From Actinomycetota bacterium (lineage in GTDB: Bacteria; Actinomycetota; Geothermincolia; Geothermincolales; RBG-13-55-18), in NCBI GenBank assembly GCA_030019255.1, contig JASEFK010000002.1, forward strand, positions 1 through 47,247: 47,247 bases of DNA, in the 5' to 3' direction. The notes beneath the pieces are model-generated. The model saw nothing but the letters and a program-made list of their open reading frames with translations, made no database searches and was not told where the DNA came from. The position numbers and the translations under genes are program-made. Positions 1 to 47,247 of the stretch are shown here, piece after piece (positions within the stretch are counted from its first letter, which is position 1; the number at the start of each line of letters is the position of its first letter).

Positions 1-287
1 TCGAAACCCTTCTCCTCCACCAAGGCCTGGCGGAGCATGGTCTCCACCCAGACCTCCTTGGACATCCCGGCGGGAATGCGGGTCACGTTCTCGGTGAGGT
101 ACTCCCGCACCGCCCCGATGGTCTTCTCCGCCCGCGTCCCCAGGGCTTGGTCCAGGTTGGCGTTGGAGTCGGCATCCACAGCCAGGACCGCCTTTCCCGT
201 GGTGCGCACCAGGTAGTCCACGGTCAGGGCGGAGAAGGTGGTCTTCCCCGTTCCTCCCTTGCCGGAAACAGCGATGACGAAACTCAT
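1..287 (-). CDS. CooC-like nickel/CODH maturation ATPase, N-terminal part (cut by window edge)
   Basis: Only the first 95 residues are present; the gene continues past base 1. The protein opens MSFVIAVSGKGGTGKTTF, a deviant Walker A of the MinD/CooC/Mrp P-loop family (GKGGTGKTT, residues 9-17), followed by AVDADSNANLDQALG near residue 40, the switch region typical of CooC/AcsF-type ATPases. These proteins load nickel into CO dehydrogenase/acetyl-CoA synthase or serve related maturation steps. Its ATG lies directly after the stop codon of the RACo-like gene with no spacer, so translation is almost certainly coupled, and fhs lies one gene further upstream. That context supports a Wood-Ljungdahl maturation role rather than cell-division MinD or Fe-S carrier Mrp. 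The partner CODH/ACS genes are not in the window; I infer they may lie beyond base 1. Confidence 0.85.
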   Translation of the reverse strand, partial: MSFVIAVSGKGGTGKTTFSALTVDYLVRTTGKAVLAVDADSNANLDQALGTRAEKTIGAVREYLTENVTRIPAGMSKEVWVETMLRQALVEEKGF

Positions 288-2273
288 TCATCCCACCCCC
301 CCGGAGGAAGCGGCCTCTCCCCCGTGGTAGCGTACGTTCCGGTAAACTTCCAGCTTCTCCTTGACCGAGGGGAAGGCGTCCAGGTTGGTATGGGGAAAGA
401 AAAGGGCTGACAGGTAGTGCTCCATGAAGGCCGGGTTCATGGACAACTCCAGGTAGGTCATCTGCCGGGCGATCTCGTTGGCCTTCTCCAGCATGTCCTT
501 GGAGAGGGCGGAGAGGTGGGCCCCCAGCAGGGACCCGTTGCCCACGAACTTCATCTTCTCGAAGCCGATATCCGGGAGGAGCCCTATGTTCACCGCCTTG
601 TCCACCTCCAGGTAACGACCGAAGGCCCCGGCGATGAGCAGCTCGTCGATCATGGACACGTCCATGTCCACCGAGGAGAGGAGTATCTCTATCCCCGCAT
701 AGACGGCGGCCTTGGCGCGCATGAGGTTGTCGATGTCCACCTCGGTGATGACGATGTCCCTCCGGGTGGCGGAATCCTCCGCCCGCACCAGCACGTACTC
801 CGCTCCTCCCTCCGTGGCCCGCACCCTGTCGGTGGGGAGGTCGGTGTTTATCTTCCCCTTCTCGTTGATGATGCCGGTCATGAACATTTCCGAGAGGGCG
901 TCGATGAGCCCCGACCCACAGATGCCGATGGGCTTGCGGTTGCCCACGGTGATGATCATGGGCTCGTAATTCCCGGGGTTGATGCGCACCTGTTCGATGG
1001 CCCCCCGGGTGGCGCGCATGCCGTGCTTCACCCCGCCCCCCTCGAAGGCCGGGCCGGCGGAGCAGGAGCAGGAGAGCATCCATTCCCGGTTTCCCAGGAC
1101 CATCTCCCCGTTGGTCCCGATGTCGATGTACAGGGTGAGCTTGTCGGTGTTGAAGATGCCCGAGGCCAGCATGCCGGCCACGATGTCCCCGCCCACGTAG
1201 GAGGCCACGCAGGGTATGGCGTACATGTACACCCCGGCGGCGATGCGCAGGCCGATGTCGCTGCACTTTATCCAGGGGAAGAAGGTGGCCGAGGGGATGT
1301 AGGGCTCCTCGCGGATGTACTTGGGGTTGAGGCCCAGGAGGAGGTGGGTCATGGTGGTGTTTCCGGCCACCACCAGGTGGGTGATGTTGCAGTACTCGAT
1401 TCCCGCCTGCTCCACCAGGGTCTTGATGAGATTCCAGATGGTCCCCACCACCACCGACTGCAGCTTGGCCAGCCCGGTGCCGCGGGTGGCGTAGATGATG
1501 CGGGTGATCACGTCTTCTCCGAAGGCCACCTGGGCGTTATAATCCGAAGCCCTGGCGGTCACCTTGCCCGTGCGCAGGTCGATAAGCTCGGCGGAGATGG
1601 TGGTGGTGCCCACGTCGATGGCAATGGCCGACTGGCGCTCCGTGGTGTCACCCTGCTCGATGCGCACGGCGCGGAGCTCCTCCCCGCTGTCCAGGACGGT
1701 CACCGTGATGTCCCAGCCGCTCTGGCGCAGCATGTTCGGGAGCCGCTGCAGGACGGGGTAATCGATGACCACGTTTCGCAACCCGGCCTCCATGGCCAGG
1801 CCCCGCTTGACCCGCTCCGCGTCGCTGACGTTGTCGTCCAGGGTGGGGGGCGGGAGGACCAGGTGCACCTTGCGGGTGGAGGGATTGAGCTCCCAGTGGG
1901 GAAGCCTCTTCTCCCAGTCCGCCGCGGAAAGGAGATGGCCGTGGGCGGGCTCGGGTTCCTTGCGCTCGAAGATCCTCTTATCACCGATGCGGGACTCGAT
2001 GGGAATCCTCACCCGGAGGTCGGAGAGGACCCTGGTTTGGCAGGCCAGGGCGTATCCCTGGGCTATTTCCGTCTCGGTGAGCTTGGGGTTGGGCTCCCTC
2101 TCCACCTCCCCCTCTTCCACCACCACCCGGCACTTCCCGCAGGACCCGGAGCCCCCGCAGGAGGCGTTGACGTGCACGTCGGCGTCCATGGCCGCCTTGA
2201 GGAGGTTCTCTCCCCTGGGAACCACTATGTAGCGGTTGTCAGGAAGGAACAGTACCCTGCAGGTCTCCTCCAA
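288..2273 (-). CDS. RACo-like reductive activator of corrinoid protein (2Fe-2S plus ASKHA domain)
   Basis: 661 residues. The N-terminus is a plant-type 2Fe-2S domain with ligands C39, C45, C48 and C78 (spacing 5, 2, 29). The C-terminal two thirds is an ASKHA ATPase of the RACo/DUF4445 family: AIAIDVGTTTISAELID forms the first phosphate loop, VVAGNTTMTHLLLGL and LYIDIGTNGEM follow, and AGAFGRYLEVDKAVNIG closes the nucleotide site. Such proteins use ATP to drive one-electron reduction of inactive Co(II) corrinoid protein to Co(I) in the Wood-Ljungdahl methyl branch or in methyltransferase systems. The start is TTG, chosen because CGGAGGA sits six bases upstream. It lies between fhs and the CooC-like gene on the same strand, which favours the corrinoid iron-sulfur protein as client. 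The exact client is inferred. Confidence 0.88.
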   Translation of the reverse strand: MEETCRVLFLPDNRYIVVPRGENLLKAAMDADVHVNASCGGSGSCGKCRVVVEEGEVEREPNPKLTETEIAQGYALACQTRVLSDLRVRIPIESRIGDKRIFERKEPEPAHGHLLSAADWEKRLPHWELNPSTRKVHLVLPPPTLDDNVSDAERVKRGLAMEAGLRNVVIDYPVLQRLPNMLRQSGWDITVTVLDSGEELRAVRIEQGDTTERQSAIAIDVGTTTISAELIDLRTGKVTARASDYNAQVAFGEDVITRIIYATRGTGLAKLQSVVVGTIWNLIKTLVEQAGIEYCNITHLVVAGNTTMTHLLLGLNPKYIREEPYIPSATFFPWIKCSDIGLRIAAGVYMYAIPCVASYVGGDIVAGMLASGIFNTDKLTLYIDIGTNGEMVLGNREWMLSCSCSAGPAFEGGGVKHGMRATRGAIEQVRINPGNYEPMIITVGNRKPIGICGSGLIDALSEMFMTGIINEKGKINTDLPTDRVRATEGGAEYVLVRAEDSATRRDIVITEVDIDNLMRAKAAVYAGIEILLSSVDMDVSMIDELLIAGAFGRYLEVDKAVNIGLLPDIGFEKMKFVGNGSLLGAHLSALSKDMLEKANEIARQMTYLELSMNPAFMEHYLSALFFPHTNLDAFPSVKEKLEVYRNVRYHGGEAASSGGVG

Positions 2274-2310
2274 GTGCGGTCCTCCGAGTTATCGTCGGTC
2301 CTTTCCGGTT

Positions 2311-2339
2311 GATGCCCCGGTCCAGCGGACCGGGGCATC
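2311..2339 (-). other. 13-bp perfect hairpin between fhs and the RACo-like gene
   Basis: GATGCCCCGGTCC at 2311-2323 and its exact complement at 2327-2339 enclose a three-base loop. It sits in the 94-base gap after the fhs stop codon. On the transcribed (minus) strand it is not followed by a U-run (AACCGGAAAGGAC follows), so it is not a classic intrinsic terminator. It could be a processing or stability element that sets fhs levels above those of the downstream genes, or a Rho-assisted pause site. Confidence 0.6.
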
Positions 2340-2367
2340 GCAAATCCTCACTGTTTTCCTCGGCCTA

Positions 2368-4071
2368 TCAGAACAGGCCCACCGTCCTGCCGTTCTCGTC
2401 GATGTCCACGTCCACCGCCGCCGGCCGGCTGGGCAGGCCGGGCATGGTGCGCATGGCCCCGCACAGGGGGTAGAGGAATCCGGCCCCGATGGAGGGGCGG
2501 ATGTCCACCACAGGGAGGCGGAATCCTTTCGGTACCCCCTTCAGATTGGGGTCGTGGGAGAGGGAAAGGTGGGTCTTGGCCATGCAGATGGGCAGCTTGT
2601 CCCAGCCCGCCTCGGTGTACTGCTTTATCTTCTGCTCCGCCAGCGGGCTGTAGTCCACTCCGTCGGCGCCGTAGATCTTGGTGGCGATGGTCTCGATCTT
2701 CTTCTTGATGGGCCAGTCCAGCTCGTAGAGGAACTTGAAGTCCTTGGGCTGGTTGCAGGCCTCGACCACCGCCTCGGCAGCCTCCTTGCCGCCCTCGCCG
2801 CCCTTGGCCCACACCTCGATGGGCACGCAGGCCACCACGCCGGCCTCCTCGGCCAGCTTCTTCACCAGCTCGATCTCCTTCTCCGTGTCCGTGAGGCGCT
2901 TGTTGATGGTCACCACCACCGGCAGGCCGAAGAGCTTCATGTTCTCGATCATCTTGAGGAGGTTACCGGTGCCCTCCTCCAGGGCGGGCATGTTCTCCTT
3001 CTTCACCAGCTCCTCGTCGATGGGCTTGCCGGGACGGACCTCAAAGGCACCGCCGTGCATCTTCAGGGCGCGGATGGTGCAGGTGATGACCACGCAGTCC
3101 GGGGACTTACCCAGGGCGCGGACCTTTATATTCATCATCTTCTCCGCGCCGCAGTCGGCACCAAAACCGGACTCGGTGACCACGTAGTCGGCGCACTTGA
3201 GGGCCACCAAGTCGGCCACCACGGAGTTGTTGCCGTGAGCGATGTTGGCGAAGGGCCCGGCGTGCATGATGCAGGGCTGATGCTCCAGGGTCTGGATAAG
3301 GTTAGGCTTGAGGGCTTCCTTGAGGAGTACGGTCATGGCGCCCGCCGCCTTGAGGTCCTCGGCGGTCACCGGCTTGCCGTCGTAGGTATAGGCGACCACG
3401 ATGCGCCCCAGGCGCTCCCGGAGGTCCCGGAGGTTCTTGGCCAAGGCCAGGATGGCCATGACCTCGGAGGCCACGGTGATGTCGTAACCGGTCTGGCGGG
3501 GATACCCGTTCTCGCGGCCTCCCAGGCCGATGACGATGTCCCGCAGGGCGCGGTCGCTGATATCCACCACCCGGCGCCAGGAGATGGTCAGGGGGTCGAT
3601 GTTCAGGGGATTGCCCAGCAATATGCTGGTGTCGATCATGGCCGCCAGCAGGTTGTTGGCCGCCCCCACGGCGTGGATGTCCCCGGTGAAGTGGAGGTTG
3701 AGGTCCTCCATGGGGACCACCTGGGAGTAGCCTCCTCCCGCCGCGCCTCCCTTGATGCCAAACACCGGTCCCAGGGAGGGTTCGCGCAGGGTGAGTATCA
3801 CGTTCTTGCCGATCTTGCCCAGGGCTTGGGTCAACCCGATGGAGGTCACCGTTTTTCCCTCTCCCAGGGGGGTGGGGGTGATGGCGGTGACGTCGATATA
3901 TTTAGCGTCCGGGCGGTCCTTCATACGTTCGAGTACCTGTTCGAAGTTGATCTTGGCCTTGTACTTGCCGTAAAGCTCGATCTCGTCCTCCTCCAGCCCC
4001 ATCTTCTTGGCGATCTCGGTGATGGGGAGCATCTCCGCCGCCTGGGCGATTTCAAGGTCGCTCGGAATCAT
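2368..4071 (-). CDS. fhs: Formate--tetrahydrofolate ligase
   Basis: 567 residues, close to the family's usual 555-560. It catalyses ATP-dependent formation of 10-formyl-THF from formate, the second step of the Wood-Ljungdahl methyl branch. The family P-loop PTPLGEGKT is at residues 66-74. Further family blocks are visible: LREPSLGPVFGIKGGAAGGGYSQV in two parts, LNLHFTGD, GRENGYPRQTGYDITVASEVMAI and the C-terminal MRTMPGLPSRPAA segment. The ATG is preceded by AAAGGAG at a normal distance. It heads the minus-strand group fhs, RACo-like, CooC-like, with a strong promoter about 190 bases upstream. No interruption or missing motif was seen. Confidence 0.97.
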   Translation of the reverse strand: MIPSDLEIAQAAEMLPITEIAKKMGLEEDEIELYGKYKAKINFEQVLERMKDRPDAKYIDVTAITPTPLGEGKTVTSIGLTQALGKIGKNVILTLREPSLGPVFGIKGGAAGGGYSQVVPMEDLNLHFTGDIHAVGAANNLLAAMIDTSILLGNPLNIDPLTISWRRVVDISDRALRDIVIGLGGRENGYPRQTGYDITVASEVMAILALAKNLRDLRERLGRIVVAYTYDGKPVTAEDLKAAGAMTVLLKEALKPNLIQTLEHQPCIMHAGPFANIAHGNNSVVADLVALKCADYVVTESGFGADCGAEKMMNIKVRALGKSPDCVVITCTIRALKMHGGAFEVRPGKPIDEELVKKENMPALEEGTGNLLKMIENMKLFGLPVVVTINKRLTDTEKEIELVKKLAEEAGVVACVPIEVWAKGGEGGKEAAEAVVEACNQPKDFKFLYELDWPIKKKIETIATKIYGADGVDYSPLAEQKIKQYTEAGWDKLPICMAKTHLSLSHDPNLKGVPKGFRLPVVDIRPSIGAGFLYPLCGAMRTMPGLPSRPAAVDVDIDENGRTVGLF

Positions 4072-4260
4072 GCTGCAACTCCTTTCCTCTTCCTCCGGTG
4101 ACGGTCCCTTCTCCGTTCCCTTGTAGCCTTCCTTTCAACCCTCTTTCCGATTTTAGGCATATTTTTAACCGACGGCTCTCAGCCCCTAAGGCCTGGAGTC
4201 CCCGGTGAGTCCTCATCGCGGAAAGCGGTCCCGGTTCTTTTCCTCCCGGACACCGACGGT
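4072..4260 (-). other. Long 5' leader of fhs
   Basis: From the predicted start site near 4254 to the fhs ATG is about 183 bases, long for a gene with a normal ribosome site. Read on the minus strand it contains GC-rich arms, an AT-rich patch (GGTTAAAAATATGCCTAAAAT) and a purine-rich run ending in the Shine-Dalgarno. I compared it by eye with the THF, TPP and cobalamin riboswitch consensuses and recognised none. It may be a regulatory leader of unknown type or plain UTR. Confidence 0.4.
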
Positions 4261-4289
4261 ATTATATCCACTGGTCCCGGCCATTGCAA
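4261..4289 (-). promoter_or_regulatory. Sigma70-type promoter for fhs operon
   Basis: On the minus strand TTGCAA (complement of 4284-4289) is followed by exactly 17 bases and then TATAAT (complement of 4261-4266). Spacing and hexamers are near ideal for a housekeeping promoter. It faces fhs and is the best match seen in the 314-base gap between fhs and the DUF2267 gene. Confidence 0.65.
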
Positions 4290-4385
4290 GGAAGGAAGCG
4301 GGCTCGCGGTGAGGGATGCGACGCCCTCCGAGTGCGGTCTCGTGCCGCGTATACGTGCCGCGTATATATCATCCGATAGTGAATA

Positions 4386-4760
4386 TCATCCGGGGGTGAT
4401 GGAAGGCCGTTCTTTCTCTGGGGTGGCCTCCGATCCCTCGTAGTAGAGGTCCTCCCTCTCCAGGATATCCGCCGGGTAGGCATCCACCATCTCCCATCCC
4501 TGCTTCAGGTCCTCTGGGAGGGCGGCGGCGATCATCTCCGCCTGTTCCGCGGGCAGTTCGGCCTTGAGCACGGCCACCACGGCCCTCACCGCCCGGTCCG
4601 CCTGGCTCACGGTGTCCAGCCCCGCGGCCTCCTTGACCTTCCTCAGGAACTCCTCCCGCAGCATCCTCATCGCCCCCTCTCTCCGCGGATCCGTCGGGGA
4701 TGTCTCCTCCTGCACCCGCGACCGCCGCAAATGATCCCCTACTTTAATTCTTTCCGTCAT
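4386..4760 (-). CDS. DUF2267-family protein
   Basis: 124 residues. From about residue 31 (MRMLREEFLRKVKEAAGL) through GWEMVDAYPADILER it matches the DUF2267 pattern: a helical domain with LDTVSQADRAVRAVVAVLKAELP followed by AEMIAAALPEDLKQGW. The family's biochemical role is unknown; members are small soluble helical proteins. The first about 30 residues are charged and weakly conserved, so an internal start at MRMLREEF (around 4670) is also possible. The ATG at 4760 has GGGAG only one base away, a poor ribosome site. Nothing in the neighbourhood indicates a function. Confidence 0.7.
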   Translation of the reverse strand: MTERIKVGDHLRRSRVQEETSPTDPRREGAMRMLREEFLRKVKEAAGLDTVSQADRAVRAVVAVLKAELPAEQAEMIAAALPEDLKQGWEMVDAYPADILEREDLYYEGSEATPEKERPSITPG

Positions 4761-5269
4761 GCTCCCGGGATAATCACTTCCCCACCGTGCCGCCTCCGCC
4801 GCCGGTTTCCATGCTCGCCTCCAACCGAGCCGCGCCGGGAGCGGAGGCGATAACCAGACCGATCCCGTATCATCCCTTGCTCATGAATACCCCGGATGAT
4901 GGGATCCCGGGCGGAAAGGTGCCTCCGGTTCCATAAGCTGTTGGTAAATATCGGTAAATCGAATGCGGCTTATCGATTCCCCGACAGCTCCCGGGCACTT
5001 TCGAGCGATGTCCGCCTGGCCCTGATTCAAAGCCGACCCGGGAAAGGAAGCGCCTTCCCGCAGCCGGGCAAGAGCGCGGAGGCCGCCCTTTGACGGGCTT
5101 GCCGTACGCCCTTCCCGCTCCTTCCTCGAATCCGGCAAAGAGGCTTTTAGGCTGAGCGCCTGGGGCGCGATCCCCTTTCCCTCGCCACGGCCGTCCAGCC
5201 ACCGGCTTGGCCCGGGCGCGAGCCGGACGCCGCCGGTCCTCCGGACCTTATCCCCTGGCCGCCACGGGT
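4761..5269. other. Gene-free stretch between DUF2267 gene and hydrolase
   Basis: Open frames exist here on both strands, but their translations (rich in Gly, Arg, Pro, without hydrophobic cores) look like high-G+C shadow frames and match no family I know. A slightly AT-richer patch lies near 4930-4970. I saw no RNA gene, terminator or convincing promoter. Confidence 0.45.
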
Positions 5270-5923
5270 TCACGTGACTCCCTTCCAGCGGGAGACGATG
5301 ACCCGGGCCACCTCCTCCTCCCGCCCGAAGAGGAAGTGGTCCGTTCCCTCCAGGAGGTGAAGCTCTCCCCTCAAGCGGGAAGCCAGCTCCTCGAGCTTCT
5401 CCCGGGAGGCGAACTGGTCCCGCGCCCCAGCGAGGACGAGTACCTCAGGGGGCAACCTCACCTCCCCGTCTTCCAGAAAATGGAAGAAGTCGAACCCCAC
5501 CATGGGAGGGCTGATGAGGGCCGCCCGGTGGCAGCGGCCGCTCTTGACCGCCCAGCGCAGGCCCACCCAGGCGCCGAAGGACCATCCGGCCAGGGAGAGG
5601 TCCCCGGCGTCCACGTCCTCCCGCTGGACCAGGAAACGGTAGGCCCCCTCCACGTCTTCCGTCTCCCGGAGCCCGCCGGAGGATTCCCCGGCGCTTTCCC
5701 CCACCCCCCGGAAGTTGAAGCGCAGGCAGGCCCATCCCTCCCCCACCAGCACCTCGGATATCACCCGGAGGAGGGGTACGTGCATGGAACCTCCCCCTAT
5801 GGGATGTGGATGGCAGAGGATACAGGCCGGAAAGGGCCCCTCCCCCTCGGGAAGCTCCAGTATCCCTTCCAGCCTCAGCTGCTCCAGGCTTTCGGAATAG
5901 AAGGCGATCCTTTCACTTCGCAT
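5270..5923 (-). CDS. Alpha/beta-hydrolase (COG2945-like)
   Basis: 217 residues from the chosen ATG, the normal size for COG2945 hydrolases. HPHPIGGG (38-45) is the oxyanion-hole strand, FNFRGVGES (69-77) the following loop. GWSFG supplies nucleophile S115, AGARD the acid D169 and GTDH the catalytic H196, so the triad is complete. Members hydrolyse small esters or thioesters; the substrate is unknown. The open frame extends upstream to 6100, but the start at 5923 has a purine-rich AGGAAGGGCGG stretch upstream and begins right where similarity to the fold begins. Cytoplasmic: no signal peptide seen. It is transcribed away from the FAD oxidoreductase. Confidence 0.85.
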   Translation of the reverse strand: MRSERIAFYSESLEQLRLEGILELPEGEGPFPACILCHPHPIGGGSMHVPLLRVISEVLVGEGWACLRFNFRGVGESAGESSGGLRETEDVEGAYRFLVQREDVDAGDLSLAGWSFGAWVGLRWAVKSGRCHRAALISPPMVGFDFFHFLEDGEVRLPPEVLVLAGARDQFASREKLEELASRLRGELHLLEGTDHFLFGREEEVARVIVSRWKGVT

Positions 5924-6200
5924 CTCGGCACCGCCCTTCCTTCCTCTTTCCCCCATCGCCCTTGGTGCACGGTTAAACAGCGGCGGGAACAGCCCGCTCG
6001 CTGAAAGCCACTCCGCCCCGCATCGCCGGGGGAAGCAGCGGCCCGTAGTTGGGGGCTTTCCGGCTCGGTACCTTATGACCGATGAGATGCTCCACTCCAA
6101 GCCGGTGCACGCTAACCGTACGCCGTGCCCCTTGCCGGCGCTTCACCGAGGTTATCATAACACCGGGTGCCGCTACCCGATCCCCCGTTTTTCCGCTTTG

Positions 6201-6209
6201 TGGTTTAAT
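6201..6209 (+). promoter_or_regulatory. Extended -10 promoter element (TGGTTTAAT)
   Basis: TG-N-TTTAAT fits an extended -10 box. Its predicted start point near 6216 falls inside the first unit of the tandem repeat that follows. No good -35 is visible, as is usual for extended -10 promoters. Confidence 0.4.
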
Positions 6210-6210
6210 A

Positions 6211-6254
6211 AGCACGTATAGGTGTGTGCTGGAGCACGTATAGGTGTGTGCTGG
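6211..6254 (+). repeat. Perfect 22-bp tandem repeat, operator-like
   Basis: Two identical head-to-tail copies, 6211-6232 and 6233-6254, of AGCACGTATAGGTGTGTGCTGG. Each unit carries the inverted pair AGCAC...GTGCT, so a dimeric regulator could bind each copy, two helical turns apart. The array sits immediately downstream of a putative -10 element and 47 bases before the FAD oxidoreductase start codon, where a bound repressor would block transcription. Confidence 0.75.
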
Positions 6255-6300
6255 CAAGGGCCGTGCTCCGGAAGGAGCGGGCCGTGACGGAAACGGGGGA

Positions 6301-7632
6301 ATGATGGACAGCGACGTTATCGTTATCGGGGGCGGATACGCGGGGCTCTCGGCTGGAGCCCTGCTGGCCAAGAAGGGTTACCGGGTGCTGCTCCTGGAGA
6401 AATCGAGGTCCCTGGGAGGCAGGGCGGGGTACCAGGAACGCGACGGCTTCCTCCTGGAATACGGCCTGCACGATAACCGCTTCGCCTCGGAGGGGGCGGC
6501 GGCAGCCGTCTTCCGCCGCCTGGGCCGGGAGCTCAAGTTCATCGAGCCCGGGGAGCCGGAGCTCTACCGCGACGGGAAATTCCTCCCCCTGCCCAACAAC
6601 GTGGGGAAGATATTCCGCTCCCCCCTCCTACCTGCGCGGGCCAAGCTCAGCGCCGCCTACTACCTCCTCAGGCTGGTCCTGGGCCGCCCGGAACGCAAGT
6701 ACCAGCTCTCCCTGGAGGAGCTCACTTCCCGGTGCCGCTCGCCGGAGACCCTGGAGCTCATGCGGGTCCTCTCCGGCATCGGGATCATCGCTCCCGACCT
6801 GCGGTACGCCTCCGCCGGAGAGATGGCCGCCTTTCTGCGCAAGGCCCTGCGGGCCAAGGTCAAGGTGGGATATCCCGAGGGAGGGACCCGCCGGATCATC
6901 GAGGGCCTGCGGGAGGAGGTGGAGGCCAACGGGCAGATAATGACCTCCACCCAGGTCACCCGGCTGGTCCTGCGCAAGGGCAAGGTCAGCCAGGTGAAGA
7001 CGGAATCCGCCACCTACTCCGCCCGCGCCGTGGTCAGCGCCATTCCCGTTCAGGGGGTTCCCGATCTTTTCGGGGGAAAGGATCTGCCCATCAAATTCGT
7101 GAAGAAGGCCCGGGAACTGGTGCCCACGGCGGGCATTGCCCTGGACCTGGGCCTGAGAGAAAAGGTCAGCGATCGGAGGGGGCTCCTGGTCACCCCCGAC
7201 CCGGTGACCATGGGGCAGTTCACCTCCAACATCGACCCCTCCACGGCCCCGGAAGGTAAGCAGCTCCTCTCCTGGTTCTATCCCCTTCCCCTGCCCTGGA
7301 TGAAGAACCCGGACAAGGTGAAGAGGGAGGAGGAGAGGCTGCGGGGGATGCTGGGAAACATGTTCCCCGGGATCTGGGAGGCGGTGGAGTGGGAACGCAC
7401 CATGCGCCTGAACATGGTGGACGGTTTCCTGCCGCGCCCCGGGCAGACCCGCGAGGACCGGCCGGGCTTCACCCTTCCCGGCCTGGACAACTTCTTCCTC
7501 TGCGGGGATACCACCTGCGCGGAGGGCACCGGTGGGGACACGGCCTTCAACTCCGCCCTCCGGGTCTCCGAGCTGGTGGACGAATACCTCCGGGAGGCCA
7601 AGGGGAACGAGGAGGAGGGGGAGGGGGAATGA
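6301..7632 (+). CDS. FAD-dependent oxidoreductase, phytoene-desaturase/amine-oxidase superfamily
   Basis: 443 residues. The N-terminus carries the Rossmann dinucleotide motif (VIVIGGGYAGLSAG, residues 6-19), an acidic strand end (LLLEKS) and the GG motif LGGRAG. The C-terminus has the family FAD-binding block FFLCGDTTCAEGTGGDTAF. This is the layout of carotenoid desaturase-like flavoproteins. No phytoene synthase or other carotenoid gene is nearby, so the substrate is unknown. The start is the ATG at 6301 or the adjacent ATG at 6304; GGGGGA precedes both. An upstream GTG in frame would place the tandem repeat partly inside the gene and is less likely. A second, distantly similar flavoprotein lies at 40.4-41.8 kb. 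Confidence 0.85.
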   Translation: MMDSDVIVIGGGYAGLSAGALLAKKGYRVLLLEKSRSLGGRAGYQERDGFLLEYGLHDNRFASEGAAAAVFRRLGRELKFIEPGEPELYRDGKFLPLPNNVGKIFRSPLLPARAKLSAAYYLLRLVLGRPERKYQLSLEELTSRCRSPETLELMRVLSGIGIIAPDLRYASAGEMAAFLRKALRAKVKVGYPEGGTRRIIEGLREEVEANGQIMTSTQVTRLVLRKGKVSQVKTESATYSARAVVSAIPVQGVPDLFGGKDLPIKFVKKARELVPTAGIALDLGLREKVSDRRGLLVTPDPVTMGQFTSNIDPSTAPEGKQLLSWFYPLPLPWMKNPDKVKREEERLRGMLGNMFPGIWEAVEWERTMRLNMVDGFLPRPGQTREDRPGFTLPGLDNFFLCGDTTCAEGTGGDTAFNSALRVSELVDEYLREAKGNEEEGEGE

Positions 7633-7757
7633 AGAAAGGCGGATTGTCCCCCCTCAACCCGGGAAAGCGGTACTCTTCCGGCCATCCGGTCGCTTGCGCA
7701 AGGCGGGTAAAAGCGCGAGTTGTATGAGGGTTTAAATCCGGGAAAGGAGCTCGAGAC

Positions 7758-8315
7758 ATGGAAAGACACCCCGACCTGGCCAACGCCGAAGACAGCCTCC
7801 TCCTGGTCATCGACCCCCAGGAGAAGCTGGTGCGCATGATCCACAACCGGGAGGAAGTGGTGGGCAACATCTCCCGGCTGCTTCGATTCGCTTCCCTATT
7901 CTCCCTGCCGGTGATCCTCACCGAGCATTATCCCCAGGGGCTGGGCTACACCGTGGAGGAGGTCAAGAGGGAACTACCGGAATACCGGCCCCTCCTCAAG
8001 CGCATCTTCAGCTGCTTCGGGGTCCCCGATTTCGAGGAGACCGTAAGGCGTGCCGGCAGGAAGCGGCTCCTGGTATGCGGCATCGAGACCCACATCTGCG
8101 TCTGCCAGACGGTCCTCGACGCCCTGCACCGCGGCTACCTGGTACAGGTGGTGGCCGACGCGGTAGGCACGCGCCGCTTGGAGGATCACCTCACAGCCCT
8201 GGAGAGGATGCGCGGCGCCGGGGCCACGGTCACCACCTCCGAGGCCCTCATCTACGAGATCACCTGCCGGGCCGACGGGGAGGAGTTCAAGAGGGTTCTG
8301 GACCTGGTGAAGTGA
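7758..8315 (+). CDS. Isochorismatase-family cysteine hydrolase
   Basis: 185 residues. The family triad is visible: D19 in LLLVIDPQEK, K81 in RPLLKRIFSCF and C114 in GIETHICVCQT. The cis-peptide region and a C-terminal helix complete the fold. Members hydrolyse amides, vinyl ethers or related small molecules; this one most resembles the YcaC/nicotinamidase-like hydrolases of unknown substrate rather than true isochorismatases of siderophore synthesis, and no siderophore genes are near. AAAGGAG stands about ten bases upstream of the ATG. It lies 125 bases after the FAD oxidoreductase on the same strand and may be co-transcribed. A diverged copy of its last codons recurs about 130 bases downstream. 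Confidence 0.88.
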   Translation: MERHPDLANAEDSLLLVIDPQEKLVRMIHNREEVVGNISRLLRFASLFSLPVILTEHYPQGLGYTVEEVKRELPEYRPLLKRIFSCFGVPDFEETVRRAGRKRLLVCGIETHICVCQTVLDALHRGYLVQVVADAVGTRRLEDHLTALERMRGAGATVTTSEALIYEITCRADGEEFKRVLDLVK

Positions 8316-8446
8316 AGGAAGGTCACGTACCGCTCCTACCGGGAGCGAGTATGAAGGCCGCTTTCCTACTTCCGAGGTACGGACAAGCTTTCTCGAATTC
8401 CATGTTGTAGGGGGGAAAGGCCCGTGAGAATCCTGGACCTAGTGAA

Positions 8447-8608
8447 ATGAACCGGAGGCGATTCCGCTACCTGGGCGTTGGGATGGCGGCCGGCTTACTC
8501 CTCCTGGGGCTGGGTTTCGGTTTTGGAAATTATTACCTGATAGTCGCGGGCATCATCCTGGTGGGCGGAGCCCTGGCCACCCTTTCCATGCCCCTGCCTC
8601 TCCTATGA
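8447..8608 (+). CDS. Small membrane protein, 53 residues
   Basis: A short frame beginning MNRRRFRYLG, then two hydrophobic stretches (about 9-27 and 29-47) separated by GNYY, ending PLPLL. The basic N-terminus suggests the start lies in the cytoplasm and both ends face inward. No family is recognised. The ATG overlaps the TGA of a nine-codon frame starting GTG at 8423, which could couple translation. The composition is far from that of the random shadow frames here, which supports a real gene, but there is no strong Shine-Dalgarno. Confidence 0.5.
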   Translation: MNRRRFRYLGVGMAAGLLLLGLGFGFGNYYLIVAGIILVGGALATLSMPLPLL

Positions 8609-8675
8609 GTCCGCTCCGGCGGCCCGAGCCCGGGCGAGCTTGGCAAGAATGGCCGGAGGTGCCAGAATATCCACC

Positions 8676-9464
8676 ATGGACCGTGAAGTGGACACCTCGG
8701 ACCTGCCCCAGGACCACTATCCTCCCCTGGTCCTGACCGGGGAACGCACCCTCCCAGGGGTCCGGGAGGAGAATTACTGGTTCCAGCGCCACCTGGTGGC
8801 GTATCGATTCTTGCTCCCCTATGCGGGGGGCAAGCGCGTCCTGGACCTGGGAAGCGGAGAGGGATACGGCACGGATCTCCTGGCCTCCGTTGCCCGGGAA
8901 GCGGTGGGGGTGGACCTGGCACCCGAGGCCATCTACCACGCCCGGCGCACCTACCGCCGTCCCAACCTCAGGTTCCTGTACCGGGACATCTACGACCTGG
9001 GCCTCGAGGACGGGTCCTTCGATCTAGTCTGTTCCTTGCAAGTGGTGGAGCACCTCCATAACCCGGATCGCTTCATGGAGGAGGCCCGTCGGGTCCTCAA
9101 GCCGGGCGGCCTGTGCGTGATTACCACCCCTAACCGCCGGGTTATCTCCCCGGGCCGGGAAACGCCCCTCAATCCCTTCCATATCCGGGAATACGACCAC
9201 CGCGAGTTCACCGCCTTCATGCGCCGCTATTACCCCCGTTCGGAGGTGAAGGGTATCTTCCACGCCCGGTTCCTCCGCCTCCACGACCGACTGAGCGGCC
9301 GCAACTTCTCGCAGTGGTGCCTGGAACTCCCGCCACGCCTGGAGAGGTATTTCTACCGGCCCCTTTTCATCCCCCTCCTGAGCACGAGGGACTTCACGGT
9401 CCGCGACCGTTCGCTCGAGGAAGCCCTGGACTTCATAGGCCTGGGATGGAAGGATATGCCGTAA
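8676..9464 (+). CDS. Class I SAM-dependent methyltransferase
   Basis: 262 residues from the chosen ATG. Motif I VLDLGSGEGYG is at 55-65, the acidic ribose-binding strand (GVDLAPEA) follows, then FDLVCSLQVVEHL (motif of the Methyltransf_11 group), and RRVLKPGGLCVITTPN. Its C-terminal extension (about 100 residues, with HIREYDHREF) resembles methyltransferases found with sugar or cell-envelope genes. The substrate is unknown. A GGAGGT lies upstream of this ATG though somewhat far; starts at 8649 (ATG) or 8640 (TTG) would add 9 or 12 residues. The next gene starts on the base after its stop codon, so the two are translationally linked to the alpha-glucan gene. Confidence 0.85.
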   Translation: MDREVDTSDLPQDHYPPLVLTGERTLPGVREENYWFQRHLVAYRFLLPYAGGKRVLDLGSGEGYGTDLLASVAREAVGVDLAPEAIYHARRTYRRPNLRFLYRDIYDLGLEDGSFDLVCSLQVVEHLHNPDRFMEEARRVLKPGGLCVITTPNRRVISPGRETPLNPFHIREYDHREFTAFMRRYYPRSEVKGIFHARFLRLHDRLSGRNFSQWCLELPPRLERYFYRPLFIPLLSTRDFTVRDRSLEEALDFIGLGWKDMP

Positions 9465-11000
9465 ATGGAAAGACGTTCCTTCGCCATCCTCCTGCATTCC
9501 CACATGCCCTACGTGCGGCGCGGCGTTGACTGGCCGGTGGGAGAGCAGTGGATACTGGAGGCCTGGGCGGAGTGCTACCTTCCCCTCTGGCAGCTCATCG
9601 AGGACATGGCTGCGGGAAGGTGTCCGGGAAAGCTGGCCTTGACCATGACCCCCATCCTCGCCGAGCAGCTGGAGGACGCCTACCTCCAGGAACGCTTCGT
9701 GGCCTACCTGAAGAACCGCAGGCGCCAGGCCGAGGAGGAGGTAATGCGCCTGAGTTCCATGGGCGACGAGAGGCGCTCGCGGCTGGCCATCCACTACGCG
9801 CGGGAGCTGGAAGACCTGCTGCGCCTCTTCGAGGAGAAATACCGGGGAGGCATGATGTCGGCCCTTCGCCGGGGCATGGAGGCCGGGGTACTGGAGGTTC
9901 TGGCCAGCTCGGCCACCCACGCCCACCTTCCCCTCCTCTCCTCGGACGCCTGCCGGGCGGCCCAGGTGGAAATCGGCCTGGAGCAATACTTTCGCTGCTT
10001 CGGCCGCCAGCCGGCGGGTTTCTGGCTGCCGGAGTGTTCCTACACACCGCAACTGGACAGGGTCCTGGAGCGCTTCTCGCCTCCCCTGCGCTACGTAGTG
10101 CTGGACCACACGGCGCCGGACGGCGCACCACAGCCCGTGCCCACCTGGGAGGCATGCCGCCTGGGGCGTACCTCCCTGGCGGCCTTCCTCCGCGATTCTC
10201 TCTCCCATCGGCTGGTGTGGGAACCTGACGGGTATCCTTCCCATGGGGAATACCGGGAATACGTCAAGCGGGACTACCAGGGCCACGGCTTCCAGTACTG
10301 GAGGATAACCTCCTCCTCCGCGCGCCTGGAGGACAAGGAGGTCTACGAGCCGGAGGAGGCGTGGGCGCGGGCGCGGGCGGACGCCGAGCATTTCACGGCC
10401 CGGATGCGGGAGAGGTGGGACCGACTGGTGAAACCCGAGGGCACGGGCAGACCCCGCCTGGTGCTGGCGGCCTACGACACCGAGCTCTTCGGACACTGGT
10501 GGCGCGAGGGCCCCCTCTGGCTGCGAGAGGTGCTGGGCATCCTGGGCCCGGAATGCGAACTCCCGGGGAGGGTGGCGGCCGGACTCCGACCCGAGGGCCT
10601 TCCCATCCTCTCCCCCCCATGCACCGCCTGGAACGTGGACGGTACCTTCGCCACCTGGGAGAACGAGGGTACGCGGGACATCTGGGAGGTCACCCGTGTC
10701 TCGGAGGAGGCCTTCCTCTCCCGCTTCGGCGGAGACCTGGACGCGGGAAAGAGGAGGGCCCTCCTGCAAGCGGGGCGCGAGCTCCTCCTCATGGAGGCCA
10801 GCGACTGGTCCTACATGGTCACCCGGGACACGGCGGCCGGGTATGCCAGGGATCGCTTCTTCACCCATGCTGAGCGGTTCCGGCGCTGCATGGCCATGCT
10901 GGACAGCGGCTTGGAGGAGGAAGAGCTCGCCCTGCTGGAGGAGGTGGACAACCCCTTTTCCTGGCTGCGTCCCGGACACTGGGCGGATTATCTGGAATGA
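9465..11000 (+). CDS. GH57 1,4-alpha-glucan branching enzyme (DUF1957 type)
   Basis: 511 residues. It opens with the GH57 signature HSHMPYV (residues 11-17). The nucleophile is E190 in FWLPECSY and the acid is D338 in AAYDTELFGHWW, spaced as in characterised archaeal and Thermus GH57 branching enzymes. The C-terminal helical DUF1957-type domain ends with WSYMVTRDTAAGYARDRF and a final acidic helix. It introduces alpha-1,6 branches into glycogen-like glucan in the cytoplasm. ATG follows directly on the methyltransferase stop codon, and the GT4 glycosyltransferase lies 307 bases downstream; the GH57/GT4 pairing is common in anaerobes and thermophiles for glycogen synthesis. Confidence 0.93.
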   Translation: MERRSFAILLHSHMPYVRRGVDWPVGEQWILEAWAECYLPLWQLIEDMAAGRCPGKLALTMTPILAEQLEDAYLQERFVAYLKNRRRQAEEEVMRLSSMGDERRSRLAIHYARELEDLLRLFEEKYRGGMMSALRRGMEAGVLEVLASSATHAHLPLLSSDACRAAQVEIGLEQYFRCFGRQPAGFWLPECSYTPQLDRVLERFSPPLRYVVLDHTAPDGAPQPVPTWEACRLGRTSLAAFLRDSLSHRLVWEPDGYPSHGEYREYVKRDYQGHGFQYWRITSSSARLEDKEVYEPEEAWARARADAEHFTARMRERWDRLVKPEGTGRPRLVLAAYDTELFGHWWREGPLWLREVLGILGPECELPGRVAAGLRPEGLPILSPPCTAWNVDGTFATWENEGTRDIWEVTRVSEEAFLSRFGGDLDAGKRRALLQAGRELLLMEASDWSYMVTRDTAAGYARDRFFTHAERFRRCMAMLDSGLEEEELALLEEVDNPFSWLRPGHWADYLE

Positions 11001-11307
11001 TTTTCCAGCTCAATTCCGCAGACTTATAAGAACATTTCGGCCTCCGCGCTCACGACCTGAAAACCGCTTCATGGCACGTTTTTCCAAGCTCCGCCCCAGC
11101 ACTACCCCCCTTCCGCCCCGGAGGCAACAGCCGCCGGGACGGCGTGGCCCCGGGCAACGATTACCAATTACTCCCATTCGTGCGCTTTATTGCCAATGCC
11201 CAGGTGGTCTAATAAAATATTTACGCCCTTCTGGAAGGGCGGGCGGAAATGCCGGCGGGACGGCGCCCCGGGAAGGGAGCCGTCACTCGTGTATAAAGGT
11301 AGGGGAG
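11001..11307. other. Intergenic region before the GT4 gene
   Basis: An AT-richer gap. The right half contains a promoter (11190-11218) and, at the predicted 5' end of the transcript, a 7-bp hairpin GCCCTTC-TG-GAAGGGC (11225-11240). No gene is supported in the left half. Confidence 0.5.
11190..11218 (+). promoter_or_regulatory. Promoter for the GT4 glycosyltransferase
   Basis: TTGCCA (11190-11195), a 17-base spacer and TAAAAT (11213-11218). The predicted start is near 11225, giving an 83-base leader that opens with a short perfect hairpin. Confidence 0.6.
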
Positions 11308-12555
11308 ATGAAGGTCCTGATCCTCAGCTGGGAATACCCCCCTCGCATCATCGGCGGCCTGGGAACACACGTCCACCAACTGGCGGTGAACCTCGCCCGC
11401 CTGGGAATCAACGTCCACGTGGTGACCAAGGACTCGCCCGGGGCGCCGGATTACGAGGAAGCGGAAGGGGTGAAGATCCACCGCGTACCCCTCTATCCAC
11501 CGGAAATACCGCAGGACGACTGGGTCTCCTGGACCCTGCAGTTCAACGTGGCCCTCCTGGAGAGAACGGTGCCGCTGATCAACGAGAGGATAGGGAGAGT
11601 GCACATTCTCCACGCCCACGACTGGTTGGTGGCCCACGCCTCCATAGCCCTCAAGCACGCCTACCGTATCCCCCTGGTGGCTACCATCCACGCCACCGAG
11701 TACGGGAGGCACCAGGGCAACCTTCCCGGCCCCATGCAGAGGATAATCCACCAGATCGAGTGGTGGCTGACCTTCGAGAGCGTCCGCACCATCTGCTGCA
11801 GCAATTACATGCGCGACGAGGTGGTACGCATCTTCGAGCTTCCCCCGGACAAGGTCACGGTCATCCCCAACGGGATAGAGTACGAGATTTTCAACGTCAA
11901 CCCGGACCGGGAGCGCATCTTCCGCCAGTTCATCCACCCCGACCGGCGCATGGTCTTCTTCGTGGGCCGCCTGGTCTACGAGAAGGGGGTCCAGACGGTC
12001 ATCGAGGCCATGCCCATGGTCCTCAAGGAGGTGCCCGACCTGCGCTTCCTGGTGGCCGGCACCGGGCCCCACGCCCGGGCCCTGCAGGCCATGATCGAGG
12101 AGCTGGGGCTGGGGGAGAAGATAAAGCTGCTGGGCTTCGTGGACTCCGAGGTGCTGGCCAAGTTCTACAAGTGCGCCGACCTCACCGTGGTGCCCAGCCT
12201 CTACGAGCCCTTCGGGATGGTGGTTCTGGAGGCCATGGTCGCCGGGTGCCCGGTCATCGTGGCCGACACCGGGGGCCTCAAGGAAATCGTGGTTCACGAG
12301 GAGACCGGGCTGTGCTTCAAGCCCGGCAACCCGGAATCCCTGGCCCAGGCCATGATCCGGGTGCTCAAGGACGAGGAGCTGGCCCGCAGGCTCACCAGCG
12401 ACGCCCGCCGCTTCATCGGGGAGAAGTACAACTGGGGGCGCATCGCCCGCCAGACGGTGGAGGTTTACGAGCGGTCTATCCGGGAATACGAGTACCGGCC
12501 CCGCGTCCTGCACGTCTGTCCTCCCCTCCCCGAGGAACGCGTCCAGGGCGGTTAG
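11308..12555 (+). CDS. GT4-family glycosyltransferase (glycogen-synthase-like)
   Basis: 415 residues in the GT-B fold. The N-terminal nucleotide-free domain starts MKVLILSWEYPPRIIGGLG, with the Gly-rich donor loop at 16-19 and GLGTHVHQLAVNLARLG following. The C-terminal domain has FFVGRLVYEKGVQTVIEAMP and the retaining GT4 E-x7-E pair E300/E308 in EPFGMVVLEAM, then CPVIVADTGGLKEIV. Related enzymes extend alpha-1,4-glucan using ADP- or UDP-glucose, or transfer sugars to other acceptors; the adjacent GH57 branching enzyme favours glucan synthesis. The ATG at 11308 follows AGGGGAG and a good promoter; the open frame continues upstream but that part is not protein-like. Confidence 0.9.
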   Translation: MKVLILSWEYPPRIIGGLGTHVHQLAVNLARLGINVHVVTKDSPGAPDYEEAEGVKIHRVPLYPPEIPQDDWVSWTLQFNVALLERTVPLINERIGRVHILHAHDWLVAHASIALKHAYRIPLVATIHATEYGRHQGNLPGPMQRIIHQIEWWLTFESVRTICCSNYMRDEVVRIFELPPDKVTVIPNGIEYEIFNVNPDRERIFRQFIHPDRRMVFFVGRLVYEKGVQTVIEAMPMVLKEVPDLRFLVAGTGPHARALQAMIEELGLGEKIKLLGFVDSEVLAKFYKCADLTVVPSLYEPFGMVVLEAMVAGCPVIVADTGGLKEIVVHEETGLCFKPGNPESLAQAMIRVLKDEELARRLTSDARRFIGEKYNWGRIARQTVEVYERSIREYEYRPRVLHVCPPLPEERVQGG

Positions 12556-12561
12556 ACAATC

Positions 12562-13989
12562 GTGACCGCGCCCGGCACCATGGACCCGCGACTGAAGGAG
12601 AGCCTGGACCGCATCTTCCATCCCCGCGCGGCGGCCATCGTGGGGGTCTCCGAACGCCGGGACAATCCCGGGACCCTTCTCCTGCGCTCCTTCCTGGACA
12701 TGGGGTTCGAGGGGGATCTCTTCCCGGTCAACCCCCGCCACGAAGAGATACTGGGGATGAGGTGCTACCCGGACATCTCCTCCCTTCCCCGCGTTCCCGA
12801 CCTGGTGATCCTCAGCGTCCCTCCCTCCGCCGTGCCCGCGCTGGTGCGGGAATGCGCCGCGGCCGGGGCGGGAGGCTGCGTGGTCAACACCGCCGGGTTC
12901 TCGGAGACCGGCCGCCCTGAGGGCCGGCGCCTGGAGGAGGAGATCCGGGAGGCCCTGCGGGGAAGCGGGCTGCGCCTGGTGGGCCCCAACTGCATGGGTA
13001 TCTATTCCGCCCGGGGCAAAGTGGCCCTCTTTGCCGGGATGTTCCCGGTGCAGGGGCAAGCCGGCATGATCTCCCAGAGCGGTTCCATCTCCAGCATTAG
13101 CTTCCTCACCGGGTTGGAGAGGGGCATCCTCTTCGACAAGATAGTCTCCAGCGGCAACGAGCTGGACCTAAACTGCGCCGACTACCTGGAATACCTGGCC
13201 GAGGACCCGGCGGTGGAGATCGTTCTGGCCTACCTCGAGGAGGTGCGCGACGCCCGCCGCTTCCTGGACACGGCATCGAGCATGCGGGGAAGGAAGCCAC
13301 TGGTGATGATCAAAGGGGGCCTCACCCCCTCCGGGGAGAGGGCGGCGGCCAGCCATACCGCCGCCCTGGGAGGAAGGGCGGAGATCTTCCGGGGGGCGGC
13401 CCGCCAGGCGGGGATCGTGCTGGCCGACGACCTGGCCCAAATGCTGGATTTCTCCTCCGCCCTCCTCCACCTCCCTCCTTGTAAGGGGGACCGGGTGGCG
13501 GTGGTCAGCGCCCCCGGCGGCCTGGGAGTGAACTCCGCCGACGCCGTGGAGAGGGCGGGACTCTCCATGGCGCGGATCTCCCCGGAGACCCGCGAGGCGC
13601 TGGCTTCCTTACTCCCCCGCGAGGGCACCAGCCTTTCCAACCCGGTGGACCTGGGATTCGGGGCGGTGGTCCCCGGGAACTACCGGCGGGTGCTGGAGCT
13701 GCTGGACCGGGACCCCGGAGTGGACATCATCCTGGCCGTGGGCAGCGCCCCCGCCTCCCGCGACGGGGACATCGGGCTCCTCCGGGCCATAACCGACGAG
13801 GTCTTGGAGGCCAGGCCCAACCTCTCCAAGCCCCTGGTGGTGGTGCTCTTCCCCAGCTCCCTGGTTCAGCCCCAGGCGACGAGGCTGCACCAGGCCGGCG
13901 TGCCCGCTTACCTCACCCCCACCGCCGCCTGCCTCTCCCTCCGCCACTACGTGGATTTTCATCGCTCCTCCATCGCGGACCCTGGCTGA
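12562..13989 (+). CDS. ADP-forming acyl-CoA synthetase alpha-type subunit (CoA-binding), ATP-grasp absent
   Basis: 475 residues. A CoA-binding Rossmann domain (about 15-130, with AAAIVGVSERRDNPG) is followed by two succinyl-CoA-ligase-like domains containing LVGPNCMGI, MISQSGSIS, SSGNELDLNCADYLEYLAED and the phospho-His block AASHTAALGG (H265). These are the alpha-subunit features of NDP-forming acetyl/acyl-CoA synthetase (ACD), which makes ATP from acyl-CoA. The ATP-grasp beta domain is missing, and no separate beta gene is nearby because galT converges from the other side. The beta subunit may be encoded elsewhere, or the protein may be a protein-acylation or sensory relative. Start: GTG at 12562; the ATG six codons on is an alternative. 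Confidence 0.82.
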   Translation: MTAPGTMDPRLKESLDRIFHPRAAAIVGVSERRDNPGTLLLRSFLDMGFEGDLFPVNPRHEEILGMRCYPDISSLPRVPDLVILSVPPSAVPALVRECAAAGAGGCVVNTAGFSETGRPEGRRLEEEIREALRGSGLRLVGPNCMGIYSARGKVALFAGMFPVQGQAGMISQSGSISSISFLTGLERGILFDKIVSSGNELDLNCADYLEYLAEDPAVEIVLAYLEEVRDARRFLDTASSMRGRKPLVMIKGGLTPSGERAAASHTAALGGRAEIFRGAARQAGIVLADDLAQMLDFSSALLHLPPCKGDRVAVVSAPGGLGVNSADAVERAGLSMARISPETREALASLLPREGTSLSNPVDLGFGAVVPGNYRRVLELLDRDPGVDIILAVGSAPASRDGDIGLLRAITDEVLEARPNLSKPLVVVLFPSSLVQPQATRLHQAGVPAYLTPTAACLSLRHYVDFHRSSIADPG

Positions 13990-14004
13990 GGGAGGATTCG
14001 GAAC

Positions 14005-15003
14005 CTACCGCACCACCTCGCGGAGCCTCCGAGCGGCCTCCTCGGGAGGAACCGGGTTGATGAACAGGCCGGAGGCCATCTCGAAGCCCGCGGTCACCGC
14101 GAGGCGGGGTATCAATTCCAGGTGCCAGTGATAATAGGCGTGGTCCGCTCCGTCGCAGGGTGCCGAATGAAGCCAAAGGTTATAAGGAGGGTCGCCGAGG
14201 AGTTCGGCCATTCCACGGAGCGCCCGGCACAGGGCATCAGCCATTCCCCGCAGCTCGGTCTCCCCGGCCCAGGAGAAATCGTCCCTGTGGCGGAGGGGCA
14301 CGAACCAGGTCTCGTAGGGCTGCCGGGAGGCGTAAGGGGCCAGGGCGGCGAAGGTCGGGTTCTCCAGGACCATCCTTCCCTCTCGGCGGGCCTCCTCCAC
14401 CGCCGCGCACAGGGGGCAACCCCGATCGCCGGCCCTCCTCCAGCGTCCCAGCTCCTCCCGCACCGCCCGGGGCACCAGGGGCAGGGCGAAGACCTGGGTA
14501 TGGGGGTGCTCCAGGGAAGCCCCCGCCTCCCGGCCGTGGTTGAGGATGACGAGCACCTGCTTTATCCGCGGGTGCCCGCACAGTGCGCGGTGGCGGAGCC
14601 GGTAGGCGCGCATGAGCCGGTAGGCGGATTCCGGGTCCATGCGGGCCAGGGAGAGGTCATGGCGGGGGGAATGGATGATCACCTCGTGGAAGCCTTGCGC
14701 GGGGAGCACCCGGCGTCCTCCCCTCCCCCGCCCCGGGGGAAAGGAGGCTTCCAGCGCGGGGTAAAGGTTGGGGACCACCCGGATATTCCATCCCGGCCCG
14801 TCCTTACGCCTGTGCCCGTCGCTCTCCGCCCATACCTCCGGGGGCGTGAGGTGCTCGTTTCCCGGGCAGAAGGGACAGGGTTCTTTTTGGGATCCGGTTC
14901 CCCTCCCCCCACCCGGGCGGCGGGAGCGGGCAGGCGCCACGATGGTCCATCCCCCGGCCAGGGCATCGCGCCGCAGTTCCGGATGATCATCTCCCAGCAC
15001 CAT
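14005..15003 (-). CDS. galT: Galactose-1-phosphate uridylyltransferase
   Basis: 332 residues. Zinc ligands C43 and C46 lie in CPFCPGNE, and the catalytic HPHTQ (166-170) places the uridylylated nucleophile at H168, close to H166 of the E. coli enzyme. A second half with CPLC and the block HWHLELIPR follows. It exchanges UDP between UDP-glucose and galactose-1-phosphate; some bacterial members act on other hexose-1-phosphates. The ATG at 15003 has GGGGGAGGG just upstream; the open frame runs further up but overlaps the acyltransferase gene. As called, the two genes overlap by 17 bases. No galK or galE is in the window, so a role in linking glucan or surface-sugar pools is inferred. Confidence 0.9.
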   Translation of the reverse strand: MVLGDDHPELRRDALAGGWTIVAPARSRRPGGGRGTGSQKEPCPFCPGNEHLTPPEVWAESDGHRRKDGPGWNIRVVPNLYPALEASFPPGRGRGGRRVLPAQGFHEVIIHSPRHDLSLARMDPESAYRLMRAYRLRHRALCGHPRIKQVLVILNHGREAGASLEHPHTQVFALPLVPRAVREELGRWRRAGDRGCPLCAAVEEARREGRMVLENPTFAALAPYASRQPYETWFVPLRHRDDFSWAGETELRGMADALCRALRGMAELLGDPPYNLWLHSAPCDGADHAYYHWHLELIPRLAVTAGFEMASGLFINPVPPEEAARRLREVVR

Positions 15004-15748
15004 GTCCCTCCCCCGCCGCATCCGCCCCGGGCCTTGCCTCCACCGCCTCGCGGTCCACGGGCCGGGGCCTCCAGCCGATGACCCGCGCTGGCACTCCCCC
15101 CACCACCGCGTAAGGAGGTACATCCCGGTTCACCAGGCTCATGGCCCCGATGACCGAGCCCCTTCCCACGGTGACCCCCCGCAGGATGGTCACCTTCTCC
15201 CCCACCCAGATGTCCCCCTCCAGGCGGATGGGCTTCTTGGTGATGCCCTGGGAGCGTATGGAGATTACCGGGTCCCAGTAGTTGTGGTCGAAATCCACGA
15301 TGTACACCGAGTCGGCGAAGAGGCATTCCGGCCCGATGTACACCCCGGCGTAGCAGTTCACCGTGTTGTCCGTTCCGAAGATGGTGTTATCCCCGATGTA
15401 CAGCTCCCCCTCGTGGCAGCGTATGGCATTGTTCCGGCCTATCCACACCCAGCGCCCGATTCTTATGCGCCCCCCCTTCTTGAGCACCACCTCGTAGCGG
15501 CGGGGAAGGAAGATGAAACCCTCCGTCTCCACCCTGGGATGCAGGACCTTGAAGCGCAGGAAACGGTAGAGGAAAACCCAATAGCGCGGGGTGTACATGC
15601 GCCTGGAGATCACGAAACGGACGGTGCGGGTGAGCCATCTCCAGCCTCGGGGACGGTCCTCGGCCTCCAGGCCCTGAACCTTCTCCACCTCCCGCACGGC
15701 CTCCACGGCCTCCCGGCTGCAGCCCCCCAAGGCGGCCCCCTTTCGCAT
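14987..15748 (-). CDS. Left-handed beta-helix (hexapeptide) acyltransferase
   Basis: 253 residues. After an N-terminal helical part of about 75 residues, hexapeptide repeats run from IRIGRWVWIGRNN through LYIGDNTIFGTDN, IWVGEKVTILRGVTVGRGSVIGAMSLV to the closing AVVGGVPARVIGWRP, the signature of maltose/galactoside/serine acetyltransferase-type enzymes. HNYWDP supplies a likely catalytic His. It probably O- or N-acetylates a sugar; the neighbouring GalT and methyltransferases suggest surface polysaccharide. The ATG overlaps the upstream stop as TGATG, so translation is coupled. An in-frame extension to 16132 would lie inside the methyltransferase gene and is rejected. Confidence 0.85.
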   Translation of the reverse strand: MRKGAALGGCSREAVEAVREVEKVQGLEAEDRPRGWRWLTRTVRFVISRRMYTPRYWVFLYRFLRFKVLHPRVETEGFIFLPRRYEVVLKKGGRIRIGRWVWIGRNNAIRCHEGELYIGDNTIFGTDNTVNCYAGVYIGPECLFADSVYIVDFDHNYWDPVISIRSQGITKKPIRLEGDIWVGEKVTILRGVTVGRGSVIGAMSLVNRDVPPYAVVGGVPARVIGWRPRPVDREAVEARPGADAAGEGHGAGR

Positions 15749-16653
15749 CACTTCCCGAGGCAGATGATCAGGTTGTAGAACCAGTCGCGGGGAAGATACC
15801 GGTAGAGCACGCGGTCCAGGGCGCGGGCCCTCTTGTAGGTGTTGTAGGCCCCCCACCTCCAGCGGTCGGTGATGTTCTCCTCGCTGACGCTCCCCTCCAC
15901 GGTCCGTATCATCCAGCCGATGAAGCTGGAGCACAGCTCCTCGCACTCGTACCGGACCTCGCGGAAACCCACCTCGCGGGCCAGGGCGCAGAGCTCGCGG
16001 GGGCGGAAGTTGTGGATGTCCACCATGAACTCCAGCTCCTGGAGCTCGTGGTCCTCCGGAGACCCCGCGGCGTCGTAGCGGCGCAGCTCCACCCTTCTCT
16101 TTCCCAGCCGGCCGCCCAGTCGCGCGTACCACCTTATGCCGAAGGAGGCCAGGTCCTTGGCCACCCGGGCCAGCCGGTGCCCGGCCACCGTGGGTTCACC
16201 GGCCACCACGCATTTCCCCCCCGGCTTGAGCACGCGGTGGATCTCCCGGAGGGAAGCCCTCAGGTCGGGGAGGTGGTGGAGCACGGCGTGGCCGATGACC
16301 AGGTCGAAGGATTCGTCCTCGTAGGGGAGCTTCTCGGCATCCGCCTGCTGGAGGTGGACCTTGATGCCCAGCCGCTCGGCGTTCTCCCGGCAGACGTCGA
16401 GCATGCCCTGGGATATGTCGCATCCCCAGGCCTCGTCCAGGACCCCCGCCAGACCCAGGTTGAGCATGGCGTATCCCGTGCCGCACCCGATCTCCATGAC
16501 CTTCACCCCGCGGGGGAAAGGTCCTCCCAGGCCCAGCTCGAACTTGGAGAGCACGAAGCGGGCCATGTCGTCGTCGAAGCGGATGGCCCACTTGCGGTCG
16601 TATTCCCGGCTGGTCTCGTCGTGGAAGACCAGGTTGGCTTCCTTGACATCCAT
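15748..16653 (-). CDS. Class I SAM-dependent methyltransferase, leaderless start
   Basis: 301 residues. Motif I VMEIGCGTGYAMLNL, acidic GCDISQGML, DLVIGHAVLHHLPD and HRVLKPGGKCVVAGEP give a Methyltransf_11 catalytic domain, followed by a long C-terminal part with FIGWMIRTVEG and ending YLPRDWFYNLIICLGK, possibly membrane-apposed. The substrate is unknown; quinone/lipid-type or sugar methylation is possible. The start is ATG at 16653: a textbook promoter ends only seven bases before it and there is no Shine-Dalgarno, so the transcript is probably leaderless. It heads a three-gene unit with the acyltransferase and galT. Confidence 0.85.
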   Translation of the reverse strand: MDVKEANLVFHDETSREYDRKWAIRFDDDMARFVLSKFELGLGGPFPRGVKVMEIGCGTGYAMLNLGLAGVLDEAWGCDISQGMLDVCRENAERLGIKVHLQQADAEKLPYEDESFDLVIGHAVLHHLPDLRASLREIHRVLKPGGKCVVAGEPTVAGHRLARVAKDLASFGIRWYARLGGRLGKRRVELRRYDAAGSPEDHELQELEFMVDIHNFRPRELCALAREVGFREVRYECEELCSSFIGWMIRTVEGSVSEENITDRWRWGAYNTYKRARALDRVLYRYLPRDWFYNLIICLGK

Positions 16654-16660
16654 AGGAAAG

Positions 16661-16689
16661 ATTATATGTGCGGTATCGACGCATAACAA
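16661..16689 (-). promoter_or_regulatory. Strong promoter abutting the methyltransferase ATG
   Basis: On the minus strand TTGTTA (complement of 16684-16689), 17 bases, TATAAT (complement of 16661-16666), then CTTTCCT and the ATG. The start point falls on or next to the initiator codon, implying a leaderless mRNA. Confidence 0.75.
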
Positions 16690-16836
16690 CCGGAGCCTAC
16701 CGGACGGCTCGAGTAAGCGAGAGGGCGGGAGGACCGTTCAACTCGTAAGCGCCGTCCCGCGCGATACGACGTCGGAGTTGTGGTTGTAGAATGGAGGATG
16801 AACATACATGTGAAGGATGAACGAGGAGGAACGACG

Positions 16837-17253
16837 ATGAGTAACGCCGGGCGGTCCGGGCGGTGGGCTGCGTCGCTCAAGAGGTGGTGGGCTCCGGGCG
16901 ACGTGATCCTGGTCCTGGCCGTGGGATTCCTGAGCGTCTTCCTCATCCTGCACGGCGCCAGCCGGGCGGGAGGGTCGAACCTCAAGGTGCGCGTCCTGGC
17001 CGACGGCCGGAAGGTGGCCGAACTGGACCTTCCGCAGGGAAAGCGATCCCTGGCCGTGGACGGTTACCAGGGGAAGAGTTACCTGGAGATCGAGGGCTGG
17101 AGGGTGCGCATGGTGGACTCCGCCTGCCCGGACAAACTGTGCGTGCGCACGGGATGGATATCCCGTCCCGGGGAGAGCATCGTCTGCCTTCCCAACCGGG
17201 TGGTCATCGAGGTGGTGAGCGGCGAAGGTGGCCCCGATGTCGTCAACCGCTGA
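16837..17253 (+). CDS. NusG domain II-containing membrane-anchored protein
   Basis: 138 residues. One transmembrane helix (about 23-40, DVILVLAVGFLSVFLILHG) is followed by an extracytoplasmic beta domain with the PF07009 cysteine pattern ACPDKLCVRTG ... IVCLPNRVVIEV. Such NusG-II proteins are usually next to the Gx transporter family gene, exactly as here, and are often found near Rnf or flavin-based redox genes. The function is unproven; a thiol or ligand-handling lipoprotein-like partner of the transporter is likely. GAGGAGGA stands at good distance from ATG 16837; the frame's earlier ATG at 16780 has no such site. The next gene overlaps its end by 17 bases. Confidence 0.88.
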   Translation: MSNAGRSGRWAASLKRWWAPGDVILVLAVGFLSVFLILHGASRAGGSNLKVRVLADGRKVAELDLPQGKRSLAVDGYQGKSYLEIEGWRVRMVDSACPDKLCVRTGWISRPGESIVCLPNRVVIEVVSGEGGPDVVNR

Positions 17254-18760
17254 GCTGAGCCCTCTCCACGGGATACCCCCCTCCGACCGCCGTGCCTACT
17301 TGATCAGTCGCCTGGGCCTGCTGGTGACCCTGGGCCTGGTGCTGCAGATCCTTGAGGGCATGCTGCCTCCCATTCTTCCCCTGCCCGGCGCCAAGCTGGG
17401 GCTGGCCAACCTGGCCACCCTGGTAGCCCTCTTCGTCCTGGGACCCTGGGAAGCCCTGGTCGTCAACCTGCTCCGCTGCCTTCTGGGCGGGCTGCTGCGG
17501 GGAAGTTTTGTGGGCCTGACCATAAGCCTGGCCGCCGGAACGGCCGCCACCCTGGTGATGATGGCCGTATACGTCGCAAGGCCCCCGGGGATGACCCTCA
17601 CGGGACTGAGCATCGCCGGCGCCGTTTCCCACAACGCCGCACAGCTGGGGGTAGCCGTATGGCTAGTGGGTTTTCCGGGCCTTACACACTACCTTCCCTT
17701 CCTCCTCCTCCTGGCCCTGCCCACCGGCTTTCTGGTCGGCGTGCTGGCCCGCAGGTTGCTCCTGTCCCTGGGCCCCCTGTCCTCATTCTCCGCGGTTCCG
17801 TCTCGCCGCGCCCGCGGCAGTGGGGACGCCCAACGGGTTAACCTGCAGGGGAGGCCGCCCGCGCTTCCGGCCTCCCTCCAGGCGGAACCAATCCCCAATG
17901 AAAGGGAAGGAAGGGCCGGGCGGGAAGGCAAACCGGCCGTCCTCCTGGAAGGGGTTACCATGTGGTTTCCCGGGAGGGAGGATCGCCCAGCCCTCGCCGA
18001 CCTCAACCTGCGGGTGGAGGAAGGGGAGTTCGTGGCGCTCACGGGGCTCAACGGTTCCGGGAAATCCACCCTCTGCCGCCTGGTGAACGGACTCCTGCTT
18101 CCCGGGCGGGGAAGGGTGCTGGTGTACGGACTGGATACCTCGGAGCCGGGCGACCTCCGCGAGATCCGCCGCCGCGTGGGCATGATACTGCAGGATCCCG
18201 ACCACCAGGTGGTGGGCGCCACCGTGGAGGACGACGTGGCCTTCGGCCCCGAAAACCTGGGGCTTCCCCGCGAGGAGATAGCCCTGCGGGTGGAGGAGGC
18301 CCTGCGCCTGGCAGGCGTCGCCCACCTGCGCGACCGCCAGCCGCACCTGCTCTCGCTGGGGGAGAAGAAGAGGGTGGCCCTGGCCGGGGTGCTGGCCATG
18401 CGCCCCCGCATCATCCTCTCCGATGAATCCACCTCCATGCTGGACCCCGCGGGCCGGGCTGAGTTCCTGGACCTCCTCCAGCGCTGGCGAGAGGAGTGGA
18501 TCATCACCCTGCTGCACGTCACCCACCGCCCGGAGGAATTCCTGCTCGCCGACCGCCTGGTGCTTCTGGAGGAGGGAAGGGTGTCCTTCGACGGCCCGCC
18601 CCAACTTTTCCTCTCCCGGCCCGAGCTCCGGGACCGCATCGCGGCGAGCGAGCCGGAACCCCTGCTCCTGTCCCGGGAACTGCGTAAGAAAGGATGGACG
18701 CTGCCCGAGTACCCCCGCGGCGTGGATGATATCCTGGAGGGCTTATGGGCCTCGCCCTGA
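17237..18760 (+). CDS. ECF transporter: Gx-family S component fused to EcfA ATPase
   Basis: 507 residues. Residues about 20-185 are a six-helix membrane domain of the Gx transporter family (PF07456, historically heptaprenyl-diphosphate synthase component I): PGAKLGLANLATLVALF, LRCLLGGLLRGSF, SIAGAVSHNAAQLGVAVW. A hydrophilic linker (about 190-235) leads to an ABC ATPase with Walker A GLNGSGKST (K276), the Q-loop QDPDHQVVGAT, signature LSLGE (372-376) and Walker B LSDES (D396, E397). The signature and Walker B differ slightly from the usual LSGGQ and LDEP. The transported substrate is unknown. The start is ATG 17237 behind AAGG; GTG 17228 would add three residues. The order is NusG-II, S-EcfA, EcfA, EcfT with overlapping ends, one operon. 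Confidence 0.88.
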   Translation: MSSTAELSPLHGIPPSDRRAYLISRLGLLVTLGLVLQILEGMLPPILPLPGAKLGLANLATLVALFVLGPWEALVVNLLRCLLGGLLRGSFVGLTISLAAGTAATLVMMAVYVARPPGMTLTGLSIAGAVSHNAAQLGVAVWLVGFPGLTHYLPFLLLLALPTGFLVGVLARRLLLSLGPLSSFSAVPSRRARGSGDAQRVNLQGRPPALPASLQAEPIPNEREGRAGREGKPAVLLEGVTMWFPGREDRPALADLNLRVEEGEFVALTGLNGSGKSTLCRLVNGLLLPGRGRVLVYGLDTSEPGDLREIRRRVGMILQDPDHQVVGATVEDDVAFGPENLGLPREEIALRVEEALRLAGVAHLRDRQPHLLSLGEKKRVALAGVLAMRPRIILSDESTSMLDPAGRAEFLDLLQRWREEWIITLLHVTHRPEEFLLADRLVLLEEGRVSFDGPPQLFLSRPELRDRIAASEPEPLLLSRELRKKGWTLPEYPRGVDDILEGLWASP

Positions 18761-19602
18761 GGAACGTCCATTTCTCCTACCATCCCGGTACTCCCCTAGC
18801 CAGGGAGGTGCTGCGCGGCGTAGACCTGGAGATCCGGGAAGGCGAGATACTCTTTCTACTGGGTCCAAGCGGTTGCGGAAAATCCACCCTTCTCCTGGTG
18901 GCGGCGGGACTGCTCACTCCCCAGCGGGGCACCTTGCTCCTGGACGGGAAGCCTTGTGACGGGGCGGGGGGCGCCCGGGCACGTTTGAGGCAGGAGGTGG
19001 GATTGCTCCTTCAGTCGCCGGAGGATCAGCTCTTCGCGGACACAGTGGAAGCGGACGTAGCTTTCGGCCTGCGCCGCGCCGGCCTCTCCCCCCGGGAGGT
19101 TAAGGAGAAAACGGCCGCGGCCCTGCGGTCCGTGGGGCTGGAACCCTCCCTTTATTTCCCGCTTTCGCCCTTCGGGCTCAGCCGTGGTGAGATGCGCCGG
19201 GTGGCCCTGGCCGGGGTGCTGGTGAGGGAACCCCGGCTGCTCTTCCTCGACGAGCCCTTCTCCGGCCTGGACGGCGAGGGGCGGAAACGGCTCGCCGCCC
19301 TCCTGCGCGAGCTGCGCGGCGCCGGCGCGGGCATCCTCTTCGTGACCCACGAATGGGAGGAGGTCGACCTCCTGGCGGACCGGGCGGCGGTGCTCTTCGA
19401 GGGGCGCCTGCTCCTGCAGGGGAAAAAGGAAAGGGTGCTCGGGGACCGGGAGGGGCTGCGCCGCGCCGGCCTGGAGCCCCCGCCCCGCGTGGAGCTTCTC
19501 CACCGCCTGCGATCCAGGTGCCCCTCCCTTCCCCCCTACGCCCGCGACGCGAAGGAAGCGGCGGAGAAAATCGATGCCTTGATGAGGGGTGATAGGGGAT
19601 GA
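18745..19602 (+). CDS. ecfA2: ECF transporter second ATPase
   Basis: 285 residues. Walker A LGPSGCGKST (39-48), Q-loop QSPEDQLFADTVEADVAFG (the ECF-type Q-x-P-x-x-Q-x-F form), signature LSRGEMRRVALAG, Walker B LLFLDEP and switch His in FVTHEWEEVD are all present, so the site is complete. It pairs with the ATPase half of the fusion protein to energise uptake. The ATG lies 16 bases inside the end of the fusion gene. The C-terminal about 35 residues are specific to ECF ATPases and probably contact the T component. Confidence 0.92.
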   Translation: MGLALRNVHFSYHPGTPLAREVLRGVDLEIREGEILFLLGPSGCGKSTLLLVAAGLLTPQRGTLLLDGKPCDGAGGARARLRQEVGLLLQSPEDQLFADTVEADVAFGLRRAGLSPREVKEKTAAALRSVGLEPSLYFPLSPFGLSRGEMRRVALAGVLVREPRLLFLDEPFSGLDGEGRKRLAALLRELRGAGAGILFVTHEWEEVDLLADRAAVLFEGRLLLQGKKERVLGDREGLRRAGLEPPPRVELLHRLRSRCPSLPPYARDAKEAAEKIDALMRGDRG

Positions 19603-20399
19603 GGAACCTTCAGCGCATCCGGATCGGACAGTATTACCCTCTATCCTCTCCCGTGCACCGCCTGGACCCCAGGACCAAGCTGGCCTGCACCCTGGCCCTC
19701 CTGATAAGCGCCTTCCTGGTGCGCCGCCCGGGGGGCATGGTCCTCCTCCTGGTCTTCTGCCTAGCCGTCGTTTACCTGGCCAAGCTCCCCCCGGGGCAGA
19801 CCCTTTCCTCCCTGCGCTCGGTGGCCGTCCTCCTCCTGATCACTGGGGTCGCCCAGCTCCTCTTCTCCCCCGGGCGGGAGATATGGAGATGGGGGCTCCT
19901 TTCCGTCACCAATACCGGGCTGGAGAATGGAGTGCTCTACTCCCTGCGGCTGGCCCTGGCCGTCCTGCTCCTGGGCATACTCACCATGACCACCGGACCG
20001 GTGGAGATGCTCTCCGGCCTGGAGTCCCTGGCCGCCCCCCTGCACAGGCTGGGCTTTCCTGTCCGGGACATGGCCATGATCCTGACCGCCGCCTTCCGCT
20101 TCCTGCCCCTCCTCCTGGGTCGCGCCGGGGACATAGCCCTGGCCCAGGAGGCGCGGGGTGCCGATCTCTCCGGCCGCAATCCCATTAGGCGGGTGTTAAA
20201 CCTCGTCCCCCTGCTGGTCCCCCTCTTCTCCGCCTGCTTCCGCGACGCCGAGGAGCTGGGTGCCGCCCTGGCCGCCCGGGGTTACCAGGGCGAAGCGAGC
20301 CGCACCCACTACCGGGCGATGCGCTTCCGGCGCGCGGACTTGGCCGCCCTCGCGGCAGTAGCGGGGGTAGTGGCCCTCTCCCTGTGGCTTCCAGCCTGA
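19599..20399 (+). CDS. ecfT: ECF transporter T component
   Basis: 266 residues with several hydrophobic helices (LACTLALLISAFLV, GMVLLLVFCLAVVYL, VAVLLLITGVAQLLF, ALAVLLLGILTMTTG and a C-terminal ALAAVAGVVALSLWL). The opening SPVHRLDPRTKLACTL is the family N-terminus, and two Ala-Arg coupling motifs are visible, AQEARGADL and AALAARGY, that dock into the ATPase pair. Overlap ATGA with ecfA2 indicates coupled translation. Together with the preceding three genes it forms a complete ECF system with its own dedicated S component. Confidence 0.92.
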   Translation: MRNLQRIRIGQYYPLSSPVHRLDPRTKLACTLALLISAFLVRRPGGMVLLLVFCLAVVYLAKLPPGQTLSSLRSVAVLLLITGVAQLLFSPGREIWRWGLLSVTNTGLENGVLYSLRLALAVLLLGILTMTTGPVEMLSGLESLAAPLHRLGFPVRDMAMILTAAFRFLPLLLGRAGDIALAQEARGADLSGRNPIRRVLNLVPLLVPLFSACFRDAEELGAALAARGYQGEASRTHYRAMRFRRADLAALAAVAGVVALSLWLPA

Positions 20400-20416
20400 A
20401 GAACCGGGATCCGGGC

Positions 20417-21070
20417 TCAACGCAGGGCTTGGACCAGGAAGTCCTCCCAGGGCACCTGGACCATGAAGTGGTCGTTGAAGTCCTTGATCATCACGTACAT
20501 CCAGTAGAGGCCGTAGATGCCGCAGGTGACGAGGGTGAGGATCAGGAAGGTGACGAAATCCCGCCGGGGCACGGAAGGCACCGCCTGCCCGGCTTCCGCG
20601 GCCAGCCCCAGCTTGGCCAGCGCCCCGCTCATCAGGGTGAAGAACTGGGCCTCCAGGACGTCGTGCTGCACGTAATCCTGCATGAGCAGGTAGTAGAGGA
20701 TCAGGTAGCCGATCCCGGTGAACATGCAGATGAGAAGCCAGATGGCAGCCCCCCGCTCCACAGCCATGGCGGCCATCTGCATGCGCACCTGCTCCAGCTG
20801 GGCAAGTTCCGGGGCAATGAGCTCCTCCCTGCCCTGGGCCCTGGCCCGCAGGGCGGCTACCGCGGCGTCGGCCACCCCGGCCATGCGCCGGAAATGTTCG
20901 TCCCTCCTCTGTACCAGCTTGTAGACGATGTACAGGCCGTAGATACCGCAGGTGACGATGGAGAGCAGGATGGCCGTCCCGGGATCGGTGATGAAATCCG
21001 TGCTCGCCCGGGCTCCCACCTGGTATTCGAGGGAGTTCCCAGCTTGCACCGCGTAGGGGACATCTTCCAT
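20417..21070 (-). CDS. DUF4234 membrane protein with internal duplication
   Basis: 217 residues from the ATG at 21070. Two copies of a DUF4234-like hairpin are visible: residues about 25-60 (DFITDP ... TCGIYGLYIVYKLVQRRDEHF) and about 171-204 (DFVTFLI ... TCGIYGLYWMYVMIKDFNDHF), sharing TCGIYGLY. Between them is a charged helical region and a further hydrophobic segment (AAIWLLICMFTGIGYLILYYLL). DUF4234 proteins are small membrane proteins of unknown role. GGAGG lies upstream, slightly far from this ATG; an upstream in-frame start at 21097 would overlap less favourably. It is 36 bases downstream of the DUF2752 gene and probably in the same transcript; it converges with ecfT. Confidence 0.78.
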   Translation of the reverse strand: MEDVPYAVQAGNSLEYQVGARASTDFITDPGTAILLSIVTCGIYGLYIVYKLVQRRDEHFRRMAGVADAAVAALRARAQGREELIAPELAQLEQVRMQMAAMAVERGAAIWLLICMFTGIGYLILYYLLMQDYVQHDVLEAQFFTLMSGALAKLGLAAEAGQAVPSVPRRDFVTFLILTLVTCGIYGLYWMYVMIKDFNDHFMVQVPWEDFLVQALR

Positions 21071-21106
21071 GCTTACTTCTTTCCTCCTTCCCAACACATG
21101 AGCCGA

Positions 21107-21601
21107 TCAAACTTCCACGCCGAAGAGCAGCAGTCGGGCCACCCAGGCCGCCGCAAGCAAGACCAATCCTGCTCTCGCCAGGCGCCTCCGGGCCTCTTCC
21201 CCTGGCCGGGGCAGCAAAGGTCGTCCGACCACCCACTCCAGGAAAAGCCCCAGGGTGACCACCGTCACCAGGAAATACAATGGTGGGCCCAGCAAGTGGT
21301 AACGGAAGGCCTCCGCGAGGCGTCCATGGGAGGCGGCGGCGAAGCTGCGCGACATCCCGCACAGCAGGCAGGGAAGGCCGGTGAGGTGGCGGAAAAGACA
21401 CCCGGGGGAGAGGCGTTCCACCCACCCCTGCAGGTAGGGATAGAGAAAGGAGGCGGCGAGGACCAGGGTTCCTCCCGCCAGGAACGCCTCATCCTCATCC
21501 CGGACGAAGCGGCCGCTCGCCAGCCGTCTGACTTCCGTCGGCGAGCCTCTCCCCGGTTCCTTAACCGGCATTTCACTACATGACATATGTTGCCAGCTCA
21601 T
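21107..21601 (-). CDS. DUF2752 membrane protein
   Basis: About 164 residues. The DUF2752 core is clear: GCLFRHLTGLPCLLCGMSRS, equivalent to the family's CPxxxxTGxxCPxCGxTRA block, followed by FAAASHGRLAEAFRYHLLGPPLYF and hydrophobic helices. The role is unknown; members are two- to three-helix membrane proteins. The N-terminus is uncertain: several in-frame ATGs (21601, 21586, 21571) lack a good ribosome site, and an extension to 21808 is unlike protein. The next gene, DUF4234, follows after 36 bases, and the pair is divergent from the prepilin-like gene. Confidence 0.65.
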   Translation of the reverse strand: MSWQHMSCSEMPVKEPGRGSPTEVRRLASGRFVRDEDEAFLAGGTLVLAASFLYPYLQGWVERLSPGCLFRHLTGLPCLLCGMSRSFAAASHGRLAEAFRYHLLGPPLYFLVTVVTLGLFLEWVVGRPLLPRPGEEARRRLARAGLVLLAAAWVARLLLFGVEV

Positions 21602-21906
21602 TTCATTCTTCGCGGTCCTGGAATCCCCGGAGACAGGAGCACTCGCCCGGTGGCCGAACGCCGTCCCTTCTCCAGCTACCGAAAGACAGCTTCCAGGAAA
21701 TGCGGTTTTTCGTCCTTCCCCTGGCCCCGCTCCCGGTACTCCGTTCCTATTTTCAGGTCCTGCTCCGCAATCCTTTTTTTTATTATTCCCCGGTGGAGCC
21801 GAAATCATGTAAACAAAATAGTCCGGGGTCGGAAGGTCGAAGACCAGGCGGAATGTTCAAGGAGATAAATATATGCACCGAGAATTAAGAAGGCAAAGGA
21901 TGGTGG
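21602..21906. other. Divergent intergenic region between DUF2752 and prepilin-like genes
   Basis: It contains an AT-rich tract (T-run at about 21773-21783) and a second strong ribosome site, AAGGAG at 21858, seven to eight bases before an ATG at 21873 that opens only a frame shadowing the prepilin gene. Promoters for both directions should lie here; none stood out. Confidence 0.4.
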
Positions 21907-22248
21907 ATGATGAGAAGCCGGCGCCATGGCGAGCAGGATGGTTTCTCCGTCGTGGAGATGATGATGGTCCTCCTGATCATCGGCATCCTCCTGGGCATCG
22001 CCTTCGTCTCCTATTCCTTCTCCCTGGACCGCACCAGGCAGACCGCCTGCCGCGCCAACCTCAAGACCATAAGGGAGGCGATCCGTATGTACGAGGCCAA
22101 GAACGGAGCCTACCCCCCTTCCCTCCGGGACCTGGCACCCGAGTACTTGGAGGGGGGCTTCGACTTCCGCTGCCCCAGGTCGGGACAGGATTACCTCTAC
22201 GATCCGTTGGAGGGCGAGGTACGGTGTCCGTATCACCAGGACCTGTGA
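21907..22248 (+). CDS. Type IV prepilin-like / pseudopilin protein (GspG-like)
   Basis: 113 residues. A short basic leader ends in the class III signal peptide with cleavage after G12 (QDG|FSVVE), the required Glu at mature position 5 (E17), and then the hydrophobic helix MMMVLLIIGILLGIAFVSY. The C-terminal globular part has an alpha/beta GspG-like pattern (LKTIREAIRMYEAKNGAYPPS) and a Cys pair. It would be cleaved by a prepilin peptidase and assembled in a pilus or type II secretion pseudopilus; none of that machinery is in the window. AAAGGA is six bases upstream. The degenerate GGDEF gene follows after 22 bases. Confidence 0.85.
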   Translation: MMRSRRHGEQDGFSVVEMMMVLLIIGILLGIAFVSYSFSLDRTRQTACRANLKTIREAIRMYEAKNGAYPPSLRDLAPEYLEGGFDFRCPRSGQDYLYDPLEGEVRCPYHQDL

Positions 22249-22270
22249 CCTTCGGGAGGAAGGAAAGCCC

Positions 22271-23059
22271 ATGAGATACGCCAAGTTCGAGCGCCTGATA
22301 CTCCTGGTGATGAGCCTGGCCGTCGCGGCCATGGCGGTGGGAATGGCGGTGCAGAAGACGGACGCCGTGGAGGTCCTGGGTCACTGCCTCATGCTGGTGG
22401 TCGTGGTGGCCAGCCTCTACGGGGGCAAGCGAGGGGCCGCCTTCTCCTTCCTCCTCTCCCTCGTCATCTATACCGCTTCCCGCCTGGCGTGGAGGGGGGA
22501 ATTCCAGGGCGGGGTGCTCGTCCAGCTGATAGGGGCCAAGTTCCTGGTCTACGGGGTACTGGCCTTCCTCTGTTACTACATACGCGTCCAGTTCCGCTAC
22601 TTCTTCGTGAAGATGGAGGAACAGGACCTGGTGGACGACGAGACCCAGGTGGGGAACGCCCGATTCCTGCACCGGGAGATACGGCACCGCATCCTGGAGC
22701 ACGAGAGGTACGGGAAACCCTTCTCCCTGGTGATCTTCTCCTTCGATCCCGCCCTTCTCTCCCGGATGAGGAGCAGGGAAGTAAAGATACTCCGGGACAT
22801 TACGGTCAACGTGCTCAAGAGCGACACCCGCGCCGTGGACGAACTCGCCCGGGTGGAAAACCGACTGGTGGTCCTCCTCCCCAACGTGGGACCGGAAGGG
22901 GCTCGGGCCTGCGGCGCCCGCCTGGGGGACAAGATAAACGGGATGCTCACCGGCCGGGAGAAAGAAGGCCCAGCCGAGGTCCGGGTGACCGTCAGCTCCT
23001 ATCCCGAGGACCGCGAAACAATCGAGGGATTCCTCACCGAACTGGCAAAGGTCCTTTAG
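22271..23059 (+). CDS. Membrane protein with degenerate GGDEF-like domain
   Basis: 262 residues. Residues 1-115 contain three or four transmembrane helices (LILLVMSLAVAAMAVG, LGHCLMLVVVVASLY, AAFSFLLSLVIY, FLVYGVLAFLCYYI). The cytoplasmic part follows the diguanylate-cyclase layout: DDETQVGNARFLHREI in place of D-x-LTGLPNRR, then FSLVIFSFDP, and AVDELARVENRLVVLLPN where a GGDEF loop would lie. The catalytic GGDEF residues and the FK..ND metal-site region are missing, so cyclase activity is unlikely; a sensory or structural role beside the pilin-like protein is inferred. GGAGGAAGGAAAG precedes the ATG. Confidence 0.7.
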   Translation: MRYAKFERLILLVMSLAVAAMAVGMAVQKTDAVEVLGHCLMLVVVVASLYGGKRGAAFSFLLSLVIYTASRLAWRGEFQGGVLVQLIGAKFLVYGVLAFLCYYIRVQFRYFFVKMEEQDLVDDETQVGNARFLHREIRHRILEHERYGKPFSLVIFSFDPALLSRMRSREVKILRDITVNVLKSDTRAVDELARVENRLVVLLPNVGPEGARACGARLGDKINGMLTGREKEGPAEVRVTVSSYPEDRETIEGFLTELAKVL

Positions 23060-23073
23060 TCCACCCACGCCAT

Positions 23074-23103
23074 CCGTCCTCGGAGGCTCGTGCCCGGGAC
23101 TTC
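23074..23103 (+). repeat. 30-bp direct repeat, copy 1
   Basis: Copy 1 of a 30-bp element that recurs at 23149-23178 with two mismatches. It contains the near-palindrome CCTCGGAGG. The pair lies between the 3' ends of two converging genes, 75 bases apart. Confidence 0.7.
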
Positions 23104-23148
23104 ATCTTTGAGGTACATAGGGAGTGCTCGATTCGCTGAACCAGCCTG

Positions 23149-23178
23149 CCGTCCTCGGAGGCTCGTGTCCGGGGCTTC
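23149..23178 (+). repeat. 30-bp direct repeat, copy 2
   Basis: Second copy (28 of 30 identical) of the element at 23074-23103. Differences are c/t and a/g transitions. No coding or promoter function is apparent. Confidence 0.7.
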
Positions 23179-23197
23179 GCCCAGAGAGAAGAAAAAT

Positions 23198-23650
23198 CTA
23201 ATCCGTTCCCTTTCGCCCCTCGGTCAGGGAAGGGCCCTTCCCAAACACGGAAATCACACGAGGGTGGATAACCCTCTTCCCCGCCAGCCTGACGCTCCAC
23301 CAGAAGGAGCCTCCTCCGGCGGCCGCCGCGGTGATAACCGCCGCGCCCTGGTGAACGCTTCCACCAACGGCGAGGAAGAGGAAGTACACGAGCAGGTAAG
23401 CGGCGGCCATGGATAGGAGGGGAATCCCGAAGGCCGCAAGGAAGGAGAGGAGCACGGCGCGGTCGGGGATGTCCAGAACCACCTCCTCCCCCTCTTGGGC
23501 TCCCGTTTCGTCGTGGGCCGTGAACTCAACCTCCCGGCCGCCGCACCGGGAAAAGATACCGCACGCTCCGCATTCGGCGCATTCCGCTCCCGCCACGCGC
23601 ACCCGGACCCGCCCGTCCTCGCGGCCGACGACCAGACCCCTGCATTCCAT
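23198..23650 (-). CDS. RseC/MucC-family membrane protein
   Basis: 150 residues. An N-terminal beta domain with the cysteine cluster C24, C27, C30, C36 (CAECGACGIFSRC) is followed by two transmembrane helices (about 66-90 and 95-117) and a basic tail, the SoxR-reducing-system RseC layout. RseC proteins act with Rnf/Rsx complexes in reducing SoxR, and many anaerobes keep the gene near rnf. Here it lies 0.7 kb from rnfC on the opposite strand. No Shine-Dalgarno precedes the ATG; a TATACT box ends six bases before it, so it is probably leaderless. It sits against two tandem palindromes. Confidence 0.85.
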   Translation of the reverse strand: MECRGLVVGREDGRVRVRVAGAECAECGACGIFSRCGGREVEFTAHDETGAQEGEEVVLDIPDRAVLLSFLAAFGIPLLSMAAAYLLVYFLFLAVGGSVHQGAAVITAAAAGGGSFWWSVRLAGKRVIHPRVISVFGKGPSLTEGRKGTD

Positions 23651-23691
23651 GGGTCAAGTATAAGACCCGGGGTCAAGCTGATATAAGACCC
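23651..23691. repeat. Two tandem GGGTC/GACCC palindromes at the RseC start codon
   Basis: GGGTCAAGTATAAGACCC (23651-23668) and a four-base-longer version at 23670-23691 share GGGTCAA and ATAAGACCC arms. The first directly abuts the RseC-like ATG and embeds its putative -10 box. They could be operators; similar GGGGTCA motifs recur at 24253 and 32321, so they may instead be mobile palindromic repeats. Confidence 0.6.
23657..23662 (-). promoter_or_regulatory. -10 box of RseC-like gene (leaderless type)
   Basis: TATACT on the minus strand, then TGACCC and the ATG. Initiation would fall on the A of the start codon. No convincing -35 is visible. Confidence 0.45.
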
Positions 23692-24377
23692 GAGGCGGAG
23701 GTCGATTAACCCCCAAAGGAGGATACCTCCATATTGCCCTCCCGAAGCCTTTGTCTGATGGGCCAAGATTAGCCAGGTCGCCCTAGTATGGAAATTCTGC
23801 AGGACCAAGGCCGGTGCCTGCCCGATCAATACCGGCAAGTACGGAGTATACTCGTGCTATCCGTCGTTTCTCGGCAACCTTGTTAAAATCTCCGGTACAG
23901 GAATCTGCCTGGTCACGGGGAACAGCCATTCGCACCCAGGGAAGCCGAAGTCGGAAATCCAGGCATTGGACGGGCGTTAGCCCGCAACATAGCCATGGAC
24001 CAAATTTGTTTTTATCAACTTGACGCTGCCGAAACCCAGCCGACCAATATCAACAGCCGATAAACTTGTCTCCTCTTCATCGGGCCCCGCAGCCCAGGCC
24101 ACAAAGGCCGTATTCCCGCCGTTCACCCCGGTAAGCATCGTCTCCTCCCCACCACCGCGTCCCGCAGCCGGAAGCCTTATGGTCTTCATCCCCGCCGTTT
24201 TCCGGACCCCGGACATGTCACCGGTCACCCGACCAGGTATAAACAATTTTCGGGGTCATTAAAAATTTTTTTGGAAATTTCGAAAAAACCCTGGACATCA
24301 CCTGGGGCAAGGGTTAAATTACAATACGGTTTTATTGTGCTCGGAACAGGCGGTTTTCCCGCGGACATGGAGCATCA
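23692..24377. other. Gene-poor region upstream of rnfC
   Basis: Nearly 700 bases without a convincing gene. Base composition is less G+C-rich than the neighbours, with an A/T tract at 24259-24289. An 89-codon minus-strand frame at 23977-24246 has somewhat protein-like composition (GNTAFVAWAAGPDEEET) but no recognisable family and may be a gene remnant. The stretch is bracketed by related motifs, GTATAA followed by GGGGTCA, at 23658-23675 and 24236-24259. Upstream of rnfC, TGGACA (24292) and TTAAAT (24314) are a weak promoter candidate. Confidence 0.4.
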
Positions 24378-25772
24378 ATGAGAATCGGGGCAGGGATAAA
24401 CGCCGGGTTGAGAAAGAGGATCAGGGGTGGAGTCCACCCTCCGGACAACAAGCACCTCACCGCCGATAAACCCATCATCCGCATGGAAGCCCCGGAGCTG
24501 GTTACCATCCCCCTCCGCCAGCACATCGGAGCGCCCTGCTCCCCGCGGGTGGACAAGGGAGACCGCGTACTCGTGGGCACGGTGATCGGTGACTCCGAAG
24601 CCTTCGTCTCCGCCCCCGTGCATTCCAGCGTCTCGGGAACAGTGCGGGGCATAGCCCCCCATCCCCATCCGGCGGGCGGCGAATCACCGGCAGTGATCAT
24701 CGAAAACGACGGCCGGTACGAGCGGGATCCCTCCCTTCAGCCGTTGGAATGGGAGAACATGGAGCCCGAGGACATCCGCCGCGCCGTGCGCGAGGCGGGA
24801 ATGGTGGGGCTGGGAGGGGCCGCCTTTCCCACCCACGTGAAGCTGGCGCCCCCGAAAGAATTCCCCATCGACACGGTAATCCTCAACGGCGCGGAGTGCG
24901 AGCCCTTCCTCACCGCCGACTACCGCCTGATGCTCGAACATACCGAGGAGGTGGTGGAAGGGCTGAGGATCATCATGAAGGCCGTGGGGGCCCCCCGGGC
25001 TATCATCGCCGTGGAGGACAACAAGCCCCTGGCCGTCCGAAGGTTGGCGGAGGTGGTCCGCGACCCGGCCATCGAGCTGCGCACCCTCAGGACCCGCTAC
25101 CCGCAGGGCGCGGAGAAGGTGCTCATCACCAACCTGCTGGGCAGGGAGGTCCCCTCCGGGGGGTTGCCCATGCACGTGGGGGTGGTGGTGAACAACGTGG
25201 GGACGGCACGGGCCATCACCAGTTACTTCCGGACCGGCCTGCCCCTGGTGGAGAGGGTGGTCACGGTGACCGGCTCGGTGATCCGGGAACCCTCCAACCT
25301 CCTGGTTCCCCTGGGTACCAGCTTCGCCGCCGCCGTGGAGGCCTGCGGCGGGTTCATGTCCCACCCGGCCAAGGTTATCATGGGCGGACCCATGATGGGC
25401 CTGGCCCAATATACACTGGAGGTTCCGGTGGTCAAGGGAACCTCGGGCATCCTGGCCCTCTCGGACGAGGAAGCGGCGTACGAGATCCCCCGGGAACCGG
25501 TGTGCATCCGCTGCGGCCGCTGCGTGGAGGCCTGTCCCATGAACCTGGTCCCCACCTACCTGGCAGCCTTTTCCCACCGCGAGAAATGGGACGAGGCGAG
25601 GCGGCTGAACATCAACGACTGCATCGAGTGCGGATGCTGCACTTACACCTGTCCCACGCGTAACCCCATCGTGCAGCTCATAAAGTTCGGAAAGGCGGAA
25701 CTGGCCCGCCTGAAGGCCGCCGAGGAAAGGCGAGCCCGGGAAAGGGAAGCCGCCGGCCAGCAGGGAGGTTGA
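24378..25772 (+). CDS. rnfC: Rnf complex subunit C (NADH-binding, 4Fe-4S)
   Basis: 464 residues. The RnfC N-terminal domain (GGVHPPDNKHLTADKPI), the NADH/FMN-binding GLGGAAFPTHVKL and NGAECEPFLTADYRLM, and two 4Fe-4S clusters CIRCGRCVEACPM and CIECGCCTYTCPT near the C-terminus are all present. It is the cytoplasmic entry or exit point for NAD(H) in the ferredoxin:NAD+ oxidoreductase. GGAG seven bases before ATG fixes the start. First gene of a six-gene operon in the order C-D-G-E-A-B, the order found in Acetobacterium and clostridia. A short Lys/Arg/Glu-rich tail ends the protein. Confidence 0.96.
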   Translation: MRIGAGINAGLRKRIRGGVHPPDNKHLTADKPIIRMEAPELVTIPLRQHIGAPCSPRVDKGDRVLVGTVIGDSEAFVSAPVHSSVSGTVRGIAPHPHPAGGESPAVIIENDGRYERDPSLQPLEWENMEPEDIRRAVREAGMVGLGGAAFPTHVKLAPPKEFPIDTVILNGAECEPFLTADYRLMLEHTEEVVEGLRIIMKAVGAPRAIIAVEDNKPLAVRRLAEVVRDPAIELRTLRTRYPQGAEKVLITNLLGREVPSGGLPMHVGVVVNNVGTARAITSYFRTGLPLVERVVTVTGSVIREPSNLLVPLGTSFAAAVEACGGFMSHPAKVIMGGPMMGLAQYTLEVPVVKGTSGILALSDEEAAYEIPREPVCIRCGRCVEACPMNLVPTYLAAFSHREKWDEARRLNINDCIECGCCTYTCPTRNPIVQLIKFGKAELARLKAAEERRAREREAAGQQGG

Positions 25773-25773
25773 A

Positions 25774-26820
25774 ATGGAGACCTCCAGATTCATAATATCC
25801 ACTTCCCCTCACATCCGGGACCCCATAACCACCCGGAAGATCATGTGCCAGGTGATCATCGCCCTGGCCCCGGTGACCTTGTATTCGGTCATCATCCACG
25901 GCATTCACGGCTTTTACGTCATCCTCTCCTCCATCGCCGGGGCGCTCCTGGGCGAACTGGCGGTGCAGAAGGCCAGGCGCCTCCCAGTGACCCTGGACGA
26001 CTGCAGCGCCCTGCTCACCGGCCTGCTCCTGGCCCTCACCCTTCCTCCACGGGTCAACTGGTGGATAGCCCTGGTGGCCGGGCTGGTGGCCACCGTGCTG
26101 GGAAAACAGGTCTTCGGCGGACTGGGCCACAACCTCTTCAATCCCGCCCTGGTGGGAAGGGCAGTGGCCTTCGTCTCCTGGGCCGCCTACATGACGGCGG
26201 GGTACGTAAAATCGGCGGCCATCGGCATTGCCAACACCTCGGCACACAAGGCCATCGAGAAGGCGGTGGACGTGGCCGGAGGAGCCTCCCCGCTGGCGGC
26301 CATGAAGATCGTTTACGACCCCTCCCTCAGCCCCGTCGGGCCTGGCGGAGTTCCCCACGGTATCCAGGCTTCTTCCTACTACAAGCCCCTTCTTTTCGCC
26401 AATCCCTGGGGATGTTTGGGGGAGGTCTCGGCCCTGCTCCTCATCCTGGGAGGCGTTTACCTGGTGTTCATGCGCATCATCGACTGGAGGATACCGGTCA
26501 TCTACGTGAGCACGGTGGCCGCGCTCACCGCCCTTACCGGCAGGGACCCCCTCTTCTACACCCTGGCGGGTGGGTTACTCATCGGGGCCATTTTCATGGC
26601 CACCGACTACACTACCAGCCCCCTGGCCCCGCGCGGAAAGGTGATCTACGCCCTGGGGCTGGGCCTGGTGACCTGGCTCCTGCGTTTCTGGTCCAACAAT
26701 CCGGAGGGCGTGATGTTCGCCATCCTCTTCATGAACGGGCTGGTACCCATAATCGACCGCTACATCCTGCCCCGCACCTACGGTAAGGTCCCCAGGACCA
26801 AGGAGGCGAGCGGATCATGA
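25774..26820 (+). CDS. rnfD: Rnf complex subunit D (membrane flavoprotein)
   Basis: 348 residues with about eight to ten hydrophobic segments. HIRDPITTRKIMCQVIIALAP and GLGHNLFNPALVGRAVAF are RnfD/NqrB family blocks, and DYTTSPLAPRGKVIYALGLG is near the end. The usual covalent FMN site is S/T-G-A-T-P-L; here the equivalent is GGASPL (169-174) with Ser172 where Thr is expected. FMN attachment through Ser, or loss of this flavin, are both possible. The ATG follows GGGAGGTTGAA; one base separates it from rnfC. ApbE, the flavin transferase, is not in the window. Confidence 0.95.
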   Translation: METSRFIISTSPHIRDPITTRKIMCQVIIALAPVTLYSVIIHGIHGFYVILSSIAGALLGELAVQKARRLPVTLDDCSALLTGLLLALTLPPRVNWWIALVAGLVATVLGKQVFGGLGHNLFNPALVGRAVAFVSWAAYMTAGYVKSAAIGIANTSAHKAIEKAVDVAGGASPLAAMKIVYDPSLSPVGPGGVPHGIQASSYYKPLLFANPWGCLGEVSALLLILGGVYLVFMRIIDWRIPVIYVSTVAALTALTGRDPLFYTLAGGLLIGAIFMATDYTTSPLAPRGKVIYALGLGLVTWLLRFWSNNPEGVMFAILFMNGLVPIIDRYILPRTYGKVPRTKEASGS

Positions 26821-27386
26821 TGCGCCACGTCCTCAATCTCGGCCTGCGCCTCTTCCTGGTCTGCGCGGTGGCCGCGGCCGGACTGGGGTTCACCTACACC
26901 GTGGTCAAGGACCGCATTGCCCAGGAGGAGGCCAAGCGGCGGGCCAGGGCGGCGGAGGCGGTGCTTTCCTCCATACAGGCTCAACCCCGGGAGAGCGAGG
27001 AACTGACGGCGCTGCTGCAACCCGCTTTCCCTGACCTCCTGACCGTCTTCGAGGGCCTGGACGAGGCCGGCCGGCGTGCCGGTTACGCCTTCGTACTCAA
27101 GAGCAAGGGCTATAACTTCATCACCATGGCCGTAGGGGTGGACATGGAGGGGAAGGTCACCGGCATCAAGGCGGTGAGCAACGAGGAGACCCCGGGGCTG
27201 GGGGCGGTGGCCCTGGACTCGGAGGAATATCTCTCCAATTTCCAGGGCAAGGGCCCAGAGCCCCTGACCCTCAAGGTGGACGTGGACGCCTGGACGGGAG
27301 CCACCTTCACCTCCAAGGGCATCACCAACGGGGTGAACAAGGCCCTGGAGATGTGGAGAAAACTGCAGGAGGGGGGTGAGGATTGA
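26817..27386 (+). CDS. rnfG: Rnf complex subunit G (covalent FMN protein)
   Basis: 189 residues. One N-terminal transmembrane helix (LRLFLVCAVAAAGLGFTY), then an extracytoplasmic FMN-binding domain. The flavinylation motif is intact: WTGATFTS, with T163 the expected FMN-linked residue. KGYNFITMAVGVDMEGKVTGIKAV and ETPGLGA are family-typical. It transfers electrons on the outer face of the membrane between RnfD and the rest. The start overlaps rnfD (ATGATG around 26817-26822; either ATG possible). Confidence 0.95.
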   Translation: MMRHVLNLGLRLFLVCAVAAAGLGFTYTVVKDRIAQEEAKRRARAAEAVLSSIQAQPRESEELTALLQPAFPDLLTVFEGLDEAGRRAGYAFVLKSKGYNFITMAVGVDMEGKVTGIKAVSNEETPGLGAVALDSEEYLSNFQGKGPEPLTLKVDVDAWTGATFTSKGITNGVNKALEMWRKLQEGGED

Positions 27387-28021
27387 CCGTGGAGGAGAAG
27401 AAGAGGACCCTCTGGGGCGAGTTGCGCAAGGGCTTCATCACCACCAACCCCCTCCTGGTGCTCATGGTGGGGCTGTGTTCCGCATTGGCCATCTCCACCC
27501 GGGTGGAGAACTGCATCTTCATGGGGCTGGCGGTCATCTTCGTGCTCACCTGTTCCAACGTTATCATCTCTCTGATTCGCAACTTCATCCCCGACCAGGT
27601 GCGCATCCCCATCTACATCGTGGTCATCGCCTCCTTCGTGACCATCGTGGACCTTACCCTGAAGACCATCCCGGCGGTCTACGAAAGGCTGGGGGTGTGG
27701 ATACCCCTCATCGTGGTCAACTGCATTATCCTGGCCCGGGCAGAGGGATACGCATCCAGCGCCAAAGTATCTCACGCCTTCATGGACGGGCTGGGCATAG
27801 GGATGGGTTACACCTCCGTGCTGCTCATCATGAGCGTCTTCCGGGAACTCTTCGGGACCGGGAAGATAGTGCTCTTCGAGAAGAAGGTCATCGACCTGCA
27901 TATCAAGGCGGTGCCAATGATACTGATCATGTTCCCCGGCGCCTTCATCACCTACGCCTTGCTTTCCGCCCTGCTGCAATGGTACCAGGCGCGGAAAAAA
28001 CCCGGAGCCGAGGAGGGATAG
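27383..28021 (+). CDS. rnfE: Rnf complex subunit E
   Basis: 212 residues, six hydrophobic segments. Family features: KGFITTNPLLVLMVGLCSALA, TCSNVIISLIRNFIPDQVRIPIYIV and NCIILARAEGYAS. With RnfA it forms the inverted membrane pair that holds an iron-sulfur centre within the membrane. The start is TTG overlapping the rnfG stop (TTGA) behind AGGAGGGGGGTGAGGA. Confidence 0.95.
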   Translation: MTVEEKKRTLWGELRKGFITTNPLLVLMVGLCSALAISTRVENCIFMGLAVIFVLTCSNVIISLIRNFIPDQVRIPIYIVVIASFVTIVDLTLKTIPAVYERLGVWIPLIVVNCIILARAEGYASSAKVSHAFMDGLGIGMGYTSVLLIMSVFRELFGTGKIVLFEKKVIDLHIKAVPMILIMFPGAFITYALLSALLQWYQARKKPGAEEG

Positions 28022-28023
28022 TC

Positions 28024-28647
28024 GTGAACGAGGCCTGGAGATACTTCCTTCTCTTCTTCGGCGCCTCCGTGGTGGCCAACATCCTGCTCATCCGCTTCAT
28101 CGCCCTGTGCCCCTTCTTCGGGGTCTCCACCAGCCTGGAGACCTCCCTGGGGATGAGCATCTCGGTCATCTTCGTCATGACCATGGCCACCTCGGTGAGC
28201 TGGATAGCCTGGAATTACGTCCTTGAGCCGTTGGGGGTGGGGGAGTTCCTATACATCCCCTCCTTCATCCTCATCATCGCCAGCCTGGTGCAATTTGTGG
28301 AGATGGTGATCAAAAAGACCAGCCCTCCTCTCTACCGGGCCATGGGCATCTACCTGCCCCTGATCACCACCAACTGCGCCGTCCTGGCCGCGGCCACGGA
28401 AAGCGTCAAGCCGGGTTTCTTCACCAAACTCAACGTGGCTTACCACTATGGGTTCCCCGAGGCGCTGGTCTACACCATAGGCGTGGCCGTGGGCTTCTCC
28501 CTGGTGCTCATCTTCTTCGCCGCCATGCGGGAGAGGCTGGAGCTGGCCCCCATTCCCAAGTTTTTCCGCGGGGTGCCCATCGCCTTCATCACCGCTGCCC
28601 TCTTCTCCCTGGCCTTCATGGGCTTCGCAGGGATGTTCAACCTTTGA
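28024..28647 (+). CDS. rnfA: Rnf complex subunit A
   Basis: 207 residues, six helices. RFIALCPFFGVSTSLETSLGM and LPLITTNCAVLAAATESV are the conserved blocks holding the Cys residues that, with RnfE, bind the intramembrane cluster. It starts at GTG 28024 behind GAGGAGG, two bases after rnfE; the longer open frame upstream overlaps rnfE and is not used. Confidence 0.95.
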   Translation: MNEAWRYFLLFFGASVVANILLIRFIALCPFFGVSTSLETSLGMSISVIFVMTMATSVSWIAWNYVLEPLGVGEFLYIPSFILIIASLVQFVEMVIKKTSPPLYRAMGIYLPLITTNCAVLAAATESVKPGFFTKLNVAYHYGFPEALVYTIGVAVGFSLVLIFFAAMRERLELAPIPKFFRGVPIAFITAALFSLAFMGFAGMFNL

Positions 28648-28657
28648 GGGGTGAGAC

Positions 28658-29590
28658 ATGGACTGGTCCCTGGTGTGGAAAGCGATAATCAGCCTGGCGG
28701 GCTTCGGCATCCTGTTGGGAGCTGTTCTAGCCGTGGCCTCCAGGCGCTTCCACGTGGAAACCGATCCCCGGATGGCGGAGATCCTGGAGATCCTCCCCGG
28801 CTCCAACTGCGGGGCCTGCGGCCTTCCCAGCTGCGAGGCGGCCGCCGAGGCGGTGGCCAAAGGCGAGGTCCCGGTCAGCGTCTGCCGGGCTGGGGGCCCG
28901 GACGTGACCATCGCCGTGGGAAGGATCATGGGCCTGGAGGTGGAAGCCGGGGTGGCCCTGGTGGCCCACATCCACTGCCGTGGCGGGAAATCCCTCTCCC
29001 CCCAGCGCGCCTTCTACCAGGGGGTGAATTCCTGCCGCGCCGCCCACCTGCTGGGAGGGGGTAAGGCCTGTCCCTTCGGGTGCCTGGGACTCCAGGACTG
29101 CGCCGACGTCTGCCCGGTGAGCGCCATCGCCTTCGACGAGGAGGGCATCCGCCGGGTTAACGTGCACAAGTGCACGGGATGCGGGCTGTGCGCCGACGTA
29201 TGTCCCCGTGACCTCATAGAGATAGTTCCCGCCGCGGCCAAGGTCTTCGTGCGCTGCAAGAGCCGGTACACGGGGAAGAAGGCCACCTCGGTGTGCAAGG
29301 TGGCGTGCATAGGCTGCCGGCGCTGCGAGAAGGCCTGCCAGGTGGACGCCATACGCGTGGAGAACGGCTTCGCCTCCATCGACTACACGAAATGCACCAA
29401 CTGTGGCGATTGTGCCGCGGTCTGCCCCACTGACTCCATACAGGTGTGGGTGGAAAGGGCGGGGCACTCGGAGGGCGGGGAGTTCGTGGTCCCGGAGAAG
29501 AAAAAGCGGCAGGAGAAGGAAAAGGACAAGAAAGAGGAGTCGACTTCTTCTCGGGCAGGGGAAGACGAGGCGGAAGTAGACTCCTCCTGA
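28658..29590 (+). CDS. rnfB: Rnf complex subunit B (polyferredoxin)
   Basis: 310 residues. One N-terminal helix (IISLAGFGILLGAVLAVA), the Fes domain SNCGACGLPSCEAAAEAV, then CPFGCLGLQDCADVCP, CTGCGLCADVCP, CIGCRRCEKACQ and CTNCGDCAAVCP, a chain of clusters that receives electrons from reduced ferredoxin. The final about 35 residues are an unusual highly charged Lys/Glu tail with no predicted fold. GGGGTGAG precedes the ATG. Last gene of rnfCDGEAB; it converges with the next gene after 27 bases, with no obvious terminator. Confidence 0.95.
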   Translation: MDWSLVWKAIISLAGFGILLGAVLAVASRRFHVETDPRMAEILEILPGSNCGACGLPSCEAAAEAVAKGEVPVSVCRAGGPDVTIAVGRIMGLEVEAGVALVAHIHCRGGKSLSPQRAFYQGVNSCRAAHLLGGGKACPFGCLGLQDCADVCPVSAIAFDEEGIRRVNVHKCTGCGLCADVCPRDLIEIVPAAAKVFVRCKSRYTGKKATSVCKVACIGCRRCEKACQVDAIRVENGFASIDYTKCTNCGDCAAVCPTDSIQVWVERAGHSEGGEFVVPEKKKRQEKEKDKKEESTSSRAGEDEAEVDSS

Positions 29591-29617
29591 CCAGTGAGGT
29601 TGAATAACACCCACCCG

Positions 29618-30784
29618 TCATCCCTGCAGCCAATTCAGGGTGGGGACCAGGAAGGGATATTCCTCGCTCAGGGCCGTGAAATCAGGTCCCGCCAGGACCC
29701 CCCATTCGCGAACCCAGGGCAGGCGGTTGTCGTAGGCCACCTCCACCTTACAGCCGCTTGCCACCCCGGAATCGGCTAAAATGCGCTCCGCCACACCCTC
29801 CGCGAGGCGTTGAAAGAGCTCGTGGGGCTCATCCTCACCGCCCCCCAGGTTCGCGGGCAGGAAGAGACCCAGGAGCCCGGGAGCACGGAAGACGGCGATG
29901 GCCGGATGGTAGACCAGGGCGAAAAGGCGGCTGCGGAAGCGGAAGACATGGTGGCCGCTGTGCGGAAGGCAGTAGGTGCCCTCCTGCCTCTCCCCGCGCT
30001 CGCAGGGAGGAAAGACTTCCTCTACCGTCTCCCGCAGGATGACGTCCAGCGCCCCGCAGGTCCGCTCCCAGGAAGTCCCACCCGAAAAGGATATCTCGGC
30101 GAAGAGGGAACCCCGCATGGGAAGCGGCTGCACCCTCTCCATCTCCAGGGGCTCCAGGAAATGGACCAACCCGCGGGCCGCGTAAGCCGTATATGCCTCC
30201 TCGCCCATTCCGGCCAGGCGGCGCATGGCCTCCCGCTCGAGCCGCAGGAGCCGGGCGCGCAGTCGCACCAATCCCCAATTCCCGTGGTCCCCGGCGTGGA
30301 GAAGGACCGGGAGGCGGGGAAAATCGCGGGTGAGCACGTCCCTCACGTGGGCGGGGAAGTCGGGGCGGTCGAAATCCTTCTTGCGGGGTGAGTAGAGGAA
30401 GCCGATCCTCCTTCCATCCGGGAGCTCGGGCAGGCGGCTTACCGGCAGGTAATGGGGTGAGGCCTGGGGAGGCGGCTCCCCCCGGCGCAGGGCGGCCCGC
30501 ATCTCCCCCATCACGTAGGCCGGGTAGTAGGCTCGGGGCTGGTAGATGGCGGCATAGGGGCTGAGCATCCCTTCCGCCTCCACCGTATCCCCCTCGCGCA
30601 GTATCTCCCTGAAGATGCCCTCCTTTATTCCCTGCACCTCCAGGCCGGAGAAGGTTTCTCCCCGGCGGTCATTGCCCTCCGCCGAGGCATGCTCGGAGAG
30701 GGCGTAGCATATGGAAAACTTTCCCATCTCCTCGGCCAGGAGGTTCCGTTTCCTCCCCGCGGGCGTGCGGTACCTTTCCTCCAT
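29618..30784 (-). CDS. Uncharacterised 388-residue protein
   Basis: I do not recognise a family. The protein is soluble, without signal peptide or long hydrophobic segment. Notable stretches: EGMLSPYAAIYQPRAYYPAYVM, RIGFLYSPRKKDFDRPDFPAHVRDVL, LLHAGDHGNWGLVRLRARLLRLE, YCLPHSGHHVFRFRSRLFALVYHPAIAVF and the C-terminal VEVAYDNRLPWVREWGVLAGPDF. His and Asp residues recur (HAGDHGNW, HSGHHVF), but I will not assign a metal site. Even composition and length argue for a real gene. The start is ATG 30784 because TATAAT ends seven bases before it, suggesting a leaderless transcript; ATG 30793 overlaps that box. It converges with rnfB and is probably monocistronic. Confidence 0.7.
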   Translation of the reverse strand: MEERYRTPAGRKRNLLAEEMGKFSICYALSEHASAEGNDRRGETFSGLEVQGIKEGIFREILREGDTVEAEGMLSPYAAIYQPRAYYPAYVMGEMRAALRRGEPPPQASPHYLPVSRLPELPDGRRIGFLYSPRKKDFDRPDFPAHVRDVLTRDFPRLPVLLHAGDHGNWGLVRLRARLLRLEREAMRRLAGMGEEAYTAYAARGLVHFLEPLEMERVQPLPMRGSLFAEISFSGGTSWERTCGALDVILRETVEEVFPPCERGERQEGTYCLPHSGHHVFRFRSRLFALVYHPAIAVFRAPGLLGLFLPANLGGGEDEPHELFQRLAEGVAERILADSGVASGCKVEVAYDNRLPWVREWGVLAGPDFTALSEEYPFLVPTLNWLQG

Positions 30785-30791
30785 GCTCCCC

Positions 30792-30797
30792 ATTATA
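30792..30797 (-). promoter_or_regulatory. TATAAT -10 box abutting the 388-residue protein gene
   Basis: TATAAT on the minus strand, then GGGGAGC and ATG. Geometry matches the methyltransferase promoter at 16661. No consensus -35 is visible, so the promoter may rely on the -10 or an activator. Confidence 0.5.
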
Positions 30798-31169
30798 GCC
30801 AGGCGGGCGGTAAACGACCTTCACCCGTTGCCCGCACCCCCTTCCTGGGCAGGCCGCCATGGACCGCCGCCCACCCCGTGGACCTGGACATTCCTTAACC
30901 CCATTTCCCCACGGCACCTGCCTGCTGCCGGGGACTCCCTCCCTTGGACTCCTCATCCCTTTTCTCCAGGGCGTGGACCCGGGTCACGGCCCATGTACCG
31001 TGGACGGTTAACCATTGCTGCTCTCATGCTCTCGTGCCCGGCCTCCAAGGCCTGAGCCCGGGGAAACGGCCCATACCCCTTCTTTATCGTGACCGGCTCC
31101 GCCGGTGACAAGTGATAAGATATTTCCGGCGCACGCGTACGAGAGGGCGGGACGAAAGGGGGTTCTGCC
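30798..31169. other. Divergent intergenic region with one hairpin
   Basis: No gene seen. A near-perfect hairpin, GTGACCGGC-TCC-GCCGGTGAC (31089-31109, one mismatch), lies about 60 bases before the flavoprotein start and just ahead of the AT-rich GATAAGATATTT, a possible -10 region (31113-31125). Confidence 0.45.
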
Positions 31170-32252
31170 TTGACTGAAGCATACGATGTTACCATCTACG
31201 GCGCCGGCATGTCCGGACTGGTGGCGGCCATCGACCTGGCGCGCCGCGGTTACCGGGTGGTGGTACACGACCGCGAAGGGGATTACGGGGGGGACAGCAT
31301 CTACAACCCCTCCACCCATACCACCTCCATCGACGTGGAACGTACCTCCGAGTACATCGGAATCGATCTCTCGCCAGTGTTCCATCCCCTTCTACGCTGT
31401 CCCTTCTACTTCCACGAGGCCGTCTTCCATCCACCCCTGGAGGTCCTGGACATGTACACCGTGGAGCGGGGCAACCGCCCCACCAGCCTGGACACCCTGC
31501 TTTACGGCGAGGCCCGGAAGCTGGGGGTGGAGTTCCGCTTCAACTCTCCCCTCCGGAAGGAGGACCTGCCCGGGCTTCCCGAGAACACCATCATCGCCTG
31601 CGGCCTCACCCCCAGCGTCTACGAGATGCTGGACCTTCCCTACCTGCGCTGGTACGGCTGGATATCCCGTGGGGAGATCGGCTTCAGCAACCTCTCCTGG
31701 ATCTGGGTGGACGAGGTAGTCTCGGAATACGGTTATCTTAGTTCCTGCAACAACTACTACTTCGATCTCCTCTTTTCCAATCGCCACATCGACCGGAAGG
31801 CCCTGGCCAAGTACCGGGATTTCATGGTCCGCCACGAGGGGGTGGAGCACGACAACTGGACCTACGTGTCGGGCGCGGTCCCCCTGGCCAGCCCCGATAA
31901 TCCCCGTCTCTTCCACCACGGCCTCATCCTCTGCGGGACCATCAGCGGGGCCATGGACCCCTTCTTCTGGTTCGGCATCCTGGGGGCGCTGGTGACGGGA
32001 AAGGTGGCAGCCATGGCCGTGTACGACCGCTCCAAAGCCGTCGAGGAGTTCAATCGCTTCAACCGCCATTACCGGCGCGGGTATAACTTCAAGAACCGGG
32101 TGTGGTACCGGATACGGCCCCACGTGAACTGGCTGGAATGGCAGATGAGCCTGGTAGGCCCCACGCGGATGAAGAAGCTGGCCGCCCTCTACTTCAGCCG
32201 TTTCCGGGCCCCCTTCAACCTTCCCGGCTTCGCCCGTCTCGGTGTCTACTGA
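31170..32252 (+). CDS. FAD/NAD(P)-binding oxidoreductase of unknown substrate
   Basis: 360 residues. The Rossmann dinucleotide motif IYGAGMSGLVAAIDLARRGYRVVVHDRE is at the N-terminus. The middle lacks a clear substrate-domain signature; GLILCGTISGAMDPFFWFGILGALVTGKVAA near the C-terminus resembles the second FAD-binding block of geranylgeranyl-reductase/halogenase-like flavoproteins (G-D-A-x-G-x-x-x-P), but here the Asp lies differently. Aromatic residues are abundant, hinting at a hydrophobic substrate. It starts at TTG behind AAAGGGGG; no ATG nearby fits. It is alone on its strand, converging with the PPOX gene. Confidence 0.72.
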   Translation: MTEAYDVTIYGAGMSGLVAAIDLARRGYRVVVHDREGDYGGDSIYNPSTHTTSIDVERTSEYIGIDLSPVFHPLLRCPFYFHEAVFHPPLEVLDMYTVERGNRPTSLDTLLYGEARKLGVEFRFNSPLRKEDLPGLPENTIIACGLTPSVYEMLDLPYLRWYGWISRGEIGFSNLSWIWVDEVVSEYGYLSSCNNYYFDLLFSNRHIDRKALAKYRDFMVRHEGVEHDNWTYVSGAVPLASPDNPRLFHHGLILCGTISGAMDPFFWFGILGALVTGKVAAMAVYDRSKAVEEFNRFNRHYRRGYNFKNRVWYRIRPHVNWLEWQMSLVGPTRMKKLAALYFSRFRAPFNLPGFARLGVY

Positions 32253-32320
32253 CCACCGCGAATACGCAGGGCAGCGATGGGGTCCAGCACAAAGACCCTG
32301 CCTTCCCCCAGCAAGATTCA

Positions 32321-32373
32321 GGGGTCAGTCCCTTTCCCTTTCTCTTTCCCAGCAACAGCAAGTGACTGACCCC
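32321..32373. repeat. 10-bp inverted repeat (GGGGTCAGTC...GACTGACCCC)
   Basis: Perfect arms at 32321-32330 and 32364-32373 enclose 33 mostly pyrimidine bases. A further CCTGACCCC lies at 32456-32464. The motif resembles palindromic repeats often found with REP/IS200-type Y1 transposases; no transposase is present. Between converging 3' ends. Confidence 0.6.
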
Positions 32374-32427
32374 AATCTATTGCGTGGAGAAGAGCGAGAC
32401 CGTTACCCGGCGGCTTATTTTCTCAAT

Positions 32428-32443
32428 ATACCCCCAGGGGTAT
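32428..32443. promoter_or_regulatory. CsoR/CstR-type operator-like palindrome
   Basis: ATACCCC-CA-GGGGTAT, a perfect 7-bp inverted repeat with a two-base centre, resembles operators of the copper- or persulfide-sensing CsoR/CstR repressors. It lies between two converging gene ends, with no gene positioned to be controlled, so it may be an orphan site or chance. Confidence 0.3.
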
Positions 32444-32449
32444 CATAAT

Positions 32450-33256
32450 TCAAGACCTGACCCCTTTGATGAGGTCGCCCACGCGGGGAGGCATGGCGTT
32501 GTACACCTCGTCCACGCGAAGGGCGTAGCGTCTCCTCCCCGCGGCCAGGAGCTCCCCCTTCACCTTGTAGGACTTGGCGTCCATGGTCACCAGGGCCATG
32601 GCCGCGGGACAGGGAGTGCGCACCTCCGATAGCTCCCGGTTGTAGGACGCGGCCCTGAAGAACAGCAGGCCCGGTCCCTTCTCCACCACCGGGAGCACCG
32701 GTATCACCCGGGGGTAGCCGTCCTCCCCCATCACCGCCAGGGCTTTGATGGAGGTTAACATGGTAAATTTTTCCTTAACCAATCGGGGCATGTCCACCCC
32801 CTGCGGTAGCCCGTCCCGACCGCACAGCCTCAGGCGCACCAGGTCCAGGGGGATGGAGAGGAAGGAGGCCCGGCGCACCGGGCCCTGGTCCCGCACGTCG
32901 ATGACTCCCGCCGACCTCACCCCGGAATAGGCGTTGTAGCGCATGAGGGGGGAGGAGTCGATGGTCTCCTTGTAAGGACCGGTGCGCTCGAATCCCCGGA
33001 AGTCCCCGGTGAGGGTGACCATCTCCAGCTTGGTGTTCACGCAGGCCATACCCACCCTGGGGTTGTTTGCCAGGTATTCCCTGCTCCTCCACATGAGGAA
33101 CTCCCCGAAGATAAGGCGGTCCCGGCGATCGTCCGGTGACGGTTGCAGGGTGACGATGAGAGCCACGTTGGGGCGGCCCTCTGGGTCCACGGTGGCCAGG
33201 AACTTGGCCGCCATCTCTTCGGCGAAAAGCCCGCGCGCCTCGGGCGAGAGTTCCAC
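32450..33256 (-). CDS. Pyridoxamine 5'-phosphate oxidase-family (FMN split-barrel) protein
   Basis: 268 residues with two PPOX-type stretches. The first (FLATVDPEGRPNVALIVTLQP ... LANNPRVGMACVNTKLEMVTLTGDFRGFE) fits an FMN-binding split barrel; the second (ALAVMGEDGYPRVIPVLPVVE ... RELSEVRTPCPAAMALVTMDAKSYKVKGEL) looks like a diverged copy. Such proteins bind FMN, F420 or haem and reduce diverse small molecules; the true PNPOx substrate residues are not evident. It starts at GTG 33256, one base after the activase stop, with GGGGGTGA as ribosome site, so it belongs to the glycyl-radical operon. Confidence 0.78.
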   Translation of the reverse strand: MELSPEARGLFAEEMAAKFLATVDPEGRPNVALIVTLQPSPDDRRDRLIFGEFLMWRSREYLANNPRVGMACVNTKLEMVTLTGDFRGFERTGPYKETIDSSPLMRYNAYSGVRSAGVIDVRDQGPVRRASFLSIPLDLVRLRLCGRDGLPQGVDMPRLVKEKFTMLTSIKALAVMGEDGYPRVIPVLPVVEKGPGLLFFRAASYNRELSEVRTPCPAAMALVTMDAKSYKVKGELLAAGRRRYALRVDEVYNAMPPRVGDLIKGVRS

Positions 33257-33257
33257 C

Positions 33258-34238
33258 CTAACTCACCCCCTTCTCCTTCGCCGTGGCTCCCGACCAGCGG
33301 GCCACGGCCAACCCCTCCTCACTGGCCGCCTTTGCCAGCCTCTCCATCTTCTCCTCGGGGATGAGTCCCCGTCCCGCCAGGGTGAAGATTAGGTCCAGGC
33401 GCCGGTACTTGGCGTCGCAGGTGTTGTTGAAGGCCAGCAGGTCGTACCTCTCCACCGTGGGCAGCTGGTCCCGGATGAAGCGGGCGATGCGCCGCACGTT
33501 CTCCTCCGCGTCGGTGTAGCCGGGGATGACCGGGGTGCGCACCCACATGGGCTTCCCCGTGGCCGCCACCCGGCATGCGTTTTCCAGCACCAGGTCCAGG
33601 GGGACGCCGGTGTATTCCAGGTGGGCATCCGGGTCCATGACCTTGATGTCGTATAGAACCAGGTCGGCCAGGTCCACCAGGGGTTCCAATCTCTTCCAGG
33701 CCATGCCCCCGCAGGTGTCCAGGGCCAGGTGGATGCCCTCCGCCTTGAGCGCCTCCATGAGCGCCCGCGAGAACTCCTCCTGCAGGGCGGGCTCGCCTCC
33801 GGACAGAGTCACCCCTCCCCCAGACTTTTCGTAGAACACGCGGTCCCGCAACACCTCCGCGGCCACCTCCTCCACCGTCCTCTCCCTCCCTATGACCTCC
33901 AGCGCGGCGGCGGGGCAGGCCTCCTCGCACAGGCCGCAGGCGTCGCACCTCTCCCGGTCGATGACCATGCCCTCCGGGGTCAGGGTAAGTGCGCGGTGGG
34001 GACAGACCCGCAGGCAATCGCGTGCGCCGATGCAACGCACGTCGTACCACACCAGCTGGGGTCGCCGGTCCAATCCCTCCGGATTATGACACCAGGGGCA
34101 GCGCATGGGGCATCCCTTGAGGAAGACGGTGGTGCGGATGCCCGGGCCGTCCTCCGTGGAGTAGCGTTGCACGTTGAAGACCACGCCGCAGATCTTGCCG
34201 GGCTCAGAGGCGGTGGGATTCCCGGGCAATGATCTCAT
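33258..34238 (-). CDS. Glycyl-radical enzyme activating enzyme (radical SAM)
   Basis: 326 residues. The radical SAM CxxxCxxC is C43, C47, C50 in KGCPMRCPWCHNPE. An inserted ferredoxin-like domain has Cys clusters C69/C75/C79 and C98/C101/C104/C108, as in activases of dehydratase/decarboxylase-type glycyl-radical enzymes rather than pyruvate formate-lyase itself. GGGVTLSGGEP and the strand YDIKVMDP follow. It abstracts hydrogen from the glycine of its partner. The start at 34238 has AAAGGAG seven bases upstream and lies 35 bases inside the radical enzyme gene, so the two are translationally coupled. Confidence 0.93.
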   Translation of the reverse strand: MRSLPGNPTASEPGKICGVVFNVQRYSTEDGPGIRTTVFLKGCPMRCPWCHNPEGLDRRPQLVWYDVRCIGARDCLRVCPHRALTLTPEGMVIDRERCDACGLCEEACPAAALEVIGRERTVEEVAAEVLRDRVFYEKSGGGVTLSGGEPALQEEFSRALMEALKAEGIHLALDTCGGMAWKRLEPLVDLADLVLYDIKVMDPDAHLEYTGVPLDLVLENACRVAATGKPMWVRTPVIPGYTDAEENVRRIARFIRDQLPTVERYDLLAFNNTCDAKYRRLDLIFTLAGRGLIPEEKMERLAKAASEEGLAVARWSGATAKEKGVS

Positions 34239-36603
34239 CCTGTATCTCCTTTCCCAGCATGACGAAGTAGGCATTGTAACCCGTGACCCGCACCAGCAGG
34301 TTACGGTACTCCTCCGGGCGGCGCTGTGCCTCCCGCAGGGTGTCCGGGTCGATGACGTTGACCTGCAGGGCGGTTCCTCCCTTCTCCCCGTAGGCCCGCA
34401 GGAAGGCCATGAGCTTCTCGATATGCTCCGCGTCCCGCAGCAGGGAAGGGCTGAAGCTTATGGTGTGGGAGGCCCCGTTGGGGGCCGTCTCCAGGCCCAG
34501 CTTTCCCACCGACAGGGTCACCGCCGTGGGGCCGTTGCGGTCCGCCCCGTCCACCGGCCCGATGGCGTTGGAGAGGTAGGTGCCCCTTTTCCTCCCATCG
34601 GGAGTGGCGGCGGTGGAGGGAGCGAAGGATATCCAGTAGTTCCAGGAGAGGTAGCCTCCGCGGTACCTCCTCCCGGTGGCCGGTGAGGTGCGCTTGAAGA
34701 CCTCCTCCGTCCAGGTGCGGGAGAGCCAGCGGGCCACCTCGTCCGCGTAATCGTCGTCGTTCCCGTACTTGGGGGCCTTGTTCAGAAGGGTCAGGCGGAG
34801 GGCCTCGTGCCCCTCGAAGTTGTCCTCCAGGGCCTTCTTCAGTTCACCGAGGTTCACCTTGCGGTCCTCGAAGACCAATTTCTTCACCGCGGTGAGGGAA
34901 TCGGCGGTGGTAGCGAAAGCCACCCCCTCCACGGTGATGTAGTTGTGGCGCGCCCCACCCTGGGTGATGTCCCTCCCCTTCTCCGCGCAGCCGCCCACCA
35001 GGGCGGAGAGGTAGGGAGTGGGCTCGTACTCCGCCCGGATGCGGTCCGCCTCGTCGCTGATGTCCAGCACGTAATCAAGGAGGGCCTTGAGCTGCACCTC
35101 GAAGGCCCGGCGGAACTCCTCCCAGGTGGAAAACTTTTCCACGGGCCCGGTGTCCGGCCCGATGCGCTTGCTGGTGGCCGCGTCCCGGCCGCGGAAGAAG
35201 ACCATCTCCACCGCCTTGGCCAAGTTGACGTTGACATCCACGGTTCCCGAGCGGTCGTCCCCCTGCAGGGTGTTCTCCAGGCAGCCCACGGGGGCGTAAT
35301 CCCACAGGCGCTCCTTGGGCAGGCCCTGCCACTCCAGGCCGCGCATGGCGTTCTCGTCGAAGTTCATCAGGAAGGGGGAACCTTGAGCCCGGGCGATCAT
35401 CTCCGCCACCCGCTGCAGCAGGGGTTCTGGGGTCTTGGAATGCAACCGGATGTTGGGCTTGGGTTCCAGCATGTTCATCTCCTCGATGACCTCCAGAAGC
35501 AGCCAGGTGAGCTCGTTGGAGGCGTCGTTGCCCTCGGCATCGATGCCCCCCAGGGTCATGAGCTGCCCGAAACCCGAGTTGATGCCCTGGTTGCTGAGCA
35601 CCCGGCACTGGAAGTCGTAGGCGTAGTTGTGCTTCACCCAGTAGCACTGCAGGATCTCCTTGGCCTGCTCCCGGGTCAGCCGGCCGCTATCCAGATCCTT
35701 CCGATAGTAGGGGTACATGTACTGGTCGAAGCGCCCGTGGGAGAGCCCTGCCCCGGGATAGGACTCGGCGGCCATGACCAGCATGTGGGTGAACCAGATG
35801 GATTGCACCGCCTCGTGGAAGGTCTCCGCAGGCTCCCAGGGGACCTTGCGGCAGATGCGGGCGATCTCCCGTAGCTCCATTGCCCGGGCCTCGTCCTTCT
35901 CCTCGCCCGCCAGCCTTTCCGCCTCCTCGGCGTAGCGCAGGGCAAGCTCACGCGCTCCCTCGCAGGCGATGATCAAGGCCTCCAGGAAATCCCGGTAGGA
36001 GGGGTCGTCGGACTCCCCGCGCCTGCGCTCCAGCTCCTCGCAGATGCCGCGCAGGCCCTCGCGGAGCACCCGCGGATAGTCGGGAATGAGATGCCCGGGA
36101 ACGGCGCCGGTATTGCCGATGCCCAGCTCGTTTATCTCCGCGCACCGCTTCCACCACCGGTCCACAGCCTTCTTCCACCGCTTTCCCTCCTTCTTGTTGT
36201 GGCACTTGGAGAGGGCGGTGTTGAACTGGCCTCCCACGATAAGTTCGCCCTCCAGGATGTTCACCGGCAGGTAACGGCGCAGTACTTCACGGAAGAAGAT
36301 CGCCCGGCGCAGTATGAGAGGTTTATCCCAGAATCCCTCCGGAAGCTCGACCTTGCGGGCCAGAACCTTGAGGGATTCCGCGAAGTCCCCCATGAAGGGG
36401 ACCATCTCGGGTATGATGCCCCAGTTCACCGGGGACCACACCTCGTCCCATTCCGTTCCGGTGGTGAAGGGAAGCACCTCGTTGCGGAAATAGGGCCGCT
36501 TCTCGAGGGAATAGTATTCCTCCCGCAGCCTCCTCACCCGCGGGGACAGGTTATCCGAGGGCCGCCAGATGCGGTCCGGGCTCACTACTTCGCTTTCCCT
36601 CAC
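34204..36603 (-). CDS. Glycyl-radical enzyme (PFL/dehydratase superfamily), substrate unassigned
   Basis: 799 residues. The thiyl Cys is C441 in VGCLENTLQG with E443 kept (GCxE), and the glycyl residue is G775 in RVTGYNAYFVMLG, 24 residues from the C-terminus. GHLIPDYPRVLREGL, GRFDQYMYPYY, GGCAEKGRDITQGGARHNY, NFEGHEALR and KAPKYGNDDDYAD are family blocks. Dehydratase- and lyase-type members usually read GCVEP; here the Pro is Asn and the following loop (DDRSGTVDVNVNLAK) also differs. Size is close to glycerol or hydroxyproline dehydratases and shorter than 4-hydroxyphenylacetate decarboxylase. It starts at GTG 36603, since GGAGGT lies seven bases upstream; an ATG at 36645 has none. Partner activase and PPOX gene follow; an acyl-CoA dehydrogenase precedes. 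Confidence 0.92.
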   Translation of the reverse strand: MRESEVVSPDRIWRPSDNLSPRVRRLREEYYSLEKRPYFRNEVLPFTTGTEWDEVWSPVNWGIIPEMVPFMGDFAESLKVLARKVELPEGFWDKPLILRRAIFFREVLRRYLPVNILEGELIVGGQFNTALSKCHNKKEGKRWKKAVDRWWKRCAEINELGIGNTGAVPGHLIPDYPRVLREGLRGICEELERRRGESDDPSYRDFLEALIIACEGARELALRYAEEAERLAGEEKDEARAMELREIARICRKVPWEPAETFHEAVQSIWFTHMLVMAAESYPGAGLSHGRFDQYMYPYYRKDLDSGRLTREQAKEILQCYWVKHNYAYDFQCRVLSNQGINSGFGQLMTLGGIDAEGNDASNELTWLLLEVIEEMNMLEPKPNIRLHSKTPEPLLQRVAEMIARAQGSPFLMNFDENAMRGLEWQGLPKERLWDYAPVGCLENTLQGDDRSGTVDVNVNLAKAVEMVFFRGRDAATSKRIGPDTGPVEKFSTWEEFRRAFEVQLKALLDYVLDISDEADRIRAEYEPTPYLSALVGGCAEKGRDITQGGARHNYITVEGVAFATTADSLTAVKKLVFEDRKVNLGELKKALEDNFEGHEALRLTLLNKAPKYGNDDDYADEVARWLSRTWTEEVFKRTSPATGRRYRGGYLSWNYWISFAPSTAATPDGRKRGTYLSNAIGPVDGADRNGPTAVTLSVGKLGLETAPNGASHTISFSPSLLRDAEHIEKLMAFLRAYGEKGGTALQVNVIDPDTLREAQRRPEEYRNLLVRVTGYNAYFVMLGKEIQDEIIARESHRL

Positions 36604-36660
36604 CTTCCTCACCTCCCACGGCGCCGCCGGTCCTTGCGCCGGCATCGACCGGTATCCCGC

Positions 36661-36677
36661 TTGTTAATCGATAACAA
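36661..36677. promoter_or_regulatory. Rex-like palindrome upstream of the glycyl-radical enzyme
   Basis: TTGTTAATCGATAACAA has perfect 6-bp arms and resembles the Rex consensus TTGTTAA-N4-TTAACAA but is one base shorter. It lies 58-74 bases before the GTG start. Rex senses NADH/NAD+ and commonly controls fermentative genes. Candidate only. Confidence 0.4.
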
Positions 36678-36690
36678 CCCTATGATAACC

Positions 36691-36727
36691 CATGCCCGGC
36701 ACGCGGCGTTGACCCGGATTAAGGTCG
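36691..36727. repeat. 37-bp direct repeat, copy 1
   Basis: It shares 32 of 37 bases with 36844-36880. Four of the five differences occupy the same codon phase on the plus strand. It lies between the dehydrogenase and the radical enzyme. Confidence 0.65.
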
Positions 36728-36731
36728 AAGG

Positions 36732-36752
36732 GCCGCGGAAGATTTCCGCGGC
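36732..36752. other. 9-bp hairpin within the repeat-bounded spacer
   Basis: GCCGCGGAA-GAT-TTCCGCGGC, perfect stem with a three-base loop, just inside copy 1 of the 37-bp repeat. No U-run follows on either strand, so it is not a standard terminator; it may limit read-through from the dehydrogenase gene. Confidence 0.55.
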
Positions 36753-36843
36753 GCGGAAGACAGCTCCGTCCCGGGGTCCTCGCCGGATTGCGCACGGGGA
36801 ACCGGGGAAATTCCGCCGCCGGTCGAGGAGGGAACCGCCGATC

Positions 36844-36880
36844 CATGCACGGCATGCGGCATTGACCTGGATTAAAGTCG
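36844..36880. repeat. 37-bp direct repeat, copy 2
   Basis: Second copy of the element at 36691-36727, ending six bases from the acyl-CoA dehydrogenase stop codon. The spacing between copies is 153 bases, start to start. Confidence 0.65.
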
Positions 36881-36885
36881 TGTAA

Positions 36886-37962
36886 TCAGAGAAGGTTCTG
36901 CAATTGCCAGTCGAGGATGGACTTGCCCACCTCGAGGAGGCGCAGGTCGTTGAGCATGCGGTTGGCGTTGTCATCCAGGGGAATGCGGGCCTCCTCCACC
37001 AGGAGGCGCATGGATTCCACCCATTCGGGCAGTGCCTTGCCGAAGAAGAGCAGCAGCTCCAGGCGCTCCCTTCCGTCCTCCGTGTCCCCGAAAGTGAGCT
37101 CCAGGAGGCGCTTTCCGAGCACCCGGAAGGCGGTGAGTTCCACCTTCCTCTGTGCCAGCGGCGCACGCACGTCGGGCGGGATGGAGGCGGGGTCCAGCGG
37201 AGAGACCAGCAGGTGGTGCCAGCGCTCGAGGAAGGCCACGATGACCGGGATGACGGCCGTCCTCTCCCAGAGGAAAAGGGACCTGGAAATACGCTCGTGT
37301 CCCCATCCCTCCTCGCCCACCAGCCGGTCCCCGGGAACCCGGACCTCCTCCAAGATAACCTTTCCATGGGGAGAGGTGGCAAGAAATCCCAGCTCCACTT
37401 CCTCCACCTTCACTCCGTCGTTTTTCTCCACCAGGAAGGCGGAGAGACCCCTTTTCCCGGCCGCGGGGTCGGTGGCGGCGAGAACCAGGAAGATCCCCGC
37501 CGAGGGGGCGTTGGTCACCGGGCCCTTCTCGCCGCTTATGACGTAGCCTTCTTCCCGGCGTTCCGCCCGGGCGCGCATGCGGGAGGGGTTGGCGCCGGAA
37601 CCCGGTTCGGAGATCGCCGCCGCGCCGATTTGTTCCCCGCTGCACAGAAGGGGGAGGTAACGCTTCTTGAGGCTTTCCGAACCGAAGGTCTGCAGGGGGT
37701 AAGCGCAGAGCATGACGTGGTCCAGGACGCTTAAGGCCAAGCCGAGATCGTAACCCTCCGCCGCCAGGATGGCCAGGCTCTCCACGAACTCCTCCACCCC
37801 GCCACCTTCACCCCCGTAGCGGCGCTTGATGGGCGCCCCGAGGATGCCCAGATCCGCCAGTTTTTTCCAGAGCCTCTTATCCAGGCCGCTTCCGGCCGCT
37901 CTCTTCTCCACGCTGGTTAAGACCCTGGTGCGGGCGAAGGTCCTCAGCTCCTTGGCGATCAT
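36886..37962 (-). CDS. Acyl-CoA dehydrogenase family protein
   Basis: 358 residues. Family blocks: QIGAAAISEPGSGANPSRM (FAD/substrate loop), GYVISGEKGPVTNAPSAGIFLVLAATD, and GFLATSPHGKVILEEVRVPGDRLVGEEGWG. The usual C-terminal YEGT catalytic region is diverged (LRLLEVGKSILDWQ); a Glu in LWERTAV sits where isovaleryl/long-chain enzymes place their base. It probably oxidises an acyl-CoA with electron-transfer flavoprotein, but the divergence leaves the substrate open. The ATG follows GGGAGGCGGG; TATAAC lies ten bases upstream of the ATG, so the leader may be very short. First of the minus-strand set leading to the glycyl-radical enzyme, from which it is separated by a repeat-containing spacer. 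Confidence 0.82.
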   Translation of the reverse strand: MIAKELRTFARTRVLTSVEKRAAGSGLDKRLWKKLADLGILGAPIKRRYGGEGGGVEEFVESLAILAAEGYDLGLALSVLDHVMLCAYPLQTFGSESLKKRYLPLLCSGEQIGAAAISEPGSGANPSRMRARAERREEGYVISGEKGPVTNAPSAGIFLVLAATDPAAGKRGLSAFLVEKNDGVKVEEVELGFLATSPHGKVILEEVRVPGDRLVGEEGWGHERISRSLFLWERTAVIPVIVAFLERWHHLLVSPLDPASIPPDVRAPLAQRKVELTAFRVLGKRLLELTFGDTEDGRERLELLLFFGKALPEWVESMRLLVEEARIPLDDNANRMLNDLRLLEVGKSILDWQLQNLL

Positions 37963-38484
37963 CCCGCCTCCCGTTATAATCTAAATCTTCAGCCTGCGAA
38001 TCCGTACTTAAGCCGCTTCCCTCGCTCCGTGCCGCCGTCTTCCGTTTTCCGGCATCATTCTTTATCCCCATGATAATCCGCGCCGTAATCCGTCGCAAAC
38101 CTCCCCGTCCCGGGAGCGGGAAAGGAAAGCGGGCCAGGAACCCAAGATTACCGTGGGGATTTCCCTCAACCACGATGGATGGAGCAAAGCAAGGCCATCG
38201 CCATGATTACTCCGTCCAAGCCTCGAAGTGACCGGTGAGCCGGTGAATCCCAACCCGACGTATGATTGGAAACATCGCTCTTGGAGGGCGTTACTCGAGT
38301 CGACGACCCTCTCCCCGGCCACAGTTGGAGAAATCAATAAACGCGGGTGCGCCTGGACCCCGGGGATAAGGCGTGCCCGGGGCGCTTCATGGGCGTATCC
38401 CGATCGGTCCACCTGATAGGTCACGGGAAACCGGTGGTCTTTTAGGTGGTGAGAAATCCGCGTGCCCCGGGAACTTTCGGGGGT
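37963..38484. other. Gene-free stretch between radical SAM gene and acyl-CoA dehydrogenase
   Basis: A 120-codon frame on the minus strand (38062-38424) has no recognisable features. TTCGCA and TATAAC (16 bases apart, minus strand, near 37973-38000) may be the dehydrogenase promoter. Nothing else stood out. Confidence 0.4.
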
Positions 38485-39969
38485 TCAGGCGCGGATGGCG
38501 TCGTTAAGTTGGCGGGCGTAATCGACCAACTCCTCCATGGTGGGGAAATCCTCGCTGGCGAAGCAGAATTCCTCCGACCAGGGGTTGAGGCGCAGGGATT
38601 CCCGCTCCTCCTCGGAGAAGGTGCGCAGGAAGAGGTTATAGAGCTCGGTGCCCCGGAAGACCACCAGGGGGAAGAAGGTGGCTTCCCGGATGCCCTCCTC
38701 CCGCAGGATCTCCACCGTGCGTTCCAGGCTCTTCCGGCTCTCGCCCGGAAGGCCGGCGATAAAGGTCAGGATGGGAGTCAGCCCGTGTTCCCGGGCCGCC
38801 CGCGCCGCGGAGAGAATCTCCTCCCGCGTGGTGCGCTTCTTCACCACCTCCCGCAGGACGCGGTCATCGAAGGATTCCGCCCCCAGGGCCACGGTCCGGA
38901 AGTTGCTCTCCCGGAGGCCCCGCAGCACCTCCGGCGTTAGGGAATCAGCGCGGGTCTGGATGTGGTAGGCGTAGGGGACCTCCCGGACCGTCTCCAGCAG
39001 GGCCCGCAGGCGAGGGCGGTTAAGGGCGAAGGTGGCATCCCCGAAGTAGAAGGAGCGCTCCCCCTCCGTGAAATGCTCCCAGCAGTAATCGAGAACCTCC
39101 CGCACGTAAGCCGGGGAATGGAAGCGGGTGCGGCGCTTCCACACCGCGGGGTCCAAGCAGAAGGTGCATTGTTCGGGGCATCCCCGCGAGGTAAGAAAGC
39201 CGGCGCCGGGGATGTAATCGTCGAAGGGGTTCAGGGACTTGAGGAGGCGGTGGCGGTCGGCGATGCGGAATTCCCCGGAGACGGTGTAGATGTGGGGAAA
39301 GCGGTCCAGGTCGCGTTCCCTCTCCCGGTCCGGGTTATGGATGATCCTTCCATCTCCGTCCCGCCAGGTAAGGCCGTCGATGCGGGAAAAATCCCTCTCC
39401 CCCCGAAGCAAAGCCCGCAAAAGCTCCAGGGTGGTCCACTCTCCCTCTCCTCGGACCACGAAGTCCGCCGCCCCATCCTCCATGATCTCCTGAGAGTGCA
39501 GGGTGGCGTAGATGCCGCCGGTCACCAGGACAGCCTCGGGGAGCATCTCCCGCAGCCGGTGCAGCATCTCCCGGGCATGGAGCGCGATGTAGTAGATGGA
39601 GATGGGAAAGAGAACCACCCGGGGTTGGAGGTCTCGCAGGGAATCTTCCAAGTTCTTCCTCATGAGCGCCAGGGCCTCCTCCCCGCCCACGGGAGCGGTG
39701 GAGCGGAAGTCGTCGGGAAGACCCTCCTCCCGCTCCCGGAACCAGGATTCCTCCCGGAAGACGTCGGCTACCAGGTTGAGGACCCGCGGTTCCCAGCCAT
39801 GCTTCTTGAGGAAGGCGGCGATGTACATGGCCCCGTATTCCGGGACCAGCAGGGCCTTGTTGCGGATAGCCGCATAGCGCACCTGCCAGAGGGGATGGGG
39901 CTTGGTCTCCAGGAGCCCGTACCCCCAGGCGTCGGAGATGATCACCGGGTTAAGGCTGTCTTTCTCCAT
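38485..39969 (-). CDS. B12-binding-type radical SAM protein
   Basis: 494 residues. The N-terminal about 180 residues form a cobalamin-binding-like Rossmann domain (LVPEYGAMYIAAFLKKHGWEPRVLNL ... VVLFPISIYYIAL ... VLVTGGIYATLH ... DFVVRGEGE), but the DxHxxG lower-ligand motif is not evident. The radical SAM core has C264, C268, C271 in SRGCPEQCTFC and a TIM-barrel with FYFGDATFALNR and VALGAESFDDRVLREV. Substrates in this large group include lipids, chlorophyll and peptides; none can be assigned. The start is ATG 39969 (a TTG six bases up is in frame); no clear ribosome site. A promoter lies 80-110 bases upstream. Confidence 0.85.
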   Translation of the reverse strand: MEKDSLNPVIISDAWGYGLLETKPHPLWQVRYAAIRNKALLVPEYGAMYIAAFLKKHGWEPRVLNLVADVFREESWFREREEGLPDDFRSTAPVGGEEALALMRKNLEDSLRDLQPRVVLFPISIYYIALHAREMLHRLREMLPEAVLVTGGIYATLHSQEIMEDGAADFVVRGEGEWTTLELLRALLRGERDFSRIDGLTWRDGDGRIIHNPDRERERDLDRFPHIYTVSGEFRIADRHRLLKSLNPFDDYIPGAGFLTSRGCPEQCTFCLDPAVWKRRTRFHSPAYVREVLDYCWEHFTEGERSFYFGDATFALNRPRLRALLETVREVPYAYHIQTRADSLTPEVLRGLRESNFRTVALGAESFDDRVLREVVKKRTTREEILSAARAAREHGLTPILTFIAGLPGESRKSLERTVEILREEGIREATFFPLVVFRGTELYNLFLRTFSEEERESLRLNPWSEEFCFASEDFPTMEELVDYARQLNDAIRA

Positions 39970-40402
39970 GCGCAAAACTTGATTGGTTTACGCGGGGCGC
40001 GGTTCCCTTGCCGAGCAAGCCGGGCTCCCACCTTGGTTCTTTCCGTATCTTCAAACCTTCCGGAGGGATATGTCAAACTGCATCGCTTCTCTTCCATCCT
40101 TTTCCCTCTCCATACGGAGTTAATAATAAACCAGTTTCCCGAGCGGCACCAAATGGCCGAACGCCAGCAATTTGAGCGGCGCACGAGCGCCTTACCGTCA
40201 CCGCCCGGTGCCCTTTCAAGTCGTGAAATACGTAAAAAATCGACCTTTGCCACCTCACGGAATACCAGGTACCAGGAATTGAGTTGACGGCGCCGTGCCT
40301 GGTCGGCGCGACCGAAAGGCCTCGGAGCGAGCCTTGCGCCCGGGGGAGCGACGGGCATGACACCTAGCCGCTACGGCCAAGATCAGGGCCAAGGTGTCAC
40401 CC
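39970..40402. other. Intergenic region between radical SAM and flavoprotein genes
   Basis: It holds the radical SAM promoter (40047-40076), the near-palindromic TACCAGGTACCAGG (about 40263-40276), a GCGCCG/CGGCGC inverted pair (around 40290-40308) and an 8-bp inverted repeat TGACACCT/AGGTGTCA (40358-40365 and 40392-40399) just past the flavoprotein stop. No gene is supported. Confidence 0.45.
40047..40076 (-). promoter_or_regulatory. Putative promoter of the radical SAM gene
   Basis: A perfect TTGACA (complement of 40071-40076) is followed after 18 bases by the weaker GAAGAT. The leader of about 70 bases would contain a short CTTGC-TCG-GCAAG hairpin. Confidence 0.4.
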
Positions 40403-41776
40403 TCAGCCCAGGATGCGCTCCACGCAGAGGATGGCCGAGCGAGCCGCCCCCTCGATGGCCAGGCCACGTCCCAGGTAGGTGTCCCCGGCGAAGTAGAGGC
40501 CGTACACGCCCGGGGCCTGAACGTCAGGCTTGAAATCCCCGGTGAGCCCCGGCTTGCGGGCCAGGCCGTCGCAACCCGCGGTGTAATAGGGGATGGCGAA
40601 CTCCACCTCCCCGTCCTCGAAGCGGTACATCTCCTTGACGTCCTCCCAGTGGGCCTCCAGCAGGCGGTCCCGGCTGAACTTGTCCTCCACTTCCTCCGGC
40701 TCCACCACGTTGTCGGTGACCAGGAGGTAGCGGTCGGGCGGGGCCACGCCGGGGTCGAAGGCGGTGGGAGCGAAGGCCTGGAAGGGAAGCCCGGTGCGCG
40801 GGGAACGCAGGGCGGACATGAAAACCGTGCGCTCGTAAAGCGGTCTGCGGGTGGCGATGATGTAACCCAAAAGGCCGGTGCGCTCCCCGCGGATGTCCTC
40901 GATACGCTTCAGCCACCAGGAGGGAAGCGGGGAGTAGCGCCGGTCGAAGTCCAGGACTTTGTCCAGGTGCCAGATGGGAAGGGCCAGCACCACCAGGGGG
41001 GCGGTGACCAGGTCGGTGGAGGGGACGCGCCATTCCCGGGCGATGGGGCTTCCACCCTCCCGGGCCACCTTCACCCCGATTACCTTGCGCCCCTCGAAGA
41101 CCACCATCTCCACCCTGCGGCCCAGCTCCAGCCGGCCTCCCATTTCCTGGAAGGCAACCGCCAGGGGGTTGATTATCCCACCCATGCCTCCCCGGGGATA
41201 GGCGGCGATGAGCACCGCGCGTCCCTTGCGCAGGGCTTCCCGGGCGATGTACAGGCACTCCCCCGCGGACTGCTCGCGGGTGTCGGGAATGGTGGTCATG
41301 ATCATGCTCATGTTCTCCCACACCTCGCGCAGGCTGCCGGAGATGCCCTTCTCGTCCAGCCACTGGTCGAAGGAGCGGTTGTCCCAGGCCCGGAAGTCTT
41401 CCTCCTCCATGGCCGCCACCCCCTTCATGACCTCGATGAAGAGGGCCTTCTCCTCGTCCGTGAGGCGGATGAAGGACTGCATGTCCCGCCACTCCCCGTC
41501 CTGGTAGAGGTCCAGGGTGGTGGAAAAGGAGGCCCACTCGAACTCCACCCCCACCCTGGTCCCCAGCTGGTGGCAGTACCCCTTGTCCCCCATCTCGATG
41601 AGGTGCAGGCCGGTGTCCACCCGGTAGCCTCCCGGCAGGTCGTAGGACTGCATGCGGCCTCCCGGCCGGGGATACGTCTCCAAAAGGAGGGTCCTCTTCC
41701 CCGCCTGCTGCAGCTGGGTGGCCACCCCCAGCCCAGCGATACCCGCACCCACCACGATGGCGTCGTAGTCGCTCAT
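40403..41776 (-). CDS. FAD-dependent oxidoreductase, phytoene-desaturase/amine-oxidase superfamily
   Basis: 457 residues. AIVVGAGIAGLGVATQLQQAGKRTLLLE binds the ADP part of FAD; PRPGGRMQSY is the GG motif; VYGLYFAGDTYLGRGLAIEGAARSA is the C-terminal FAD block. AAYPRGGMGGIINPLAVAFQEMGGRLELGRRVEMV is typical of carotenoid-desaturase/isomerase-like proteins. No carotenoid pathway is present, so the substrate is open. GGGAGGGAGTGG precedes the ATG. The MoaD/ThiS-like gene lies 96 bases upstream on the same strand and may be in the same transcript. It is distantly similar to the flavoprotein at 6.3 kb. Confidence 0.86.
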   Translation of the reverse strand: MSDYDAIVVGAGIAGLGVATQLQQAGKRTLLLETYPRPGGRMQSYDLPGGYRVDTGLHLIEMGDKGYCHQLGTRVGVEFEWASFSTTLDLYQDGEWRDMQSFIRLTDEEKALFIEVMKGVAAMEEEDFRAWDNRSFDQWLDEKGISGSLREVWENMSMIMTTIPDTREQSAGECLYIAREALRKGRAVLIAAYPRGGMGGIINPLAVAFQEMGGRLELGRRVEMVVFEGRKVIGVKVAREGGSPIAREWRVPSTDLVTAPLVVLALPIWHLDKVLDFDRRYSPLPSWWLKRIEDIRGERTGLLGYIIATRRPLYERTVFMSALRSPRTGLPFQAFAPTAFDPGVAPPDRYLLVTDNVVEPEEVEDKFSRDRLLEAHWEDVKEMYRFEDGEVEFAIPYYTAGCDGLARKPGLTGDFKPDVQAPGVYGLYFAGDTYLGRGLAIEGAARSAILCVERILG

Positions 41777-41872
41777 TCCACTCCCTCCCTTTCAACACCT
41801 CCCCCTCCCGGAATGGCGTAACTCCCGTAAGGGCGATCGATGGTCCTCGGCCGCCGCTTTTGCGGCACATGC

Positions 41873-42151
41873 TCATCCTCCGGCCATGCGAGAAAGGAGG
41901 AATATCTCGTCCCCGTCGCGCAAGGGGGTGTCCGCGCCGGAAGAGGGCTCCCCCTTGCGCATGGCCACGATGAGGGGATGAAACCTCTCGTTCTCCGCGT
42001 CCCACATCTGGGCCGGCATGCGCGAGGCGTATTCCCTTCCCACCATCTTCAGCAGGTCTCCCAGGCGGGAACCCTCCGGCAGCTCGAATTCCTTTTCCTT
42101 GTCACCCAGGTGATGCCGTATCAAGCCCGTGAAACGCACCCTCACCCGCAT
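41873..42151 (-). CDS. MoaD/ThiS-family sulfur carrier or ubiquitin-like protein
   Basis: 92 residues in a beta-grasp pattern: VRVRFTGLIRHHLGDKEKEFELPEGSRLGDLLKMVG, then DTPLRDGDEIFLLSRMAGG with the C-terminal Gly-Gly that is adenylated and thiocarboxylated in MoaD and ThiS. Its length suits MoaD. No MoaE, MoeB, ThiG or tungsten/aldehyde oxidoreductase gene is nearby; the only same-strand neighbour is the flavoprotein. It may support molybdopterin or tungstopterin synthesis encoded elsewhere. The start is ATG 42151 with GGGGGA six bases before it; ATG 42157 would be too close to that site. Confidence 0.82.
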   Translation of the reverse strand: MRVRVRFTGLIRHHLGDKEKEFELPEGSRLGDLLKMVGREYASRMPAQMWDAENERFHPLIVAMRKGEPSSGADTPLRDGDEIFLLSRMAGG

Positions 42152-42330
42152 CGGCATTCCCCCAATAACTCGACCTTCCGGCCAAATAGGCCTAGCCGAG
42201 CTGTTTTCCGATCCCGCGTCAGCTCTTCAATAAATTAACCCGTGGGGTCTTTCTCTTCCAAGTCTTTCCTTGCACATCGAAGGTTAAGGGGGCCGGGGAT
42301 GACTGCCGGCCTCGCGTGGTTACCTCCCCT

Positions 42331-43485
42331 TCAGAGCTTGCCCAGGAGGAGGCGGCTGATGATCAGCTTCTGGATCTCCGAGGTGCCCGCCCCGATGGTC
42401 CCCAGCTTGGCGTCCCGCAGAGTCCTCTCCACCGGGTACTCGCGGATGTACCCGTAGCCGCCGAAGATCTGCACCGCCTCGCTGGCCACCCGGAAGGCGG
42501 CCTCGGTGACGAAGAGCTTGCACACGCAGGCCTCCATCATGGCCGGGATGCCCTGGTCCTTCATCCAGGCCACCCGGTAGACAAGCAGCCGCGCGGCGTC
42601 CAGCAGGCACTTCATCTCGGCTATCTTGAAGGCCACCGCCTGGAACTTGCCGATGGGCTTCCCGAACTGCTTGCGTTCCCGGGCGTATTCCACGCAGCGC
42701 TCGATGTTGGCCTCCATGCCTCCCACCGCCGGGGCCACCATGATGGCGCGCTCCCATTCCAGGGTGGCCTTGCCCACTCCATAGAAGCCTTCGCCTTCGG
42801 CCCCCAGGAGGTTCTCCGCCGGGACGCGGCAGTCGGTGAAGACCAGCTCGGCGGTGGGGGAGGTGCGGTTGCCCATCTTGTCCAGCTCCTTGCTCACCTC
42901 GAAACCGCCGAACTCCTTCTCCACAATGAAGGCGCTGATGCCCGCGCCGCCCTTCTCCTTGTCCGTCACCGCCATAACGATGCACAGGTCGGCAATAGGG
43001 CCGTTGGTGATGAACATCTTAGTTCCGTTGATGACGTAGTAGTCGCCGTCGCGCACCGCGGTGGTCTTAATGGAGGCGGCATCGGAGCCGGCGTCGGGCT
43101 CGGTAAGCCCAAAGCAGCTTATCTTCTCCCCGCTGCAGATGGACGGGAGGTACTTCTTCTTCTGCTCCTCCGTCCCCATCACCCATATGGGCACGGCCCC
43201 GATTATGGTGTGGGCGCCCCAGGAGAGGGACATCCCGGCGTCGCCGCCCCCGGCCCCGAAGGCGTCCATGGCGATGGCCGTGTCCAGGGCGCCGGCGCCG
43301 GAGCCGCCGTACTCCTCAGGGAAGGGCAGGCCGAGCAGGCCCATGTCTGCCATTTTCTTCCATCCCTCCCAGAAGAATTCCCCCTTGCGGTCGTATTCCT
43401 CGGTGTAGGGGGCGATCTCCTTGGCGGCGAATTCCTTGACCTCCTTGAAGAAGGCCTTCTGTTCCGGAGAGAGCTCGAAGTCCAT
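42331..43485 (-). CDS. Acyl-CoA dehydrogenase (isovaleryl/long-chain type active site)
   Basis: 384 residues, full length. CFGLTEPDAGSDAASIKTTA, YVINGTKMFITNGPIADLCIVMAVTD, FGGFEVSKELDKMGNRTSPTAELVFTDCRVP and the FAD-binding CVEYARERKQFGKPI are family blocks, and VQIFGGYGYIREYPVERTLRDAKL is present. The C-terminal region reads GTIGAGTSEIQK, lacking the YEGT Glu. Isovaleryl- and long-chain-acyl-CoA dehydrogenases have the same GAGTSE and place their base in helix G, matching the LEWERAI here. It delivers electrons to electron-transfer flavoprotein. AAGGAGGTAGAGG precedes the ATG. It is probably downstream of the second dehydrogenase in one transcript. Confidence 0.92.
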   Translation of the reverse strand: MDFELSPEQKAFFKEVKEFAAKEIAPYTEEYDRKGEFFWEGWKKMADMGLLGLPFPEEYGGSGAGALDTAIAMDAFGAGGGDAGMSLSWGAHTIIGAVPIWVMGTEEQKKKYLPSICSGEKISCFGLTEPDAGSDAASIKTTAVRDGDYYVINGTKMFITNGPIADLCIVMAVTDKEKGGAGISAFIVEKEFGGFEVSKELDKMGNRTSPTAELVFTDCRVPAENLLGAEGEGFYGVGKATLEWERAIMVAPAVGGMEANIERCVEYARERKQFGKPIGKFQAVAFKIAEMKCLLDAARLLVYRVAWMKDQGIPAMMEACVCKLFVTEAAFRVASEAVQIFGGYGYIREYPVERTLRDAKLGTIGAGTSEIQKLIISRLLLGKL

Positions 43486-43546
43486 CCTCTACCTCCTTTT
43501 TCCTCATCCGTTGCTCTCTTGCGAGGCCCTCCCTCTTACCTCTCAT

Positions 43547-43598
43547 GACGGGGGCGGCGGAGGTTCGCCGGTCCGGGAGGACCCTGCGGGCCCCCGTC
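43547..43598 (-). other. Nested inverted repeat between the two acyl-CoA dehydrogenase genes
   Basis: GACGGGGGC (43547-43555) pairs with GCCCCCGTC (43590-43598); within the loop GGTCC-GGGA-GGACC forms a second stem. On the minus strand it lies between the stop of one dehydrogenase and the start of the next. Without a U-run it would act as an RNA structure or weak attenuator. Confidence 0.55.
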
Positions 43599-43651
43599 GC
43601 CGGCCGCCTAATATACTAACATCACTTCCGGCCGGGTTCATCACCCCGTCC

Positions 43652-44794
43652 TCAGCGCCCCAGCAGGGAACGGGCCATGACGATGCGCTGGATCTGGTTG
43701 GTCCCGTCCCAGATCTGGTTTATCTTGGCGTCCCGCATGAGCTTCTCCACCGGGTAATCGCGCATGTAGCCGTAGCCGCCGAAGACCTGCACCACGTCGG
43801 TGGTCACCCGCATGGCCATGTCCGAGCAGAAGGTCTTGGCCATGGCCGCCTCCCGGGTGAAGGGCATCCCCTGCGTCTCCAGCCAGGCGGCCTTGTAGTA
43901 CATGAGCCTGCCCGCCTCGATGTCCATGTCCATGTCCGCCAGCATGAACTGGATGGCCTGGTTCTCGATGATGGGGCGTCCGAACTGCACCCGCTGCCGG
44001 GCGTAATCCACCGCCGCTTCCAGGGCGGCCCGGGCGATGCCCACCGAGTTGGAGGCCACGGACACGCGGGCCTTGTCCAGGGTGATCATGGCGATCTTGA
44101 AGCCCTGTCCCTCCTCTCCCAGGCGATCCTCCACCGGCACCCGGCAGTCGGAGAGGATGACCTCCGAGGTCACCGAGGCGCGCACCCCCATCTTGCGCTC
44201 CTTCTTGCCCCCGGAGAGACCTGGCGTCCCCTTGGGCACCAGGAAGCAGGAGAGGCCCCGGGTACCCCTGGAGGGGTCGGTGGAGGCGTACACGGTGTGC
44301 AGGTCGGCGATGCCCCCGTTGGAGATGAAGCACTTGCTGCCGTTGATCACGTAATAATCCCCGTCCCGGACGGCGGTGGACTTCACCGCCCCGGCGTCCG
44401 AGCCGGCCTCCGGCTCGGTGAGGGCCATGGCCGCCAGGGAGGGGCGGGAGGTGAGGTCGGTGAGATACTTCCGCTTCTGTTCCTCGCTTCCGGCCACCAA
44501 AAGAGGGGTCACCCCCAGGTTGTTGGCCCCCAGGATGGTGGCGAATCCACAGCACCCCCAGGCCAGCTCCTCATTCACGATGCAGGCGGTGAGGAAGTCC
44601 ATGCCCTGCCCCCCGTACTCCTCGGGCACGTAGGTGTAGGTAAGGCCGGCCCGGAAGGCCTTTTCCACGAACCACTCTGGGTATTCCTCCCGCTCGTCGT
44701 ACTCCGCGGCCACCGGCCGGATCTCCCGCTCCGCGAACTCATGGGCCACCTTGCGGACGGCCTCCTGCTCCTCGGTCAATTGGAAGGAAATCAC
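43652..44794 (-). CDS. Acyl-CoA dehydrogenase with Asp at the catalytic-base position
   Basis: 380 residues. Blocks: AMALTEPEAGSDAGAVKSTAV, YVINGSKCFISNGGIADLHTVYA, KERKMGVRASVTSEVILSDCRVP, VDYARQRVQFGRPI, VQVFGGYGYMRDYPVEKLMRDAKI. The active-site segment is NQIWDGTNQIQR, where most short/medium-chain enzymes have YEGT, so the general base is Asp rather than Glu; the alternative helix-G position carries LDKAR, not Glu. Activity is still plausible but substrate or reaction may differ. It starts at GTG 44794 seven bases after GGGAGGT; the ATG at 44818 is less favoured. The enoyl-CoA hydratase lies 36 bases upstream. Confidence 0.92.
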   Translation of the reverse strand: MISFQLTEEQEAVRKVAHEFAEREIRPVAAEYDEREEYPEWFVEKAFRAGLTYTYVPEEYGGQGMDFLTACIVNEELAWGCCGFATILGANNLGVTPLLVAGSEEQKRKYLTDLTSRPSLAAMALTEPEAGSDAGAVKSTAVRDGDYYVINGSKCFISNGGIADLHTVYASTDPSRGTRGLSCFLVPKGTPGLSGGKKERKMGVRASVTSEVILSDCRVPVEDRLGEEGQGFKIAMITLDKARVSVASNSVGIARAALEAAVDYARQRVQFGRPIIENQAIQFMLADMDMDIEAGRLMYYKAAWLETQGMPFTREAAMAKTFCSDMAMRVTTDVVQVFGGYGYMRDYPVEKLMRDAKINQIWDGTNQIQRIVMARSLLGR

Positions 44795-44830
44795 CTCTGG
44801 CACCTCCCTCGCTCGCATTTTCCCTGCGAC

Positions 44831-45628
44831 CTACCTGCCCTTGAAGGCGGGCTTGCGCTTCTCGATAAAGGCCCGCATGCCCTCCTTCTGGTCCTCGGTG
44901 GAAAAGAGAAGGCTGAAGCACTTGCGCTCGTAGGCCAGGCCGGTATAGAGGTCGGTGTTCATCCCCTCGTTCACGCAGGCCTTGGCGCAGGCCAGGGCCA
45001 CGGCCCCGTTGCGGATGCAGCGCCGGGCAAGTTCCCTGGCCTCGTCCATGAGCCTGTCCACCGGGACCACCTTGTTCACCAGCCCCATCTCCCGGCAGGC
45101 CTGGGCGTCGAAGAAGGAGCCGGTGAAGATCATCTCCTTGGCCCGGTGGGGCCCGATCAGGCGGGGCAGGCGCTGGGTCCCCCCCGCCCCGGGGATGATG
45201 CCCAGGGTGATCTCCGGCATGCCGAAGACGGCGGTCTCCGAGGCCACGATCATGTCGCAGACCAGGGCCAGCTCGCATCCCCCTCCCAGGGCGTAGCCGC
45301 TGACGGCGGCGATCACCGGCTTGGGAATGCGCTCGATCTTCTCGAACCCGGAGAGGTCGGCTCCGTAGGCGTTGAGCATGTCCGGGGCGTACTTTCCGGC
45401 CATCTCCTTGATGTCACCACCGGCGGCGAAGACCTCCTCCCCGCCGGTGACGATCACCGCCCGCACGGAATCGTCCCGCGCCAGCATGTCCGCCGCCCGG
45501 CCCAGCTCGGCGATGAGCTCCAGGTTGAGGGCGTTCCTGGCCTCCGGGCGGTTCAGCCGCAGCACAGCTATGCCCTCCTCGTCACGTTCCACCAGAAGGT
45601 ACCTGAATTCCGCGGTCTCAGTGCCCAT
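44831..45628 (-). CDS. Enoyl-CoA hydratase/isomerase (crotonase family)
   Basis: 265 residues from ATG 45628, which has GAGGAGGCGAG before it. FAAGGDIKEMAG and YALGGGCELALVCDM form the oxyanion hole and CoA site. Both catalytic Glu of true hydratases are present, in MPEITLGIIPGAGGTQRLPR and in HRAKEMIFTG. It hydrates trans-2-enoyl-CoA in beta-oxidation. It is followed in the same direction by two acyl-CoA dehydrogenases, forming a fatty- or branched-acyl-CoA degradation or synthesis unit; no thiolase or hydroxyacyl-CoA dehydrogenase is in the window. Confidence 0.93.
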   Translation of the reverse strand: MGTETAEFRYLLVERDEEGIAVLRLNRPEARNALNLELIAELGRAADMLARDDSVRAVIVTGGEEVFAAGGDIKEMAGKYAPDMLNAYGADLSGFEKIERIPKPVIAAVSGYALGGGCELALVCDMIVASETAVFGMPEITLGIIPGAGGTQRLPRLIGPHRAKEMIFTGSFFDAQACREMGLVNKVVPVDRLMDEARELARRCIRNGAVALACAKACVNEGMNTDLYTGLAYERKCFSLLFSTEDQKEGMRAFIEKRKPAFKGR

Positions 45629-46174
45629 CTCGCCTCCTCGTTCCTTTCCCTTCATGCCCGCGCCTGCCGGCGGCGAGGCCCTCTCCGCCGCCGTCCATCG
45701 GCAGGTCACCCGAAGCCCACGGCATCCGCGCTCATTTCGCCCCCCGCCTCATCCCTCCTCCGGCACGCGAGAAGATCACCTCTCGACGGCAACGTGGGCG
45801 CCTTCGCGCCTCTCTCCAACGCCGGGAGGAAACAGGAGGTCGAGGAAATATTTTCCACATACATCGCTCACTCCCTTCGGCGACGGGAGGAATATACCGG
45901 TGGACGATCTACACCTCGGTTTCCCGCCCCCGGGCGCGATAAACGCGCCGGATATATGGAAAACGAAATCGCTGAACGCGCGTGAAGCGGAAACGGCGAC
46001 CGGCCGATGGAAAGGGCCGCCCCTCAAGATGCCGTAGAATCGGGCATCCCGAAGGTGCTGCCGCCCGGATGCCGAACCCGGTGGGCTTGCCGGCGACCGG
46101 AACCCCGCGATGCCCACCCTGAAGCCTATGCCCGTCCTCTCCCGGTATGACCGGCGATATCCCAGAGAAGATCT
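45629..46174. other. Intergenic region between the two hydratase genes
   Basis: No gene supported. Two structured spots: the operator-like palindrome GGAAATATTTTCC (45844-45856) and a GGCGCG-ATAAA-CGCGCC hairpin (45933-45949). Either may belong to control of the hydratase-dehydrogenase unit that starts at 45628. Confidence 0.45.
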
Positions 46175-47086
46175 TCACTCGAAGAGGTCTTCCTCTTCTC
46201 CGCCCTCCCCCTCCCCGCCTTCCCAGTCGGAATCGCTCCCCGGAGCCTTGGACTCATTCTCCGTGGCTCCGGCCCTCTCTTCGGCGGCCCTTCCTTCATC
46301 CACGCCGGTGGACATTTCCTGCGAGACCCTCTTCTCTGCGAAGCGGCGCATGCTGCGCGCCGGATCGCCGCTCGCGAAGCAGGTGGAAAAGGATTCCAGT
46401 TCGAGCTCCATGCCCCGGGTGAGATCCAGGTCCAGGGAACGATTCAGGCAGCGCTTGGCCAGGTAGATGGCCGTCCTTCCTCCCTGGGACACCTTCTCCA
46501 CCCATTCCCGCACCCGGGAGACCAGTTCCTCCTCCCCCACCACCTGGTTCACTAGCCCCCACGCCGCGGCCGTCTCCGCGTCCACCACACGCCCGGCGAG
46601 AAGCATCTCGCGAGCCCTTCGCAGCCCCACCAGGCGGGCCAGCCTCTGGGTCCCGCCCCCGGAGGGGATCATTCCCAGCCGGACCTCGGGAAATGCAAAG
46701 CGCGCTCCCGGGGTGGCCAGGGCCAGGTCGCAGGCCAGGCAGATCTCCAGCCCCAGCCCCATGGCCACGCCGTTCACCGCGGCGATGGTGGGCAGGGAGA
46801 GCTCGGCTATGCGGTCGGTGATCATCTGGGCCTCCCGGGCGCGCCGTCGCGCCGCCAGCGGCGTGGCACCCTCCAGTTCGCTCAGTTCCATCCCCGCGCA
46901 GAAGGCGTTCCCTCGGCCGGTGAAGACCACCGCCCGGACCTCGCCGCGGGATTCGAGGGCATTCAGGCAGGCCCAGAGGTCTCGGGCCGAACCCGGTTGC
47001 AGGGCGTTGAGCCTCTCCGGACGGTTGAAATATATCCATCCGGCGCCGTCGACCACCTCCCAGGCGATGGAGCCCCGTTCCTCCAT
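46175..47086 (-). CDS. Enoyl-CoA hydratase/isomerase with acidic C-terminal tail
   Basis: 303 residues from ATG 47086, preceded by AAGGGGG. FCAGMELSELEG and VAMGLGLEICLACDL give the CoA and oxyanion sites; FPEVRLGMIPSGGGTQRLAR and RAREMLLAG retain both catalytic Glu. The last about 45 residues are rich in Glu, Gly and Asp (EGGEGEGGEEEDLFE), absent from ordinary crotonases and probably disordered. The remainder has ordinary length. It is separated from the hydratase-dehydrogenase group by a 546-base gap and may be transcribed alone. Confidence 0.9.
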   Translation of the reverse strand: MEERGSIAWEVVDGAGWIYFNRPERLNALQPGSARDLWACLNALESRGEVRAVVFTGRGNAFCAGMELSELEGATPLAARRRAREAQMITDRIAELSLPTIAAVNGVAMGLGLEICLACDLALATPGARFAFPEVRLGMIPSGGGTQRLARLVGLRRAREMLLAGRVVDAETAAAWGLVNQVVGEEELVSRVREWVEKVSQGGRTAIYLAKRCLNRSLDLDLTRGMELELESFSTCFASGDPARSMRRFAEKRVSQEMSTGVDEGRAAEERAGATENESKAPGSDSDWEGGEGEGGEEEDLFE

Positions 47087-47247
47087 CTCAGCCCCCTTCA
47101 AAAGCTTGGAAAGATGCCCTTTCCTCTCTCGGATGGTGAAACCCCATGGGCGCGCGCCCCCCGGCGTCACTCTCCGGCCACTACAGGACGGAGCCTGCAG
47201 CTTACGGCGGCTAACCTGCTTGCCGCCGGAATAATCATAAGGGTCCG

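Follow-up and report, generated by a model that had tools for sequence, protein, structure and literature searches.

The 47,247-nucleotide stretch of DNA analysed here (hereafter the window) contains the sequence AGCACGTATAGGTGTGTGCTGG twice in tandem, with 0 mismatches, at positions 6211-6254, where transcription of a flavoprotein gene is expected to begin. Such an arrangement raises the question of whether the two units are operator sites bound cooperatively by a regulator or simply the product of a recent duplication. On the comparisons reported below, the repeat is likely to be a recent, lineage-specific tandem duplication at the flavoprotein promoter, probably produced by replication slippage.

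Unit 1 (6211-6232, forward strand) and unit 2 (6233-6254, forward strand) were read directly from the sequence and recovered using Tandem Repeats Finder (TRF; period 22, 2.0 copies, 100% match), whose score of 88 for this array is the highest among the 33 TRF rows of the window; adjacent copies of high identity, as expected of a short tandem duplication, are thus present. Each unit contains the inverted pair AGCAC-N10-GTGCT. The array begins 1 base past an extended -10-like box that spans 6201-6209; from the end of unit 2 to the ATG of the flavoprotein gene at 6304 there are 49 bases. No match to a 20-mer of the unit (at most 3 mismatches) was obtained in 100 dinucleotide shuffles of the window, and second-order Markov controls of contig C2 (n = 12) contained 0 to 3 perfect tandem repeats apiece, none with a period above 11, so that the 22-bp array is a real duplication rather than a chance arrangement. 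The AGCAC/GTGCT pair is weaker evidence than the duplication itself: inverted arms of at least 5 bp were found in 7.9% of 5,000 non-coding 22-mers sampled from C2, and in 1.7% of 5,000 shuffles of the unit.

The gene downstream (6304-7632, forward strand) encodes an FAD-dependent flavoprotein of the amine-oxidase type, with a match to Pfam Amino_oxidase (PF01593, E 2.4e-25). ATG codons at 6301 and 6304 are both candidate starts, and the position corresponding to 6304 is where the orthologs examined start; starting from the in-frame GTG at 6244 instead would extend the open reading frame (ORF) into unit 2. The intergenic region is bounded at its far end by a divergent alpha/beta hydrolase gene (5270-5929, reverse strand), for which a start at 5929 was chosen by us, the longest listed ORF beginning at 6100. 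Six proteins, the flavoprotein and five neighbours, were scanned for regulator families and none was found, one of the six being a domain of unknown function (PF10025). The original prediction, which described a perfect 22-bp tandem repeat with an AGCAC/GTGCT pair in each unit, upstream of a flavoprotein gene with no adjacent regulator gene, is therefore borne out on all these points. It had also placed an extended -10 box directly before the repeat; the position stands, the two being 1 base apart, and the identity of the hexamer is less certain than was stated, as it reads TTTAAT and lacks the A at position 2.

The promoter core TGGTTTAAT (6201-6209, forward strand) reads TGG-TTTAAT, and the form TGNTTWAAT is found at 11 of 15 family loci, that of the window included. 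With both strands of the 308,667-base contig C2 counted, TG.TTTAAT occurs once, at this core. An alignment of the upstream regions of 13 loci has six invariant columns, five of which fall in the core (6201, 6202, 6204, 6207 and 6209), with the remaining one at 6199, two bases upstream of the core, and these conserved columns lend independent support to the extended -10. A TGN preceding a TATAAT-like hexamer and conserved at orthologs, as in extended -10 promoters of the sigma-70 type, is thus found here, with five of the six hexamer positions matching TATAAT. The promoter scan used requires an A at position 2, which puts TTTAAT outside its reach, and it provides no evidence either way; by eye, no -35-like hexamer was seen 17 bases upstream of the core. 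Two g5 loci carry TGATATATT at the place aligned with the core.

By spacing, with a start expected 7-10 bases downstream of the -10, transcription would start at about 6216-6219, inside unit 1. Some orthologs (L007, L009 and L012) allow an alternative reading with a shifted hexamer, AATAAT, the last base of which is changed by the repeat in the window, and this leaves the start uncertain to within a few bases. By eye, ATCCTCGTA or a variant comes directly after the core at 9 of the 11 loci that carry the core, and judging by its distance from the core this region should contain the transcription start. In the window its place is occupied by unit 1 (AAGCACGTA), with CGTA retained; the other exception is L015. 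A search of the family with a 19-base consensus (at most 3 mismatches) returned 9 places in 6 of the 15 genomes, 6 of the 9 at the flavoprotein gene, and no match in the window's own genome (reversed control, 0). The core (6199-6209 in the window; upstream regions of L004-L015) together with a TCCTCGTA-like start region forms a footprint that is largely specific to the flavoprotein gene, in several genera.

Searches for further copies of the repeat were performed with the 20-mer at up to 3 mismatches. No place besides the array was found in the 2.93-Mb genome to which the window belongs, and no match in any of the 14 other family genomes (the reversed pattern gave 1 match, in G008). AGCAC-N10-GTGCT occurs in the window's genome in these two units only (reversed control, 1 match per strand), and the best resemblance to the unit upstream of the 14 other family loci was 13 of 22 positions, using ungapped comparison on one strand of 420 upstream and 30 coding bases. 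Being unique in its genome and absent from the family and from the upstream regions of the orthologs, the unit gives no sign of a regulon or of a conserved footprint. Viral contigs searched for the 20-mer gave 0 matches. An exact 20-mer match in a Kapabacteria genome, a single copy that falls within long open frames whichever strand is read, was set aside, as it is about what chance gives in a collection of that size (estimate about 0.5). The genome search proposed with the original prediction thus returned nothing that would extend the suggested cooperative binding site to a second locus, and the alternative that it had offered, a recent duplication, is supported by perfect copies at one locus and by the lack of the unit in the other family genomes and loci (14 of 14).

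The region was compared by BLAST with two genus mates, L081 and L082. The alignment stops at window positions 5,913-5,922 and resumes at 6,312, the flanking genes showing 83-86% identity (86% in the flavoprotein gene), while the intergenic stretch around the repeat gives no alignment to either genome. Since the flanks align and the intergenic stretch does not, the repeat lies in fast-changing sequence and is probably young. Replication slippage in this lineage would have doubled 22 bp of the initially transcribed region, a slip that the self-complementary unit ends AGCAC/GTGCT may have aided; a single unit, taken as single-stranded DNA, folds somewhat better than its shuffles (z -2.17). The 5' UTR would thereby become 22 nt longer, and with this as the effect the consequence for expression should be at most modest and is probably slight. 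The duplication can be explained without invoking any protein.

Events of this kind are not confined to the flavoprotein promoter. In 628,667 sampled bases of the genome, 8 perfect tandem repeats with periods of 10-60 were detected, 4 in the 308,667 bases of C2 and 4 in 320,000 bases of contig C1. Six of them have a period of at least 12; the other two, with periods 10 and 11, could be chance cases such as those of the Markov controls. Set against the 0-3 repeats per control of C2 length, with periods of 11 at most, these 8 indicate that short duplications arise and persist in this genome. Imperfect arrays with longer units (24, 27 and 36 bp) were found by TRF in the same bases, all in coding sequence; the rough ORF calling applied to the sampled bases scores a quarter of the 22-bp array itself as coding, since it admits the GTG that lies in frame at 6244. 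A second perfect tandem, of 13 bp in two copies, lies at 4341-4366, 1.8 kb from the 22-bp array and upstream of the presumed promoter of a formate-tetrahydrofolate ligase gene, and is absent from the five relatives aligned there. In the genus mate L005 the flavoprotein leader carries another perfect tandem, unlike that of the window, with a 10-bp unit in 2.3 copies; it lies between 98 and 76 bases ahead of where the aligned protein begins, on the reverse strand of the locus. Together, the 10-bp and 13-bp tandems indicate that such duplication events recur here.

Three observations count against slippage: the 22-bp unit is the longest among the 8 perfect tandems sampled and falls exactly at the start region; its length is close to two helical turns, as would be that of an operator pair; and a 9-mer of the unit, GCACGTATA, is also present in the tandem 1.8 kb away. 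In a rival reading, a regulator would bind both units cooperatively as operators facing the same side of the helix, and would block transcription from the start site they overlap or set its timing. Perfect copies spaced by 22 bp, each with a 5-bp inverted pair, are what such a pair would look like, and the array, at about -5 to +39, would be suitably placed for a repressor. NrdR boxes are similar tandem operators, two sites near a promoter and possibly on one helix face, as here, and differ from the 22-bp units in spacing and in half-sites; no link of the array to a regulator or a target gene was found. Cooperative operators would be expected to recur in a regulon or to be conserved at orthologs, and neither was observed: the genome and the family hold no second locus, the unit is not kept upstream of the orthologs, the six scanned proteins, five of them neighbours, include no regulator family, and arms as long as those of the unit are carried by the share of sampled non-coding 22-mers given above. 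We therefore regard an operator pair as unlikely.

A repeat whose copy number varies, and which tunes flavoprotein expression from the promoter or 5' UTR by expansion and contraction, would fit the position and the perfect identity of the units, and has precedents. Promoter tandem repeats with copy-number variation are described in Mycobacterium tuberculosis at dop, lpdA and cysG, the lpdA and cysG units being of 54-58 bp and varying in copy number between strains and within populations (PMC12817950). The likeness is that in both cases repeated units adjoin a promoter and the gene they precede does not itself encode a repeat protein; the mycobacterial units of lpdA and cysG are longer and variable, whereas here there are 22 bp and two copies, in a comparison that covered one genome per species. 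For uspA1 and uspA2 of Moraxella catarrhalis, a 5' UTR with a G tract and AGAT units in variable number linked to expression is described (PMC4679880). There too the repeat stands between promoter and start codon, and the present case differs from a G tract or AGAT units in being one duplication of a longer unit. With only two copies, a unit shorter than the mycobacterial ones, and a flavoprotein that in our judgement has no obvious phase-variable function, a variable-copy repeat would be a rather improbable explanation.

The duplication might also have replaced the conserved TCCTCGTA-like start element and so rewired the promoter in one species, with GCACGTATA marking two young sites for one regulator. 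This 9-mer, common to the 13-bp tandem and the 22-bp unit, has 6 occurrences genome-wide, of which three fall within the two tandem arrays (reversed control, 2); of the remaining places, L034 and L036 lie inside long ORFs and L035 in none of the ORFs listed. The site at L035 (1501-1509, reverse strand; G000:C1:106378-106386) reads GCACGTATATAGGTGCG, which is nearly palindromic and similar to a portion of the 22-bp unit. The word is non-coding at 3 of 5 separate loci, although about 10% of the sampled sequence is non-coding, an excess that leans towards two young sites for one regulator. Against its significance, the two arrays were picked for sharing the word, an A+T-rich word is likelier to fall outside genes, and the total is no higher than composition predicts (estimate about 10); these three points leave the odds of a shared regulator unchanged, and we hold the rewiring scenario to be very unlikely.

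A role in RNA was also considered, in which the repeated UTR would fold into one or the other of two hairpins governing translation or mRNA stability. The 97-nt stretch 6214-6310 folds slightly better than its shuffles (z -1.96), and a GC-rich hairpin with a GGAA loop is predicted by folding at 6259-6283 (forward strand), in the presumed 5' UTR, with a putative function only. Hairpins were seen by eye in orthologs; over 11 family leaders including that of the window, however, the mean folding z was -0.5 (range -2.58 to 1.25; 11 of 17 upstream sequences folded, leaving out L008, L011, L016, L017, L018 and L019), and a conserved 5' UTR hairpin was accordingly discarded. The sequence is not conserved, and an Rfam search of the flavoprotein leader gave no family at threshold, a permissive search returning one chance-level match far below it. 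An RNA element is for these reasons extremely improbable. As for an assembly artefact, suggested by the draft state of the genome (43 contigs) and by the run of 99 N that directly follows the window, the array is flanked by an intact -10 core and an intact gene, and the 44-bp array is shorter than ordinary sequencing reads, so that its probability is practically negligible. The 99 N lie at G000:C2:47248-47346, and the window thus ends at a gap or a masked stretch.

Beside the 13-bp tandem, the leader of the formate-tetrahydrofolate ligase gene (4138-4220, reverse strand) is strongly conserved, with the pattern CGCGATGAGGAC..CACCGGGGACTC..GAGCC..TCGGTT... A covariance model built from 13 family leaders recovers these 13 again, with a single copy in each of 13 of the 15 family genomes, and gave no match in the 44 other genomes searched, with strict filters under which weak matches can be lost. 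The motif is located 141-152 bases upstream of the ligase gene in 13 of 13 cases (from motif start to the end of the ATG), and 32 of the 104 alignment columns are invariant. One long hairpin of 13 pairs is predicted; as 9 of these never vary and 2 change on both sides, covariation support is thin. No Rfam family was found at threshold over this leader, the best match below it being the TPP riboswitch (13.5 bits against a cut-off of 54.3, E 4.4). An fhsA motif with a terminator-like hairpin is described upstream of the same enzyme in Leptotrichia species and environmental sequences (PMC11109978). The ligase leader of the window is a candidate regulatory RNA or protein-binding leader, and it looks the more interesting element than the 22-bp repeat.

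Read as a recent duplication, the 22-bp array is a further example of a short duplication of young age in intergenic sequence that changes fast, and matters little as it stands; perfect repeats at promoters say "recent" before they say "operator". If its copy number proved to vary, the array would offer a simple set of natural variants with which to test, in this lineage, how expression depends on the sequence transcribed first.
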